The position numbers and the translations under genes were made by a program. The notes under the pieces are model-generated. The model had not been told where the DNA came from. It worked only from the letters and a program-made list of their open reading frames with translations, and did no database searches. Positions 1-64,000 of a DNA stretch of 64,000 nucleotides are shown piece by piece (positions within the stretch are counted from its first letter, which is position 1; the number at the start of each line of letters is the position of its first letter). The stretch comes from Acidobacteriaceae bacterium (GTDB lineage Bacteria > Acidobacteriota > Terriglobia > Terriglobales > Acidobacteriaceae), in the NCBI GenBank assembly GCA_030041435.1, contig JASHNW010000089.1:1-64000 (forward strand), written 5' to 3'.

Positions 1-1319
<1,319 letters not shown>

Positions 1320-1413
1320 TCAGTCGGCGGGCTACGCAACATTGCGCCTTGGGCGCATTTCGTTTTCCCACCCTATCGCCAGACCGCGGCGACAAGGATG
1401 GGGCACCCGGCTT

Positions 1414-2403
1414 TTACCGTTTCCGGCCGGCTCCAAGCAGCATGAGCAGCAGAGCTTTTTGGGCGTGCATGCGGTTTTCGGCCTGATCGAAGACCACGGA
1501 CTGCGGGCCGTCGAGCACTGCGTCGGTCACTTCGGCGTTGCGATGCGCGGGCAGGCAGTGCAGGAAGACGGCCTTCGGCGACGCATAGGACATCAGCACC
1601 TCGTTCACCTGATACGGCTTGAAGATGGGTGCCCGCTTGGTGGCTTCGTGCTCGAAGCCCATGCTGGTGCAGACGTCGGTGTAGACGGCGTCGGCATCCT
1701 TAACGGCGGCCACCGGATCGTTGACGAGGGTGATGTTGGAGCCGGTGACGTTGGCGATGGCTCGCGCCTGGGCGACGATGTCGGCTTTGGGAGCGTAGTT
1801 CTTCGGCGTGCCGACGGCGCAGTGCGCGCCCAGCAGCGCGGCGGTGAGCATGAGCGAGTGGCAGACATTGTTGCCGTCGCCGACGTAAGTGAAGTTGAAT
1901 CCGTGCAGGCTGCCGAAGCGCTCCTGGAGGGTCATGAAATCGGCAATGGCCTGGCAGGGGTGTTCGAGATCGCTGAGCGCATTGACGACAGGGACGCTCG
2001 CATACTGGGCCATTTCGGTGATGGTCTCATGCGCGTAGGTGCGCAGCACGATGACCGAGACCCAGCGCTCGACGTTTCGGGCGATGTCGGCGAGAGATTC
2101 GCGCTCACCCAAGGGCGACTGCGTCTGATCGACAAAGACGGCAGCGCCGCCGAGAGTGTTCATGGCAGTTTCGAAGGTGAGGCGGGTGCGCAGCGAGGCC
2201 TTCTCAAAGAACATGACCATCTGCTTCGCGTCGAGGGCCCAGCGATAGGCGGCTGGATTGGCCTTGATGTCGTGGGCGAGCGCGAGGATGGCCGCCAGTT
2301 CGGTGGTGGTGAGGTCGGCGACCGAACAGAGGTCGCGGCCGGCCAGCGATTCATGCGGGCTGACGGGTTCGATTTCCTGAAGCAGGGCGGGTTTACCGGC
2401 CAA
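1414..2403 (-). CDS. argF: Ornithine carbamoyltransferase
   Basis: Transfers the carbamoyl group of carbamoyl phosphate to ornithine, giving citrulline. The 329-residue protein has the carbamoyl-phosphate site SLRTR at 70-74, HPCQ at 148-151, DVCTSMG at 243-249 and the HCLPAHR signature at 282-288, all in the expected order and spacing, at normal family length. The start is TTG at 2403. It overlaps the end of argD by 11 bp and has GGAGG eight bases upstream, inside argD, which suggests translational coupling. It is part of the ARG-box-controlled operon and nothing in the catalytic set is missing. Confidence 0.95.
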   Translation of the reverse strand: MAGKPALLQEIEPVSPHESLAGRDLCSVADLTTTELAAILALAHDIKANPAAYRWALDAKQMVMFFEKASLRTRLTFETAMNTLGGAAVFVDQTQSPLGERESLADIARNVERWVSVIVLRTYAHETITEMAQYASVPVVNALSDLEHPCQAIADFMTLQERFGSLHGFNFTYVGDGNNVCHSLMLTAALLGAHCAVGTPKNYAPKADIVAQARAIANVTGSNITLVNDPVAAVKDADAVYTDVCTSMGFEHEATKRAPIFKPYQVNEVLMSYASPKAVFLHCLPAHRNAEVTDAVLDGPQSVVFDQAENRMHAQKALLLMLLGAGRKR

Positions 2404-3649
2404 TGGTTTGTCCTCCTGAGGCGGGAGCGGCAGCGGTGGAGGCCAGTTGCTCGCTCAGAATGTTGTCCAGCGCGGCGATCGCTTCATCGACGTGCGCGCG
2501 TTCAAGAATGAAGGGCGGCAGAAAACGCAGAACGGTTTCGCTGGTGCGGTTGATGAGGATGCGGCGGTGCATCATCTCGGCGAGCACGTGTTTGGCCAGG
2601 TCGGCAGAGTCGAGCTCGACGGCCAGCATGAGGCCAAGGCCGCGCACATCCACGATTTCCGAGTGGTTCTTCGCCAGGTGTTCGAGTTGTTGGCGGAAAT
2701 ATGTGCCGACGGCGGTTACGTGATCCATGAGGCGGTCGCTCTCGATAGTGGAGAGGACGGCAAGCGCGACGGCGCAGGCCAGCGGACCGCCGCCGAAGGT
2801 GGTGCCGTGCATGCCGGCATGGATGGCGCGGGCGGCCTCATCGGTCGAGAGCATCGCGCCCAGGGGGATGCCGCCGGCGAGTGGCTTGGCCAGGGTCACC
2901 ACATCGGGCAGGATTCCGTAATGCTGGTAGGCGCAGAATTTGCCGGTGCGTCCCAGGCCGGACTGGATTTCGTCGGCGATGAGCAGGGCGCCGGTGGAGC
3001 GGGTGAGTTCGCGCGCCGTGTGCAGGAATTCCTGCAAAACCGGGCAAATGCCGCCCTCGCCCTGAATGACTTCGACCAGAATGGCGCAGACATCGCTGGA
3101 GAATTTTGCTTTCAGGTCCTCGACATCATTGAAGCGAACGAATTCGACGCCGGGCATGACGGGATCGAAGGGCTCGCGGTATTTGTCCTTCCAGGTGGCG
3201 GCGACCGCGCCCATGGTGCGGCCGTGGAAGCTGTTTTCGAGCGCGAGGAACGTAGTGCCGAGGGGCATGTCTTCGCTGCGCCTGAGCTTCGCGTACGCGC
3301 GCGCCAGCTTGAGGGCTGCTTCGTTGGCCTCAGTGCCGCTGTTGCAGAAAAAAACGCGGTCCATGCCGGTCGCTGCCGTGAGGCGATGCGCGACGGCGGC
3401 CTGGCCCTGGTGGAAGTAGAGATTCGAGATGTGGATGAGCTTGCGGCTCTGCTCGACAATGGCCTCTTCAATGGCGGGATGCGCGTAGCCGAGCGCGTTG
3501 ACGCCGATGCCGCTGAGCAGGTCGAGATAGCGATCGCCGTTTTCGTCCTTAAGATAGACGCCCGAGCCTTCTGTAAACAGAAGGGGGTATCGGTCGTAGG
3601 TGCCGAGCAACAACGTTGCTTCAGTGGCTTTGATTTCGTCGAGTTTCAT
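2393..3649 (-). CDS. argD: Acetylornithine aminotransferase (PLP-dependent)
   Basis: Class III aminotransferase that converts N-acetylglutamate semialdehyde to N-acetylornithine with glutamate as amino donor. The protein has 418 residues. [14 protein letters not shown] begins at 103, FHGRTMGA at 141, EVIQGEGG at 193 and [14 protein letters not shown] at 225. The PLP Schiff-base lysine is K255 in TLAKPLAGG, and [11 protein letters not shown] follows. The start is ATG with GGAGAGGA just upstream. Directly upstream of that ribosome site lies a run of five heptamers (3664-3698), so the leader is unusual. ArgD enzymes may also act on succinyl-diaminopimelate intermediates; the sequence cannot decide that. 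Confidence 0.93.
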
Positions 3650-3663
3650 TTCCTCTCCAGAAA

Positions 3664-3698
3664 GCGTTCAGCGTTCAGCGATCAGCGTTCAGCGTTCA
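3664..3698. repeat. Heptanucleotide tandem repeat, 5 units (GCGWTCA)
   Basis: Five perfect-length 7-bp units reading GCGTTCA or GCGATCA on the plus strand, lying between the four-helix-bundle gene and the ribosome site of argD. On the coding strand they read TGAACGC/TGATCGC. The same heptamer family occurs in the opposite orientation at 4091-4118, on the other side of the four-helix-bundle gene. Confidence 0.85.
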
Positions 3699-3716
3699 GA
3701 AAAACCGCCCTGTAGC

Positions 3717-4130
3717 TTATAGCTTCTGCATCATGGCCCAGAGCATTTTGCCCGATTCGTCGGCAAGCCTTTCAGCGTTGGCTATCTCGCCGGGATTGCC
3801 GAGCCCGAGTTCGCGAGCAATGACCAACTGGGCTTGCACTTCCAGGGCCGATCCCCGCGCCATGCCGGGGAAGTTGCGGTATTCGCCCTTCGAGCCTCGA
3901 CCGTAGCCCTCGGCAATGTTGCTCGCGATCGAAACGGAGGCGTGTCGCAACTGACTGGTGAGTCCAAAGATTTCTTCGCGCGGGAAAGCGCGGGTCAATT
4001 TGTATAGGGCAACAGTTAGCTCAATGGAACGCTGCCAGACCAGGAGCTCGCGATACGACTTTGCGAAATCCGCCGGAGTCGGGTTTTTCCTGATCGCTGA
4101 CCGCTGATCTCTGACGGCTGTCGTTGTCAT
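3717..4130 (-). CDS. Four-helix bundle protein (S23 / 23S rRNA intervening-sequence family)
   Basis: A 137-residue protein whose core (SYRELLVWQRSIELTVALYKL, REEIFGLTSQLRHASVSIASNIAEGYGR, SALEVQAQLVIA) matches the four-helix bundle family first known from ORFs in 23S rRNA intervening sequences. These proteins are small, oligomeric and of unclear role. The ATG at 4130 overlaps the argB stop as ATGA, so translation is coupled to argB. Residues 1-18 are encoded by a heptamer repeat tract and do not look like part of the fold. Its place between argB and argD is not part of the normal arginine pathway, and heptamer tracts of opposite orientation flank it, so it may be an inserted cassette. An arginine-related function is not implied. 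Confidence 0.82.
   Translation of the reverse strand: MTTTAVRDQRSAIRKNPTPADFAKSYRELLVWQRSIELTVALYKLTRAFPREEIFGLTSQLRHASVSIASNIAEGYGRGSKGEYRNFPGMARGSALEVQAQLVIARELGLGNPGEIANAERLADESGKMLWAMMQKL
4091..4118. repeat. Heptanucleotide tandem repeat, 4 units (TGAYCKC-like)
   Basis: Four 7-bp units, TGATCGC, TGACCGC, TGATCTC and TGACGGC on the plus strand. They are the inverted counterpart of the tract at 3664-3698. This tract lies inside the 5' end of the four-helix-bundle reading frame and encodes its DQRSAIR-type N-terminus. Confidence 0.8.
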
Positions 4131-4909
4131 GCCACCATGACCTCGGTGCCGTGGTTGACGCGGGTGCTGCAGAGGTCCGGCAGAAGCTCGGCCACCGTGG
4201 CGGGCAGGATGCGCACGCGTTTGACGCCGTTGAGGAGAGCTTCGCGGCAGGCGCTGAGTTTGGGCAGCATGCCGCCGGTGATGACTTCGTCGCGGGTGAG
4301 AGCGGCAATCTGGTCGATGGAGAGCCAGCGCATCACGCTGCCGTCGGCAGCCAGCACGCCGGGCACGTCGGTGAGGAAGACCAGGGCATCGGCCTTGCAG
4401 GCTCCGGCGCAGGCAGCGGCCATTTCGTCGGCGTTGATGTTGTAGTACTCGCCGTCGAAGCCGAGGGCGATGGAGGAAATGACGGGCACAGCGCCCATTT
4501 TCCAGATGGCTTCGAGCCAGCGCGGATCGGCGGAGACGATTTCGCCGACGAAGCCGAGGTCGGGAGCGGTCCGCTTCTTGCGCGCGCGGAAGACGAGACC
4601 GTCGCCGCCGGAGAGGCCGACTGCGGGCTGACCGTGCGCGCCGAGAGAGGCGACCAGGGCCTTGTTGACGCCGCCGCCGAGGACCATGAGCGCGGTGTCG
4701 CGGGTTTCGGCATCGGTGACGCGGAGGCCGGCGACAAACTCGCTCTGTTTGCCCAGCTGCTTCAGGGTGCGCGTGAGCTGCACTCCGCCGCCGTGCACGA
4801 CTGCGACCTGGCTGCCGTCCTTCACCAGTTCGGCGATGGCTTTGGCGCACAGATGCAGGAGCTCGGGATTCTCCAGCGTGGCGCCTCCGAGTTTGACGAC
4901 GTATCTCAT
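4127..4909 (-). CDS. argB: Acetylglutamate kinase
   Basis: Phosphorylates N-acetylglutamate with ATP, second step of arginine synthesis. The 260-residue amino acid kinase begins MRYVVKLGGATLEN, with the glycine-rich phosphate loop at its start, HGGG near residue 45 and the NINADEMAAACAGACKAD nucleotide/substrate segment further on. I chose the ATG at 4909 because GGGAAGG lies at proper distance; an in-frame TTG fifteen bases upstream sits within that ribosome site. The stop overlaps the start of the four-helix-bundle gene. Length is at the short end of the family and all core motifs are present. Confidence 0.93.
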   Translation of the reverse strand: MRYVVKLGGATLENPELLHLCAKAIAELVKDGSQVAVVHGGGVQLTRTLKQLGKQSEFVAGLRVTDAETRDTALMVLGGGVNKALVASLGAHGQPAVGLSGGDGLVFRARKKRTAPDLGFVGEIVSADPRWLEAIWKMGAVPVISSIALGFDGEYYNINADEMAAACAGACKADALVFLTDVPGVLAADGSVMRWLSIDQIAALTRDEVITGGMLPKLSACREALLNGVKRVRILPATVAELLPDLCSTRVNHGTEVMVA

Positions 4910-4978
4910 TTCAAACCTTCCCAACGCTTCCGTCCGGCGTGCGGCCGTAGTGTGTATTCCCGATTTCTGCCGGAAATC

Positions 4979-6154
4979 TCATAGCCCTTCCGCTTCCTTC
5001 AACCCCACCATCAGATTCAGGTTTTGCACCGCCTGACCGGCGGCGCCTTTGAGCAGGTTGTCGAGACAGGAGACGATCACGCATCGTCGTCCGTCGGCGG
5101 CGAGGTGAAACCCGATGTCGCAGTAATTGGTGTGAACCGAATACTGAATTTGGGGCAGCTGCCCGGCATGGAAAATGCGCACCAGGGGGCTCTCGGCGAA
5201 GTATCCGCGATAGAGAGCCTCGACTTCCGCGGCCTGGCGAGGCTGAGTGAACCAGACGTAGATGGTGGAGAGGATGCCGCGCGGAATGGGCAGCAGATGC
5301 GGCGTGAAGACGATCTGCTCCGCGGCAAGACCCAGCTGCTCGAGCAACTCGCCGGTGTGCCGGTGCGAGAAGAGGCCATAGGCGGAGAGATTATCGGCCG
5401 CGTGCATGAAGTGGGTCTTTGACGTGGGCGCTTTGCCGGCGCCGGAGACGCCGGATTTCGCGTCGCAGACGATGCCGCGGTCGAGGTCGATCCAGCCCGC
5501 AGAGACGAGCGGCTTGAGCGCGAGAATGACGGACGTGGCATAGCAGCCAGGGTTGGCGACGATTGCAGCATCGCGGATGGCGGCACGATGCAGCTCAGGC
5601 ATTCCGTACACGGCTTCGGTCTGGACGGCGGTCGCGGCGGGGGAGCCTTCATCGGCAAACTGATAGACGGCGCGATTGGCTGGGGAGTTCAGGCGCCAGG
5701 CGCCGCTGAGATCGATGACGCGGATACCGCGCTCGAGGGCAAGCGGCACCAGCTCGCGCGACTGCTCGTGCGGCGTGGCGAGAAAAAGAAATTCGACGCC
5801 GCGCGCCTTCAGCAGATCCCAGGAGAAGGGCTCGATTTTGAGACCGCCCGGGCCCATGCCGGTGCCGTTGTTGTCCATCAGCTGCGGATGGACGGCGGCC
5901 AGCGGCTCGGGCGCACCCTCGGGGCGTCCAAGGAAGAGCGGCGGCTTGCCCGCCAGGGCGGGGTGACGCAGGAGAAGCCGCGCCAGCTCCATGCCGGCGT
6001 AGCCGCTGACGCCGAGGACGGCGGTCTGCGCGGAACTCCTGTCAGGGCGCAGAGCGCGGGGCTCTTCGGCAGAGCTCGGAGCACAGGGCTCAGAGCTCAG
6101 GGGCGTCGATCCGGCCCCTGTTGCAACCATCGAATTTTTCTTCAGAGGGGACAT
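4979..6154 (-). CDS. argC: N-acetyl-gamma-glutamyl-phosphate reductase with odd N-terminal extension
   Basis: NADPH-dependent reduction of N-acetylglutamyl phosphate to the semialdehyde, third step of arginine synthesis. Of 391 residues, the Rossmann core starts only at about residue 44 (AVLGVSGYAGMELARLLLRHP). The catalytic cysteine is C204 in NPGCYAT, followed by AKSGVSGAGK. Residues 17-43 (Ser/Pro/Arg-rich) are encoded by a degenerate heptamer repeat at 6045-6099 and have no place in the usual fold. Start choice: ATG at 6154, the first in-frame ATG, with no strong ribosome site. A later start would have to lie within the repeat, so the extension may be real or translation may begin lower. 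Confidence 0.9.
   Translation of the reverse strand: MSPLKKNSMVATGAGSTPLSSEPCAPSSAEEPRALRPDRSSAQTAVLGVSGYAGMELARLLLRHPALAGKPPLFLGRPEGAPEPLAAVHPQLMDNNGTGMGPGGLKIEPFSWDLLKARGVEFLFLATPHEQSRELVPLALERGIRVIDLSGAWRLNSPANRAVYQFADEGSPAATAVQTEAVYGMPELHRAAIRDAAIVANPGCYATSVILALKPLVSAGWIDLDRGIVCDAKSGVSGAGKAPTSKTHFMHAADNLSAYGLFSHRHTGELLEQLGLAAEQIVFTPHLLPIPRGILSTIYVWFTQPRQAAEVEALYRGYFAESPLVRIFHAGQLPQIQYSVHTNYCDIGFHLAADGRRCVIVSCLDNLLKGAAGQAVQNLNLMVGLKEAEGL
6045..6099. repeat. Degenerate heptanucleotide repeat inside argC 5' end
   Basis: Units such as GGGCGCA, GAGCGCG, GGGCTCT, then GAGCTCG, GAGCACA, GGGCTCA, GAGCTCA keep a 7-bp register apart from one 6-bp step. They encode the non-conserved residues just before the ArgC Rossmann fold. 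GAGCACA here is the reverse complement of TGTGCTC in the tract at 6216-6250. Confidence 0.7.
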
Positions 6155-6215
6155 CTTTTTGCAAACCTTTTTGACTCAATTCACAGCGCATCGATTCAGG
6201 GTGCGCCGTATTTTC

Positions 6216-6250
6216 TGCGCTCTGTGCTCTGAGCCTTGTGCTCTGTTTTC
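6216..6250. repeat. Heptanucleotide tandem repeat, 5 units (TGNGCTC)
   Basis: TGCGCTC, TGTGCTC, TGAGCCT, TGTGCTC and TGTTTTC in continuous 7-bp register, filling the argR-argC junction up to the argR stop codon. The orientation is opposite to the related tract in argC. Confidence 0.75.
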
Positions 6251-6713
6251 ACCCGATCATTCGTTCGAGCTTTTCCCGCAGGGTCGAAGCACGCCGCAGG
6301 TCGGGGCAGATGATTAACACGGTGTCATCCCCGGCCAAAGTTCCCACCACGTCGCTCCACTGCTCGTGATCGATGGCCAGGGCGACGGGCTGCGCGCCGC
6401 CGCTGGTGGTGCGCAGCACGAGCTGGTTCTGCGCCTGTTTCACAGTGAGCCCGAAGCTGGCCAGCAGCTCGTCGACGGGCGGCTGGTCGTCATCTTCCAC
6501 GATATGGCCGTTGCCGTCAGGGATCGCGTAGCCGCGGGGGCCCTTGTAGAGCCGCAGCTCGTGAATATCGCGGGAGAGGGTGGCCTGGGTGACGTCGAAG
6601 CCACGGCGTACCAGCTTGCGGCGCAGCTCGTCCTGGCTGGTGACAGGCTCGGCCGCCACCAGCTCGCGAATGGTGCTGTGCCGTTCGTGTTTGCCGGGAA
6701 CGACTTTGCTCAA
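6249..6713 (-). CDS. argR: Arginine repressor ArgR/AhrC
   Basis: Hexameric arginine-responsive regulator of arginine genes. The 154 residues comprise an N-terminal winged helix (DELRRKLVRRGFDVTQATLSRDIHELRL, about 28-55) and a C-terminal oligomerisation/arginine-binding domain ending in GTLAGDDTVLIICPDL. Family length is normal. The start is TTG at 6713, with no clear ribosome site and a 13-bp hairpin only 11 bases upstream. It heads the operon and two ARG boxes sit on its own promoter, so autoregulation is very likely. There is no other in-frame ATG or GTG before the DNA-binding domain. Confidence 0.93.
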   Translation of the reverse strand: MSKVVPGKHERHSTIRELVAAEPVTSQDELRRKLVRRGFDVTQATLSRDIHELRLYKGPRGYAIPDGNGHIVEDDDQPPVDELLASFGLTVKQAQNQLVLRTTSGGAQPVALAIDHEQWSDVVGTLAGDDTVLIICPDLRRASTLREKLERMIG

Positions 6714-6723
6714 ACGAAAAATC

Positions 6724-6750
6724 GCGGCCAGCCGCCGGGCGGCTGGCCGC
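6724..6750 (-). promoter_or_regulatory. Perfect 13-bp hairpin in the argR leader, followed by a U run
   Basis: Arms 6724-6736 and 6738-6750 are perfect reverse complements around one central base, very GC-rich. Read in the argR direction, the hairpin is followed by GATTTTTCG and then the TTG start. It could be an intrinsic terminator/attenuator in the leader or a block on translation of argR. The sequence does not show an alternative antiterminator fold. Confidence 0.6.
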
Positions 6751-6757
6751 GCCTCTT

Positions 6758-6771
6758 TGTATAAAAATACA
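6758..6771 (-). promoter_or_regulatory. ARG box (downstream of pair)
   Basis: TGTATAAAAATACA, a near-perfect palindrome of the type bound by ArgR. Its centre is 21 bp from that of the second box, the spacing of tandem ARG boxes in E. coli. It covers the predicted transcription start of the argR operon. Confidence 0.85.
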
Positions 6772-6778
6772 CTAATAG

Positions 6779-6792
6779 TGTATAAATATACA
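6779..6792 (-). promoter_or_regulatory. ARG box overlapping the -10 element
   Basis: TGTATAAATATACA, a perfect 14-bp palindrome. It contains the predicted -10 of the argR operon promoter, so ArgR binding would block RNA polymerase. Confidence 0.88.
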
Positions 6793-6807
6793 GAGCTGAT
6801 TTGTCAA
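6779..6807 (-). promoter_or_regulatory. Promoter of the argR-CB-x-DFG operon
   Basis: On the minus strand, TTGACA (6802-6807) is followed after exactly 17 bp by TATACA (6779-6784). The spacing and -35 are consensus, and the -10 lies inside an ARG box. No other strong promoter is seen between this point and argG. Confidence 0.75.
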
Positions 6808-6923
6808 GGGCGAATTGCGCGGCGCGAACACCTCCGGCGGCCGCGTTTTCCTCCGCAAACCGCCGCAATTTCTTTCACAAAGCTTTCATTTTTGTCTTCG
6901 CCGGGAGAGGAAGGCCGTTATAG

Positions 6924-9900
6924 TTGGATATGGGAACGAGAAAAAGTGCTGCACCGGCCGCGTCGACCGGCGGCTCCCGCCCCAGCCTGATCGATTCACG
7001 TTTCGACCATGAGTCGTGCGGCGTAGGCTTTGTCGCTACCCTCGAGAACCGGCCATCGCATGACATATTGACGAAGGCGCTGACGGCTTTGTCGCGCCTG
7101 GCGCACCGCGGCGCGGTCGCGTCGGACGGAAAATCCAGCGACGGCATCGGCATCCATACCGCCATCCCCCGCGAATTGCTGCTGGCTTCGGCCGGCATTC
7201 GGCTCGATGCGGCGCAGATTCTGGCAGTGGGAATGGTGTTTCTGCCGGCGGATGGAGCGGCGGCCGACGTGGAAGTGGGGGCGCTGGAAGAGGCCATACT
7301 GGCGCAGGGCTTTACGGCTCTGGGCTGGCGCGACGTTCCTACGCGGCCGGAAATTCTGGGCGAGATTGCGCTTTCGACGCTGCCGGCGATCCGGCAAATT
7401 CTGCTCACCGGGCCGCACTCGGATTATCAGGATTGTGACCGCCGGCTGTACCTGGCGCGCAAGCAGTTCGAGCGCGCGGGCACGCAGGGCTATGTTTGTT
7501 CTCTGTCATCTTCTTCCATCATTTACAAGGCCATGTGCGATGCGCGTCTGCTGCCGGAGTTTTATCCGGATCTGGCCGATGTGCGCTATGTAACTCCGTT
7601 TGCACTCTTCCATCAGCGCTATGCCACCAACGTGGCGCCGTCGTGGGATCGCGCGCAGCCCTTCCGCGTGCTGGGCCACAACGGCGAGATCAACACCATC
7701 TGGGGCAATCGCGCGCGAATGACGGCACGGGCCGCCACGCTGCCGGATGAGCTGCGGCCGATCTTCACACCGAGCGGATCGGATTCGACGAGCCTGGACG
7801 AAGTGATCGAGTTGCTGGCGCGCAACGGGCGGACGGTGGCGGAAGCGGTGCGGATGGTGATGCCGCCGGCGGATACGGGCCGGCACTCGGCCTTTCTGGC
7901 GTATCAGGGAGACTGCATCGAGCCGTGGGATGGGCCGGCGGCGGTTTCCTTCACGGACGGGCACCTGATCGGCGCGGCGCTGGACCGCAACGGCCTGCGC
8001 CCGTGCCGATTCTTTGTCACCGAGGATCATCTGGTGGTGGCGGGATCGGAAGCCGGGCTGGTGGACCTGGATCCGGAAAAGATCGTGCACAGCGGACGGC
8101 TGGGACCGGGGCAGATGTTGCTGGCCGATCTGGAGCGGCACACGTTCTACGAGGACGACGAGCTGCAGACGCTGTTCGACAGGGCGGCGCCGGAATACGA
8201 AGCGCTGCTGGAGAATGCGACGCTGGAGGCGGACATGCCGGTGGCCGCTTTGGATGCGGCGGAACTGAATCGGCTGCATTTGGGATTCGGATACACCAAA
8301 GAAGACGTCAATATGGTTTTGAAGCCGATGGCGATGGAGGGCAAGGACGCCGTCTGGTCGATGGGCGACGACACGCCGATTGCGCCTCTGGCGCGGACGC
8401 CGCGGCCGGTCTACGCGTTTTTCCGGCAGCGCTTCGCGCAGGTGACGAACCCGCCCATCGACTCACTGCGCGAGGCGTGCGTGATTCAGCTGCACACGCG
8501 GCTGGGCCCGTGGCCGCACATCCTGGGCAAGCGCGAACGCTTGCCGGGACTGTCGCTGAGCTCGCCGTTTCTTTCCCTGGCGCAGATGGATGCGCTGCAC
8601 AGCCGGCACCACCAGCTGGCGGGGAACCTGGAACTGGCGGTGCTGGACTGCATCTTCGCGCCGGGCTGCAATCTGGTGACGGCCATTGACGATCTGTGCG
8701 AGAAGGCGGTGGAGCTGGTCCGCGGAGGGGCGGGAATCCTGCTGCTCACCGACCGCGGCTGCGGGGAGCACGCCATTCCTATCCCCATGGCTCTGGCTCT
8801 GGGAGCGGTGCACCATGGGCTGATTCGGAGGGGAGAGCGGGTGCGCGTCGGCCTGGCCGTGGAAGCGGGCGATTGCCGCGACCTGCATCACGCCGCCGTG
8901 CTGCTGGGCATGGGCGCGGGAGCGGTGTGCCCGTGGCTTGCGCTGGAGACGGCGCGGCAGCTCAATCCAGAGAACGGCGAAGCCAACCTGCTGCACGCCT
9001 TCGATCTCGGCTTGGCCAAGATCATGTCGAAGATGGGCATTTCCGTGGTGGACAGCTATCGCGGGGCGCATCTATTCGATTGCCTGGGGCTGAGCCAGGA
9101 TGTGGTGCAGCGCTGCTTCGAAGGAACGCCTGCACCCCTTGGAGGCGTTGGTTTCCCCGAGCTCGAAAATACTCTGCGCGAGCTGTGGCTGGGCGCGCAC
9201 AACGGCGGCGATGCCGGATCGGAGGGTCCGGAAGCAGGCGATGGCGGGCCCTTGGTCACGGTGACGGCGACAAAAGACCTTCCCGATTACGGGTGGGTGC
9301 GATTCCGCAAAGCAGAGAAGTCCGAGCCGCACGGATGGCAGCCGCAGACAGTTCGTCTGCTGCAGACCATTACAGGAGCGACGAAAGCAGCTGCGGCCGC
9401 GGCCGATCCTACCGTAGCGTGGGCTGCCTTCACCGGTCAGAGCACCGAGAAGGAACCGGCGGTACTGCGGGATCTGCTGGAGATGCGCGCGGCTGCGGAG
9501 CCGCTGGCGGTGAGCGAGGTCGAGCCGGCTTCGAACCTGTATCGGCGGTTCATCGCCAGCGCCATGTCGCTGGGCTCGCTGAGCCCGGAGGCGCACCAGA
9601 CCATTACCGCGGCGATGAACATGCTGGGCGGGCGATCGAATACCGGTGAGGGCGGGGAAGACCCCGCCGTGTACACGCCGGATGTGGACTTGCCGCTGGT
9701 GGGGGGAGCGGTCCCGTCGCACCTGCTGAACAACAAGGTGAAGCAGGTGGCCTCGGCGCGCTTCGGTGTGACGGCGAAGTACCTGATGCATGCGGAAGAG
9801 CTGGAGATCAAAATTGCGCAGGGCTCGAAGCCTGGCGAGGGCGGGCAGCTGCCGAGCCACAAGGTTACGGAATTGATAGCGCGACTGCGTCACGCGCAGC

Positions 9901-11423
9901 CGGGGGTGCAGCTGATCAGCCCGCCGCCGCACCATGACATTTATTCGATTGAGGACCTGGCACAGCTCATTCACGATCTGCGGCGGATCAATCCGAAGGC
10001 GGCGATCGGGGTCAAGCTGGTCTCGGAATGCGGTGTGGGCACGGTAGCCGCGGGCGTGGCCAAGGCTTACGCCGATTACATCGTGATTGCCGGTCACAGC
10101 GGCGGCACCGGCGCATCGCCGCTGTCCAGCATCAAGTACGCCGGGAATCCGTGGGAGCTGGGACTGGCCGAGGCGCAGCAGGTGCTGATCCGCAACGGGC
10201 TGCGCGGCCGGGTGCGCCTGCGCTGCGACGGCGGGCTGAGGACGGCTCGGGATATCGTCATCGCTGCTTTGCTGGGGGCCGATGAATTTGCCTTCGGGAC
10301 CGCGGTGCTGGTGGCCCTGGGCTGCGACATGGCGCGCCAGTGCCACCTGAACACCTGTCCGACCGGCATTGCCACGCAGAGGCCAGAACTGCGGGCGAAA
10401 TTCCGCGGCAGGCCGGAGCATCTGATGCGGTTCTTCGAGGGACTGGCCGGGGAGATTTGCGCACAGCTGGCCGAACTGGGGCTGCCGTCTCTGGAAGCCG
10501 CCATCGGGCGCACGGACCTGCTGGAGCAGGTGCGCTTCGACGGCTGTCTCGATCTGGGACCGATGCTGGCTGCTCCCGCAGACGGCGGCAAAGCGGGCGC
10601 AACCCACTGGCAGGGCCGGCGCAATCTGCGGCCGGAAGACCACGCGCCCATCGACGATGCCTGGGTGGACCCGGCTGTCGCCGCTTACAAGGCGGGTGAG
10701 CCCTACATCAAAGACGCCCTGATTGCCAACGAGGACCGCACGTTTGGAGCGAGGCTGGCGGGCGAGCTGGCCATGCTGCAGTGTGCAGGCATGACCTCAG
10801 GTGCGCCGCTGACGTTCCGGCTCACCGGCGAAGCGGGGCAGTCGTTCGGAGCCTTTGCTGTGCCGGGAATGCAGCTCATCCTGAAGGGTCTGGCAAACGA
10901 CTTTGTGGGCAAGAGCCTTTCCGGCGGCGAGATTATTCTGCGCGGCCAGGGGCGCGCGGCCCTGCAATCGGAGCTGCACGTGATTCTGGGCAATGTGGCG
11001 CTGTATGGGGCCACCAGCGGGGCACTGTTTGCCGCGGGCCGCGCCGGCGAACGCTTCGCGGTGCGCAATTCCGGCGCGCTGGCGGTGGTGGAAGGCGTGG
11101 GCGATCACGGCTGCGAATACATGACGGGGGGCCTAGTCGCCGTGCTGGGCGCAACCGGCAGCAATTTTGGCGCGGGCATGACGGGCGGCGAGGCATGGGT
11201 GTTCGACGAGGACGGGCGGTTCCTGTCCGAGAAGCGCTACCACGCAGGCTTCCTCACGCCGGAGCCGTACGACACGCTCGATGGTCAGGCGAAGGACAGC
11301 ATTTTGGGGCTGGTGCAGCTGCACGCGGACAAGAGCGCGAGCACGCGGGCCTTCTGGCTGATGTCGAAATGGGAAGAGCTGGCGCCGCGGTTTGTGCGGC
11401 TGACACCAAAACCGCAGGCGTGA
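6924..11423 (+). CDS. gltB: Glutamate synthase large subunit
   Basis: Makes two glutamates from glutamine and 2-oxoglutarate. The 1499-residue protein has the full bacterial alpha-subunit layout: class II glutamine amidotransferase with catalytic Cys32 (HESCGVGF) after a 31-residue propeptide, a central domain, the FMN/[3Fe-4S] synthase domain with cluster cysteines C1134, C1140 and C1145 (spacing 6 and 5 as in E. coli), and a C-terminal glycine-rich beta-helix. The TTG at 6924 has GGAAGG nine bases upstream; an ATG six bases further on is the alternative. It is divergent from argR. No gltD follows, so the electron-donating small subunit must be elsewhere, or ferredoxin serves as donor. Confidence 0.95.
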   Translation: MDMGTRKSAAPAASTGGSRPSLIDSRFDHESCGVGFVATLENRPSHDILTKALTALSRLAHRGAVASDGKSSDGIGIHTAIPRELLLASAGIRLDAAQILAVGMVFLPADGAAADVEVGALEEAILAQGFTALGWRDVPTRPEILGEIALSTLPAIRQILLTGPHSDYQDCDRRLYLARKQFERAGTQGYVCSLSSSSIIYKAMCDARLLPEFYPDLADVRYVTPFALFHQRYATNVAPSWDRAQPFRVLGHNGEINTIWGNRARMTARAATLPDELRPIFTPSGSDSTSLDEVIELLARNGRTVAEAVRMVMPPADTGRHSAFLAYQGDCIEPWDGPAAVSFTDGHLIGAALDRNGLRPCRFFVTEDHLVVAGSEAGLVDLDPEKIVHSGRLGPGQMLLADLERHTFYEDDELQTLFDRAAPEYEALLENATLEADMPVAALDAAELNRLHLGFGYTKEDVNMVLKPMAMEGKDAVWSMGDDTPIAPLARTPRPVYAFFRQRFAQVTNPPIDSLREACVIQLHTRLGPWPHILGKRERLPGLSLSSPFLSLAQMDALHSRHHQLAGNLELAVLDCIFAPGCNLVTAIDDLCEKAVELVRGGAGILLLTDRGCGEHAIPIPMALALGAVHHGLIRRGERVRVGLAVEAGDCRDLHHAAVLLGMGAGAVCPWLALETARQLNPENGEANLLHAFDLGLAKIMSKMGISVVDSYRGAHLFDCLGLSQDVVQRCFEGTPAPLGGVGFPELENTLRELWLGAHNGGDAGSEGPEAGDGGPLVTVTATKDLPDYGWVRFRKAEKSEPHGWQPQTVRLLQTITGATKAAAAAADPTVAWAAFTGQSTEKEPAVLRDLLEMRAAAEPLAVSEVEPASNLYRRFIASAMSLGSLSPEAHQTITAAMNMLGGRSNTGEGGEDPAVYTPDVDLPLVGGAVPSHLLNNKVKQVASARFGVTAKYLMHAEELEIKIAQGSKPGEGGQLPSHKVTELIARLRHAQPGVQLISPPPHHDIYSIEDLAQLIHDLRRINPKAAIGVKLVSECGVGTVAAGVAKAYADYIVIAGHSGGTGASPLSSIKYAGNPWELGLAEAQQVLIRNGLRGRVRLRCDGGLRTARDIVIAALLGADEFAFGTAVLVALGCDMARQCHLNTCPTGIATQRPELRAKFRGRPEHLMRFFEGLAGEICAQLAELGLPSLEAAIGRTDLLEQVRFDGCLDLGPMLAAPADGGKAGATHWQGRRNLRPEDHAPIDDAWVDPAVAAYKAGEPYIKDALIANEDRTFGARLAGELAMLQCAGMTSGAPLTFRLTGEAGQSFGAFAVPGMQLILKGLANDFVGKSLSGGEIILRGQGRAALQSELHVILGNVALYGATSGALFAAGRAGERFAVRNSGALAVVEGVGDHGCEYMTGGLVAVLGATGSNFGAGMTGGEAWVFDEDGRFLSEKRYHAGFLTPEPYDTLDGQAKDSILGLVQLHADKSASTRAFWLMSKWEELAPRFVRLTPKPQA

Positions 11424-11542
11424 ACGGTCGATAGCTAGCGGGAAACTTTTCCGATGGGTTGCGGGTTAAGGTTCTCAGCGGAGATGCGGTTGTATCTTTT
11501 GCTTAACCCGTGACATCAAAACTGCGTCCTTCCTTTGTGCCG

Positions 11543-12661
11543 ATGTTGTCTTCCCATTTCGCCTTTCGCCGTGTCGCGGTCTGGTCGCTGGTTCCGCTCC
11601 TGTTCACTGCCGGATGCGGACGCCTCGCACCTCACCCACCGCCGGAATATGTATATGTCTGGGTCAAAGGGGCGTCTTTGCGCGACCGCGTTGCGGTGGT
11701 GAGCAATCTGGTCGCCGAGGTGAACAACGGAGAGCGCCTGCTGGTGATCGAACACGGCCGGCGCTTTCTGAAGGTGAAAACCGCTCACGGCGATATCGGG
11801 TGGATCGAGGACCATGGCGTCATCGATCAGAAGGTCTACGACCAGTTCCAGCAGCTGGCGAAGGATCATGAGCACTCGCCGGTGGTCTCAACGGGGGTGC
11901 TGTTGGACGATTATTGGCTGCGCGATGCTCCAGGGCGGACGTCGGACCGCTTCTATCTTCTGCCTGAAAACGACAAGCTGCAGATGCTGGAGCGGGCGTC
12001 GGTTCCCAAATCCAAATCGAACCAGCCAGTCCCGGTGCCACTGGAGAAACCGGCAGAACGGGCGAAGAATGAAGAGCCCCCGCCGCCGGAGCTCGAGGAT
12101 TACTGGCTGGTCCGCGACAGTGCGGGTCAGGTGGGCTGGGTACGCTCCAGAGTTCTCGACGAGGACGTGCCGGATGCGATCGCGGGACTGGGCGAGGGCC
12201 AGAAGATTGTCGGTGCGTACGTGTTGCGGACGGTCACCGATCCAGACGCCAATGTGCCTGGGAATCAGGTGCCGGAATACGTGACGGTGCTGGCGCCGTG
12301 GAAAGACGGTCTGCCCTACGACTTCGATCAGGTGCGGGTTTTCACCTGGAACGTGAAGAAGCACCGCTACGAGACGGCGTACCGCGAGCGGAATATCGCG
12401 GGTTATCTGCCCGTGACCGTGTCGCAGCAACAGTTCGGCAACCAGCAGGAGCCGGTCTTCTCCTATCGGGTGGCATCGGGAGAGGCGGTGGCGGTGGATC
12501 CGGAGACAGGCAGCGTGCGGCCGGCCAACACGGTGACGGAGAGTTTCCATATGGAGGGCGTCATTGTGCGGCGCATCGGTGAGGAGCCGCGGGTGCGTAC
12601 CGCCTCGTCCGGCGCGGCACCGCAGGGGCGCGAGAAAGGGCGCCGCCGGGGCCATGGCTAG
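11543..12661 (+). CDS. Lipoprotein with SH3-like segments, unknown function
   Basis: A 372-residue protein from the ATG at 11543. A GTG at 11510 would add eleven residues. The N-terminus has two arginines, a hydrophobic stretch and the lipobox LFTAGC, so it should be lipidated and anchored on the outer side of the inner membrane. Two segments resemble bacterial SH3 domains: one has GASLRDRVAVVSNLVAEV then FLKVKTAHGDIGWIED, and the other has DYWLVRDSAGQVGWVRSRVL. The middle is Pro/Glu-rich and the tail basic. Such proteins often bind cell wall, but the role here is unknown. A 9-bp inverted repeat (CGGGTTAAG/CTTAACCCG) lies just before the GTG alternative. Confidence 0.75.
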   Translation: MLSSHFAFRRVAVWSLVPLLFTAGCGRLAPHPPPEYVYVWVKGASLRDRVAVVSNLVAEVNNGERLLVIEHGRRFLKVKTAHGDIGWIEDHGVIDQKVYDQFQQLAKDHEHSPVVSTGVLLDDYWLRDAPGRTSDRFYLLPENDKLQMLERASVPKSKSNQPVPVPLEKPAERAKNEEPPPPELEDYWLVRDSAGQVGWVRSRVLDEDVPDAIAGLGEGQKIVGAYVLRTVTDPDANVPGNQVPEYVTVLAPWKDGLPYDFDQVRVFTWNVKKHRYETAYRERNIAGYLPVTVSQQQFGNQQEPVFSYRVASGEAVAVDPETGSVRPANTVTESFHMEGVIVRRIGEEPRVRTASSGAAPQGREKGRRRGHG

Positions 12662-12669
12662 AGACAGCA

Positions 12670-12918
12670 ATTAACTTTCCCACGACCGGCGCTGGTAGCC
12701 CATTTTTCTCAGTTCGAGGAGCGAGGAGCGATGCATACCGGGTGTCTGCGAGCGACGAGCGACGACGAAATGGGGAAAATGGGCCCCAGCCCGCAGGGTT
12801 GCGGGGCAAATCGGGCCATACTTCATTCTCGCCCTCGACAGTGGGCCCGCCACAGCCTTCGGGCTCGGCTTCGTCTGGCCCGATTTTCCCTCGCTACGCC
12901 GGCCGCGCGAAAGTTAAT
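12670..12918. mobile_element. MITE-like element with 21-bp terminal inverted repeats, no coding capacity
   Basis: The left end ATTAACTTTCCCACGACCGG and the right end (reverse complement begins ATTAACTTTCGCGCGGCCGG) match at 18 of the first 21 positions. The 249 bp between hold no convincing gene. Inside are short heptamer runs (CGAGGAG twice at 12715-12728, CGAGCGA twice at 12749-12762) and complementary pieces such as GGGAAAAT/ATTTTCCC. It fills most of the 515-bp gap between the lipoprotein gene and hfq. I see no clear target-site duplication. Beyond it, 12919-13176 holds nothing I recognise. Confidence 0.55.
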
Positions 12919-13176
12919 AGCAGCCTCCAGGCGCACCGCGGGAGGTGCGGCGATGCGTTGCATGTGGCCAGAGGATTTGGCGCTTATGCATGGAAGAGGT
13001 GAAGATCGCCGGCGGCCGGAGCCGGGGCGTGTTGCGCAAATGGTTGATCAGCCCGTATCTTGGTTATCACACCTTGAAGGTGGATGCGGCGCTTCCAATT
13101 TTGGCGTCGCTGCAGGTATTTCCTGTGGTTGGCAGTTTCACCGCTCGACTTGAATGCAGGCAAAGGAGATCGGCTC

Positions 13177-13482
13177 ATGGATAACAAGCCGGCGCAGAAC
13201 ATTCAGGACACGTTTCTGAACACTGTTCGCAAGGATAAAACCCCTATTACGATCTATCTGGTGAGCGGAGTTAAGCTTACCGGCAAGATTCGTTCTTTCG
13301 ATAAGTATTCGGTGCTGCTGGAAAACAACAGCCAGGAGCAGCTTATCTTCAAGCACGCCATCTCAACGGTGGTCAGTACCCGCTCCGTGCTGCACAGCGA
13401 GCATCGCCCGCCGCACGTTGCGCAACCCGGCCCGGTGGCAGTGACTCCGGCCCCGGCAGCCCAGGAGGCGTCCGGCTCCTAA
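13177..13482 (+). CDS. hfq: RNA chaperone Hfq
   Basis: A 101-residue Sm-like protein that forms a hexameric ring and pairs small RNAs with mRNAs. The Sm1 part ([22 protein letters not shown]) and Sm2 part ([19 protein letters not shown], with FKHAIST for the usual YKHAIST) are intact. The tail is Pro/Ala-rich. The ATG at 13177 has AAGGAGA upstream. It is followed after 35 bp by hflX, the order also seen in enterobacteria. Its presence predicts Hfq-dependent small RNAs in this organism. Confidence 0.96.
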
Positions 13483-13517
13483 GCGAGCCGGGCCATGAAG
13501 CGGCAAGGTCGAATCCG

Positions 13518-14882
13518 ATGGCGGTGAACGCAACGGATTCACGCTCGGAGCGAGCGCTGCTGGTGTCAGTAGCGTTCGCAAGCGCGAGGAAAGCGGTGTC
13601 TTCGGCCGCTGCCCAGGCTCGGGTAGCGGCCGCGCCGCGTCCAGGGGGCGAACTCCACGACGGCGACTTCCGCATGGAGGAGTTTCGCGAGCTGGTGACC
13701 AGCGCAGGAGCGGTGGTGGCGGGCGAGGTGGTGCAGCATCGCCCCAAAGCCGATCCGGCGACGCTCATCGGCAGTGGCAAGGTTGAGGAGCTGGCTGGAG
13801 CGGCTGCCGCCAGCGGAGTCGATCTTGTTATCTTCGACCACAACCTGAGTGCGACACAGCTGCGCAATCTGGAAGATGCGCTGCCCTGCCGCGTCATCGA
13901 CCGAACGCAACTGATCCTCGACATCTTCGCGCGGCATGCGCGGACACGCGAGGGCCAGCTGCAGGTGGAATTGGCGCAGCTGGAATATATGCTTCCGCGG
14001 CTGACGGGGCGAGGCAAGGCCATGTCGCAGCTGGGAGGGGGCATCGGCACGCGGGGACCGGGCGAGACGCAGCTGGAGACCGACCGCCGGCGCATCCAGC
14101 GGCGCGTGCTGCAGCTGCGCAGCGAACTGGAGGCGGTGCGGAGGACGCGCGCCCAGCAACGACAGCGCCGGGAAGCGGTCCCGGTGCCCGCCGTGGCCCT
14201 TGTGGGTTATACCAACGCCGGAAAGAGCACGCTGTTCAACGCGTTGACGCAGCGGTTTGGCGAGCCGGCGCGGAGAATCGGCAAACGCGCCGGCGTGGTC
14301 GAGTCGGCGCGCATGTTCGCGACGCTGGATCCGAAGCTCAGCGCGATTTATCTGGCCAGCCGCAGAAAAGTGCTGCTGTCGGATACGGTGGGATTCATCC
14401 GCGACCTGCCGCACACCCTGGTCACGTCGTTTCGAGCGACGCTGGAGGAAGTGAGAAAGGCGGAGGTGCTGTTGCATGTTCGCGACGCGTCCAGCCCATT
14501 GCGGGACGAGCACAAGACGGAAGTGGAAAAAGTGCTGGGCGAACTGGACGTGCTGGACAAGCCGCGGCTGGAAGTGCTGAACAAAGTGGACCTGTTATCG
14601 GCCGACGACCTGGCAAATGCGGCTGCCGGCGAGACAGCGATCCTGGTATCGGCGAAAGAGGGCACAGGGATCGATGCGCTGATGGAACGCATCGACGCGG
14701 AGCTGATGCGCGACCCGATCCTGGAGCAGCGGTTCCAGATTCCGCAATCGGAGGGAGATGTGCTGGCGGCGCTGGAAGCGGGTGCAGTGATCAGCGAGCG
14801 GGAGTACGAAGGTAACCTGGTGGGCATGACGGCAGCCGGTCCGGCATCGTTACTCGGACGGTACCGTCGATTCCGCAAATAG
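13518..14882 (+). CDS. hflX: Ribosome-associated GTPase HflX
   Basis: GTPase that binds the 50S subunit and splits stalled 70S ribosomes after stress. The 454 residues comprise the N-terminal HflX domain ([38 protein letters not shown]), a coiled linker, and the G domain with GYTNAGKST at 230-238, DTVGF for G3 and NKVD for G4. It starts with ATG at 13518 shortly after hfq and is probably cotranscribed with it. The C-terminus ends in a basic LGRYRRFRK tail. All motifs are conserved. Confidence 0.95.
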
Positions 14883-14897
14883 TGGCGCAGATAGCAC

Positions 14898-14960
14898 GAG
14901 CCGGATGAGGGAGGTGGTGGGATCTCCGGTCATCCGGCTCGCCGACCCTGAACCGGGTCG
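14898..14960 (+). other. Two consecutive hairpins after hflX
   Basis: The gap 14883-15190 has no gene. It begins with an 11-bp perfect stem (GAGCCGGATGA at 14898, TCATCCGGCTC at 14930) with a 21-base loop, then a 6-bp hairpin (CGACCC at 14943, GGGTCG at 14955). There is no U run, so this is a weak candidate for the end of the hfq-hflX transcript. No known RNA family is recognised. Confidence 0.4.
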
Positions 14961-15103
14961 AGGTGGTATCCTTAGTGTACGCCGGATCCCCGCAAGGTCA
15001 AGCCCAAAAACCATGCGTAGACGATTTAGGCACTCCCCAACGATTCCGCTGTTCAGGAGATGAAACCCCAGGCGAGCCCCCGCGGGTAGGTTCCTTTCGT
15101 CAT

Positions 15104-15133
15104 TTGACACCTATTTTTTGCGTCTGTTAGAAC
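15104..15133 (+). promoter_or_regulatory. Probable promoter of the F1/b-subunit ATP synthase operon
   Basis: TTGACA at 15104-15109, an 18-bp spacer, then TAGAAC at 15128-15133 (four of six -10 matches), about 57 bp before the first atp gene. Confidence 0.5.
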
Positions 15134-15190
15134 CTAAGGTTCCAGCTTAGCCATTCTCATTCGTTCCCGACAGCTCAGGCCGGTTAACCC

Positions 15191-15652
15191 ATGGATGAAT
15201 TGCTGCGTCAACTCGAAGCTCTTGCGCTGGGTGCGATCCCCACGCTAGTGCTTTTTATTGTTCTGGTTCTGGCGTATCGGTACATCCTGTTCGGCGCCCT
15301 GATGAAGATGCGCGCCGAGCGGAGGGAACGAACGGTTGGGGCCATGGAAAAGTCAAGGCTGGCGATTGCCGCCGCGGATGCGCGAACCCAGGAGTACGAG
15401 GCGAGGATGCGGGCGGGGAGGGCGGAGATATTCCGCCGCCGCGAGCAGCGGATCCAGCAGCTGAATGCGGAGCGGGAGAGCGCGCTGGCGGCGGCGCGTC
15501 TGGCCGCCCAGCAGCGGGTGCACGAGGCGCAAATGGCCCTGCAGGCCCAGACGGTCGAGGCTCAGAAGCAAATCGAGGTTTCCGCCGGCCAGCTGGCCGC
15601 ACTGGTGCTGGCGGCGGTTCTTCCGCCCGCGCCCGCGGAGAGTTCCCGTTGA
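15191..15652 (+). CDS. ATP synthase F0 subunit b (b'-type)
   Basis: A 153-residue peripheral-stalk subunit. One N-terminal membrane helix (about 14-36, IPTLVLFIVLVLAYRYILFGAL) is followed by a long charged, alanine-rich coiled coil. It is the first of two different b subunits in this operon, as in organisms with b/b' heterodimers. It overlaps the next gene by four bases. The ATG at 15191 has little ribosome-site sequence. Confident as a b-family protein; which copy should be called b' is a convention. Confidence 0.85.
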   Translation: MDELLRQLEALALGAIPTLVLFIVLVLAYRYILFGALMKMRAERRERTVGAMEKSRLAIAAADARTQEYEARMRAGRAEIFRRREQRIQQLNAERESALAAARLAAQQRVHEAQMALQAQTVEAQKQIEVSAGQLAALVLAAVLPPAPAESSR

Positions 15653-16350
15653 AGACAATGGCGCGATGCGTGAGTTTCGTTGCTTTGCTGGCGGTGCTGG
15701 CAGCGCTGCCTGCGGTGCGGCTGCACGCTCAGCAGCCTGCCCACCCGCAGGATGGCGCAGTCTCCAGCGCCAACCACATGGATACGCCGGATACGAACGC
15801 TCAAACCGAGGCGTACCGGCACTCCGCGGCCGTACAGGCGATCGCGCGCATGCTGCACGTGAAGACGGAAACAGCCGCGGAAATCTTTGAGGACCTCAAT
15901 TCCGGGGTGCTGCTGCTGGTGGTGGGCGGCTTCCTGTGGAAAGTTCTGCCGGGAATCTTTCGCCGCCGCTCGGAGGCGGTGAAAAAGGACCTGACTCTGG
16001 CGCAGGCTGCAACGGAGGACGCCAACCGGCGGCTGGCGCAGGTGGAAGCGCGGCTGGCGCGGCTGGATGTGGAGATCGATGCAATTCGTCAACAGGCGGA
16101 AAAGGACTCCGCAGGGGACGAAAGGCGCATGCGCGAGGCGCTCGAATCGGAGCGCGAGAGGATCATCGCATCCGCGGAGCAGGAGATCGCGGCCACGCAG
16201 GCTGCGGCGCAGCGGGAGCTGAAAAAGTTTGCCGCCGACCTGGCGATCGATAACGCGATCCGCAGGGTCCAGCTCTCCGCCGATACCGACCGTGCGCTGG
16301 TGAAGGATTTTGGAAAGGGTCTGTCTGACGGATCGGGAGGGAAGGCATAA
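15649..16350 (+). CDS. atpF: ATP synthase F0 subunit b with N-terminal signal peptide
   Basis: A 233-residue stalk subunit, longer than the usual 150-170. It begins with a signal-peptide-like stretch (hydrophobic to about residue 25, ending HAQ), then a roughly 60-residue segment that would lie outside, then the membrane helix SGVLLLVVGGFLWKVL and the cytoplasmic coiled coil. The start may be TTG at 15649, which overlaps the previous stop and has GGAGAG upstream, or ATG at 15658. It is followed with no gap by atpH. The extra exported segment is odd; the c subunit in the second atp cluster also has a signal peptide. Confidence 0.88.
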   Translation: MKTMARCVSFVALLAVLAALPAVRLHAQQPAHPQDGAVSSANHMDTPDTNAQTEAYRHSAAVQAIARMLHVKTETAAEIFEDLNSGVLLLVVGGFLWKVLPGIFRRRSEAVKKDLTLAQAATEDANRRLAQVEARLARLDVEIDAIRQQAEKDSAGDERRMREALESERERIIASAEQEIAATQAAAQRELKKFAADLAIDNAIRRVQLSADTDRALVKDFGKGLSDGSGGKA

Positions 16351-16890
16351 ATGGCGAGTTTTGCATCCCGCTACGCGCAGGCCTTTGCCGATGTCATATT
16401 TGAGGCGCATCTGAACGCGAAGGAGGTGCAGCGGCAAGTGGCCGATTTCGGCGCCGCGTGGCACGAAAGCCACCCCTTGCGGGAGTTTTTCCTCGATCCC
16501 TCGTTTCCGATCGAGCAGAAGGTGGCGTTTCTCGACAAGCTGAACGCGAAGCTGGGCATGGGGGAGCAAACGCGGAATTTCGTCGCGGTGCTGATCCGGA
16601 ACGATCGTCTGGTGGGCTTCGACGACGTGGCGGCGGAGTTGCGCCGCGAGATCAACCGGCGTCTGGGCATCTCAGAAGCGAAGGTGATCTCGGCGCGGAA
16701 ACTGGACCACCGGGAGCGCAGCGACCTGGAGCAGCAGATTGCGGCGCTGACCGGCGGCCAGGTGGAAGCGCAGTACGAGGAAGACAGTGCGCTTATCGGC
16801 GGAGCCATCGTGCAGGTGGGCAGCACGGTGTACGACGGATCGGTGCGAGGCCGGCTCGACGGTCTGAGAGAAATGCTGGTGGAGAGCTGA
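16351..16890 (+). CDS. atpH: ATP synthase F1 subunit delta
   Basis: A 179-residue subunit (OSCP homologue) that joins the top of F1 to the b stalk. An N-terminal six-helix domain ([15 protein letters not shown]) is followed by the C-terminal signature [22 protein letters not shown]. Length is normal. It starts directly after the atpF stop and is followed after 73 bp by atpA. Confidence 0.94.
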
Positions 16891-16963
16891 AGTCCAGCCA
16901 TCGGACGCGAGCAGGGCGGCAAGCACAAGTAGAAAGATCAGAGCGGATCAGGACAAGAAAAGC

Positions 16964-18580
16964 ATGGCGCAGATCAAAGCAGACGAAATCACAGCGCTCC
17001 TGAAGGAGCAGATTGCAAACTTCGACGCGAAGATGCGCGTCGACGAAGTCGGCACCGTGATCACCCTGGGCGACGGCATTGCGCGCCTGTACGGTTTGGA
17101 CAAGGTGATGGCCGGCGAGTTGCTGGAGTTTCCCCACGGCATTGCGGGACTGGCGATGAGCCTCGAAGAGGATCAGGTGGGCTCGGTGCTGCTGGGCGAC
17201 TACACCGAGGTGCGCGAAGGCGACCAGGTGAAGCGCACGGGGAAGATTCTGAGCGTGCCGGTGGGAGACGCGATGGTTGGCCGCGTGGTGAACGCGCTCG
17301 GCCAGCCCATCGACGATAAGGGTCCGATCCAAATCTCCGCCACGCTGCCGGTGGAGCGCCTGGCGCCGGGCGTCATCGACCGCCAGCCGGTGCGCGAGCC
17401 GATGATGACGGGACTGAAGGCTATCGACTCGATGATCCCCATCGGCCGGGGCCAGCGCGAACTGATCATCGGTGACCGCCAGACGGGCAAGACGGCGGTG
17501 GCGCTGGACACGATCATCAACAACGAGAAGAACGACCTCATCTGCATCTACTGCGCCATCGGCCAGAAGCGGTCTTCGATTGCCCAGGTGGTGCAGACGC
17601 TGGACGAGTACGGGGCGATGGGCCACACCATCGTCGTGGCCGCATCGGCCTCGGAGCCGGCTCCGATGCTCTACCTGGCGCCTTACGCAGCCTGCGCGAT
17701 GGGCGAGTATTTCCGCGACAAGGGCCGGCACGCGCTGGTGATCTACGACGATCTTTCGAAACATGCGATCGCCTATCGCGAGATTTCGCTGCTGCTGCGG
17801 CGCCCTCCGGGCCGCGAAGCCTACCCGGGCGACGTTTTCTACCTCCATTCGCGCCTGCTGGAGCGCGCGTCGAAGCTCAGCGACGAGCGCGGAGGCGGCT
17901 CGCTGACGGCTTTGCCCATTATCGAAACGCAGGCGGGCGACGTATCGGCCTATATCCCGACCAACGTCATTTCCATCACCGACGGCCAGATCTTCCTGGA
18001 GACGGACCTGTTCAACTCGGGCGTGCGCCCCGCGGTCAACGTTGGCCTGTCTGTCTCGCGCGTGGGATTCTCGGCAGCCATCAAGGCTATCAAGCAGGTG
18101 GGCGCGACGCTCAAGCTGGACCTGGCGCAGTACCGCGAGCTGGCGGCGTTTGCGCAGTTTGGCAGCGATCTGGACAAGGTGACGCTGAACCAGCTGAACC
18201 GCGGACAGCGCCTGACCGAGCTGCTGAAGCAGCCGCAGTTCCACCCGCTGCCGGCGGAGAAGCAGGTGATCATCCTGTTCGCCGGAACGCAGGGCTACCT
18301 GGACGACCTGAAGGTGGAGCAGATTCGCGCGTTCGAAGATGGACTGTACCAGTATCTGGACTCGGGACAGACGCAGCTTCTGAGCGACATCGCCACGAAG
18401 AAGGTTCTTGACGACGATCTGCGCAGCCGCATTCACGCCGCACTGAAGGAATACAAGGCGAACTTCGTGGGCGAGCACGAGGGAGCGCGTGTGAAGCAGG
18501 CTCCGGCGCAGCCGGCCGCTGAAAAGCAACAGAACCAGAGCCAGGAGCAGCAGGCGCAGCCCGCGGGGGCGGCACACTAG
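16964..18580 (+). CDS. atpA: ATP synthase F1 subunit alpha
   Basis: Non-catalytic nucleotide-binding subunit of the F1 hexamer. It has 538 residues, a Walker A GDRQTGKT at 170-177, and the arginine-finger segment [10 protein letters not shown]. The C-terminal 30 residues are Gln/Pro/Ala-rich and beyond the usual end, giving a length about 30 above average. ATG at 16964. atpG follows after six bases. Confidence 0.97.
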
Positions 18581-18586
18581 GGACGC

Positions 18587-19663
18587 ATGGCGAACGTACT
18601 CGATTTACGGCGGCGCATTCGCAGCGTGCGCAACACGCGGCAGATCACCAAGGCCATGAAGATGGTTTCGGCGGCGAAGCTGCGCCGGGCGCAGGAGCGC
18701 GCGGTGGCGGCGAGGCCCTACGCGGCCATGCTGGCCAGCGTGCTGGAGTCGCTCAAGAGGCGGGCTGAGATCTACGATCCGGAAACCGGGGAAGTGCGGC
18801 ATCCGCTGCTGCTGACGCGCCCGGAGAAGCGCATCCTGCTGGTGGTCGTTTCCGGCGACAAAGGCTTCGCCGGGGCGTTCAACACCAACATCTTCAAGGC
18901 TGCGGCGAGTTTCATTGCCGAAAATAACGGCAAGGAAATCGATATCGAAGCTATCGGGCGCAAGGGACGCGATCTTTTCCGGCGCCGCTACCCGGCGGCG
19001 CAGTTTGCCGAGGCGGTGGACGAGGAGCGGAGGCCGGAGCGGCAGCGCGGCAGCGCCATCGAAGTGGTCGGCGAGCAGACCGGCGTGCTGGAGAAACTGA
19101 ACTACGAGCGCGTGCGCGAACTGGCCGAGGAGATCATCAGCTGGTACACGCATGAGGAAGTCGACGCAGCGTACCTGGTTTACAACGAGTTCAAATCGGT
19201 GATCCAGCAGCGCGTGGTGGTGGAACGGGTGCTGCCCATCCTGTCGCTCAGGGTGCACGAGGTAGAGAAGGCGGAAGAGCCGACCATCGAGGAGCGCGAG
19301 CGGGCCGCGGAAGCGGCACTGTCGGCGGGGGTGAGCCTGTATCCGCACGAAGCGGAGGCCGCGCAGAGGCAGTTCGAAGACGAGGTGAGGAACTTCGGCA
19401 CGGCCGAAGTCGACTACATCTACGAGCAGTCTCCGCAGGAGATCTTTGCCGATGTGCTGCCGCGCTACGTGACCTCGCAGCTCTACCACGCGACGCTGGA
19501 GTCCGTTGCGGCCGAGCACGCCGCGCGCATGACGGCGATGGATTCAGCGACGAACAATGCATCGGACATGATCGATTCGCTGACCCTGACCATGAACCGT
19601 GTGCGTCAGGCGGCGATCACCAAGGAAATTATCGAAATTGTGAGCGGCGCAGCCGCGATTTAA
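18587..19663 (+). CDS. atpG: ATP synthase F1 subunit gamma with internal insertion
   Basis: Central rotor shaft. The N-terminal helix (LRRRIRSVRNTRQITKAMKMVSAAKLRRAQ) and C-terminal helix (AEHAARMTAMDSATNNASDMIDSL) are canonical. At 358 residues it is about 70 longer than usual. An acidic Glu/Ala-rich insertion lies at about 218-274, just before the conserved YIYEQSPQEIFADVLPRY, with a smaller one near 145-160. The inserts are probably in the globular Rossmann part, away from the shaft. The gene is in its normal place between alpha and beta. Confidence 0.95.
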   Translation: MANVLDLRRRIRSVRNTRQITKAMKMVSAAKLRRAQERAVAARPYAAMLASVLESLKRRAEIYDPETGEVRHPLLLTRPEKRILLVVVSGDKGFAGAFNTNIFKAAASFIAENNGKEIDIEAIGRKGRDLFRRRYPAAQFAEAVDEERRPERQRGSAIEVVGEQTGVLEKLNYERVRELAEEIISWYTHEEVDAAYLVYNEFKSVIQQRVVVERVLPILSLRVHEVEKAEEPTIEERERAAEAALSAGVSLYPHEAEAAQRQFEDEVRNFGTAEVDYIYEQSPQEIFADVLPRYVTSQLYHATLESVAAEHAARMTAMDSATNNASDMIDSLTLTMNRVRQAAITKEIIEIVSGAAAI

Positions 19664-21124
<1,461 letters not shown>

Positions 21125-21125
21125 G

Positions 21126-21542
21126 ATGGCCGGCCTGCTCAAAATTCGGCTTGTGACGCCCGACCGCATCCTCGTCGATCAGACGGCGGATGCGGTGGAG
21201 GTTCCGGCAAAGACCGGCTACGTGGAAGTCCTGTACGGGCACGCTCCGCTGCTGGCCGAGATCGGTGCAGGAGAAGTACGCCTGCACGGCGGCGAGGCAG
21301 GACACCAGCGTTACAGCGTCGCTCGCGGCTTCGTGGAGGTGCTGCCGGATCGCGTGACCATTCTGGCGGAAACTGCGCAAAGGCCTGAGGAGATCGACAC
21401 CGCCGCGGCACGCCAGCAGCTCGAACACGGCGAGAAGCTGTGGAACGAAGCCGGCGAAGACCCCGAAAAGTACGACCACGCCAACGAGGTGATGGCCGAA
21501 GCGCGGGCGAAACTGGACAGCGCCGAGGCAAAGAGCAGCTAA
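21126..21542 (+). CDS. atpC: ATP synthase F1 subunit epsilon
   Basis: A 138-residue subunit that links the rotor shaft to the c ring and can inhibit ATP hydrolysis. The N-terminal beta sandwich (IRLVTPDRILVDQTADAVEVPAKTGYVEVLYGHAPLLAEIGAGEV) and C-terminal two-helix part (AAARQQLEHGEKLW...) are present. It is the last gene of this cluster. The remaining membrane subunits are at 23934-25810 on the other strand. The gap to the MATE gene (287 bp) shows no gene. Confidence 0.94.
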   Translation: MAGLLKIRLVTPDRILVDQTADAVEVPAKTGYVEVLYGHAPLLAEIGAGEVRLHGGEAGHQRYSVARGFVEVLPDRVTILAETAQRPEEIDTAAARQQLEHGEKLWNEAGEDPEKYDHANEVMAEARAKLDSAEAKSS

Positions 21543-21829
21543 TTTGCTGCCGGGGCGGCTGCTCTGTTGTTCAATCCTGAAATTCCTGATTCCGGGCCTG
21601 TCGCCGCGCCGGAAATCACGGCAAAGCTTTTCAGCTTCGCCGTTCCGGGGCGACGTGAGGAACGCCACGCGGGGGCGTTGTGGGCCGCAGCGCCGGCGGA
21701 AGGAACTGCGCAGCGCATGTCGATCCGATCGGACTCCCCTTCCGATTCTCTGCCTCCGCGAATCACCCCGTAAATTCATCCGGGAAGCTGACCGCACCGT
21801 TGCCTGGTTCGGGTACACTCGTCTGACCC

Positions 21830-23242
21830 ATGACCGTGCCGGTCGAGTCCGAGCCCCTGCCTGGATTCTGGGCATCGATCCGCGAGGCGCTGCGCGGCTC
21901 GCACCAGGACTATACCGCCGGCAGCCTCAACCGCTCCATCCTGCTGCTGGCCATCCCCATGGTGCTGGAGCTGGTGCTCGAATCCCTCTTCGCGGTGGTC
22001 GATGTCTTCTGGGTAGGCCGCCTGGGAGCCAACGCGGTCGCCACGGTGGGGCTCACCGAATCCATGATCGGCATGGCGTTTTCCATCGGTCTTGGCCTTT
22101 CGCTCTCCACCACCGCGATGGTGGCGCGCCGCATTGGCGAAAAGGACCCTGAGAACGCCGCTGTCTCCGCCGTCCAGGCGATCGTGCTCGGGTTGCTCAT
22201 CTCCGTCGGGCTGGGCATCCCGGCGTGGATCTTCGCGCCCCGGCTGCTGCTGCTGATGGGCGCGTCGCCCGCGATCATCGCCATCGGCTCCGGCTACGCC
22301 CGCGTCGCCCTGGGCGGCTGCGGCGTCATCATCATGCTGTTCCTCAACAACGCCATCTTTCGCGGCGCCGGCGATGCCGCCATTGCCATGCGCCTACTGT
22401 GGGTGTCCAACATTATCAACCTCGCTCTCGATCCATGCCTGATCTTCGGGCTCGGCCCGTTTCCGCGTCTGGGCGTGACTGGCGCCGCCGTGGCCACCTT
22501 TACGGGACGTGGGATCGGCGTCCTCTATCAGTTTTATCGCCTGCTGCGCGGCACCGAGCGGATTCACGTCCTCGTCCGCCACCTGCGCCTCAACCTCCCT
22601 GTGCTGTGGCGTCTTCTGCGCATCTCGCTCACTGCCATCCTGCAGTTCGCCATTGCCAACGTGAGCTGGATTGGCCTGGTGCGCATCGTGGCCCTGTTTG
22701 GCGCGGTCGCGGTGGCCGGCTACACCATTGCCATGCGGATTGTGGGTTTCTATATTCTGCCCGCCTGGGGGCTCAGCAACGCCGCGGCCACTCTGGTCGG
22801 GCAGAATCTGGGAGCCGGCCATCCCAGGCGCGCCGAGCAGGCGGTTTGGCGCACCGGGATGTACACGATGCTCTTTCTCGCCGCGCTGGGAGTCTTCTTC
22901 TGGTTCTTCGCCACCCCGGTGGCCGGCATCTTCGTCGACAACCGCGCGGTGGTCGCCATCGGCGCGCAGGCGTTGCGCATCTTCTGCTGCGGCAACATCG
23001 CTTATGCGTGGGTGATGGTCACGCTGCAGGCCTTCAACGGCGCCGGCGATACCGTCACGCCTACCGTCGTTTACTTCTTCGGGTTTTGGGTGTTCGAGCT
23101 GCCGCTTGCCTGGTGGCTGGCGGTGAGGATGCACTTTCGTCAGCAGGGAGCGTTTCTCGCGGTGGTAATCGCCGAGTGTTCGATCGCGGCAGCCAGTCTC
23201 TACCTGTTTCGTCACGGGCGCTGGAAATCGCAGCGCATTTGA
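21830..23242 (+). CDS. MATE family efflux transporter
   Basis: A 470-residue inner-membrane exporter with twelve hydrophobic segments in two homologous halves. The first helix region has LLLAIPMVLELVLESLFAVVD and the second half repeats the pattern with ILQFAIANVSWIGLVRIVALFG. NAIFRGAGDA and LQAFNGAGDT are the repeated motifs typical of the family. MATE proteins exchange cations for drugs or metabolites; the substrate cannot be read from the sequence. ATG at 21830. No regulator is adjacent. Confidence 0.9.
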   Translation: MTVPVESEPLPGFWASIREALRGSHQDYTAGSLNRSILLLAIPMVLELVLESLFAVVDVFWVGRLGANAVATVGLTESMIGMAFSIGLGLSLSTTAMVARRIGEKDPENAAVSAVQAIVLGLLISVGLGIPAWIFAPRLLLLMGASPAIIAIGSGYARVALGGCGVIIMLFLNNAIFRGAGDAAIAMRLLWVSNIINLALDPCLIFGLGPFPRLGVTGAAVATFTGRGIGVLYQFYRLLRGTERIHVLVRHLRLNLPVLWRLLRISLTAILQFAIANVSWIGLVRIVALFGAVAVAGYTIAMRIVGFYILPAWGLSNAAATLVGQNLGAGHPRRAEQAVWRTGMYTMLFLAALGVFFWFFATPVAGIFVDNRAVVAIGAQALRIFCCGNIAYAWVMVTLQAFNGAGDTVTPTVVYFFGFWVFELPLAWWLAVRMHFRQQGAFLAVVIAECSIAAASLYLFRHGRWKSQRI

Positions 23243-23423
23243 CGCGTTCTGCGGGGGCGCGGAAGGGCTTGCCGGCTGTACGGAAGAGTGTGTCCGACAT
23301 CGCCACAAAGCACTGATTGCAGAGTTTTCATTCCTCGTTACCAACGGGGGGCGCTTGTGCCAGCCGTCACATACAGTCGTACCCTCCGGGGCAGAGAATG
23401 AAGCCCCGGAAAGGAGGGTTATT

Positions 23424-23864
23424 ATGCCGAATCGAATCCACGTCGCATTCGTGGCGGGGCTGCTGGCCACCGCCGCTTTCGGGATAGCCCAGACGACACC
23501 TCAGATCAAAGAAGTGCCGGTGAAACGGACATCACCGGCATCGGGAAAACAGATGTATGCCAACTATTGCGCAGCCTGCCACGGGGTGGATGGACGAGGC
23601 AACGGACCGGCCGCGGTCGCTCTGAAAGATCATCCAACCGATCTGACGCAGCTGGCCAAGGAAAACGGGAGAAAATTCCCCGACCTTCACGTTTCTGCGG
23701 TGTTGCAGTTTGGATCCGAGCACCCGGCTCATGGTTCGAAGGACATGCCGGTTTGGGGACCGACACTGCGCTCGCTAAGCCAGGGCGGTCCGGTCAGCGA
23801 CATGGAAGTTCATCAGAGAATCGCGAACCTGACGGACTACCTCCGGGAAATCCAGCAGAAATAA
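23424..23864 (+). CDS. Secreted c-type cytochrome, single haem
   Basis: A 146-residue protein with an N-terminal signal peptide (to about residue 22, FGIAQ), one haem-binding CAACH motif at 49-53 and a likely axial methionine M108 (KDMPVWGP). It is a class I monohaem cytochrome c of the periplasm or its membrane face. The ATG at 23424 has a strong ribosome site (AAGGAGGG); an upstream in-frame start lacks one. It stands alone before a bidirectional terminator, so partners are not known. Confidence 0.9.
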   Translation: MPNRIHVAFVAGLLATAAFGIAQTTPQIKEVPVKRTSPASGKQMYANYCAACHGVDGRGNGPAAVALKDHPTDLTQLAKENGRKFPDLHVSAVLQFGSEHPAHGSKDMPVWGPTLRSLSQGGPVSDMEVHQRIANLTDYLREIQQK

Positions 23865-23872
23865 CTCTTCTC

Positions 23873-23920
23873 CAAAGCAAAACTCCCTGCCGGTATCGCG
23901 CGGCAGGGAGTTTTGCTTTG
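23873..23920. terminator. Bidirectional intrinsic terminator, 20-bp perfect stem
   Basis: Arms 23873-23892 and 23901-23920 are perfect reverse complements with an eight-base loop. The GC core is flanked by A and T runs, so it works in both directions. It ends the cytochrome c gene from the left and the atpE operon from the right. Confidence 0.93.
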
Positions 23921-23933
23921 ATGCGGCGCGGAA

Positions 23934-24239
23934 TTACTTCACTTTGATGATGATGATCACCAGGGTGAAGAGGGCCAGAGATTCCATGAAGGCGAGGCCA
24001 AGCATCAGCAGGGTGAGAATGCCGGCGCGGGCTCCGGGATTGCGTGCCACCGCCTCGGTGGCGGAGGCGGTGGCGCGGCCCTGTCCGAGGCCGCAGAGGC
24101 CTGAGGCGATGGCCATGCCGATGCCGGCGCCGATGGGTACCCAGCTGGCTGCGGCGCTGCCGCCGTTCGATTGCGCGAACGCCGGGGACGCCATGAAGAG
24201 GGCGGCCAGCGTCATGAAGAAGTACTGTAGCTTACGCAT
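23934..24239 (-). CDS. atpE: ATP synthase F0 subunit c with signal peptide
   Basis: Ring-forming proteolipid that carries ions across the membrane. It has 101 residues, about 20 more than usual because of an N-terminal signal-peptide-like stretch (MRKLQYFFMTLAALFMASPA, then FAQ). The mature part has two helices, the loop ARNPGA and the ion-binding carboxylate E86 in the outer helix (LAFMESLALF). A glutamine (Q53 in GLGQG) and S87 occupy positions that bind sodium in the Ilyobacter ring, but the Thr and Tyr of that site are Leu and Phe here. Ion choice is therefore open. Last gene of the minus-strand atp cluster. Confidence 0.94.
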   Translation of the reverse strand: MRKLQYFFMTLAALFMASPAFAQSNGGSAAASWVPIGAGIGMAIASGLCGLGQGRATASATEAVARNPGARAGILTLLMLGLAFMESLALFTLVIIIIKVK

Positions 24240-24361
24240 TTGATTCTCCAGCTTCCTTAAGATTGCCGCCAGTTGGTGGTTGAGGCTCACCGTGCTGGCC
24301 CCCTCACGCTGAACGGCGGTGCCCGGCCGGAGTGGAAGCGGCGCTCCGGCGGGAAAGCTCT

Positions 24362-25105
24362 CTAGTGATGCTCCGGGTGTGCGGTCGCCTCCGCCAGGTA
24401 AATCATGTTGAGGAGCATGAAAATGTACGCCTGGATGACAGCCACGAACAAGTGCAAGCCCAGGCCGACAATCGGAATGGCCAGGGGAATGCCGGAAAAG
24501 AAGATCAGCGTGATCAGGTCGCTCGCATACATGTTGGCGTAAAGACGAATGGTGAGCGACATGATGCGGGCAAGGTGGGAGATGATCTCGATGGGAAACA
24601 GCAGGGGAGCCAGCCATGCCACTGGCCCCATAAAGTGCTTGACGTATCCGATCGGTCCCTGGGCGCGCACGCCGTTCCACTGGTAGTAGACCCACGCGCA
24701 GACGGCGAGCCCGAGAGGAACCACCGGATTGGACGTAGGCGTCTCAATGCCGGGAAGGAGCCCGAAGCAGTTGCAGAGCAGGATGAAGGCCAGCAGACAG
24801 GTGAGGATCGGAATGTGGGGCGTGTCCCGGTCGCCCATCACCTGTTCGGCCTGGCTGCTGACGAACTCGTGCAGGATCTCCGCCATGTGCTGCGCGCCAT
24901 CGGGGTTCTCTACGCTGAGCCTGAGGCGGACCACGATAAAGAACAGGACGAGAATGCCGAAGACGATGAGTTCAAGCGTGAAGGTGTTGTTGATGGGGTG
25001 AGACGGGTATGGGACGGGAATGTGCAGCGCACCGAGCAGCGCATCGACGGGCGCGGCAAACCAGTGATTCAGCAGTCGGGTAACGAAGACGATCCAGGCC
25101 AGCAT
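24362..25105 (-). CDS. atpB: ATP synthase F0 subunit a
   Basis: Membrane stator subunit with the ion half-channels. From the ATG at 25105 it has 247 residues and several membrane helices. The essential arginine is R187 in LTIRLYANMYA, and the ends of the protein carry the usual conserved segments. A further in-frame start at 25201 would overlap the preceding gene by 56 bp, so I prefer 25105. It is separated from atpE by 122 bp and lies in the order atpZ-like, atpI, atpB, atpE. Confidence 0.93.
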   Translation of the reverse strand: MLAWIVFVTRLLNHWFAAPVDALLGALHIPVPYPSHPINNTFTLELIVFGILVLFFIVVRLRLSVENPDGAQHMAEILHEFVSSQAEQVMGDRDTPHIPILTCLLAFILLCNCFGLLPGIETPTSNPVVPLGLAVCAWVYYQWNGVRAQGPIGYVKHFMGPVAWLAPLLFPIEIISHLARIMSLTIRLYANMYASDLITLIFFSGIPLAIPIVGLGLHLFVAVIQAYIFMLLNMIYLAEATAHPEHH

Positions 25106-25145
25106 TGTCTGATCCGAAGTACTTTGAATTGCGGAGAAGGACCGG

Positions 25146-25559
25146 TTAGCCGCGGAGGAGACGAAGAGCTTCCCAGGAGAGGGCAACCACTGCCAGCCCA
25201 ATGCCCGCCACCAGCGCGTAAACGGTACCGTGCAAACACCTTAGACTAACATAGAGAATCGCGCCGACGACTGCCAAACGGAGAAAAAACATGACCAAAG
25301 TGCGCGCCACCGGGCGGGGACGCTGCTGGTTGTCGAGGCGGGCGAAAACCGCCACAGCGAGCGAGCGCCATTCGCGGATGCCGGTGTAGGAAATGGCGGC
25401 TCCGGCCAGCGCCAGGACGCCGGATTGCCAGTTCCAGATCAGCGTGAAGAGGACGAAAAGGATGAGCGCAAGAATGACGACGGTGCGCAGGGCGCGGCGG
25501 AGCATCGCCTGCAGCTCTTCGTCGGTCATATTCGCGAGCGCGCCGGCTTGCTCGGTCAC
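25146..25559 (-). CDS. atpI: AtpI/UncI-like ATP synthase subunit I
   Basis: A 137-residue protein with four hydrophobic segments (LALILFVLFTLIW, VLALAGAAIS, MFFLRLAVVGAILYVSL, ALVAGIGLAVVALSW), the size and pattern of the ATP synthase subunit I family, thought to help c-ring assembly. The start is GTG at 25559, overlapping the preceding stop as GTGA, with AAGGA upstream. The identification rests mainly on size, membrane pattern and position before atpB. Confidence 0.7.
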   Translation of the reverse strand: MTEQAGALANMTDEELQAMLRRALRTVVILALILFVLFTLIWNWQSGVLALAGAAISYTGIREWRSLAVAVFARLDNQQRPRPVARTLVMFFLRLAVVGAILYVSLRCLHGTVYALVAGIGLAVVALSWEALRLLRG

Positions 25560-25810
25560 TGGTTGTCCTTTTCGTTTTCGAGGACGATGTGGAAGACCTC
25601 GATGAAGCCGGCGACGCAGCCCAGCAGCAGACCGACGATGTAAATCCAGTGCTGGTGCAGCCATTTGTCGAGCAGATAACCGACCAGCCAGCCGGCGACC
25701 ACCGCGCAGGGCAGGATGAAGGCGATCTGCATGAGGCGCTCGGCCTTGACCAGCCCGCCGAGAGCGCCGGATGGCTGGGGGGGACGCGACCTGTTTGGAT
25801 GTTCGGGCAT
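25556..25810 (-). CDS. AtpZ-like small membrane protein of the ATP synthase operon
   Basis: An 84-residue protein with two membrane helices in the pattern of the AtpZ/F0F1-ATPase small subunit family: IAFILPCAVVAGWLVGYLLDKW, then IYIVGLLLGCVAGFIEVFHIV. The GYLLDKW turn and G-rich second helix are typical. It is the first gene of the minus-strand atp cluster, coupled to atpI by a four-base overlap. The 129 bp to the divergent lysS must hold promoters for both; no clear consensus is seen. Confidence 0.75.
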   Translation of the reverse strand: MPEHPNRSRPPQPSGALGGLVKAERLMQIAFILPCAVVAGWLVGYLLDKWLHQHWIYIVGLLLGCVAGFIEVFHIVLENEKDNQ

Positions 25811-25939
25811 TCCGTCTCGGTTATACACGCAGCGATTCCCGCCGCACAAAACTGGCGCCAGGCTGACCGTTGGCCTCCATCTGCTGAGCGCTGCTCGCAT
25901 CGTTATACTCAAACGAGACCTTTCGATTGAGGCGAATCC

Positions 25940-27892
<1,953 letters not shown>

Positions 27893-27940
27893 TCTGTTGT
27901 CCCCGAAGCCGTTTGAACCATTCGAGGATGGAAAAGAATG

Positions 27941-28134
27941 CGCTCAGGGGCTGAAGTCCACCCGATGTTGCACCTTTTGCGACACGACTGAACAGCCTGC
28001 GAAAAAAAAAGCACGCACCTGGACAAAATCGTCCCTCAGTGGCTGAAGCCGAATTGAATTTGCGGCGTGTGCGGCACAGCTCAAGCTGTGCCCCTTCAAA
28101 GAATAGAGTGGTTTCGCAGGCTGTGAAGTCGTGT
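27941..28134. repeat. Composite intergenic repeat with inverted arms
   Basis: This lies in the 385-bp gap between lysS and the SDR gene. A 23-bp arm at 27982-28004 (begins ACACGACTGAACAGCC) recurs inverted at 28112-28134 with two mismatches. Between them is a perfect 9-bp hairpin GGCACAGCT/AGCTGTGCC (28073-28092). CTCAGGGGCTGAAG (27943) and CTCAGTGGCTGAAG (28035) are near-identical direct copies. There is no coding potential. It resembles dispersed intergenic repeats; copy number cannot be judged from one window. Confidence 0.55.
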
Positions 28135-28277
28135 CCAGATACAGAAGCAAACAACGATTTTCTTCGCCAATTCCTGAGGTCCTAAGGTCTTTCGGATTCT
28201 GTGCAGGGCCGCCGCTCTTTGAGGGTGGCGTCGACTTGCGTGCAGCGGCTTCGGGATACACGGACTCAGGCATTGCG

Positions 28278-29060
28278 TCAGCCGCGAAGAATGGCGGCTC
28301 CGAAGGGAGCGCCGGTCAGTCCGCCGTCCACCACCAGCTCGATTGCATTGATGTACGAGGAATCGTCGGAGGCGAGAAAAAGCACAGCCTTTGCCAGATC
28401 TTCCGGCTCGCCCCAACGGCCCAGCGGAACTGTGGAAGAGAAGAAGTCGGAAAGTTTTGCGGATTCCTCCTGCGTGGCATTGGCGCGCGGCCCGCGCTTC
28501 CAGATGGGAGTCTTCGTCGCTCCCGGGGCGACCACGTTCACGCGAATCCTGCGCGGTGCAAGGTCGGCGGCGATGGATCGCGCCATGGAGACGAGTCCTC
28601 CTTTCGTGGCAGCGTAGGCAGCCACGCCTGGCTGACCGAGATAGTTGTGCACCGATCCGTTGAAGATGATGCTGCCGTTGTCGTTGAGGAGAGGAGCGGC
28701 TGAATTGACAGTAAAGAAAGCACCGTTGAGGTTGGTGTGGATTACCTTCTCGAAGATGGCTTCGTCGGTCGTGCCGGTCGGCGTCCTGCCGGAAATGCCT
28801 GCATTGGCGAAGACGATGTCGAGCTTGCCAAAGTCTCTGGCGAGATCGGCGAAGAGCTTTCTGCGGTCCTCCGCCACCGTAATGTCGGCACGATAGCCGT
28901 GCGCTTTCGATCCCAGCTCGGCGACGGCTTCATCCAGTGTCTTTTGATCGCGGCCGGTAATGGCGACTTCAGCGCCTTCAGAGACGAAAAGGCGGGCTGT
29001 GGCCAGGCCGATGCCGCTGTTGCCTCCGGTAATGAGGGCCTTTTTGCCTGCGAGCTTCAT
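28278..29060 (-). CDS. Short-chain dehydrogenase/reductase (classical SDR)
   Basis: A 260-residue NAD(P)-dependent oxidoreductase. TGGNSGIG at 11-18 binds the cofactor, NAG is at 86-88, the catalytic serine is S136 (FNGSVHNY), and Y149 and K153 complete the YxxxK pair. The C-terminal VDGG motif is typical of the FabG-like branch. The ATG at 29060 has GAGGAGGA upstream, far better than longer in-frame starts. A basic residue after the glycine motif region (TGRDQKT) suggests NADPH. The substrate is unknown and neighbours give no clue. Confidence 0.9.
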   Translation of the reverse strand: MKLAGKKALITGGNSGIGLATARLFVSEGAEVAITGRDQKTLDEAVAELGSKAHGYRADITVAEDRRKLFADLARDFGKLDIVFANAGISGRTPTGTTDEAIFEKVIHTNLNGAFFTVNSAAPLLNDNGSIIFNGSVHNYLGQPGVAAYAATKGGLVSMARSIAADLAPRRIRVNVVAPGATKTPIWKRGPRANATQEESAKLSDFFSSTVPLGRWGEPEDLAKAVLFLASDDSSYINAIELVVDGGLTGAPFGAAILRG

Positions 29061-29395
29061 GATTCCTCCTCGATGACCGTTGCTCAGCCAGGGCGGTCGA
29101 CCTACCCGTGACATGATGATCGTCGTGGATGGAGGTTGCAGAAAAATGCGCTGCCCCGCAAAGGAAACCGCCGTCCGGCAGCAACCTGTCATTGCGCACA
29201 AATGGCGGGAGCTGGAGGGATCGACTGCGGGTTACAACTGCGATCGGCTGGGACGGTTCGAGCGTCACCAGGACGTGCAGGCTGCAGGCGCAAGCTCAAA
29301 CGGCGCCGGCGTGACTTCCGATTCGCCATTGCTGTCCCGGTCTCTCATCGAAACTCCCGTCGCGCCGATGAGGGGTGCGGAGGAGGACTGGGGCG
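29061..29395. other. Gene-free gap between divergent genes
   Basis: 335 bp between the SDR gene (minus) and the small membrane protein gene (plus). It should carry both promoters, but I see no convincing -35/-10 pair, repeat or RNA. Confidence 0.4.
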
Positions 29396-29734
29396 ATGGG
29401 ACGCTGGACGATGGCTGGAATGGCGTGGCGGAGCCTGCTGCTGGGGGCGGCGACAGTGAGCGGGTTGGGGGTGTGCGCGGCGCGGCTGCCGGGGGGCCCG
29501 CTGCGGGATGCGGTGGTCGAGGCGGGATCGGTGCCGGCCGCGCTGCTGGCGCAGGTGTTCTATGGAACCGGGATGCACTGGAGTCTCGGTGCTCCGTCGT
29601 GGGGGCTGCTGGTGCAGGTTTCCAGCATCCTCTTCTATTCCATGCTGTGGTGGGTGGTGCTGTCGCTGGTCGGGCAGGCGCGACCGCGGCCAGCGAGCCG
29701 GTGGGGCCGCTCGTCGGCTGCGGGCGAGCCTTGA
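29396..29734 (+). CDS. Small membrane protein, unknown function
   Basis: A 112-residue protein from the ATG at 29396, which has AGGAGG nine bases upstream. It has an N-terminal hydrophobic stretch (AWRSLLLGAATVSGLGVCAA), a middle part with FYGTGMHWSLGAPSWG, and a C-terminal membrane helix (LVQVSSILFYSMLWWVVLSL) followed by a short basic tail. The good ribosome site and membrane pattern support a real gene. It converges with the GGDEF-EAL gene, with 13 bp between stops. Confidence 0.6.
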   Translation: MGRWTMAGMAWRSLLLGAATVSGLGVCAARLPGGPLRDAVVEAGSVPAALLAQVFYGTGMHWSLGAPSWGLLVQVSSILFYSMLWWVVLSLVGQARPRPASRWGRSSAAGEP

Positions 29735-29747
29735 TGGCGGCAGCCGG

Positions 29748-32700
29748 TTACGAAGACAGGATGGCGGGCAGCGACTGGCCGAGCAGGCTGGCCGGATGCG
29801 AATTGGGACGGCCGAGGAGGTAGCCCTGGGCCTCGTGGGCGCCCATGGTTTCGATGATCTGCAGCTGCTCCGAGGTCTCAATGCCTTCGAAGATGACGCG
29901 CATGTCGAGCTCGTGGGCGAGGGTGATGAGCGAGCGCACCATGGCGCGCGTTTCGGGGCGCTGCATCAGGTCCCTGACGAAGACACGGTCGATCTTCAGC
30001 GCGTCGAAACCGAGTTCCGGCAGATAACTGAGGCAGGAATAGCCGGTGCCGAAGTCGTCGATGGCGAAGCTGACGCCGATATTGCGCAGCACCTGCATGG
30101 CGTGGGCGGCGCGCTGCACGCCAATGAGCATGGCCGATTCGGTGAGCTCGATCTGCAGCAGGTGAGGATCGAGGCCGGTTCGCCGCAGCGTTTCGGTCAC
30201 CTCGTCGACGAAGGTGTCGCGGGCGAACTGGACGCTGGAGACGTTGACGGCGACCTGAACGGGCTGGCCCTGGGAAGTCTGCCACGAGACGGCCTCGGCG
30301 CAGGCGCAATCCATAATCCAGGCTCCGAGCGAAATGATCAGCCCGCTTTCCTCCGCGATGGGAATGAACGTGGAGGGAGGAATGGCGCCGAGCGTAGGGT
30401 GGTTCCAGCGGGCCAGGGCTTCGAAGCGGGTGAGGGCGCCGGTGGCCAGGTCGAACTCGGGCTGGTAGTCGACGGTAATGTCGCGGTGTTCGAGGAGGGC
30501 GCGGCGCAGCTCATTCTCGAGCATGAGGCGTTCGCGGATGGCGTGGCCGAGGCTGCTCGAGAAGAACATGGCGCGGTTTCTGCCAGCGCGTTTGGCGGCA
30601 TACATGGCGCTGTCGGCCTGCTGCAACAGGTCGGTCTCGTCGTTGGCGTGGTCGGGGAAGGTGCAGATGCCGATGCTGGCGCCGATGGTGATGTCCTGGC
30701 CGGCAATCTGAAAGGGTTCGCTGAGGGTGCGCAGCATGTCGTCGGCTGCAATCTGAGCGTCTTCGCGCCTTCCGATGCCGTTGAGGATGACGGTAAACTC
30801 GTCGCCGCCGATGCGGGCGAGGGAATCGGACTTGCGCGCGCGAGTTCGCAACCGTTCTGCGACCTCGGTCAACAGCTGGTCGCCGGCGGCGTGGCCGAAG
30901 CTGTCGTTGACCAGCTTGAAGCCATCGAGGTCGATGTAGAGCAGCGCCATGAGGGAGCCGTGACGTCTGGCGGCGGCGAGGCTCTGCGCCAGATGCTGGG
31001 ACAAATGGCGCCGATTGGGCAACCCTGTCAGTTCGTCGGTGAGAGCCTGCTGCTGCAGCCGCGCTTCGGCGTCGCGGCTGGCGCGCTGGGCGAGGCGCAG
31101 CTCGGTGAGCATGATGTTGAAGCCGACAACCAGCTGCGCGACCTCCGGCGTGCCGCGCACGGAGACCTGGGCGTCGAATTGCTGGCGGTCGGAGACCTGG
31201 TTCATGGCATGGGACAGGTCGGAGATGGCCTGGTTGGTTTCGTCGGCCTTGAGCAGAGCAAGCCTCTGCAGGCGGACGCGGCGGCGCAGCGCTCCACCCC
31301 AGACCAGCGCGGCCAGAATGGCGAGCGCAAAGGTGACGATGAGGACGAAGGCGTTGCGCAGATTCCAGAATGGGGGCGCTTTGACGAGGACGGCATCGGC
31401 GGCGGAGCGGAGCAGAAGCATGAAGCCGACGGGCTGCTGCTGGAGAAGCAGGTAAAGTTTGTCGGGGTCGACCTGGGCGGCGGAGATGCCGGTGAGCCGG
31501 ACGACGCTGCCCACCACCGGCGGCCAGTGGCCGGTGCGCGCGTCGTCGCCGCCGAGGCGGGCGGTAAAGGTATGAATGCCGGACTGCAGCAGCAGCCTCT
31601 GTCCGGAAGGGTCATCGATGGCGTCCAGCACCTTGCCTTCAACGGTAACGAGCTGCGAGTCGTAGCGGCCGAGGAGGATGTCGTCGACGGTAGCGGGCTT
31701 GGCCGGAGCAGGCACATTGCGGTGCAAAGAGCGAAAAACGGCGTCGGAAACGACGGGAGAATATCGGCCGACCAGGGTGGGATAACCCAGGGCCTGGACC
31801 AGATCGCCACGGTGGAGGCCGGTGGTATCGCCGCGCACCTGCACGCCGCCGCTGTCGTCCTGAAGATAGAGCGAACCGGGCTCGACCATGGTGACAGCGC
31901 CGGCGATCTTGACGCGGTGGCCGAAGCGGGCCTGAGGGGAATAGCGCAGCAGAGAGCCGATGGGGGTGGCAGGGAGGTCAAAGGGGTTGGCGGTGGCCGG
32001 CTCGATCACGCGAATGTCGGCGGGCGAAGCAACGTCGAGCTGATAGCCGATGAGCTGGCGGCGGGAGTTGAACACGGTGGCGAAGACGCCGCGGATGTCG
32101 ACGCGGGCATCCTCAATGCGGCGGAGGTCGGGCAGAGAGAAGCGGGGCGAAGCGGTACCGCGAACGCGGCCGAAATCGGTGTAGAGCTCAAAGCCCAGAT
32201 GCAGAGGCTGGGTTCTGTCTACGGGATGGACGATGCCCTGGATATCGACCAGCTGCGAGTCGAGCATGCCTGAAGCGGCCTGGACGGCGGTGACGGACGC
32301 GGGGGCGGGGAGAGGCGCGTGGCCATCGGCGATGAATCTGGGTGCGACGATGACGGGCGCAAAATCTCCGGCATTCGTGAACCCCACGACGGTGACCTTT
32401 TCGCCGACCTCGAGCGGGGATGCGGCGCCGGAGTACTTGATATAAATGCCGCCGGTGGAATCCTGAAGGAAGAGCTGTTTCCAGTCCGAGTCGTTATAGG
32501 TGACGACGCCGGTGACGCGGACGGGCAGGGCGAGGGCGGCCCGGGCCTGGGACAGAGCGCGGACGGAGGCGACCGTGGTTAATGCGCCGGAGGTCGTGGC
32601 GGCAGAGGCGGGGGCCTGCGCGGACGGGATGGCCACGGCCCGCGCATGGGAGAGAACGATGCGCAGGTGGTCGACGGTGGGAAATCCGCTGACTTCAACC

Positions 32701-33581
32701 AGTGAGCCGGGCGGGAGGGACTGCGCAGGCGAGACCTGGCACTCGATGGCTCCCCAGGGATCTTCGAGGAGCAGGAGGTCGGGGGCGGGCCAGGCGACCA
32801 GGCGGCCGCGCACGCGAAGACGATGGCCCGTGCGCAGCGAAGGGTCGGAGTACAGCTGTCGTATGGATACCAGCGGGGAAGTGGACGGGGCCGGCTGCCG
32901 GACGCGAATGTCACGGACGGAATTGACCCACAGACGCCGGGGAATCGCGGCCCGGGCGCCGGCGGGCAGCTGTTCGGGAACGCCGGCTACGGTTACCTCC
33001 GCATCGACGAGACGAGACAGGGCGGGGAAGGCGCCGGGCAGAACGATATCGACTTCGGGCCCCGACTGCGCGACGGTAAGGTGCGTACGGAATTGCGCGT
33101 CTGTCGTGACGGCGCGCACGACCGCGCTGGTTTCGGCGCGGGTCTGGGATCGTTCGCCGACGGGAAAATCGGCTGGTCCAATGGCAGCGGGCTGGGGCAG
33201 AGGAGCGTGTCCTCCGAGGGGAAAGAGGTGGACGTTCTTCAGCATGACGCTGTCAGGACCGAGTGAGTCATCATAGTGGGCGGTCTTGACCGCCTCAGCG
33301 CCTACAGGTTCGCCGGCATACGGGGCCGCGGCACCGTCGGGCTGGCTGAAAGCCAGGGCGCCGGTGTCATCCTGCATCCAAAAGCGGCGGCCGAGGGGAT
33401 CGACAGCTGTGACCACGCCTTCGAGGCGGACCGAGTCGCCCACGGGAAGGCTCTGCAACTGCCGGATGGTGCTGTGGGAGATGTAGAAGCGGAAGTGATA
33501 CCAGGCTGCTCCGCCGATGCCAGCCAGCAACGCCGCGATGCCTGCAGTACGAAATGTTGTGGCCGCGAATCGATTCATCAT
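29748..33581 (-). CDS. Membrane GGDEF-EAL protein with OB-like repeat sensor region
   Basis: Likely makes and/or breaks cyclic di-GMP. From the ATG at 33581 (another follows at once at 33578; longer starts are possible) it has 1277 residues. A membrane helix lies at about 12-27, a large periplasmic region at 45-730, a second helix at 743-763, then coiled/HAMP-like sequence, GGDEF (925-929, intact) and EAL (1054-1056, with DDFGTGYS, ELTESAM and KIDRVFV). The inhibitory RxxD site (RKSD) sits five residues before GGDEF. Both domains look active. The periplasmic part contains about six repeats of an OB-like pattern (GxxVxVxGxV ... LFLQDxTGGIxI ... GxxVxVxGF). No ribosome site is clear at the chosen start. 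Confidence 0.88.
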   Translation of the reverse strand: MMNRFAATTFRTAGIAALLAGIGGAAWYHFRFYISHSTIRQLQSLPVGDSVRLEGVVTAVDPLGRRFWMQDDTGALAFSQPDGAAAPYAGEPVGAEAVKTAHYDDSLGPDSVMLKNVHLFPLGGHAPLPQPAAIGPADFPVGERSQTRAETSAVVRAVTTDAQFRTHLTVAQSGPEVDIVLPGAFPALSRLVDAEVTVAGVPEQLPAGARAAIPRRLWVNSVRDIRVRQPAPSTSPLVSIRQLYSDPSLRTGHRLRVRGRLVAWPAPDLLLLEDPWGAIECQVSPAQSLPPGSLVEVSGFPTVDHLRIVLSHARAVAIPSAQAPASAATTSGALTTVASVRALSQARAALALPVRVTGVVTYNDSDWKQLFLQDSTGGIYIKYSGAASPLEVGEKVTVVGFTNAGDFAPVIVAPRFIADGHAPLPAPASVTAVQAASGMLDSQLVDIQGIVHPVDRTQPLHLGFELYTDFGRVRGTASPRFSLPDLRRIEDARVDIRGVFATVFNSRRQLIGYQLDVASPADIRVIEPATANPFDLPATPIGSLLRYSPQARFGHRVKIAGAVTMVEPGSLYLQDDSGGVQVRGDTTGLHRGDLVQALGYPTLVGRYSPVVSDAVFRSLHRNVPAPAKPATVDDILLGRYDSQLVTVEGKVLDAIDDPSGQRLLLQSGIHTFTARLGGDDARTGHWPPVVGSVVRLTGISAAQVDPDKLYLLLQQQPVGFMLLLRSAADAVLVKAPPFWNLRNAFVLIVTFALAILAALVWGGALRRRVRLQRLALLKADETNQAISDLSHAMNQVSDRQQFDAQVSVRGTPEVAQLVVGFNIMLTELRLAQRASRDAEARLQQQALTDELTGLPNRRHLSQHLAQSLAAARRHGSLMALLYIDLDGFKLVNDSFGHAAGDQLLTEVAERLRTRARKSDSLARIGGDEFTVILNGIGRREDAQIAADDMLRTLSEPFQIAGQDITIGASIGICTFPDHANDETDLLQQADSAMYAAKRAGRNRAMFFSSSLGHAIRERLMLENELRRALLEHRDITVDYQPEFDLATGALTRFEALARWNHPTLGAIPPSTFIPIAEESGLIISLGAWIMDCACAEAVSWQTSQGQPVQVAVNVSSVQFARDTFVDEVTETLRRTGLDPHLLQIELTESAMLIGVQRAAHAMQVLRNIGVSFAIDDFGTGYSCLSYLPELGFDALKIDRVFVRDLMQRPETRAMVRSLITLAHELDMRVIFEGIETSEQLQIIETMGAHEAQGYLLGRPNSHPASLLGQSLPAILSS

Positions 33582-34038
33582 TGGGGACCGCGCGGTGAGC
33601 CGCTTCAACCCCACGTTGTGTAGAGCAAACCGCCGGCAGGCGCGGCCGCGAAGCAAGGCAACCTGCCAATTCAAGAGGCCCGGAAAACTATTCGAAGGAA
33701 TATAGTTACCAACGAATACCCCAGCGTAACTACCAATCGCGCGAAAGAATATTACCAAAAAGTTGCACGCGGGTTACCTGACCCGCCGGGCTTGTGCTCT
33801 CTCATCGGCAGACGGTGCTCCGGCGTGAACTCGGCGTCCAGCGGCTGCGTGAAAAGCCAGTGCCTTCCGACTCATGTGTTGAGCATCACTTGCAATCATG
33901 CCGGCGATTGCTATGCTGGAGTCCCACTGGAGAGCGGGTGGAAGGCGAGGGAGTCTGTTCCGCGCCGCTCCGCCGGAAACCGCATCCAGCCTTCTGGTTC
34001 AACGTTCCCGGGGCTCTACGGGACGCGAGGCGATTCCC
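33582..34038. promoter_or_regulatory. Divergent intergenic region with three TACCAA repeats
   Basis: 457 bp between the GGDEF-EAL gene and the kinase gene. An AT-rich stretch carries TACCAA at 33707, 33731 and 33753, that is at 24- and 22-bp steps and so on one face of the helix. A GCGGGT/ACCCGC hairpin lies at 33768-33785. This looks like an operator array for one of the two genes. The regulator is unknown. Confidence 0.4.
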
Positions 34039-36666
34039 ATGTCGCCGCAGGTTGGCTTCGATATCGGGCAGGCCGTTTCCCACTACCGGCTCCAGCATTA
34101 TGTCGGCAGCGGCGGGATGAGCGTCATCTATAAGGCCGAGGATGTGCTGCTGGGCCGCATTGTCGCGCTCAAGTTTCTGTCCGACCGGCTCGGCCGCGAC
34201 GCGCCGGTGGTCGATCGGTTCCGGCGCGAGGCGCGGACGGCTTCGGCACTGAACCACCCCAACATCTGCACGATTTACGAGATCGGGGAGCACGAGGGAT
34301 TCCCGTTCATCGCCATGGAGTATCTGGAAGGCAGCAGCCTGCGCGAAGTCATCCGCGGGCACCCGCTGGAGACGGGGCGTCTGGTCGATTATGCGTTGCA
34401 AATCGCCAGCGGGCTGGAAGCGGCGCACAGCAAAGGCATCATCCATCGCGATCTGAAACCAGGCAACATCTTCATCACAACTACGGGCTATGCGAAGATC
34501 CTGGATTTCGGACTGGCCAAGCTCACCGCACCGCACGCCGTGGCGGCGTCGCAGTCGACCGCCACGGATCGATCCCCCGAGGATCGCCTTTCGACGGAAG
34601 GCACGGTGATGGGCACCGTGGCGTATATGTCACCGGAGCAGGCCCTGGGAAAGGAACTGGATGCCCGGACCGACCTGTTTTCATTCGGCGTGGTGCTCTA
34701 CGAGATGGCAACGGGGATTTTGCCGTTCCGTGGCGACACATCGGCCGCGGTGTTCGACGCGATTCTGCACAGCGTGCCCGCGCCTCCGGTGCGGATGAAT
34801 CCGGTATTGCCGGCGGAACTGGAAAGGATCATCGACGCGTGCCTCGAGAAGGACCGCGACATGCGCTACCAGAGCGCGACGGAGATTTGCGCGGACCTGA
34901 AGCGGCTGCAGCGGGACAGCAGCTCGTCGCACACGGCCGTTGCCGAAGCGAAGCCGCGGCCGAAGCGACGCTGGCGGGCGTGGACGGCGGCAGGCGCGGT
35001 GGCGGCACTGGCGCTGGCGGCAGCGGTGTGGCTCACCACGCCGCGGACCCTGGTAGTGACGCGCATTGAGCCGATCACGCGCGACGGGCTTGCGAAGAGC
35101 ACGCCGCTCTCCGACGGGAGCCGCGTCTACTTCTCGGAACTGTGGCAGGAGCGATGGACGATCGCGCAGCTGGCGGCGGCGGGCGGAGATGTCTCGCGCC
35201 TTGCCACGCCCTTCGCGAACCCGGTGCTGGTGGACATTGCGCCGGATCACGCCAGCCTGCTGGTGATCGAGCATCCACAGACGGGTACTCTGTCGGCCTT
35301 CTGGTCGCTGCCGCTGCCGAGCGGCACGCCGCGGCGGCTGGGCGAGATGGAGGGCCGCGATGGGGCGTGGACGCCGGACGGCACGCGGCTGCTGGTGACG
35401 CGCGGGCCGGATCTTTACATGGGGCGCGCGGACGGGTCGGAGATGCGGCGCATGCTGGAGGCGCCGGGGATTCTGTTCGACGCACGCATGTCGCCGGATG
35501 GGCGGCGCATTCGCTTCACGCGATTCCAGACCGATAACACGCTTGCGCTGTGGGAGGCGAATGCCAACGGGAGCAGGGCGCATGCGCTGCTGCCGGGCTG
35601 GCGCACGCCATCGGCGGAGTGCTGCGGTGCGTGGTCGCCGGATGGGCGCGACTACGTGTTTATCGATGCGAAGAAAGGCGATGTGTGGGATCTGCCGGAG
35701 CGGGGCGGGTGGCTGGGGCGGCGCGCGGGGCAGCCTGTGCAGCTCACGAGCGGGCCACTCGAGTTCATGGCAGTCTCGATCAGTCCGGACGGGCAGACGC
35801 TGTACGCCCCGGGCACGCAGCCTCGCGGGGAACTGGTGCGCTTCGACGCAGCGCAGCGGAAGAGCGTCCCGTATCTGGGCGGGATATCGGCGGGCGAGCT
35901 GGCGTTCAGCCGCGACGGGCGGTGGGTGGCCTATGTGAGCTATCCGCAGGACACGCTGTGGCGCTGCCGGATCGACGGCAGCGATGCGCTGCGGCTGACG
36001 ACGGATACGCGCTCCACGCTGCCCAGCTGGTCGCCGGACGGCAGCCGCATCGCGTACCTTTCCGCGGTGTGGGGCAAACCGTGGAAGGTGAACGTGGTGT
36101 CGGCGCAGGGCGGCCTGCCCCAGGAAATGGTGCCGGAGAACAAGAATGAGGCCGATCCAGGGTGGTCGCCGGACGGCACACAGCTGATCTTCGGGCGATC
36201 GTCGAACGAAGCCGACGCGGAGCCGCTGGTGATCGACACATTCGATCTACGGACGAAAACGCTGACGCAGATTCCGGGATCGGAGGGGCGCTTCAGTCCG
36301 CGGTGGTCGCCGAACGGGCGTTTTATCGCTGCACTCTCAGCGGATTCGCGCAGCATCGGCCTGTACGACGTCGAGACACGGCAGTGGACGGAATGGTACC
36401 GGGCGAGCCAGGGATCGGTGGGTTATCCAGCGTGGGCGAGCGACAGCCAGTCGCTGTATTTCGAGTCGATTATGGCAGGGCGGCCGCTGGTGTGGCGCAT
36501 TCGGATGGGGCAGCACACGGCGGAGCTGGCAGCGGATCTGGACGGCGAACACCGCTTCGGCGGGGACTGGGGGAGCTGGACCGGGATCGCTCCGGACGGC
36601 AGCGTGCTGTTCGTGCGCGACGCCAGTACGCAGGAAATCTACGCACTGAGTCTGGGCAGAAAGTGA
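34039..36666 (+). CDS. Membrane Ser/Thr protein kinase with PD40/WD40-like beta-propeller
   Basis: An 875-residue Hanks-type kinase. The glycine loop YVGSGGMSVIYKAED is near residue 22-36, the catalytic lysine is K45 (VALKFL), HRDLKPGN has catalytic D138, and DFG is at 156-158. YMSPEQ and the DARTDLFSFG segment follow. A membrane helix at about 313-333 leads to an outside C-terminal region with many SPDGxxIxY/F blades typical of TolB-like PD40 propellers. This architecture is common in acidobacteria and suggests sensing outside and phosphorylation inside; ligand and targets are unknown. I chose the ATG at 34039, just before the domain; upstream in-frame starts read unlike protein. Confidence 0.9.
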   Translation: MSPQVGFDIGQAVSHYRLQHYVGSGGMSVIYKAEDVLLGRIVALKFLSDRLGRDAPVVDRFRREARTASALNHPNICTIYEIGEHEGFPFIAMEYLEGSSLREVIRGHPLETGRLVDYALQIASGLEAAHSKGIIHRDLKPGNIFITTTGYAKILDFGLAKLTAPHAVAASQSTATDRSPEDRLSTEGTVMGTVAYMSPEQALGKELDARTDLFSFGVVLYEMATGILPFRGDTSAAVFDAILHSVPAPPVRMNPVLPAELERIIDACLEKDRDMRYQSATEICADLKRLQRDSSSSHTAVAEAKPRPKRRWRAWTAAGAVAALALAAAVWLTTPRTLVVTRIEPITRDGLAKSTPLSDGSRVYFSELWQERWTIAQLAAAGGDVSRLATPFANPVLVDIAPDHASLLVIEHPQTGTLSAFWSLPLPSGTPRRLGEMEGRDGAWTPDGTRLLVTRGPDLYMGRADGSEMRRMLEAPGILFDARMSPDGRRIRFTRFQTDNTLALWEANANGSRAHALLPGWRTPSAECCGAWSPDGRDYVFIDAKKGDVWDLPERGGWLGRRAGQPVQLTSGPLEFMAVSISPDGQTLYAPGTQPRGELVRFDAAQRKSVPYLGGISAGELAFSRDGRWVAYVSYPQDTLWRCRIDGSDALRLTTDTRSTLPSWSPDGSRIAYLSAVWGKPWKVNVVSAQGGLPQEMVPENKNEADPGWSPDGTQLIFGRSSNEADAEPLVIDTFDLRTKTLTQIPGSEGRFSPRWSPNGRFIAALSADSRSIGLYDVETRQWTEWYRASQGSVGYPAWASDSQSLYFESIMAGRPLVWRIRMGQHTAELAADLDGEHRFGGDWGSWTGIAPDGSVLFVRDASTQEIYALSLGRK

Positions 36667-36681
36667 GTTTGGGACGGTGGT

Positions 36682-36703
36682 GCAGCCCGCGCTGCCGGGC
36701 TGC
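36682..36703. terminator. Hairpin between convergent genes
   Basis: GCAGCCCG (36682) and CGGGCTGC (36696) form a perfect 8-bp stem with a 6-base loop in the 45-bp gap between the convergent kinase and TPR genes. There is no U run, so its terminator role is inferred from position. Confidence 0.5.
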
Positions 36704-36711
36704 TTGTGGGG

Positions 36712-37422
36712 CTACTTCAGGCTGGCAAGCTTCTGCGAGGCAATCTGCGCTGCCTGGGAATCCTTGTCCTGGTCTTTGATTTCAGCGTAGATGCGGCGCG
36801 CTTCCTCGGGCTGGGTCGACTCGTACATCTGAGCCATCTGCAGCTGGGCCTCGGGTTTGGAGACGGTCGTGGCGGGATGAGCGATTAGATCGCGGAACAC
36901 CTCGACAGCCTGCGAGGTGCGGTCGGTCTGCGCGTAGAGGTTCGCGAGGGCGAGCTTCGCGAGGGCGGCAAGGTCGCTGTCGTGCGAGTGCGCCGCTTTG
37001 GTGAGGTCGGCTTCGGCTTCGGACTTCTGGCCCAGGTCGAGGGCCGCCATGCCGGCGAAGTAGCGAGCCATCTCTCCGGCGCGCAGCAATCCATACTGGC
37101 TGGCGACCTGGCTGAAGATGGGTGCGGCTGCTTTAGCCCGGGCCGCGGCGCTGGGGTAGGTTGTCTGGCCCGGTTCCGCGGGCTGGTTGGGCTGGACGAC
37201 GGGAGTCTCGTAGATGTCCATCGCCTGGCCGAGCAAAACTTCGGCGGCGGATGCGCGCTTCTGGTAGACGATGAGACCCGTTACCGCGACGGCGATGGCC
37301 ACCACGACGGCGATGGACCAGCGCACCACAGAGGTGCGGTTTTGCCCAACCCAGTCGAGACCGGATGTGGTTGCGGTGATGAATCGATCCTGTTTGAGCG
37401 CGTGACGGGTCTGTGTATCCAC
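36712..37422 (-). CDS. Membrane-anchored TPR protein (YfgM-like)
   Basis: A 236-residue protein from a GTG at 37422 (AGGGA upstream). A short basic N-terminus is followed by a membrane helix (about 32-54, VRWSIAVVVAIAVAVTGLIVY) and a periplasmic helical part with TPR-like repeats, for example KSEAEADLTKAAHSHDSDLAALAKLALANLY and QAVEVFRDLI. The layout resembles YfgM/TPR_21 proteins that attach to the Sec translocon, but no Sec or bam genes are nearby, so this is only a fold-level match. A longer frame upstream starts in repeat-rich DNA and was not used. Confidence 0.75.
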   Translation of the reverse strand: MDTQTRHALKQDRFITATTSGLDWVGQNRTSVVRWSIAVVVAIAVAVTGLIVYQKRASAAEVLLGQAMDIYETPVVQPNQPAEPGQTTYPSAAARAKAAAPIFSQVASQYGLLRAGEMARYFAGMAALDLGQKSEAEADLTKAAHSHDSDLAALAKLALANLYAQTDRTSQAVEVFRDLIAHPATTVSKPEAQLQMAQMYESTQPEEARRIYAEIKDQDKDSQAAQIASQKLASLK

Positions 37423-37579
37423 CGAATTCCCTGAACGTCCTTTTTTGACGGAAGTTGCAAATGCGTAGCGTTGCGGACGCAACCGCCCCAACTGCCGGCG
37501 CATTCGCCCGCGCCGATCGACGGCGCATTCGCCTCAGATATGTTCAGTTTACCACGCGCTCTGCACGGCCCGGACTTCG

Positions 37580-37620
37580 TTTGCCTGGACTGGTTTGCCA
37601 GGACCCGGATTTGCCAGGAC
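37580..37620. repeat. Short tandem repeat, three copies of TTTGCCWGGAC
   Basis: TTTGCCTGGAC at 37580 and TTTGCCAGGAC at 37594 and 37610, at 14- and 16-bp steps, close to two heptamers each. It lies in the 232-bp gap between the DksA-like and TPR genes. No gene is seen in that gap. Confidence 0.6.
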
Positions 37621-37654
37621 TCGGATTCGCTTGTTTTGCCGCGCCGCGCAGGCG

Positions 37655-38047
37655 TCACGCTGCGCGTACCGTGCCCTCGATCGCCCCGGTTTCGATCTTT
37701 TCCTGGCACTCGATGCAGTAGGGAGTCCAGGGCAGGGCTTCCAGCCGCTTGTCGCCGATGGGATGCCCGCAGTGCAGGCATTCGCCGAAGGTCCCCTCGT
37801 GCAGACGTTCCAGGGCGAGGCGCACCAGCGAGAGCTGGCTGTGGCCCTCGGTTCCCTGGCTGAACAACATTTCTTTCTGGTAGGAGAAGACCGCCTGGTC
37901 GGCGACGTCCAGTGTGTCTTCGGCCACGGCCTGGCGGCCCTGCTCTACGGCGGTCAACATGGCGCGCTCGAGGTGCTGTTGGTGGCGGCGAAGGTGCTCC
38001 TCGAAGCGCAGAAGGCGGTGGTGGTGGCTATTGGATTGACTGGTCAC
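37655..38047 (-). CDS. DksA/TraR-family C4 zinc-finger protein
   Basis: A 130-residue protein from a GTG at 38047 with GAGGGAG upstream. The N-terminal half is a coiled coil with the DxxDxA motif (D47, D50, A52). The C-terminal C4 zinc finger uses C90, C93, C111 and C114 (CLHCG, then CIEC). DksA-type proteins bind the RNA polymerase secondary channel and alter transcription with ppGpp. The presence of the acidic motif and all four cysteines makes such a role plausible. His-rich residues at the start (SHHHRLL) are unusual. It is a lone gene with a gap on either side. Confidence 0.88.
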   Translation of the reverse strand: MTSQSNSHHHRLLRFEEHLRRHQQHLERAMLTAVEQGRQAVAEDTLDVADQAVFSYQKEMLFSQGTEGHSQLSLVRLALERLHEGTFGECLHCGHPIGDKRLEALPWTPYCIECQEKIETGAIEGTVRAA

Positions 38048-38260
38048 GACAACAAGACTCCCTCGGGGTAAATGACGATCGTCCGCCGTAACGAACAATG
38101 ATTGGACGCACAAATCGCGCCAGGATTTGTTTTTTCTTTTGTGCTTGCGGGATTTATTTTGGGGCGCGGAGTTTGAAGGGATGGGCAGGGGCCAAAGTCC
38201 GAGCCTGGCGTGAGGCGGCGAGCGCGAAAACGACGGCGAAAGTGCTACGCTGAATCTGCG

Positions 38261-38656
38261 ATGTACGAAGATTTCCATACAACCGATCGGTGGACGGGGG
38301 AAGACCTCCACTGCCGCTGGAAGGCCAATATCGTGGCCATCGCCACGCGCCATGCCGACGCCGTGGATGTTCGCTTCGATGTGAACGGACGTCCGGTCTG
38401 GATCGCTATGCCGTGCCTGGCGTGGGTGGAGCAAAAGAAGCGCACCGGGCACGTGATTACGGATACGCTTGCCGCCCAGGCCGCCGGCCGCTACCTGAAG
38501 AAGGCCATCGAGTCCGGCTACGACAACGGCCGCGAAATGTACACCATGACGATCGAAGAGGTGCTAAGCCAGGTGGACGAGGTGCTGCATGAAGCCGGCC
38601 ACACGCACAATCTGCCATATCTGGTTCCGCTCGACGACGCCCAGCCTCAGGTCTGA
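38261..38656 (+). CDS. Conserved-looking protein of unknown function
   Basis: A 131-residue acidic protein starting MYEDFHTTDRWTGEDL. It has no signal peptide or membrane helix. It seems to be a small globular alpha/beta protein: a strand-rich first half (IVAIATRHADAVDVRFDVNGRPVWIAMP) and a helical second half. I do not recognise a family. The ATG at 38261 has no strong ribosome site. Its end overlaps the next gene, on the other strand, by ten bases. Confidence 0.6.
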   Translation: MYEDFHTTDRWTGEDLHCRWKANIVAIATRHADAVDVRFDVNGRPVWIAMPCLAWVEQKKRTGHVITDTLAAQAAGRYLKKAIESGYDNGREMYTMTIEEVLSQVDEVLHEAGHTHNLPYLVPLDDAQPQV

Positions 38657-39099
38657 GGCGACTTCACCGCTTTTGCCTGACGCGCCTTCGATGCGGCGCG
38701 CAGCCCATTGCGCCGCCGCTCAAGGATGGCGGGCGCGTCCGGGACTGCCATGACCACCGCTTCGATGTGCCGGCAAAAATCCGGCTCTCCCGCGGCGGTC
38801 CGCAGTTGTTCAAGAAGCGGCTGAATCTTCGAGAACGCGCCAAAGATTTCGCCATGGGCCGCGCGAAACGCATCGCCGTCGATGGCGCCCGTTGTCACGA
38901 GCGAGGCCGCCATATCCCAATAGCCGAGCACCATTCGGAAGCTCGCGTTCCGCTCACCGCTGAGAACTGCCGTGAGCTCCTCAAAGCTCTCGGGATTGAA
39001 TTCCATCAGAAACCAGGCCCGCGCTTCGCGCAGGACCGGTTCACGGCGCAGCTCAAAGAGCTTCAGGTTCAACTGCGCGCTTTCGAAGGGCGTTGGCAT
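38647..39099 (-). CDS. Helical cytoplasmic protein of unknown function
   Basis: A 150-residue protein, nearly all predicted helix (FESAQLNLKLFELRREPVLREARAWFLMEFNP; FRMVLGYWDMAASLVTTGAIDGDAFRAAHGEIFGAFSKIQPLL), with a basic tail. No signal or membrane segments, family not recognised. ATG at 39099; a TTG twelve bases upstream is also in frame. It converges with and slightly overlaps the preceding gene. pckA is divergent on its other side. Confidence 0.65.
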   Translation of the reverse strand: MPTPFESAQLNLKLFELRREPVLREARAWFLMEFNPESFEELTAVLSGERNASFRMVLGYWDMAASLVTTGAIDGDAFRAAHGEIFGAFSKIQPLLEQLRTAAGEPDFCRHIEAVVMAVPDAPAILERRRNGLRAASKARQAKAVKSPQT

Positions 39100-39223
39100 G
39101 CGGTACCCCAATGTTCCAGCGAACCCATCTTACTGAACCGTGACCTCTTTTCTCCTTTGCAACTTTCTGTGAGGATGGGACAATAATTGGTTCCTTCCGA
39201 CCTGGTAAGGAGGCTCCCCGGTT

Positions 39224-40804
<1,581 letters not shown>

Positions 40805-40810
40805 TTGTCA

Positions 40811-40824
40811 GCGTTCAGCGATCA
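40811..40824. repeat. Two-unit remnant of the GCGWTCA heptamer
   Basis: GCGTTCA and GCGATCA directly after the pckA stop. These are the same two 7-mers that make up the tract before argD at 3664. The rest of the 182-bp gap before the VWFA gene has small hairpins only (for example AAGGCG/CGCCTT at 40875-40891). Confidence 0.6.
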
Positions 40825-40986
40825 GGGGGCCATGGTTTGGGCGGGGCCGCGCATGATAGCGGCGTTCTGACGCCAAGGCGGGAAGCGCCTTGATCGCAGG
40901 TGGGTGATAGTTCCGGATTGGCGACGATACCGCAGTTGTGCGTTGCAGCCTTAGCCGGGGATCCGGAGCGACCGCGCGGGACCTCC

Positions 40987-42828
40987 TCACGGCGTCTGCA
41001 AACCGCGTCCCGCGACCCCGAGCTTGATCTGATCGACGGGAATCTCCAGCGCGCCGATGTGGTCGCTGGCCTGGTCGTGTACGCCGAGGCGCAGGAAGTA
41101 ATTGCCTTTGACCGGGACCGCAATCTGCTGCCGGACGGGCAACCCGTTATGCAACAGACCGTGCCAGGTGGCCTCGTCTACGTCGAGCTGGGCGGTCGAA
41201 GCGAGCGAGTTCACGGGCGCGCCGTCCTGGTCGTAGACCACGGTGACAAAGTCCAGCATGGCGTGGCGGACGCCGTCGTCGGTCAGCGTCCACCTGATGC
41301 GGCGCACGTCGGCGTTAAACAGGATCGTATCGTTGCGGAACGGCTTGTACTGCCAGTCGGCGCGCAGAAAGTTGGCCTGCGGCAGGGGCGCGTTCTTCTT
41401 CAGCCTGACCACATCGCTGCCTGGGGCAAGGCTGGCGGTGAAGACAATCTCGGTCGGCGGAATGGCGCCGAGCAGCATGGCCGCGTCAAAACCACCTTTG
41501 GGATGGCGGACCAGCGCGCCTGCGTTATCCGGGTCTCCAGGCAGTCCGCTGCTCTGGGTGGTAATCACTGCCGGCGGCTTGCCGGCAGATCGGGCCATGC
41601 GCTGCGCTATGGAAGCGACCTGGCGCTGTTCCGCTGCGTCCCGGTTATACGCGTAATAGCCTTCACGGTGTTGCACGCGGACGCCGGGACGATTGACGGC
41701 GACCTTGATATGCCGGAATTGCCCGTCCCACTTCTGATTGGTGGGAGCATAGGAGATGGCGTAGTAGTTCGAGCTGTTGCTGACCACATCGCCAAGGATT
41801 TCCTTAAAACCATTGGTGTTGTAGAAGGCCTTTCCGCCCGTGGCGTCCGCCACCGTTTCGAGGTTGAAGATATCCTTGCTCATCCGCGCGAGGAGAGCCC
41901 CGCCCTCGAGGCCGCGCGCATCGACGGGATACACGGCAACGCGGCTGAGGGTCTGTTCGTCGGCCAGGCTGCCGGGATCGTCGGCCGATTCTCCCACCAC
42001 GCTGAAACTATCCTTGAACGGATAACTGTGACCGCTGCCGATAAGCGAGAGCGGGTTCTGGCCGGTATAGAGAGGCAGATCGGCTGTGAACCAGATGAGG
42101 CTTTTGCGGCCCGGGAATCCCGCGAGATAGCGACCCATCATCTGCATGCCGGCGCGCACGATATCGTGGCGCGATTCGCGGTAGATGACGCTGTTGCCGC
42201 GTATCGGCTGCCACAGGGTGGGCATATCCCTTTTGCTCTCGGCGGCGGCCAGTAGCGCCTGCTGATCGGAAGTGAAGCCCTGGATCAAACGCATCTCGTC
42301 GGCAAGCTGAAAGATCGCGATGGACGCTCCGGGCTGCATGTGTTTGAGATAAGCGATGAGCTGTTCGCGCAGGTACTGCTGCGCGGTGAGAGGCGTGTCC
42401 AGCGCATCGAGCAGGATGACAATCGACGCGTTGGTATTCGCCATGGGGGTGTAATTGCTGAAGGTATTCGGCGGCAGGGCGGGCATTGCCTGCATCCGCG
42501 CAACATCGGCCGCGGGCATGGGCTGATGCTCTTCCAGCCTTTTGATCGTCTGCGGCGCGCCTTCTTCGGTAATCGTGAAGTCTTTGGGCGTGAGACCAGT
42601 TACCGGATGCCCCGAGGCGTCCATGACCGAGACGTCGAGCAGGACTTCACGCGTGGTGACAGAAAGCGTGGGCACGGGCTGCTGGGCCGGCTGAGCTTCC
42701 TGCGCAGGAGGAACCGAGGGCTGCTGCGCTGCTGCGCTCGTGCAGGCGCCGGAGAAGCTGGCCAGCAGCGCACAGCAGGCGGCCGCAATCAGTGCTTTCT
42801 TTCCGTGGTCCGACATAAGGGGTGACAT
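40987..42828 (-). CDS. Secreted VWFA-related protein (acidobacterial type)
   Basis: A 613-residue exported protein of the VWFA-related family found many times over in acidobacterial genomes. It has a signal peptide to about residue 35 (ALIAAACCALLASFSGAC, then SAAAQQ). Next comes a beta-rich segment (VLLDVSVMDASGHPVTGLTPKDFTITEEG), and the von Willebrand A-like domain begins near residue 134 (SIVILLDALDTP...). The C-terminal 200 residues look like a further beta domain. ATG at 42828 with GGTGAG upstream, or ATG twelve bases later. Role unknown, probably protein-protein contact outside the cytoplasm. Confidence 0.88.
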   Translation of the reverse strand: MSPLMSDHGKKALIAAACCALLASFSGACTSAAAQQPSVPPAQEAQPAQQPVPTLSVTTREVLLDVSVMDASGHPVTGLTPKDFTITEEGAPQTIKRLEEHQPMPAADVARMQAMPALPPNTFSNYTPMANTNASIVILLDALDTPLTAQQYLREQLIAYLKHMQPGASIAIFQLADEMRLIQGFTSDQQALLAAAESKRDMPTLWQPIRGNSVIYRESRHDIVRAGMQMMGRYLAGFPGRKSLIWFTADLPLYTGQNPLSLIGSGHSYPFKDSFSVVGESADDPGSLADEQTLSRVAVYPVDARGLEGGALLARMSKDIFNLETVADATGGKAFYNTNGFKEILGDVVSNSSNYYAISYAPTNQKWDGQFRHIKVAVNRPGVRVQHREGYYAYNRDAAEQRQVASIAQRMARSAGKPPAVITTQSSGLPGDPDNAGALVRHPKGGFDAAMLLGAIPPTEIVFTASLAPGSDVVRLKKNAPLPQANFLRADWQYKPFRNDTILFNADVRRIRWTLTDDGVRHAMLDFVTVVYDQDGAPVNSLASTAQLDVDEATWHGLLHNGLPVRQQIAVPVKGNYFLRLGVHDQASDHIGALEIPVDQIKLGVAGRGLQTP

Positions 42829-43104
42829 ACGATCTCACCTGGCCGAAACGCGAGCACGACGGCATTATACGGACGGACGGGGTTTCCGGATGGTTGCAGG
42901 TGACGGTGAGAATCGAGGCAGCTTGCGGCGCATAGCGCCAGCGACGGCGTGGCGGCGAGTTTGGAACAAATTGCGGACCCGATGGTGCGCATTTCTGCTG
43001 CAAGCGCGGGGCCGCGCAACTTGACTCTTGACAACCGTAGACTTAGTCTCGAAATGGAGGCAGCGGGCGATTGATCCCGATCGCGGCTGTTGCAGGAAAC
43101 GGCC

Positions 43105-43512
43105 ATGCAAAATCACCCGTACATGTGGAATTACCTGCCCCTGCTGATGCAGATCGTAGTCGTCGCCGGCATGGCTTGCGGCATGGTGATCATGTCGTGG
43201 TTCATCGGCCGGCACCGCAACATCAAGGAAAAGCTGGAAGCCTACGAGTGCGGCATCCCTGTAGAGGGCGACGCGCGCGGCCGCTTTTCTGTCCGCTTTT
43301 ATATGGTCGCGATGCTGTTCATCCTGTTCGACGTCGAGGCCGTTTTCATGATGCCCTGGGCGGTAATCTACCGTGAGCTTCCCCACATCACCGGCTCGCG
43401 CCTGTTCGGCTTCTGGGAAATGGCGGTTTACCTGGGCTTCGTCGTCATCGGTGTGTTTTACGTTTGGAAAAAAGGCATTCTGGACTGGGCGGCGGACAAG
43501 GCTGACTTGTAA
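43105..43512 (+). CDS. nuoA: NADH-quinone oxidoreductase subunit A
   Basis: A 135-residue membrane subunit of complex I with three helices. The conserved loop between helices 1 and 2 is clear (EKLEAYECGIPVEGDARGRF, the cysteine-containing loop near the quinone site), followed by MLFILFDVEAVFMMPW. The ATG at 43105 has AGGA upstream; a TTG five codons earlier is possible. First gene of the nuo operon. The next gene is nuoC after 30 bp, not nuoB. Confidence 0.94.
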   Translation: MQNHPYMWNYLPLLMQIVVVAGMACGMVIMSWFIGRHRNIKEKLEAYECGIPVEGDARGRFSVRFYMVAMLFILFDVEAVFMMPWAVIYRELPHITGSRLFGFWEMAVYLGFVVIGVFYVWKKGILDWAADKADL

Positions 43513-43542
43513 ATTGCCGCACGGGAACCCCTGAGGAGATCG

Positions 43543-44037
43543 ATGGGAGAAGGGCTGCTCACAAAAGATGCCGTCTTCGAGAGCCTCGCGCAAAATGTGG
43601 CCATTCAGGCGGTGCGCGCCGCGCATCCTGAAGCCGTTGTGGACGCGAAATACGATCGCGACGAGCTGACCCTGGTGATTGCAACCGACCAGATTCGCGC
43701 CGTTTGCCGCACCCTGCGGCAGGCGGGTTACAACTTCCTCGAAGACGTGACCTGCGTCGACTGGTATCCGTCGGAGCCGCGATTTCAGGTCACGTATCAC
43801 ATCCTCTCGCACAAATTAAAGGAGCGCGTGCGACTCCATGCGATGGCTGGGAGCATCGATCCTTCTGTGGACAGCATTACGCCGGTATGGCCGGCAGCGA
43901 ATTTCTACGAGCGCGAAGTGTGGGACCTGTTCGGCATCCGTTTCCACGGGCATCCTGGCCTGCGCCGCATCATGATGCCGGAGGAGTGGGAAGGCCATCC
44001 GCTGCGCAAGGATTATCCGGTGGAGGGTTATCGCTGA
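43543..44037 (+). CDS. nuoC: NADH-quinone oxidoreductase subunit C
   Basis: A 164-residue hydrophilic subunit of the quinone-reducing arm. The family signature EREVWDLFGIRFHGHPGLRR is present near residue 123, followed by LRKDYPVEGY at the C-terminus. It is separate from nuoD, unlike the E. coli NuoCD fusion; stop and nuoD start overlap as TGATG. The start is ATG at 43543 with GAGGAG upstream. Confidence 0.95.
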   Translation: MGEGLLTKDAVFESLAQNVAIQAVRAAHPEAVVDAKYDRDELTLVIATDQIRAVCRTLRQAGYNFLEDVTCVDWYPSEPRFQVTYHILSHKLKERVRLHAMAGSIDPSVDSITPVWPAANFYEREVWDLFGIRFHGHPGLRRIMMPEEWEGHPLRKDYPVEGYR

Positions 44038-45314
44038 TGCCTGCCACGCCGGAGAGACCCGACACGCCGGACACTCCGAACATGCCGGAGATTCCGGAGT
44101 TCGTCGCGACGGCCACGCTGATTCCGCCGCGCCCGGAAGAAGCGCCGAAGGACCACACCATGGTCCTGAACATGGGGCCGCAGCATCCTTCCACGCACGG
44201 TGTGCTCCGCCTCGTTCTCGAAATCGACGGGGAGACCGTGGTTAAGGTGGTGCCGGACATCGGGTATCTGCACACCGGGATCGAGAAGACCTGCGAGGCG
44301 AAGTTCTACCAGCAGGTGGTGCCGCTGACGGACCGCATCGACTACCTGTGTCCGATGACGAATAACCTGGCCTGGTGCCTGGCCGCCGAGAAGCTTCTGC
44401 AGCTGGAGATTCCGGAGCGGGGGCAGTGGATGCGGGTGCTGCTGAACGAGCTGACGCGGCTGAACTCGCACCTGGTGTGGCTGGGCACGCACGCCATGGA
44501 CATCGGCGCACTCACCGTCTTTCTCTACACCTTCAGGGAACGCGAAGAGATTCTGCGCATTTTCGAGCACGTATCCGGACAGCGGATGATGACCTCGTAC
44601 TTCCGCATCGGCGGCCTCGCCCTCGATCCGCCGCTCGACTTCTTCGATTCGGTGCAGTCGCTCATCAAAATTCTGCCCGAGAAGATCGACGAGTACGAGA
44701 ACCTGCTGACGGGCAATCCGATTTTTATCAACCGGCTCAAAGGGGTCGGATATTTGAGCGCCGAGGACGGGATCGCTCTGGGGGTGACGGGGCCGCCGCT
44801 GCGCGCTTCGGGCGTTGACTGGGATCTGCGCCGCGATATGCCCTACAGCAGCTACGAGAAGTTCAAATTCGAAGTGCCGATTTCGAACGAGTGCGATGTG
44901 TGGGCGCGTTATATTGTCCGCCTGAAAGAGATGCGCGAGTCGGTCAAAATCTGCCAGCAGGCGCTGGACGGCATGCCGGAAGGGCCCATCAAGGCGGACG
45001 CACCGCATGTTGTGCTACCCGACCGCGAAAAGATGAAGACGCAGATGGAAGCGCTCATCTACCATTTCAAGATCGTCACGGAAGGCTTCCAGGTTCCGGC
45101 GGGCGAAGTGTACCAGGGAGTCGAGTCGCCGCGCGGCGAGATGGGGTACTACGTGGTAAGCGACGGCACCGCGAAGCCGTGGCGCGTGCATATGCGCAAC
45201 CCATCGTTCGCAACGCTGCAGGCGCTGCAGACCATGTGCGCCGGCCGCCTGATCGCCGACGTGGTTGCGGTGATCGGGTCCATCGACATTGTGCTGGGGG
45301 AGATCGACCGGTGA
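44037..45314 (+). CDS. nuoD: NADH-quinone oxidoreductase subunit D
   Basis: A 425-residue subunit that forms the quinone pocket with NuoB. H54 in QHPSTHG and Y103 in DRIDYL correspond to the quinone-binding His and Tyr of complex I. The first 35 residues are a Pro/Thr/Glu-rich tail with repeated TPE/TPD units, not part of the fold. ATG at 44037. The intact quinone residues argue that a NuoB partner exists somewhere in the genome although it is not next to nuoA. Its stop overlaps the next gene as GTGA. Confidence 0.96.
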   Translation: MPATPERPDTPDTPNMPEIPEFVATATLIPPRPEEAPKDHTMVLNMGPQHPSTHGVLRLVLEIDGETVVKVVPDIGYLHTGIEKTCEAKFYQQVVPLTDRIDYLCPMTNNLAWCLAAEKLLQLEIPERGQWMRVLLNELTRLNSHLVWLGTHAMDIGALTVFLYTFREREEILRIFEHVSGQRMMTSYFRIGGLALDPPLDFFDSVQSLIKILPEKIDEYENLLTGNPIFINRLKGVGYLSAEDGIALGVTGPPLRASGVDWDLRRDMPYSSYEKFKFEVPISNECDVWARYIVRLKEMRESVKICQQALDGMPEGPIKADAPHVVLPDREKMKTQMEALIYHFKIVTEGFQVPAGEVYQGVESPRGEMGYYVVSDGTAKPWRVHMRNPSFATLQALQTMCAGRLIADVVAVIGSIDIVLGEIDR

Positions 45315-45679
45315 GCGCCCCATCCGCAGCAGCCATGCTCGAATCCGAATTATGGGTGTCATTTGTGTCTCTGCTGCGCTCGTACGCTGCAGCCGCGCAG
45401 CTCAGTTCCGGCGACACGGTGCAATTTGAAGAGACAGAAAACTCCATCACCGCGGCATCCGGCCACGCCCGCTTCGATATGCAGTGCGATCTGAGGACCG
45501 GGGCAGGGAACTGGCAGCTGCGCAGCGACCACGAGGGAAAAATGCAGGGCCGCTTCCAGCTGCTGCACGACGGCCGCATCGCCCTCGACGACAAAACCCT
45601 GGACCTGGATCACGCCGCCATCGATTTTGCCGCTGCCCTGCGGGCGGCTGCGGCCAGGCAAGCGAGAAACGACCGATGA
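45311..45679 (+). CDS. Unknown 122-residue protein inside the nuo operon
   Basis: GTG at 45311 overlaps the nuoD stop (GTGA) and its own stop overlaps the nuoE start (ATGA), so it is coupled on both sides and surely translated with complex I genes. It has an N-terminal helix (ESELWVSFVSLLRSYAAAAQL), then a beta-rich middle (DTVQFEETENSITAASGHARFDMQCDL; NWQLRSDHEGKMQGRFQLLHDGRIALDD) and a helical, Ala/Arg-rich end. No cysteine pairs, membrane segments or known motif. It could be an accessory or assembly factor of this complex I; that is inference from position. Confidence 0.75.
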   Translation: MSAPSAAAMLESELWVSFVSLLRSYAAAAQLSSGDTVQFEETENSITAASGHARFDMQCDLRTGAGNWQLRSDHEGKMQGRFQLLHDGRIALDDKTLDLDHAAIDFAAALRAAAARQARNDR

Positions 45680-46173
45680 GCACGCAACCCACCATTTTCT
45701 CGCCGGAACTTGCCGCGCGCTTCGACAAGCTGGTGACACTGTATCCAGTGAAGCGATCTGCCCTTGTGCCCATGCTGCTCTATGCGCAGGACGAGGCCGG
45801 CTACCTCTCCGACGCGGTGATTGCAGAAGTGGCCGAGCGTGTGGGCGTTACGGAGCTGGAAGTGCGGAACGTGATCAGCTATTACTCGCTGCTGCGCACC
45901 AAACCGGCGGGCAAATATCACGTCCAGGTGTGCACCAACATCAGCTGCATGCTGCGGGGCGGCAACGAAATCCTCGACCACTGCAAAAAGAAGCTGGGCA
46001 TTCCCAACAAAGGAGTGACGGCCGACGGCGTGTTCTCCCTCGAAGAAGTCGAATGCATCGGCGCGTGCTCCTGGGCGCCGGCCGCGCAGGTCAACTACGA
46101 CTTCCACGAGAACCTGACGCCCGAGTCCATCGATCAAGTATTAGCAGACTATCGCAGCAAGGCGGGGAAATAA
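45676..46173 (+). CDS. nuoE: NADH-quinone oxidoreductase subunit E
   Basis: A 165-residue thioredoxin-fold subunit of the NADH-oxidising arm with one [2Fe-2S] cluster held by C86, C91, C127 and C131 (CTNISC and CIGAC). Family length is normal. Starts ATG at 45676 and its stop overlaps the nuoF start as TAATG, so E and F are tightly coupled. Confidence 0.95.
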   Translation: MSTQPTIFSPELAARFDKLVTLYPVKRSALVPMLLYAQDEAGYLSDAVIAEVAERVGVTELEVRNVISYYSLLRTKPAGKYHVQVCTNISCMLRGGNEILDHCKKKLGIPNKGVTADGVFSLEEVECIGACSWAPAAQVNYDFHENLTPESIDQVLADYRSKAGK

Positions 46174-47492
46174 TGGCGAGCCTCAGCACGCATCCCGACT
46201 GTGTTCCGGTGGTTTCGTACCGCTTCGGCAAGGGCGCAGCGTCGATCGACAAATATCTCGAACTCGACGGCTACAAATCTGCCCGCAAAGCGCTCGAGAT
46301 CGGCCCCGATGCCATCATCAGCGAGATGAAGACCTCGAATCTTCGCGGACGGGGGGGCGCGGGCTTCCCGACGGGGCTGAAATGGTCGTTCGTCCCGAAG
46401 CAATCCGCCAAGCCGAAGTACGTGCTGGTCAACGGCGACGAGTCAGAGCCGGGCACCTGCAAAGATCGCCTTATCTTCGAGCACGACCCGCACGCCGTCA
46501 TCGAAGGCGTGATTATCGCGGGCCTCGCCATCCAGGCGAAGATGGGATTCATCTACCTGCGCGGCGAGTATCGCTATCTTTTGAAGATTATGGAGCGGGC
46601 TGTCGAAGACGCCTACGCGAAGGGCTTCCTGGGTAAAAATATCTTCGGCAGCGGCATCGACTTCGACATCGTCACGCAGACGGGCGCCGGCGCGTACGAA
46701 GTGGGCGAAGAATCGGCGCTGATGGAGTCGCTCGAAGGCAAGCGCGGCATCCCCCGCATCCGCCCGCCGTTCCCGGCGGTGGTTGGACTCTATGGCGGGC
46801 CGACGATCATCAACAACGCGGAGACCATCGCGACTGTCCCGCACATCTTCCGCATCGGCGGAGCGGAATACGCGAAGATCGGCACCGAGCGCAACGGCGG
46901 CACGCGTCTCTTCTGCCTGAGCGGCAATGTCGAGAGGCCGGGCGTCTACGAGCTGCCCATGGGCTACAACCTAAAAAAGATGATCTACGAGGTGGGCGGG
47001 GGAATTCCCAATGGCCGGAAGCTCAAAGGTGTGGTTCCCGGCGGCTCGTCCACGCCTGTCCTGACGCCGGAAGAAATCGATATCGGTATGGACTTCGACC
47101 AGGTGGGCAAAGCCGGATCGATGCTCGGCTCCGGCGGCGTGGTGGTGCTCGATGATTCCATCTGCATGGTCGAATTTGCGCTGCGGACGATGAAGTTTTA
47201 TCGGCATGAGAGTTGCGGCTGGTGCATCCCGTGCCGCGAAGGCACCGACTGGCTGCAGAAGTCACTGACGCGGATCCATGAAGGGGGCGGGGTGGACAAG
47301 GACATCGACAACATCCGTTACCTTGCCGAAAACATGCTGGGCCGGACCTTCTGCCCGCTGGGCGACGCAGCCGCGATGCCGACCATCGCTTTCGTGAAGA
47401 AGTTCCGCAAAGAGTTTGAAGATCACCTGGAGGGCAGAGGCTGCCCCAGGCACCACGCGCGCGAAGAAGAAGCGGCGCTGGCACAGATATGA
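46173..47492 (+). CDS. nuoF: NADH-quinone oxidoreductase subunit F
   Basis: A 439-residue subunit that binds NADH and FMN. GRGGAGFPTGLKW at 59-71 is the nucleotide/FMN loop. [4Fe-4S] N3 ligands are C348, C351, C354 (SCGWCIPC) and C394. The final 20 residues are charged (HAREEEAALAQ) and beyond the usual end. After it the operon is interrupted by hicA-hicB before nuoG. Confidence 0.96.
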   Translation: MASLSTHPDCVPVVSYRFGKGAASIDKYLELDGYKSARKALEIGPDAIISEMKTSNLRGRGGAGFPTGLKWSFVPKQSAKPKYVLVNGDESEPGTCKDRLIFEHDPHAVIEGVIIAGLAIQAKMGFIYLRGEYRYLLKIMERAVEDAYAKGFLGKNIFGSGIDFDIVTQTGAGAYEVGEESALMESLEGKRGIPRIRPPFPAVVGLYGGPTIINNAETIATVPHIFRIGGAEYAKIGTERNGGTRLFCLSGNVERPGVYELPMGYNLKKMIYEVGGGIPNGRKLKGVVPGGSSTPVLTPEEIDIGMDFDQVGKAGSMLGSGGVVVLDDSICMVEFALRTMKFYRHESCGWCIPCREGTDWLQKSLTRIHEGGGVDKDIDNIRYLAENMLGRTFCPLGDAAAMPTIAFVKKFRKEFEDHLEGRGCPRHHAREEEAALAQI

Positions 47493-47526
47493 ACATACGA
47501 AGCCGTCTGGATGACTCCCAGGTTTT

Positions 47527-47730
47527 GTGCGACCGGACGACCACGTGAGACCGCAGGAACTGGTTCGAATTTTGGAAGCTGATGGCTGGTACAGCACTGG
47601 CCAAAAGAGAAGTCACAGGCAGTTTCGCCATCCGGCAAAGCCGGGATTACTGATTGTTCCAATGCACGCCGGCAAAGAGATTGGGAAGGGCCTGCTGCAC
47701 AGTATCCTGAAGAAGGCAGGATTGAAATGA
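47527..47730 (+). CDS. hicA: HicA-type toxin
   Basis: A 67-residue YcfA/HicA protein, a double-stranded-RNA-binding-like fold that acts as an mRNA interferase. The pattern is clear: RPQELVRILEADGWYSTGQK, then RSHRQFRHP with the catalytic histidine, then IVPMHAGKEIGKGLLHSILKKAGL. The start is GTG at 47527 or GTG at 47545; the second gives the more usual family N-terminus. It overlaps hicB by four bases (ATGA). It lies inside the complex I operon between nuoF and nuoG and is on the same strand. Confidence 0.92.
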   Translation: MRPDDHVRPQELVRILEADGWYSTGQKRSHRQFRHPAKPGLLIVPMHAGKEIGKGLLHSILKKAGLK

Positions 47731-48014
47731 CTCGCGAATATCTGGTGGTCTATGAAAAAGGAGACAAGAACTGGAGCGCCTTCTCTCCCGACGTTCCAGG
47801 GTGCGGGTCTCTGGGCGACAGCGTCGAGGAGACACGCTCCAATATGCGCGAAGCGCTCGAACTCTACCTGAATGAAACCGCCAAGGCCGGGGAGCCGATT
47901 CCCGTTGCTGCGGCCACCACTGTCGACTTTGAGGAGTTCGACCCCGGCCACGAAACGAAACAATACTTCGTCGAGTGGCTCCGCGTATCGCTGCCCGAGT
48001 TGGTAGCGGCTTAA
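47727..48014 (+). CDS. hicB: HicB-type antitoxin
   Basis: A 95-residue partner of HicA. The N-terminal part (YLVVYEKGDKNWSAFSPDVPGCGSLGDSVEETRSNMREALELYL) is the degenerate RNase H-like HicB domain. The C-terminal 25 residues are too short for a full helix-turn-helix, so autoregulation may be weak or through a ribbon-helix-helix not visible here. nuoG starts eight bases after its stop, so the toxin genes are cotranscribed with complex I. Confidence 0.92.
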   Translation: MTREYLVVYEKGDKNWSAFSPDVPGCGSLGDSVEETRSNMREALELYLNETAKAGEPIPVAAATTVDFEEFDPGHETKQYFVEWLRVSLPELVAA

Positions 48015-48022
48015 GGATCTGC

Positions 48023-50407
48023 ATGGCTGACGTAAGCTTCACTGTCGACGGCAAAAAGCTCACCGCGCCCGCGGGCACGCTCCTGATTGAGGCCTGCCGC
48101 GCGCACGGCATCGAGATTCCCGCTTTCTGCTACTACCCCGGCCTTTCGCTGCAGGCGGCCTGCCGCATGTGCGTCGTCCGCATCGAGAAGGTTCCCAAGC
48201 TGCAGACCGCCTGCACCACGACGGTTGCTGAGGGAATGGTGGTTACGTCCGAAAGCCCTGAGATCGCGCAGGCCCGCAAGGCGACGATCGAACTGCTGCT
48301 CGGCAACCATCCGCTCGACTGTCCGGTTTGCGACGCGGGCGGCGAGTGCGAGCTGCAGGACATGACCTTCAAGTACGGCGCGCACGAATCGAAATTCGTC
48401 GACGTCAAGAACCACCGCGACGAACAGCAGTGGTCGCCGGTGGTGTTCTTCGACCGCCCCCGCTGCATTCTCTGCTATCGCTGCGTGCGCGTTTGCGGCG
48501 AGGGCATGGACGTGTGGGCGCTTGGCGTCCAGAACCGGGGCGCCGGCTCAGTGATCGCGCCCAACAAGCAGGACCATCTGGAGTGCGAAGAGTGCGGCAT
48601 GTGCATCGACATCTGCCCGGTCGGCGCGCTCACCTCCGGCACCTACCGCTACAAGACGCGCCCCTGGGAAATGTCGCACGTCGGCACTGTCTGCACGCAC
48701 TGCGGGGACGGCTGCAAGACCACGCTCGGCGTTCGCCGCTCCAGCGACGGCATGGAAATCGTGCGCGGGGACAACCGCGACAAGAGCGGCATCAACGGCG
48801 ACTTCTTATGTATCAAGGGCCGTTACGCATTCGATTTTGCGAATCGCGAAGACCGCCTCACGAAACCCCTGATTCGACGGGCCGATGGCAGGCTGGCCCC
48901 GGTGTCGTGGGACGAAGCCATCGATTTCGCGGCGCAGAAGCTCCGCGAGATCCGCGACACGCGCGGCGGCTCCGCCATTGGCGTGATCGGCTCGAACCGC
49001 ACCACGAACGAGGAAGCCTACCTGCTGCAGAAGTTCGCGCGCACGGTGCTCGGCACCAATAACATCGATCACCACCGCACGGCCGACTATCCATCGTTTG
49101 CCGCGGCTCTCAACCACGCCAGCGAGCCAACATCGGGCTCGCCGGGGACCCCGGCGCATGCGGGCCGCAGCGAAGCCTCGCTGCGCGACGTCGCCTCCGC
49201 GCAGGCCATCCTCCTGCTCGGCGGCGAGCCGACCGAGCAGCATCCCGGACTCGCCTGGCAAATTCGCACCAACGTCCGCCACAACGCGGCCCGGGTGTAC
49301 GTGGCGAACCACCAGCCGATCAAGCTGCGCCGCCAGGCCACATCGTTCCTGCAGATTGGCGAAGGCGATTATGCCTCGCTCATCGCGTATCTGGCGGGCG
49401 ATGACGGCGCGCTCGAAGGCGCAGGCAAAGCTGCCGCATTCCGCGAGGCTCTGCGCAAGGAAGAATCTCTGCTAGTCGTTTTTGGAGCGGAGTTTCGCGG
49501 CCGCGAAATCGAAGCCCTGGTCAGATTCGGCGCGTCGTTTTCGGGCGTCAAATTCGCCTGTCTCGGCGACTACGTGAACTCGCGCGGCGCGGCCGACATG
49601 GGACTCTATCCCGATCTGCTCCCCGGCTATGTTCCGGTTACCGCCGCCGCGCAGTTCGGCGAGGAGTATGGCGCGTCGCTGCCGGCGCAGCCCGGCCTCG
49701 ATCTGGTCCAGATGTTCGACCTGGCCGAGCGCGGCGGGCTGGGCGCGCTCTACGTGGTCGGCTCCAATCCTGTCTCGCGTTACGGCACCGATGCAGCGGT
49801 CCTGCGCAACACATTCCTCATCGTGCAGGACATGTTCCTCACCGAGACGGCACAGCTGGCCAGCGTCGTTTTCCCGGCGGCTAATCTGTACGAGAAAAGC
49901 GGCACCGTCACCAACACATTCGGCGACCTGCAACTGGTCAAGAAGGCGGCCGACAAAGCCGGCGTCCGCACCGACTTCGAGCTGATCGTCCGCCTCGCCG
50001 ACCGTATGGGCGCAGACATCCGAAAGCTCGTCCCCTTCGGCAAACAGGGCACTCGCGCCGACATGGGGCAGGCGCGCGGGGCGCAGTCCGGAGAGGCCGA
50101 TCGTCACGGGGTGTGGCTGGCCGCGCACCATCTCGAACCGAAACTCAGCCCCTTCGATCCGTTCGCAATTTTCGACGAGATACAGCGGCTGGTGCCGGCA
50201 TACGACGTTCCGCGTCTCGACCTGCTGGCCGGCAACGATCAGCATCTGCGCTCAGGACTGGTTCAAATTCAGATCGCCGGCCCGTATCGCGACCTCGTTT
50301 TGCCCTCGAACGACACGCTCTTTACCTCCGGCACGCTGGGGCGCTACAGCCACATGCTGGGCTCGGTACTGGAAGCGCGCAAACCCGCGGAAACAGCGGC
50401 GGACTAG
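48023..50407 (+). CDS. nuoG: NADH-quinone oxidoreductase subunit G, extra Fe-S ligands
   Basis: A 794-residue Fe-S subunit with a molybdopterin-oxidoreductase-like C-terminal part. Ligand sets: [2Fe-2S] C36, C47, C50, C64; the N5-type H96, C100, C103, C109; then C148, C151, C154, C158 with C188, C191, C194, C198, the double-cluster ferredoxin pattern; then C224, C227, C231, C263 (CTHCGDGC ... FLC), the N7 type. Usual NuoG has only N4 in the third region, so one extra [4Fe-4S] is predicted, as in NAD-linked formate dehydrogenase and hydrogenase subunits. ATG at 48023. Role: electron wire from NuoF. Confidence 0.93.
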   Translation: MADVSFTVDGKKLTAPAGTLLIEACRAHGIEIPAFCYYPGLSLQAACRMCVVRIEKVPKLQTACTTTVAEGMVVTSESPEIAQARKATIELLLGNHPLDCPVCDAGGECELQDMTFKYGAHESKFVDVKNHRDEQQWSPVVFFDRPRCILCYRCVRVCGEGMDVWALGVQNRGAGSVIAPNKQDHLECEECGMCIDICPVGALTSGTYRYKTRPWEMSHVGTVCTHCGDGCKTTLGVRRSSDGMEIVRGDNRDKSGINGDFLCIKGRYAFDFANREDRLTKPLIRRADGRLAPVSWDEAIDFAAQKLREIRDTRGGSAIGVIGSNRTTNEEAYLLQKFARTVLGTNNIDHHRTADYPSFAAALNHASEPTSGSPGTPAHAGRSEASLRDVASAQAILLLGGEPTEQHPGLAWQIRTNVRHNAARVYVANHQPIKLRRQATSFLQIGEGDYASLIAYLAGDDGALEGAGKAAAFREALRKEESLLVVFGAEFRGREIEALVRFGASFSGVKFACLGDYVNSRGAADMGLYPDLLPGYVPVTAAAQFGEEYGASLPAQPGLDLVQMFDLAERGGLGALYVVGSNPVSRYGTDAAVLRNTFLIVQDMFLTETAQLASVVFPAANLYEKSGTVTNTFGDLQLVKKAADKAGVRTDFELIVRLADRMGADIRKLVPFGKQGTRADMGQARGAQSGEADRHGVWLAAHHLEPKLSPFDPFAIFDEIQRLVPAYDVPRLDLLAGNDQHLRSGLVQIQIAGPYRDLVLPSNDTLFTSGTLGRYSHMLGSVLEARKPAETAAD

Positions 50408-50428
50408 AGATTTTTCGGAAGGCTTTGG

Positions 50429-51490
50429 ATGGAGACCAGTTTCCTCACGTTTTTTCTCATCAGCCTGGTGAAGGTCATTGTGGTCGTGGTGATCCTGCTG
50501 TTGTCGGTCGCCTACACGGTGCTTCTGGAGCGCAAGCTGGTGGGCCGCATCCAGAACCGCTGGGGACCGAGCCGGGTTGGCCCCTTCGGTCTGCTGCAGC
50601 CCCTGGTGGACGGCGCCAAGCTGTTCCTGAAGGAAGACCTGATGCCGGAGGCGGTTCACCGGCCGCTGTACATTCTGGCTCCCGTGATCGCGCTGAGCTG
50701 CGCGCTGCTGTCGATCGCGATGGTGCCGTTCGGCGCCGACGTGCGCTGGCACGGGGTCGATCTGTTTCAGATCAGCGATGTCGGCATCGGCCTGCTCATC
50801 ATTCTCGGCATCACATCCGTCGGCGTGTATGGCATCGCGCTTTCCGGCTGGTCGTCGAACAATAAATACTCGCTGCTGGGTGCGCTGCGCGCCTCGGCTC
50901 AGGTGATCAGCTACGAGCTGGCGCTCGGCCTGGCGCTGATCGGCGTGGTTCTGCGCGCCGGATCGCTGAGCCTGCGCGACATTGTCAACGTCCAGGCCAC
51001 GCACGGCCTCATCTCCTGGAACTTCTTCGGAGGATTCCAGTTCGTCGCCTTCTTCATCTATCTTATGGCGGCCTATGCAGAAACCAACCGCTCACCGTTC
51101 GATCTGCCGGAAGCGGAGAGCGAACTAACCGCCGGCTATCACACCGAATACAGCTCCATGAAATTCGCCATGTTCTTTATGGCCGAATACGCGAACATGA
51201 TAACGGTCGGCTGCGTCGCGACGCTGCTTTTTTTCGGCGGCTGGACCAGTCCCTTCGGCAATCTCATTCCGGCGGTGGGCGGACCCATCGTGCAGGCGCT
51301 GTTGCCGGTGTTCTGGTTTGTGGTCAAGGTCTTCGGCTTCCTCTTTCTGTACATCTGGGTGCGCGGCACGCTGCCGCGTTTCCGTTACGACCAGCTGATG
51401 GGCTTTGGATGGAAGTTTCTGGTGCCTGTAGCCATCGCCAACATCGTTGTTACCAGCCTCTGGATGGGCCTTCGCGTACCCATGCAGTGA
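50429..51490 (+). CDS. nuoH: NADH-quinone oxidoreductase subunit H
   Basis: A 353-residue membrane subunit that forms the quinone entry channel. GRIQNRWGPSRVGPFGLLQPLVDGAKLFLKED is the conserved first loop, and ETNRSPFDLPEAESELTAGYHTEYS the acidic quinone-side loop. Eight membrane helices. ATG at 50429 with GGAAGG upstream. The next gene is nuoJ after 68 bp; nuoI, which normally sits here, is absent. Confidence 0.96.
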   Translation: METSFLTFFLISLVKVIVVVVILLLSVAYTVLLERKLVGRIQNRWGPSRVGPFGLLQPLVDGAKLFLKEDLMPEAVHRPLYILAPVIALSCALLSIAMVPFGADVRWHGVDLFQISDVGIGLLIILGITSVGVYGIALSGWSSNNKYSLLGALRASAQVISYELALGLALIGVVLRAGSLSLRDIVNVQATHGLISWNFFGGFQFVAFFIYLMAAYAETNRSPFDLPEAESELTAGYHTEYSSMKFAMFFMAEYANMITVGCVATLLFFGGWTSPFGNLIPAVGGPIVQALLPVFWFVVKVFGFLFLYIWVRGTLPRFRYDQLMGFGWKFLVPVAIANIVVTSLWMGLRVPMQ

Positions 51491-51558
51491 TTTACAATTT
51501 TTACTTCCGGCCCAAATTTTGCGCGGTTTTTGCTGTCTTTTGCGAGTGATCAAAACCC

Positions 51559-52053
51559 ATGCATCTGGCTCTTTTCTTCATCTTCGGTGCATTGTGCGTA
51601 GCGGGAGCGCTGAATCTTCTGCTGCAGCGCCATCCCATTAACAGCGCGCTTTCGCTCATCGTGGTGATGAGCTCGCTGGCTGTGCTTTATCTGCTCCTCG
51701 GGGCCGAATTTCTTGCTGCGGCGCAGGTGATCGTCTACTCCGGCGCCATCATGGTGCTGTTCACTTTCGTCATCATGCTGCTGAATGCGGGCAAAGAAGA
51801 GCGCACGCACGGCAGCAAAATGGCCTACGTCGCCGGTTTTCCCGGCGCCGCGATTTTGCTGGGACTGCTCACTTTCATCTTTGTGTCGCGCCGCGGCAGC
51901 TTCGGCCAGGCGCGGCTGGGCGAGTACGTTGTGACTACGGCCGATCTGAGCCGCGTGCTCTTCAAGGATCTGCTGCTGCCCTTCGAAGTCACTTCAGTGC
52001 TGATCCTCATCGCCATCCTCGGCGCGGTCGCGCTGGCCCGGAAGGAGCACTGA
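51559..52053 (+). CDS. nuoJ: NADH-quinone oxidoreductase subunit J
   Basis: A 164-residue membrane subunit with five hydrophobic segments. LLGAEFLAAAQVIVYSGAIMVLFTFVIMLLN is the conserved third helix with its pi-bulge glycine region. Ends three bases before nuoK. ATG at 51559. Confidence 0.94.
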   Translation: MHLALFFIFGALCVAGALNLLLQRHPINSALSLIVVMSSLAVLYLLLGAEFLAAAQVIVYSGAIMVLFTFVIMLLNAGKEERTHGSKMAYVAGFPGAAILLGLLTFIFVSRRGSFGQARLGEYVVTTADLSRVLFKDLLLPFEVTSVLILIAILGAVALARKEH

Positions 52054-52056
52054 GAG

Positions 52057-52359
52057 ATGGTCCCGATCTCGTATTACCTTGTCCTGGCCGCCATTCTGTT
52101 CTCGATCGGAGTCGCAGCGTTTCTCATCAAGCGCAACATCATCGCCGTCTTCATGTCGATCGAGCTCATGCTCAACGCCGTCAACCTCACCTTCATCGCC
52201 TTCGCGCATGAGTGGCATCAGGTGAGCGGGCAGATTTTCGTGTTCTTCGTGATGGTGGTGGCCGCGGCTGAAGCTGCTGTCGGCCTGGCCATCATCATCG
52301 CCGTCTTCCGCGCGCGCAGCACGCTCAACGTCGACCAGATCGACCTGATGAAACTATGA
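52057..52359 (+). CDS. nuoK: NADH-quinone oxidoreductase subunit K
   Basis: A 100-residue, three-helix membrane subunit. The buried acidic residues on the proton path are present: MSIELMLNAVNL and VVAAAEAAVGLAIIIAVFRAR. ATG at 52057; its stop overlaps the nuoL start as ATGA. Confidence 0.95.
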   Translation: MVPISYYLVLAAILFSIGVAAFLIKRNIIAVFMSIELMLNAVNLTFIAFAHEWHQVSGQIFVFFVMVVAAAEAAVGLAIIIAVFRARSTLNVDQIDLMKL

Positions 52360-54350
52360 CCGATCTTCACCTCTGGCTGATTCCGCTCGTCCCCTTCGCC
52401 GGATTTCTGGTGAACGGTCTGCTTGGCCGCAAGTTCCCCAAAGGGCTGGTGACGACAGTCGCGCTGGTGGCTGCGGTTATTCCGCTCCTTCAGGTCGCCG
52501 CGATTGTTACGAAATTCGGCTCGCTCACGCTGCCGCACGTGGAAACCGTCGGCACATGGATCAGCTCCGGAGCGTTCCACGCCGACTTTTCCTTTCAACT
52601 CGATCAGCTGACGCTGGTGATGCTGTGCGTGGTTACGGGCGTCGGCTTCGTCATCCACGTTTATTCCGTCGGCTATATGGCTGAAGAGGAAGGTTACTGG
52701 CGATTCTTCGCTTACATGAACCTCTTCCTCTTCTTCATGCTCACGCTGGTGCTGGCGGAGAATTTCCTGCTGATGTTTGTGGGCTGGGAAGGCGTGGGCC
52801 TCGCGTCCTATCTGCTCATCGGCTTCTACTACAGGAAGGATTCCGCTGCCAATGCCGGCAAGAAGGCCTTCATCGTCAACCGCATCGGCGATTTCGGATT
52901 CCTGATTGCGATGTTCCTGCTGGTGGCGCACTTTGGCACCCTGAGCTTCAGCGAGGTCTTCAGCCAGATCGCCGCGCACCCGGCGTGGCAGGGAGGATTC
53001 CTCACCGCCATCGCGCTCTTTCTGGTGCTGGGGGCCTGCGGCAAATCCGCGCAGATTCCCCTGTATGTCTGGCTGCCCGATGCTATGGAAGGGCCGACGC
53101 CGGTCTCCGCGCTCATCCATGCCGCCACCATGGTCACGGCCGGCGTTTACATGATCGCCCGCACCCACGTCCTCTTCGACCGCTCGCCGTATGCCCTCGT
53201 TGTTGTCGCCATCATCGGCACCGCGACGGCGTTCTTCGCCGCGACCATCGGCATGGCGCAGACCGACATCAAACGCGTTCTGGCCTACTCCACCGTCTCG
53301 CAGCTTGGATACATGTTCCTGGCTTGCGGTGTCGCGGCCTATTCCGCCGGGATCTTCCACCTTGTGACGCACGCCTTTTTCAAGGCGCTGCTGTTTCTGG
53401 CCGCCGGGTCGGTCATTCATGCCCTCAGCGGCGAGCAGGACATGCGCGTCATGGGCGGGCTGCGCAGCAAAATCCCCGTCACCTTCTGGACCATGACGGC
53501 CGCGGTGTTTGCCATCTGCGGCTTCCCGCCGCTGGCCGGCTTCGTGAGCAAAGACGAGATTCTGTACCAGGCGTTCATCGCCCCCGGCCCGGGCAGGATC
53601 CTGTGGGCGGTCGGCCTGCTGACCGCAGGGCTCACCTCGTTCTACATGTTCCGGCTCTGGTATATGACTTTCTTTGGCGAGAGCCGCGCCGCCGCGCACG
53701 AGGATCACGCCGCCGTTCACGCCCGCCGCGACACGAAGCTCGTCGTCGAAGCCGAACACGTTCATCGCGTACACGAAAGCCCCTGGGTGATGCTCTGGCC
53801 GCTCATCATCCTTGCCGTTCTCTCCGTCATCGGCGGATGGATGGGCTGGCCGGAAGGTTTGGGCGGCGGCAACTGGTTCGCGCACTGGCTGAGTCCGGTC
53901 TTTGCAGGCCCGGCGGGTGAAGCCGCGACGGGCTCGAAGCAGCTCGAGCTGATCCTCGCCTGCGTTTCGACGCTGGTTGCGGTGACCGGATGGTACGTGG
54001 CACACGTGATGTATTATGCGAAGCCCGAGCTGCCGGCGCGCTTCGCCGCACAGTTCCGCTCGCTGTATTCGCTCGTCAAAAACAAGTACTGGATCGACGA
54101 AATCTACGGCGCGCTGATTGTGACGCCCGTGCTCTTCATCGCCCGCTATCTGCTCAACGCGATCGTCGACCGCGGCGTGATTGACGGCGGTACGCTGGCG
54201 GCCGGCTACACCGCCCAGGGTTTCGGCGCGCTCGTGGCGCGCATTCAATCGGGGAACATTCGCTCCTACGCCGGATGGCTTGCGTTCTTCGCCGCCCTGC
54301 TGCTGGCAGCCTCTTATTTTGGATGGACAGCGCATTTCTGGCTTGGCTAG
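52356..54350 (+). CDS. nuoL: NADH-quinone oxidoreductase subunit L
   Basis: A 664-residue antiporter-like subunit that pumps protons and carries the long lateral helix at its C-terminus. It has the core FVGWEGVGLASYLLIGFYY with the key glutamate, the lysine helix region GACGKSAQIPLYVWLPDAMEGPTPVSALIHAATMV, and QTDIKRVLAYSTVSQLGYM. A His-rich loop (AAAHEDHAAVHARRDTK) near residue 445 is an odd feature. Normal length. Confidence 0.97.
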   Translation: MTDLHLWLIPLVPFAGFLVNGLLGRKFPKGLVTTVALVAAVIPLLQVAAIVTKFGSLTLPHVETVGTWISSGAFHADFSFQLDQLTLVMLCVVTGVGFVIHVYSVGYMAEEEGYWRFFAYMNLFLFFMLTLVLAENFLLMFVGWEGVGLASYLLIGFYYRKDSAANAGKKAFIVNRIGDFGFLIAMFLLVAHFGTLSFSEVFSQIAAHPAWQGGFLTAIALFLVLGACGKSAQIPLYVWLPDAMEGPTPVSALIHAATMVTAGVYMIARTHVLFDRSPYALVVVAIIGTATAFFAATIGMAQTDIKRVLAYSTVSQLGYMFLACGVAAYSAGIFHLVTHAFFKALLFLAAGSVIHALSGEQDMRVMGGLRSKIPVTFWTMTAAVFAICGFPPLAGFVSKDEILYQAFIAPGPGRILWAVGLLTAGLTSFYMFRLWYMTFFGESRAAAHEDHAAVHARRDTKLVVEAEHVHRVHESPWVMLWPLIILAVLSVIGGWMGWPEGLGGGNWFAHWLSPVFAGPAGEAATGSKQLELILACVSTLVAVTGWYVAHVMYYAKPELPARFAAQFRSLYSLVKNKYWIDEIYGALIVTPVLFIARYLLNAIVDRGVIDGGTLAAGYTAQGFGALVARIQSGNIRSYAGWLAFFAALLLAASYFGWTAHFWLG

Positions 54351-54371
54351 ACGCTGATTAAGGAAAGCTTT

Positions 54372-55931
54372 GTGCTGAACGACTCGATATTGACGCTGAT
54401 CACCTTCGTGCCCACTGCGGGCGCGATCGTGGTCACGTTGCTTCCGCGCAAAGGCCGCGTGATTCCGGCCTTCACGCTGCTGGTCACGCTCGTCACCTTT
54501 ATTCTGTCGCTGCATCTGCCGGCGCACTTCGACTACGCCCGCCACGGATTCCAGTTCGAAGTGAACCGCCCGTGGATCGCCAGCCCCGCCATCCGCTATC
54601 ACCTTGGCGTCGACGGCCTCTCGCTTTGGCTGGTGCTGCTGACCACGTTTCTCGGCCCCATCGGCGTGCTCGTCTCGTGGCGCGCGATTGAGCACCGCAC
54701 GAAGGAGTTCTATTTCCTCTTCCTTCTGCAGCAGACGGCGATGATCGGTGTCTTTGTCGCGCTCGACGTCTTCCTCTACTACGGCTTCTGGGAGCTTTCG
54801 CTGGTCCCCATGGCACTGCTGATTGCCATGTTCGGACGGGATCGCGGGCCGCGCGCCGCCCTCAAATTCTTCATCTACACGTTTCTCCCCTCCGCGCTTT
54901 TCCTCGTGGCCATTTTGTGGCTCTACGCGAAGACCGGCACCTTCGACTTCGTGCAGCTGCAGAGCAAGCTTGCCGCCGGGGGCTTCGCGCCTGAGGCGCT
55001 GTGGTGGGTTTCGCTCGCCTTCCTGGTCGCCTTTGCAGTGAAGGTCCCGGTATTCCCGCTGCATGGCTGGCTGGGCGACGTGATTGAAGAAGCCCCCACG
55101 GCGATGGCCATGGTGGTGGCCGGCAAGCTGGGTCTCTACTCCATCTTCCGTTTCAACCTTGGACTTTTCCCGGCACAGGCGCGGGAACTTGCGCCGCTGA
55201 TGATTGCTCTTGCCGTCATCGGACTGCTCTACGGGGCCATGATCGCGCTGGCGCAAAAGGACATGCGGCGTCTGGTCGCCTACGCAATCCTCAGCAACCT
55301 CAGCTTCTGCACGCTGGGCATTTTTTGCTTCGCGCTCACCGGCCTGAACGGCGCGGTCTTCCAGACCATCAATGAAGGCCTGAGCGGCAGCGCTCTGCTG
55401 GTGCTGATCGCCTTCCTCTACGAGCGCTACGGCAGCTTCGACATGACGCACTACGGAGGCCTGGCCGCCAAACTGCCGATGCTCGCCACGCTGTGGATCG
55501 TCACTACGCTGGCGCTGGTGGGCTTGCCGCTCTTCAACGGATTCATCGGGGAGTTTCTGGTTCTCAGCGGCAGCTTCGCGGTGCATCCAGGATGGGTCGC
55601 GGCAGCCACGGTCGGCGTAATTCTCAGCGCCACTTACATGCTTACCATGGCGCAGCGCATCTTCTACGGGGAGCCATCTTCGCTGGTCGGGAGCCGTCCC
55701 CCGTTTGACCTTGGCCTGCGCGAGCAGCTCACACTTTGGCCGATGGCCATCCTGATGTTTGCGATGGGCGTCGCCTCGCCGTACTGGATCAAAGCCATTG
55801 ACAGTGAAATGACCGCGCTGGCGAGCCAGCCGAGCGAGATGAACGGAGCCAGCCGATCGATCGTCGTGCAGGGGTACGACGCGTCGGATCATGGGTCAGT
55901 GCAGCCGGCGGCCTCGGGGGTGAAGCCATGA
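54372..55931 (+). CDS. nuoM: NADH-quinone oxidoreductase subunit M
   Basis: A 519-residue antiporter-like proton-pumping subunit. [21 protein letters not shown]-type glutamate helix, [28 protein letters not shown] lysine helix, and [19 protein letters not shown] are in place. The start is GTG at 54372 with AAGGAAAG upstream. Ends with an ATGA overlap on nuoN. Confidence 0.96.
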
Positions 55932-57421
55932 ACCAGGCGCTTTTCATCCTCCCCGAAATCGTGCTCACCGTGGGCGGCATCGCGGTTATGCTCGCCGACG
56001 CCATGATGCCGAAGGCCGCCAGCCGCAAATCGCTGGGCTGGCTCGCCGTCCTGTTTGCACTGGCAGCGCTGGCCGCCAGCCTGTGGCAATACCGCCTGAC
56101 TCCGGGTACAGCTTATTTCGGCGTCGTCCAGGTGGACGCTTTCAGCGTCTTCTTCCACGTCATTATCGCCGGCATTGTTCTCGCCGCTCTCCTGATCACG
56201 CTCGACGCTGTCAGCGACTCCACGGAAGCCCTCGGCGAGCTCTATGCGCTCATTCTGTTCGGCGCCATTGGCATGATGCTGATGTCGAGCGCGGTCGAGC
56301 TGCTGCTGGTCTTCGTCGCGCTGGAGATTTCGTCGATCTCCACGTACATCATGGCCGGCTTCCGCCGCCGCACGGGGAAGAGCCCGGAGTCGGCGCTGAA
56401 ATACTTCCTGCTCGGCTCTTTCGCAACGTCGTTTTTCCTGTACGGTATCGCTCTGGTCTTCGGCGCCACGGGCACCACGCGCATCGATGCGATCGCCGCA
56501 GCCATTGGCGGCGCGCACGACCCGGCTCTGCTGTACGCCGGCATCGCGATGATCGTCATCGGCCTCGGATTCAAAGTCTCCGCTGCGCCCTTCCACGTCT
56601 GGACACCCGACGTCTATGAAGGCGCGCCCTCGCCGGTGGTCGCGCTCATGTCCACGGGGCCCAAGGTCGCCGCCTTTGCGGTGCTGCTGCGCATTGCCTA
56701 CGGAGCCTTCCCCCTGCTGCACGCTCACTGGGTCCCGATTCTGTGGTGGCTGGCCGTCATCTCCATGACCGTCGGCAACCTCGGCGCGCTGCGCCAGCGC
56801 AACGTGAAGCGCCTGCTGGCCTACTCCTCCATCGCCCACGCCGGCTATCTGCTCGTCGCCTTTACGGCGCTCTCCCAGGAAGGCATCGCCGCGGCCAGCT
56901 TTTACGCTGTCGCTTATGCGGCCATGAACGTCGGCATCTTCGCCGTTGTCAGCCACGCCGGAGGCTACGACGACCGCCTTACGCTGATCGACGATTACCG
57001 CGGGCTAGCGTGGCGTTCTCCGCTGCTGGGTGGCGCCATGGGGTTCTTCCTCATCTCGCTCATCGGCATCCCGTTCACCGGCGGCTTCTTCGGCAAGTTT
57101 TACGTATTCGCCGCGGCCATCCATTCCGGAATGATCGGTCTGGCCATCATCGGCCTCATCAACAGCGGCATCGCGGCCTTTTACTACCTGCGCGTCGCCA
57201 CTGCGGTCTTCTCGCGCCCTGCGGAAGCTTCTCCGGTGATGGCTGTTCCACAGGCCAGCATGCCGCTGCTGCTGGCGCTGTTCCTGACTGTTGCCGCCAC
57301 GCTCATTCTGGGCATCGCCCCGGGCGGAATTCTTTCGGGGGCCCGCGCCGCTGCGGCCACCCTGCCGGCCCTGAGCGGACCCGCTGCCGTTGCACCGGCG
57401 TCAGAGGCGGCGCAGCGTTAG
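55928..57421 (+). CDS. nuoN: NADH-quinone oxidoreductase subunit N
   Basis: A 497-residue antiporter-like proton-pumping subunit and last gene of the nuo operon. [52 protein letters not shown] and [21 protein letters not shown] are the conserved helices with the key Glu and Lys residues. ATG at 55928 overlapping the nuoM stop. Confidence 0.96.
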
Positions 57422-57474
57422 CGACTTCTCGCTGAACGGTGAACGCCAGAAGTGTCTTTATGGGCCCGAAGTCA

Positions 57475-57515
57475 AGCGGAGGGAGCGGCAAAAAGCAACC
57501 GCGGGTCCCTCCGCT
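57475..57515. repeat. REP-like hairpin after the nuo operon
   Basis: AGCGGAGGGA (57475) and TCCCTCCGCT (57506) form a perfect 10-bp stem with a 21-base loop, followed by ACGCGTTCCGGATGACA. The style is that of dispersed REP-like elements. It lies in the 152-bp gap between nuoN and the phosphatase gene and could also end the nuo transcript, though no U run follows. Confidence 0.5.
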
Positions 57516-57573
57516 ACGCGTTCCGGATGACAACGGTCAAGAGAGTTCAGACACATCACACTAGAATTGAAGC

Positions 57574-58314
57574 ATGCTGCACCTGCTCAACCCGATTCCG
57601 GCGCATCGCATCCGCCTCATCGTCTTCGATCTGGATGGGACACTGATCGACTCGCGCCAGGACCTTACCAATTCCATCAACGCCATGCTCGCTGAGTTTG
57701 GCCGCCAGCCCCTTCCCGAGGAAATCATCGCCACCTACATTGGCGACGGCGCGACCATGCTGGTGCGCCGCGCCCTTGGAGACCCGGACGACGAACCCCT
57801 CGTCAACGACGCACTGGAGCATTTCCTCGCCCATTACCGCCAGCACAAGCTCGACCACACTTATGTCTACCCGGGCGTCTTCGCGTCGCTCGATGCCATG
57901 CGCACCCTCTCGGATGGCACGCCGCGCCGGATGGCCGTGCTCACCAACAAGCCGGTCCGCCCTTCCGTGGACATCTGCGAGGGCCTCGGCCTGGCGCCGT
58001 ACATGTTCCGCATTTACGGCGGCAACAGCTTCGCTACCAAGAAGCCGGATCCGCACGGCCTGAACAGCCTGATCGGTGAAGCGGGAGTCTCATCTGACGA
58101 AACGTTAATGATTGGTGACTCCAGTGTGGATATTTTGACCGCCCGACGTGCAGGAACTTGGGTCATTGGGTGCAAATTTGGGTTATCCTCACACACAGTG
58201 GAATCGATTCCATCCGACTGCCTGGTTGACACGGCCGCGGAATGGGCGGACGCACTCTCGCTGGAAGACCAAAAGAAATCGACTTCGGAACCTCTGAGCG
58301 CATCCCGTTTGTAA
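57574..58314 (+). CDS. gph: HAD-family phosphatase, phosphoglycolate phosphatase-like
   Basis: A 246-residue HAD hydrolase with alpha-helical cap. DLDGT has nucleophile D19, TNKP is motif II, and the K in ATKKPDP and the acidic MIGDSSVDI complete the active site. The pattern GDGATMLVRRALG in the cap is usual for phosphoglycolate phosphatases, but many HAD enzymes share it, so the substrate is a guess. The last 25 residues are polar and variable. ATG at 57574. Confidence 0.8.
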   Translation: MLHLLNPIPAHRIRLIVFDLDGTLIDSRQDLTNSINAMLAEFGRQPLPEEIIATYIGDGATMLVRRALGDPDDEPLVNDALEHFLAHYRQHKLDHTYVYPGVFASLDAMRTLSDGTPRRMAVLTNKPVRPSVDICEGLGLAPYMFRIYGGNSFATKKPDPHGLNSLIGEAGVSSDETLMIGDSSVDILTARRAGTWVIGCKFGLSSHTVESIPSDCLVDTAAEWADALSLEDQKKSTSEPLSASRL

Positions 58315-58422
58315 CCTTTCAACAGGCGGCCAGCTAAGCTTTGCCAACCCACAATCGATTCAGGGGCTGCCGGGTATTGCGGCGGTTTTGAAGATTTACT
58401 CGACACGCTGGAGTGTTCTGTC

Positions 58423-61095
58423 TTGAAAACGATTTTTTTTCGTGTATTCGGCTTTGTATCCATTTTTTGCTTCGGTCCGGCATGGGTGAGCGCCCTGGCC
58501 TGCGCTACGGTGACACCTCCCGCGGCGACCGCGCATGCACCGCTGCCGGCAATTACGGGCACGGTCACCGATTCGAGCGGCGCCATTATTCCCGGGGCGC
58601 AGGTGCAGCTGGTGGGTCCCGACGGAACTGTCGCCGCAAGCGCCGTCTCCGACGCCACGGGAGGCTTTCGCCTGCAGCCGGTCCGTCCTGGCCAGTACGT
58701 GGTGAGCGTGACGATCGCCGGCTTTCAGAAGGTGACCCAGGCTGTTAAGGCGGGAACTACTCCGCCTGCCCCGCTCACGATGGTGCTGAGCGTTGCGCAG
58801 TCGGTGCAGCAGGTAACGGTGAATGCCGGCACCAGCGTCGACCTCACCAGCTCCGACACGAACGGCGATACAGCGGTGATGACGGCCGACGATCTCAAGG
58901 ATCTTCCGGTCTTCGACAACGATTACGTAACCGCGATGGGAGCGTTCCTCGATTCAGGCGATACAGCGACCGCCGGCACCGGCCTGATGGTGGACGGCGT
59001 GGAAGCCAACCGCGCCATGGTTTCGCCCTCGGCTGTCCAGGAAGTCCACATCAACCAGGATCCTTATTCTGCGCGCTACTATCGCCCCGGGCGCGGCCAG
59101 ATCGAAATCATCACGCGCCAGGCGGAAGATTCCTATCACGGCCAGTTCAATTTCCTGTTTCGCGACTCGGATATGAACGCGCAGCAGGAGTATTCTCCGG
59201 ACAAGCCCTTCGAGCAGCGCCGCATTTACGAGGGCAACGTCACCGGGCCTGTTGCGTTCATTCCCAAGAGCGCCTTCCTGTTCTCGTTCAACCGCGCAGA
59301 AGAGGACCTGGATGCGGTGGTCAACGCCACCATTGCGCCCACGCCGGATAACCCCGACGGCATCGACAATGTGAACGTTCCCGCTCCCACGCGCGACACC
59401 GAGTTTTCTATGCGCGTGGGGCACCAGTTCAGCGACACCAACAACGCTTATGCGATGTATGCCTTCCAGGACTCCACCAACACCAACGAAGGCGTCGGCA
59501 ACCAGACCCTGCCCGAGGCGGGATATGACACGCAGTACCGCGAAGACGACCTCGTGCTGCACGACGACGACGTTCTCTCGGCATCGGCGCTCAATCAGGC
59601 TTCGCTGGTATTCGAGCGCTGGGACAACCCCATCACCGATGCGCAGGAAGGCCCCCGCATGGTGGTCAACGGCGACTACGTCGGGGGCAGCGCCCAGAAC
59701 GATCAGGTGAGTTCCGAATACAACATGCGCGCCAACGAGATGGTGACGTGGACGCACGGAATCAACCTGGTCAAGTTCGGGCTGAATCTGCCCCACTTCA
59801 GCCGCCGCGTCTTCGACGACCACACGGATGAGGACGGCACCTATACCTACAGCCCCACCTATGCGGCCGACGGGTCGCTGCTCTACAGCGCAATCCAGAA
59901 CGAGCAGGCCGGCGACCCCTCGGGCTACACGCTCAAGCAGGGCCAGACGCGCTTCGTTTACCACCAGCAGGAAGTGGGCGCGTTCGTTCAGGACCAGATC
60001 AAGGTTTTTCCGCGCCTCTCGCTCACGCCGGGACTCCGCTACGACTGGCAGAACTTCCTGCCTGGCGACGTCAACAATTTTTCTCCGCGTTTCTCCTTTG
60101 GCCTGGTCCTGAACCAGGCGCACGAAATCGTACTCCGCGGCGGCGGCGGCATTTATTACGATCGCATCGGTTCCGGTCCGCTGCTCGACGTGGCACGCTA
60201 TCAGGACGCGAAGCTGCGCCTGCTGCAGATTTCCGCCAACCAGCAGCCCTTGTGCTACCCCATCAGCGATTGCGCCGATGTAGCTGCGCTGCCGCCTTCG
60301 ATCGTGGAGAAGGCGCCGGGGATCAGGACCCCTTATCAGATTCAGGACGGGATCCTGATTGAGGGCAAAGTGGGCGAGAAGGGCAATCTCTCTGTCGGCG
60401 CGCGGATGAATCGAGGGGTGGACGTATTTCGCTCCATCGATCTCAACGCCCCGCTGGGCCCGTTCTATACCACGCGGCCGGACCCCGATTACTCGCAGGT
60501 TCGCCAGATGCAGTCGGCAGGCACGCAAAAAGGCAGCGCACTGGACATCAACTACCGGGGCCGGCTGAATAAGCGCTTCACCGGGTTTGCCTGGTACAGC
60601 TGGAGCCATTACGGCAACGACACGGGCGGCATCTGGTGGTTCCCTGAGCAGCAGCAGGACCCCAACGCCGACTGGGGCCCGGCGGACTGGGAGGAGCGGC
60701 AACACTTCGGCATCTACGCCATGCTCAATCCGCGGCACATCCTCAATCTGGGTGTGGGCGTCTTTGCCCACAGCGGCAACCCGTGGACCATCCTGACCGG
60801 AACCGACGCCTATGGCGACGATCTGTTCAACGCGCGTCCCGCCGGGGTTGCGCGCAACTCCGAAATCGGACCTGACTATTCCGATCTCGACCTGCGCTGG
60901 GGCTACGATTTCAAAATGCGTCCAAAGGAACTGGATCGCAGTCCCACGGTCGGGGTTTCTGTTGCGTCCTTTGACGTCCTGAACCACCCCAACGGCTCCT
61001 ATGTGGACACGGTTGAGGGCAGTCCCGACTTTGGCGAGGTGACCAGCGCCGATCCGCCGCGCCGCACTCAGCTGGGCATGCGGCTGAATTTCTAA
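58423..61095 (+). CDS. TonB-dependent receptor, Oar-like, with carboxypeptidase-regulatory N-domain
   Basis: An 890-residue outer-membrane receptor. It has a signal peptide to about residue 27, a carboxypeptidase-regulatory-like beta domain (ITGTVTDSSGAIIPGAQVQLVG; GGFRLQPVRPGQYVVSVTIAGFQ), a plug with LMVDGVEANRAM and the segment DPYSARYYRPGRGQIEIITR, and a barrel that ends in the typical aromatic C-terminus (LGMRLNF). The start is TTG at 58423 with GGAG upstream. Acidobacteria carry many such receptors, thought to take up glycans or other large nutrients. The substrate is not readable here. Confidence 0.9.
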   Translation: MKTIFFRVFGFVSIFCFGPAWVSALACATVTPPAATAHAPLPAITGTVTDSSGAIIPGAQVQLVGPDGTVAASAVSDATGGFRLQPVRPGQYVVSVTIAGFQKVTQAVKAGTTPPAPLTMVLSVAQSVQQVTVNAGTSVDLTSSDTNGDTAVMTADDLKDLPVFDNDYVTAMGAFLDSGDTATAGTGLMVDGVEANRAMVSPSAVQEVHINQDPYSARYYRPGRGQIEIITRQAEDSYHGQFNFLFRDSDMNAQQEYSPDKPFEQRRIYEGNVTGPVAFIPKSAFLFSFNRAEEDLDAVVNATIAPTPDNPDGIDNVNVPAPTRDTEFSMRVGHQFSDTNNAYAMYAFQDSTNTNEGVGNQTLPEAGYDTQYREDDLVLHDDDVLSASALNQASLVFERWDNPITDAQEGPRMVVNGDYVGGSAQNDQVSSEYNMRANEMVTWTHGINLVKFGLNLPHFSRRVFDDHTDEDGTYTYSPTYAADGSLLYSAIQNEQAGDPSGYTLKQGQTRFVYHQQEVGAFVQDQIKVFPRLSLTPGLRYDWQNFLPGDVNNFSPRFSFGLVLNQAHEIVLRGGGGIYYDRIGSGPLLDVARYQDAKLRLLQISANQQPLCYPISDCADVAALPPSIVEKAPGIRTPYQIQDGILIEGKVGEKGNLSVGARMNRGVDVFRSIDLNAPLGPFYTTRPDPDYSQVRQMQSAGTQKGSALDINYRGRLNKRFTGFAWYSWSHYGNDTGGIWWFPEQQQDPNADWGPADWEERQHFGIYAMLNPRHILNLGVGVFAHSGNPWTILTGTDAYGDDLFNARPAGVARNSEIGPDYSDLDLRWGYDFKMRPKELDRSPTVGVSVASFDVLNHPNGSYVDTVEGSPDFGEVTSADPPRRTQLGMRLNF

Positions 61096-61307
61096 ACATT
61101 TACGACCAGGGGATTCGTCCGGAGGCAGCAGGCCCTGGCTCCGCGCACGCAATCCCTCAGGGGTAGGCTGCGTCCGATCACCCTCGAATAAGGCACCGTA
61201 TTTGCAGCAAAAGCGCAGTTTGGCCTGCCTGAGGCTTCTCCACGATTCGCCGGACCTGCATCCCAGTTTTTCAGGGCTGCGGATTCCACGAATCTTCAGG
61301 AGAAGGA

Positions 61308-61649
61308 ATGGTCAACAGAAAAACGGTCGCGATGGTGCTGGGGCTGGCTTTGGTATGGGCTCCGGCCGTCGTCATGCTTGCGCAACAGGATCCCCCGGCG
61401 GCGGTCTGGGAGCCGGCGCCCGCGCCTCCCAACTGGTCTCAGCCGGCGCGTGACGGCTATCAGGCCGGAGTTGACGCCGCGCTGAAGGACATTGCGGCGG
61501 GCCGCTCGCTCAATCCAGATCGCCACGAAGCATGCCGCCACCCCGATCTTCCCAGCGAGCAGCGCGCGGATTTCCGGATGGGCTTCCGTCGCGGCTACCG
61601 CGCGGTCGTCGAGCACCGGCTGCATCCCGATCGCGATCGTGACGGCTAG
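61308..61649 (+). CDS. Small secreted protein, first of a paralogous pair
   Basis: A 113-residue protein with a signal peptide (to about residue 25, VVMLAQ). The mature part is helical and polar with the pattern GYQAGVDAALKD, RHEACRHPDL and FRMGFRRGYRAVVEHRLH. The same positions are conserved without gaps in the protein at 61771. ATG at 61308 with AGGAGAAGG upstream, a very good ribosome site. Family not recognised. Confidence 0.75.
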   Translation: MVNRKTVAMVLGLALVWAPAVVMLAQQDPPAAVWEPAPAPPNWSQPARDGYQAGVDAALKDIAAGRSLNPDRHEACRHPDLPSEQRADFRMGFRRGYRAVVEHRLHPDRDRDG

Positions 61650-61770
61650 AGGCTGGGCTTCTGATTCAGGGACATAGGGAGCGGCCGGCTGCTTTCGTTT
61701 TTTGTGTGATCGAATCCCCCCGCACGTCCTGATCGCGCTCCGCGGCATCTGAAAAGAACGAGGGAACACC

Positions 61771-62133
61771 ATGAGGGCTCGAAGCGCAATAACCTGGGGA
61801 TTTGGACTGGCGATGACAGCTGCTCCGGTCGCTTTGGCGCAGGCATCGCCGTCGCCCTGGCCGTGGTCTCCGCAGGAGCCGCAGGGATACTTCACGCAGA
61901 CCTGGCACAACGGATTCCGCGCCGGCGAAGACGCAGCCAACCGCGACCTGAATGCGAAGATCGCGCCCGATCTCAGCCGTCACGCCGACTATCGGGATCC
62001 TGACCTGGCCCCGATTGCCACCGAGCAATTCCAGGAAGGATTTCTTTTCGCTTATCAGGCCGTTGTCGACTATCGTCTGCATCACGCCTCCAACGCGAAC
62101 AGCGCGGCAAGCGACTACGGCCCATCCGATTAG
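61771..62133 (+). CDS. Small secreted protein, second of a paralogous pair
   Basis: A 120-residue protein with a signal peptide (to about residue 24, PVALAQA). The mature part has GFRAGEDAANRD, RHADYRDPDL and FQEGFLFAYQAVVDYRLH, aligned with the 61308 protein at a constant offset of two residues. Arose by tandem duplication. Aromatic and acidic residues at fixed steps suggest a helical bundle. ATG at 61771. No known motif. Confidence 0.75.
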   Translation: MRARSAITWGFGLAMTAAPVALAQASPSPWPWSPQEPQGYFTQTWHNGFRAGEDAANRDLNAKIAPDLSRHADYRDPDLAPIATEQFQEGFLFAYQAVVDYRLHHASNANSAASDYGPSD

Positions 62134-62246
62134 TCGCGTGCCTGCCTCGTCCGCGCCGCTCTAGGCTGGGAGACGGACGGGTGGGAGCCATTTCGCCTGG
62201 TCAGCTGCTCCAGGAACGCCTGCTGCACACGGCTGAAGGAGCGCCC

Positions 62247-63059
62247 CTACAGCCTTGCCGCCGCAATGGTGCGGAATGCCTGCGCATCCGACACGCGCAC
62301 ATAGCGGCAACCCACGCCGCGATCGATGGCCATTTCCGGCACCAGGGTCACGCCTACTCCGGCCGCCACCATTCCCAGCAGGCTGCTGAACTGGCCGCTT
62401 TCGAACGCCACACGCGGGTCCAGCCGCGCCCGCTCGCAGGCGGCCAGCGCGATCCCGCGAAAGCAGTGGCTGTCGCGCAGCAGCACGAATTGTTCGTCGC
62501 GCAATTCGCGCAGGGAAATGCTCGCCGCACTGGCCCGCGGATGATCCGCCGGCAACGCCGCATAGAGCCGCTCCGTGAGCAGCGGCATGATTTCGAAATC
62601 GCGATGTTTCAGCGGCAGGGAAAGAATGGCCACGTCGACGGCAAGGCTGCGCAGGCTTTCCACCAGCACCGGCGTTGTCTCCTCGACGATGCGCAGTGTG
62701 GCTTCCGGAAAACGCCGCGTGAAAGCCGCGATTCGTTTCGGCATGTAATAGGGGGCAATGGTCGGGATTACGCCGACAGCCACCGTTCCACGCGGATCGT
62801 GGCGGCTGCCGTCCACTTCGCTGCGCGCCAGCTCCGTCTGGTGCAGCACGGTGCGCGCGTGGGGCAGAAAGGTGCGTCCGGCCTCAGTGAGGCGAATGCT
62901 GCGGCCCAGGCGGTCGAAGAGGCGCGTTCCGAGTTCGTCTTCGAGCTTCGAAATCTGCTGCGAGAGCGACGGCTGCGCCACGTGGCAGTGTTCCGCGGCG
63001 CGGCTGAAGCTGCCCGTGTCCGCGATTGCGCAGAGATAACGCAGTTGATGCAGTTCCAT
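62247..63059 (-). CDS. oxyR: LysR-type peroxide sensor OxyR
   Basis: A 270-residue LysR regulator. The N-terminal helix-turn-helix is GSFSRAAEHCHVAQPSLSQQISKLEDELG. The effector domain has C199 (DSHCFRG) and C208 (LAACERA), the very two cysteines, at the same numbers, that form the redox disulfide in E. coli OxyR, followed by GMVAAGVGVTLVP. It is divergent from katG, the classical OxyR target. It ends about 35 residues earlier than E. coli OxyR, with a changed C-terminus. ATG at 63059; an ATAG-N7-CTAT site covers its start. Confidence 0.92.
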   Translation of the reverse strand: MELHQLRYLCAIADTGSFSRAAEHCHVAQPSLSQQISKLEDELGTRLFDRLGRSIRLTEAGRTFLPHARTVLHQTELARSEVDGSRHDPRGTVAVGVIPTIAPYYMPKRIAAFTRRFPEATLRIVEETTPVLVESLRSLAVDVAILSLPLKHRDFEIMPLLTERLYAALPADHPRASAASISLRELRDEQFVLLRDSHCFRGIALAACERARLDPRVAFESGQFSSLLGMVAAGVGVTLVPEMAIDRGVGCRYVRVSDAQAFRTIAAARL

Positions 63060-63072
63060 AGGTAATGCCTAT
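63058..63072. promoter_or_regulatory. Probable OxyR operator between oxyR and katG
   Basis: ATAGGTAATGCCTAT is an inverted repeat with the LysR T-N11-A form and matches the OxyR pattern ATAG-N7-CTAT. It overlaps the oxyR start codon and is 145 bp before katG. A second, half-conserved CTAT lies at 63087-63090, but the spacing between sites (18) differs from the E. coli 22. Confidence 0.6.
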
Positions 63073-63180
63073 GCCCCGAATGCGATCTATGTATTGGAGC
63101 GATCCATCCCGATGATGCTACATTTGCGGGTGTGAGTACAAACGCGGAGAGCCGCGCTCTTATTTTTCGATAGCCGGTGA

Positions 63181-64000
<820 letters not shown>

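Follow-up and report, generated by a model that had tools for sequence, protein, structure and literature searches.

S23 cassettes form a widespread single-gene family with the same short repeat at both ends in opposite directions and a repeat spelling that changes with a protein residue

S23 cassettes are a widespread family of single genes that carry the same short repeat at both ends in opposite directions. The spelling of the repeat changes with a residue of the encoded protein, which suggests that the cassettes are mobile, invertible elements. The S23 gene found between argB and argD in the window, meaning the whole 64-kb stretch of DNA that was analysed, is in our judgement probably a copy of a minimal selfish single-gene cassette that recognises its own repeat arrays and is gained, lost and inverted.

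Results

An S23 gene between inverted heptamer arrays

The window gene (3717–4130, minus strand) encodes an S23 (23S_rRNA_IVP) four-helix-bundle protein of 137 aa that was identified by matches to the profiles PF05635 and TIGR02436. The match to PF05635, the sole Pfam family matched, had an E-value of 8.7e-33 and 113.2 bits compared with a curated cut-off of 33.8, and the NCBIfam match to TIGR02436 scored 108.6 bits at a cut-off of 24. The upstream host gene is argB (4127–4924, minus strand), the TGA of which is overlapped by the ATG of the S23 gene (ATGA). The next gene, downstream, is one that we take from its translation to be argD (2393–3649, minus strand).

A heptamer array was observed at either end of the gene. 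The downstream array (3663–3699), called by the tract detector, is composed of five AGCGTTC/AGCGATC units with AG on the plus strand, opposite to the gene. The upstream array (4090–4119) reads AGCCGTC AGAGATC AGCGGTC AGCGATC AG on the gene strand, that is four AGNNNTC units inverted with respect to the downstream array, and codes for part of the N-terminus of the S23 protein. It fell under the threshold of the tract detector and its unit borders were set by eye. Inverted alignment of the two 300-bp arms resulted in a score of 21.5, whereas none of 1000 mononucleotide shuffles scored above 14.0, and by this arm score criterion the S23 ORF does stand between terminal inverted repeats. A total of 5 period-7 tracts were detected in the window, whereas each of 20 order-2 Markov copies contained one at most. 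No Rfam family was matched in positions 1–8000 of the window, the site being between argB and argD and not in a 23S rRNA gene, and none of the PADLOC anti-phage defence families matched the window protein at E up to 1.

A sequence-only reading of this DNA had described the repeats, their opposite orientation and the overlap of start and stop, all of which, coordinates included, were right on re-examination. It had further stated that one array also encodes the N-terminus of the protein, which is borne out for part of it, and its proposal of a small cassette with repeat ends is supported. The heptamer-flanked S23 gene is a real and general observation.

Inverted arrays across the S23 family

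Six PF05635 genes are present in the genome of the window. Each is flanked by one or more period-7 arrays, the heptamer varying from copy to copy. An arm score of at least 15, the threshold for a match, was obtained for five, and L005 fell short with 14.0. The family was found in 47 of 61 genomes (that of the window and 60 relatives) at up to 11 copies. PF05635 was matched in 147 of 297 genomes of the window's phylum, 139 of them over the curated cut-off, and in 51 of 98 genomes of the cyanobacterial phylum, 46 of them over the same cut-off.

The sample of S23 loci covered the relatives, the wider phylum and 80 named contigs, which came from many bacterial phyla and two Methanophagales archaea. 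Among the named loci the closest belong to Acidobacteriaceae, on which grounds the phylum of the window is taken to be Acidobacteriota. Period-7 tracts were observed in 67 of 138 upstream and 68 of 136 downstream 300-bp flanks, compared with 4 of 133 and 2 of 129 stretches placed 1 kb away. Period 8 was found in 8 of 138 and 10 of 136 flanks and the other basic periods among 3–13 in at most 3, with period 14 also raised, as twice 7. Matching inverted arms were observed in 152 of the 200 S23 elements with full flanks, out of 211 distinct elements, as opposed to none of 183 control pairs; the arm match of the other 48 was below threshold. Cores less than 60 bases from a locus end, hits below 45 bits and identical cores (re-fetched elements) were left out of the 211-element set. 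As many PF05635 hits, above all weak ones, are outside the sample, the array frequency holds for the stronger hits. The named-contig set alone gave an inverted arm match in 47 of 71 cases and the held-out elements with full flanks in 44 of 62, the held-out set having been stripped of 37 of 74 and 3 of 31 candidates that had already been seen or were at least 80% identical to earlier elements. The only archaeal locus with full flanks had an arm score of 14.5, just below the threshold of 15. Arm matches were found in 97 of 132 pairs belonging to one element but in only 55 of 2640 pairs formed across elements.

One locus, L026 (G043:C31), is an exception to the inverted rule, with arrays of 295 and 205 bp in the same strand orientation on both sides. 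A single genome (G349) had 25 PF05635 hits, many of them to the later part of the profile only and some inside longer open frames. Phage carriage of S23 was rejected, since one query found no match in 50,697 phage records. Another S23 query matched 40 plasmid records, mostly cyanobacterial. On two plasmids of Calothrix brevissima NIES-22 (L396 and L397), S23 was seen in a similar block directly after a phage-integrase gene.

The AGN5 unit

The 158 phased seven-base arrays yielded the unit AGN5, with A at 91% and G at 97%. The unit phase was chosen on AG; in a phase-free check, AG was present in 141 of 158 units and the next dinucleotide in 91. The five variable positions carry 0.06–0.20 bits between elements but are 87–96% conserved inside an array. 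Three to five units were present per array in 124 of 158 arms, and AG was on the expected strand in 183 arms and on the other strand in 28. Between the arms of a single element, agreement was 4.36 of the 5 variable positions, versus 1.47 across elements (77 elements), meaning that the ends change together in an element and differ between elements. Period 8 was called in 21 of 179 arms, and units of 8 bp (for example AGGGGACT) instead of 7 bp were seen in L156, L168, L032, L141 and L091.

Covariation of residue 58 and unit base 3

Similarity of the proteins was related to similarity of their heptamers, albeit with a modest effect (Mantel r=0.18, maximum of 1000 permutations 0.065). The strongest association among 500 residue-base pairs was observed between core residue 58 and base 3 of the unit (z 12.8 with 100 permutations, 16.7 with 60). 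Residue 50 came second (z 11.8), and residues 74 (z 9.3), 78 (z 9.1) and 75 were associated with base 3 as well, z for these four residues spanning 8.7–11.8. Because only residue 58 was checked against the tree, part of the signal of the other residues may be ancestry. In the discovery set, Tyr58 occurred with G3 in 24 of 39 elements and Phe58 with T3 in 47 of 73, against 1 of 73 for Phe58 with G3. At 63% protein identity, L173 (Phe, AGTGACG) and L198 (Tyr, AGGGACG) have units that differ solely at base 3. Residue 58 was most strongly associated with base 3 (P=9e-13) and more weakly with bases 4–6 (P 4e-4 to 0.01).

The held-out elements numbered 65, all less than 80% identical to the discovery set, and 21 of these combined a phased array with Phe or Tyr. 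Tyr occurred with G in 4 of 5 and Phe with G in 2 of 16 (one-sided P=0.011), and Phe occurred with T in 11 of 16 and Tyr with T in 0 of 5 (P=0.012). Correlated evolution was evaluated on a tree built without the residue-58 column, which had 133 tips and 20 Phe/Tyr parsimony changes, and dependent evolution was favoured for both G3 (LR 46.6, P=1.8e-9) and T3 (LR 29.2, P=7e-6). The pattern was also found inside the window's phylum (Tyr with G 13/23, Phe with G 2/46). GC content was rejected as a confounder as the pattern stays in three GC classes. The window element itself has Tyr58 with C at base 3, a minority combination present in 7 of 44 Tyr elements. In the predicted model, residue 58 falls in the turn that joins helix 2 to helix 3.

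The covariation suggests that the S23 protein recognises its own heptamer repeats, although binding as such is inferred. The sequence-only reading would have been refuted by a gene fixed at its place with heptamers varying independently of it. This is not what is seen, as the heptamers follow the protein.

Gain, loss and inversion at S23 sites

The sequence-only reading had proposed a search for argB–argD junctions without the gene. This junction was readable in 10 of 12 genomes of the genus, G001 having no argB match and G011 a broken match, and the S23 gene was absent in 7 of the 10. It is present in G000 (the window's genome), G007 and G009. A clean short spacer is found in G002, G005, G006, G008 and G010, and heptamer repeats without an S23 gene are found in G004 and G003. 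The G004 array was called by the tract detector, and that of G003 consists of three units read by eye under the detector threshold. In G004 (L045) the array is followed by roughly 300 bp of unrelated filler in the place of S23, possibly reflecting gene replacement or decay. In three genomes from other genera the junction was likewise empty. At this site G007 and G009 have S23 proteins that are 61–64% identical to that of the window and come with another heptamer, so the site was either hit repeatedly or diverged fast.

The other five S23 sites of the window's genome are polymorphic too, judged by flank spacing, with occupied and empty calls read by eye from the spacings of hits. Flank spacings at site L002 were 463–631 bp in nine congeners against 976 bp in G000, with G007 (797 bp) unresolved. 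In alignments of this site, 4 of 5 congeners were clean, and in G009 the gene was missing but short inverted arrays of its family were retained. Spacings at site L005 were 615–737 bp in nine congeners against 976. For L005 and L001 the evidence consists of spacings and scores, not of alignment.

In-place inversion was observed in three cases. At site L003 the gene is on the minus strand in G000 and on the plus strand in G006, with proteins 72% identical, and G009 is oriented like G000. At site L001 the flanks are swapped in G000 relative to G010 and G005. The third case comes from two genomes of the cyanobacterial phylum (L400/L413), in which an identical core of 315 nt lies in opposite orientations at one site, with flanks 97.1% identical over 1302 positions on one side and 72.7% on the other. 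Transposition, considered for this pair because same-orientation flanks did not match, was rejected since the swapped flanks indicate inversion. A single orientation is kept in several other orthologous pairs (e.g. L401/L412, L236/L251). Ordinary recombination, or a template switch between inverted repeats, could have produced the inversions with no part played by S23.

No target-site duplication was found, the flanks of empty sites being too diverged for the junction to be defined. Two related copies within one genome (L221 and L225 in G253, 86% nucleotide identity) have unrelated flanks. The mobility proposed in the sequence-only reading is supported by the polymorphic sites but is still an inference, as no transposition event was observed and the enzyme that would move the cassette was not identified. 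Inversion in place, gene-less arrays of the resident families and the residue-58 code go beyond what that reading had proposed.

Gene-less arrays resembling resident units

In 464 kb of the window's genome, 27 period-7 arrays were detected compared with 3 in an order-3 Markov control. A second counter applied to the same 464 kb gave 24 for period 7 and 1–11 for the other periods from 5 to 12. Solo arrays were compared with resident S23 units using 14 of the 27 arrays, namely those more than 600 bp from S23 with a score of at least 11 and a clear AG phase; among these 14, two make up one split array and two one inverted pair. Twelve of the 14 agreed with a resident S23 unit in at least four of the five positions, or 10 of 14 with base 3 included, and 0 of 5000 random sets of six foreign elements equalled this match. 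In two solo arrays (AGCGGAT), base 3 is the mismatch in a fit of 4 of 5 positions to a resident unit.

One solo inverted pair, of the L004 family, lies between two apparent convergent gene ends, as judged by eye. Another gene-less inverted pair is at the start of argC, its left half (6073–6100) reading AGCTCGG AGCACAG GGCTCAG AGCTCAG and its right half located at 6215–6245; both halves were read by eye, the left one under the detector threshold. Congeners carry arrays of the argC-pair family nearby (L039–L041), and the arg cluster of G007 (L044) has two S23 cassettes of this heptamer family, one of them on the argC side of argB. A solo AGCTGGG/AGCCGGG array (26538–26615), of the heptamer family of L001, an S23 copy on contig C127, lies in the lysine-tRNA ligase gene. 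It is in frame within lysS, with NCBIfam matches on both sides, and adds a low-complexity insert to the protein. The interiors of two gene-less pairs are unlike the one cassette with which each was compared. These pairs thus do not look like deletion derivatives, and that origin was rejected on this basis.

Discussion

We are confident of the architecture of the cassettes and of the covariation, fairly confident that they are selfish, invertible elements subject to gain and loss, and uncertain of the mechanism that moves them. In the reading that we prefer, the cassette gene gives rise to an Avd-fold four-helix-bundle protein, a solved relative of which is pentameric, and the cassette ends in inverted arrays of about four AGN5 heptamers. 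Each S23 lineage would recognise its own heptamer, with base 3 partly read via residue 58 in the turn joining helices 2 and 3. With one sequence repeated on opposite strands at the two ends, S23 would be able to hold on to both of them in double-stranded DNA, in the manner of a transposon end-binding protein. One motif on both DNA strands fits recognition of double-stranded DNA, binding again being inferred. In this reading cassettes come and go and flip between their two arrays, with gene-less arrays building up in the same genome, and array binding may drive movement or inversion with an enzyme taken over from the host or a transposon. Both direct binding of the arrays by S23, as DNA, and a role of such binding in movement or inversion are inferences, whereas the architecture, the matching ends specific to each element, the covariation, presence and absence, in-place inversion and the resemblance of solo arrays to resident heptamers were observed. 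A broader proposal is possible but tentative: S23 may constitute a new class of mobile element in which an Avd-fold ring without a nuclease of its own reads AGN5 by a residue-base code and draws the inverted arrays together, host replication or recombination enzymes then invert, excise and reinsert the DNA, and rRNA intervening sequences and the heptamers of cyanobacteria and Beggiatoaceae are products.

The S23 intervening sequence of 23S rRNA described in PMC4990558 encodes S23p, has a 28-bp terminal stem that is cut by RNase III and carries tandem heptamers just upstream of the ORF. The cassettes could by extension be an RNA device, in which RNase III cuts a stem formed between the two arrays of the transcript, the S23 insert leaves the mRNA and insertion in an operon is tolerated, S23 perhaps binding array RNA. 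The RNA of the window cassette does have a predicted fold in which the arms are paired (z -2.67, 1 of 100 shuffles folding as well), and the Avd fold is present in the ribonucleoprotein structure of a diversity-generating retroelement, so binding of RNA or single-stranded DNA is not excluded. Mismatches between arms, however, comprised 88 G-U and 80 A-C, giving no G-U preference, and mirrored unit order between arms was found in 24 of 41 cases (one-sided P=0.08, not significant), which argues against selection for an RNA stem. This was not adopted as the main reading; with AGN5 on only one arm of the RNA and solo arrays existing without partners, we regard it as rather unlikely. A domesticated regulator that binds its own and other arrays, controls neighbouring genes and was spread by duplication and recombination, without being selfish, is improbable. 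Such a regulator would agree with the resident-family solo arrays beside and inside other genes and with the role in translational regulation that PMC4679880 proposes for TAACTGA heptamer arrays, but its presence is patchy, unlike that of a conserved regulon, and different heptamers are found in the several S23 copies of a genome, as well as in different congeners at a single site. It is scarcely credible that the arrays are merely slippage-prone satellites between which an ordinary gene was captured. Tandem arrays easily alter their length and unit and are found away from S23 genes too, yet they are rare in control stretches, arms match almost only within their own element, and base 3 follows residue 58 across the parsimony changes on the tree.

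The selfish movement that we propose is assigned to no particular enzyme, and neither a nuclease, a transposase nor an integrase is encoded in the cassette. Near the window gene, on contig C28, there was no Y1 match, the two in the genome being on contigs C106 and C50, and no match to RVT_1, of which there are four, on C52, C50, C27 and C94. Y1 transposases of the IS200/IS605 or RAYT type might move the cassettes in trans, S23 only marking or protecting the ends, and copy numbers of S23 and Y1 are indeed correlated across the 61 genomes (rho 0.56, P=3e-6). This correlation was not corrected for phylogeny, and genome size also correlates with S23 copy number in the same relatives (rho 0.43). 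As no Y1 was detected in 5 of 47 S23-bearing genomes, among them G037, which is 98% complete and has four S23 copies, such movement is unlikely. Dependence on reverse transcriptases was rejected in the absence of a correlation (rho 0.16, P=0.22), and no RVT_1 match was detected in 29 of the 47 S23-bearing relatives, meaning that no reverse transcriptase partner is needed there.

Similarities to known systems are partial. The model of the window S23 protein (pLDDT 93.2) is a four-helix bundle with TM 0.95 to 2gsc. It shares the fold of Avd of diversity-generating retroelements (4dwl, 8ub7; TM 0.78 at E 0.03 for 4dwl), a resemblance of PF05635 that has been noted (PMC10053308), but differs from such systems in lacking a cognate reverse transcriptase nearby. 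RAYT/REPIN (PMC3116915) is the nearest organisation to the S23 cassettes, with a single gene flanked by its own repeats, gene-less inverted pairs and co-evolution of protein and repeat. The requirement for gene-less repeat copies elsewhere is met and that for a Y1 HUH transposase between the repeats is not, S23 being an Avd-fold bundle without a Y1 nuclease and its repeats tandem heptamers as opposed to palindromes of 20–40 bp. In phase-variation invertons a segment flips between inverted repeats. S23 cassettes are alike in flipping between inverted repeats but have no recombinase gene, and their ends are short arrays.

The S23 intervening sequences of 23S rRNA are like the cassettes in having the same protein family and one ORF between terminal inverted repeats, and the heptamer GACAGAT of PMC4990558 contains AG, as do the cassette units. 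S23 ORFs have been reported from insertions in both 16S and 23S rRNA of CPR bacteria (PMC11270868). The cassettes sampled here differ in being located in operons and intergenic DNA: no rRNA was found at the Rfam gathering threshold in the 20 loci tested out of the 80 from named contigs, which rules out a 23S rRNA location for those 20. The passages of PMC4990558 considered here mention neither inverted AGN5 arrays at the two ends nor a protein-heptamer code or scattered solo arrays. The TAACTGA arrays of Beggiatoaceae and cyanobacteria are reported as direct repeats with one inverted set (PMC4679880), and on the opposite strand TAACTGA reads TCAGTTA, a fit to AGN5. The terms 23S rRNA, four helix and S23 do not occur in that text. 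No literature linking S23 genes in general to heptamer arrays, a cassette architecture or a code was found, with most subscription journals and all preprints outside the search. We consider 23S rRNA intervening sequences to be probably special cases of S23 cassettes.

There are 18 S23 genes reported in cas loci (PMC3936711), and S23 has been found beside CRISPR arrays (PMC10910872). S23 genes in cas loci may be inserted cassettes, which calls for caution in reading them as having a CRISPR function, although this is conjecture made without cas-locus data. To our knowledge, PF05635 has no established function. The present data offer it a testable one, the reading of a heptamer specific to each element, for which both the residue and the base can be named. 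The cassettes furthermore place three puzzles in one frame: the S23 intervening sequences of rRNA, the heptamer tracts of cyanobacteria and Beggiatoaceae, and the S23 genes found in operons.
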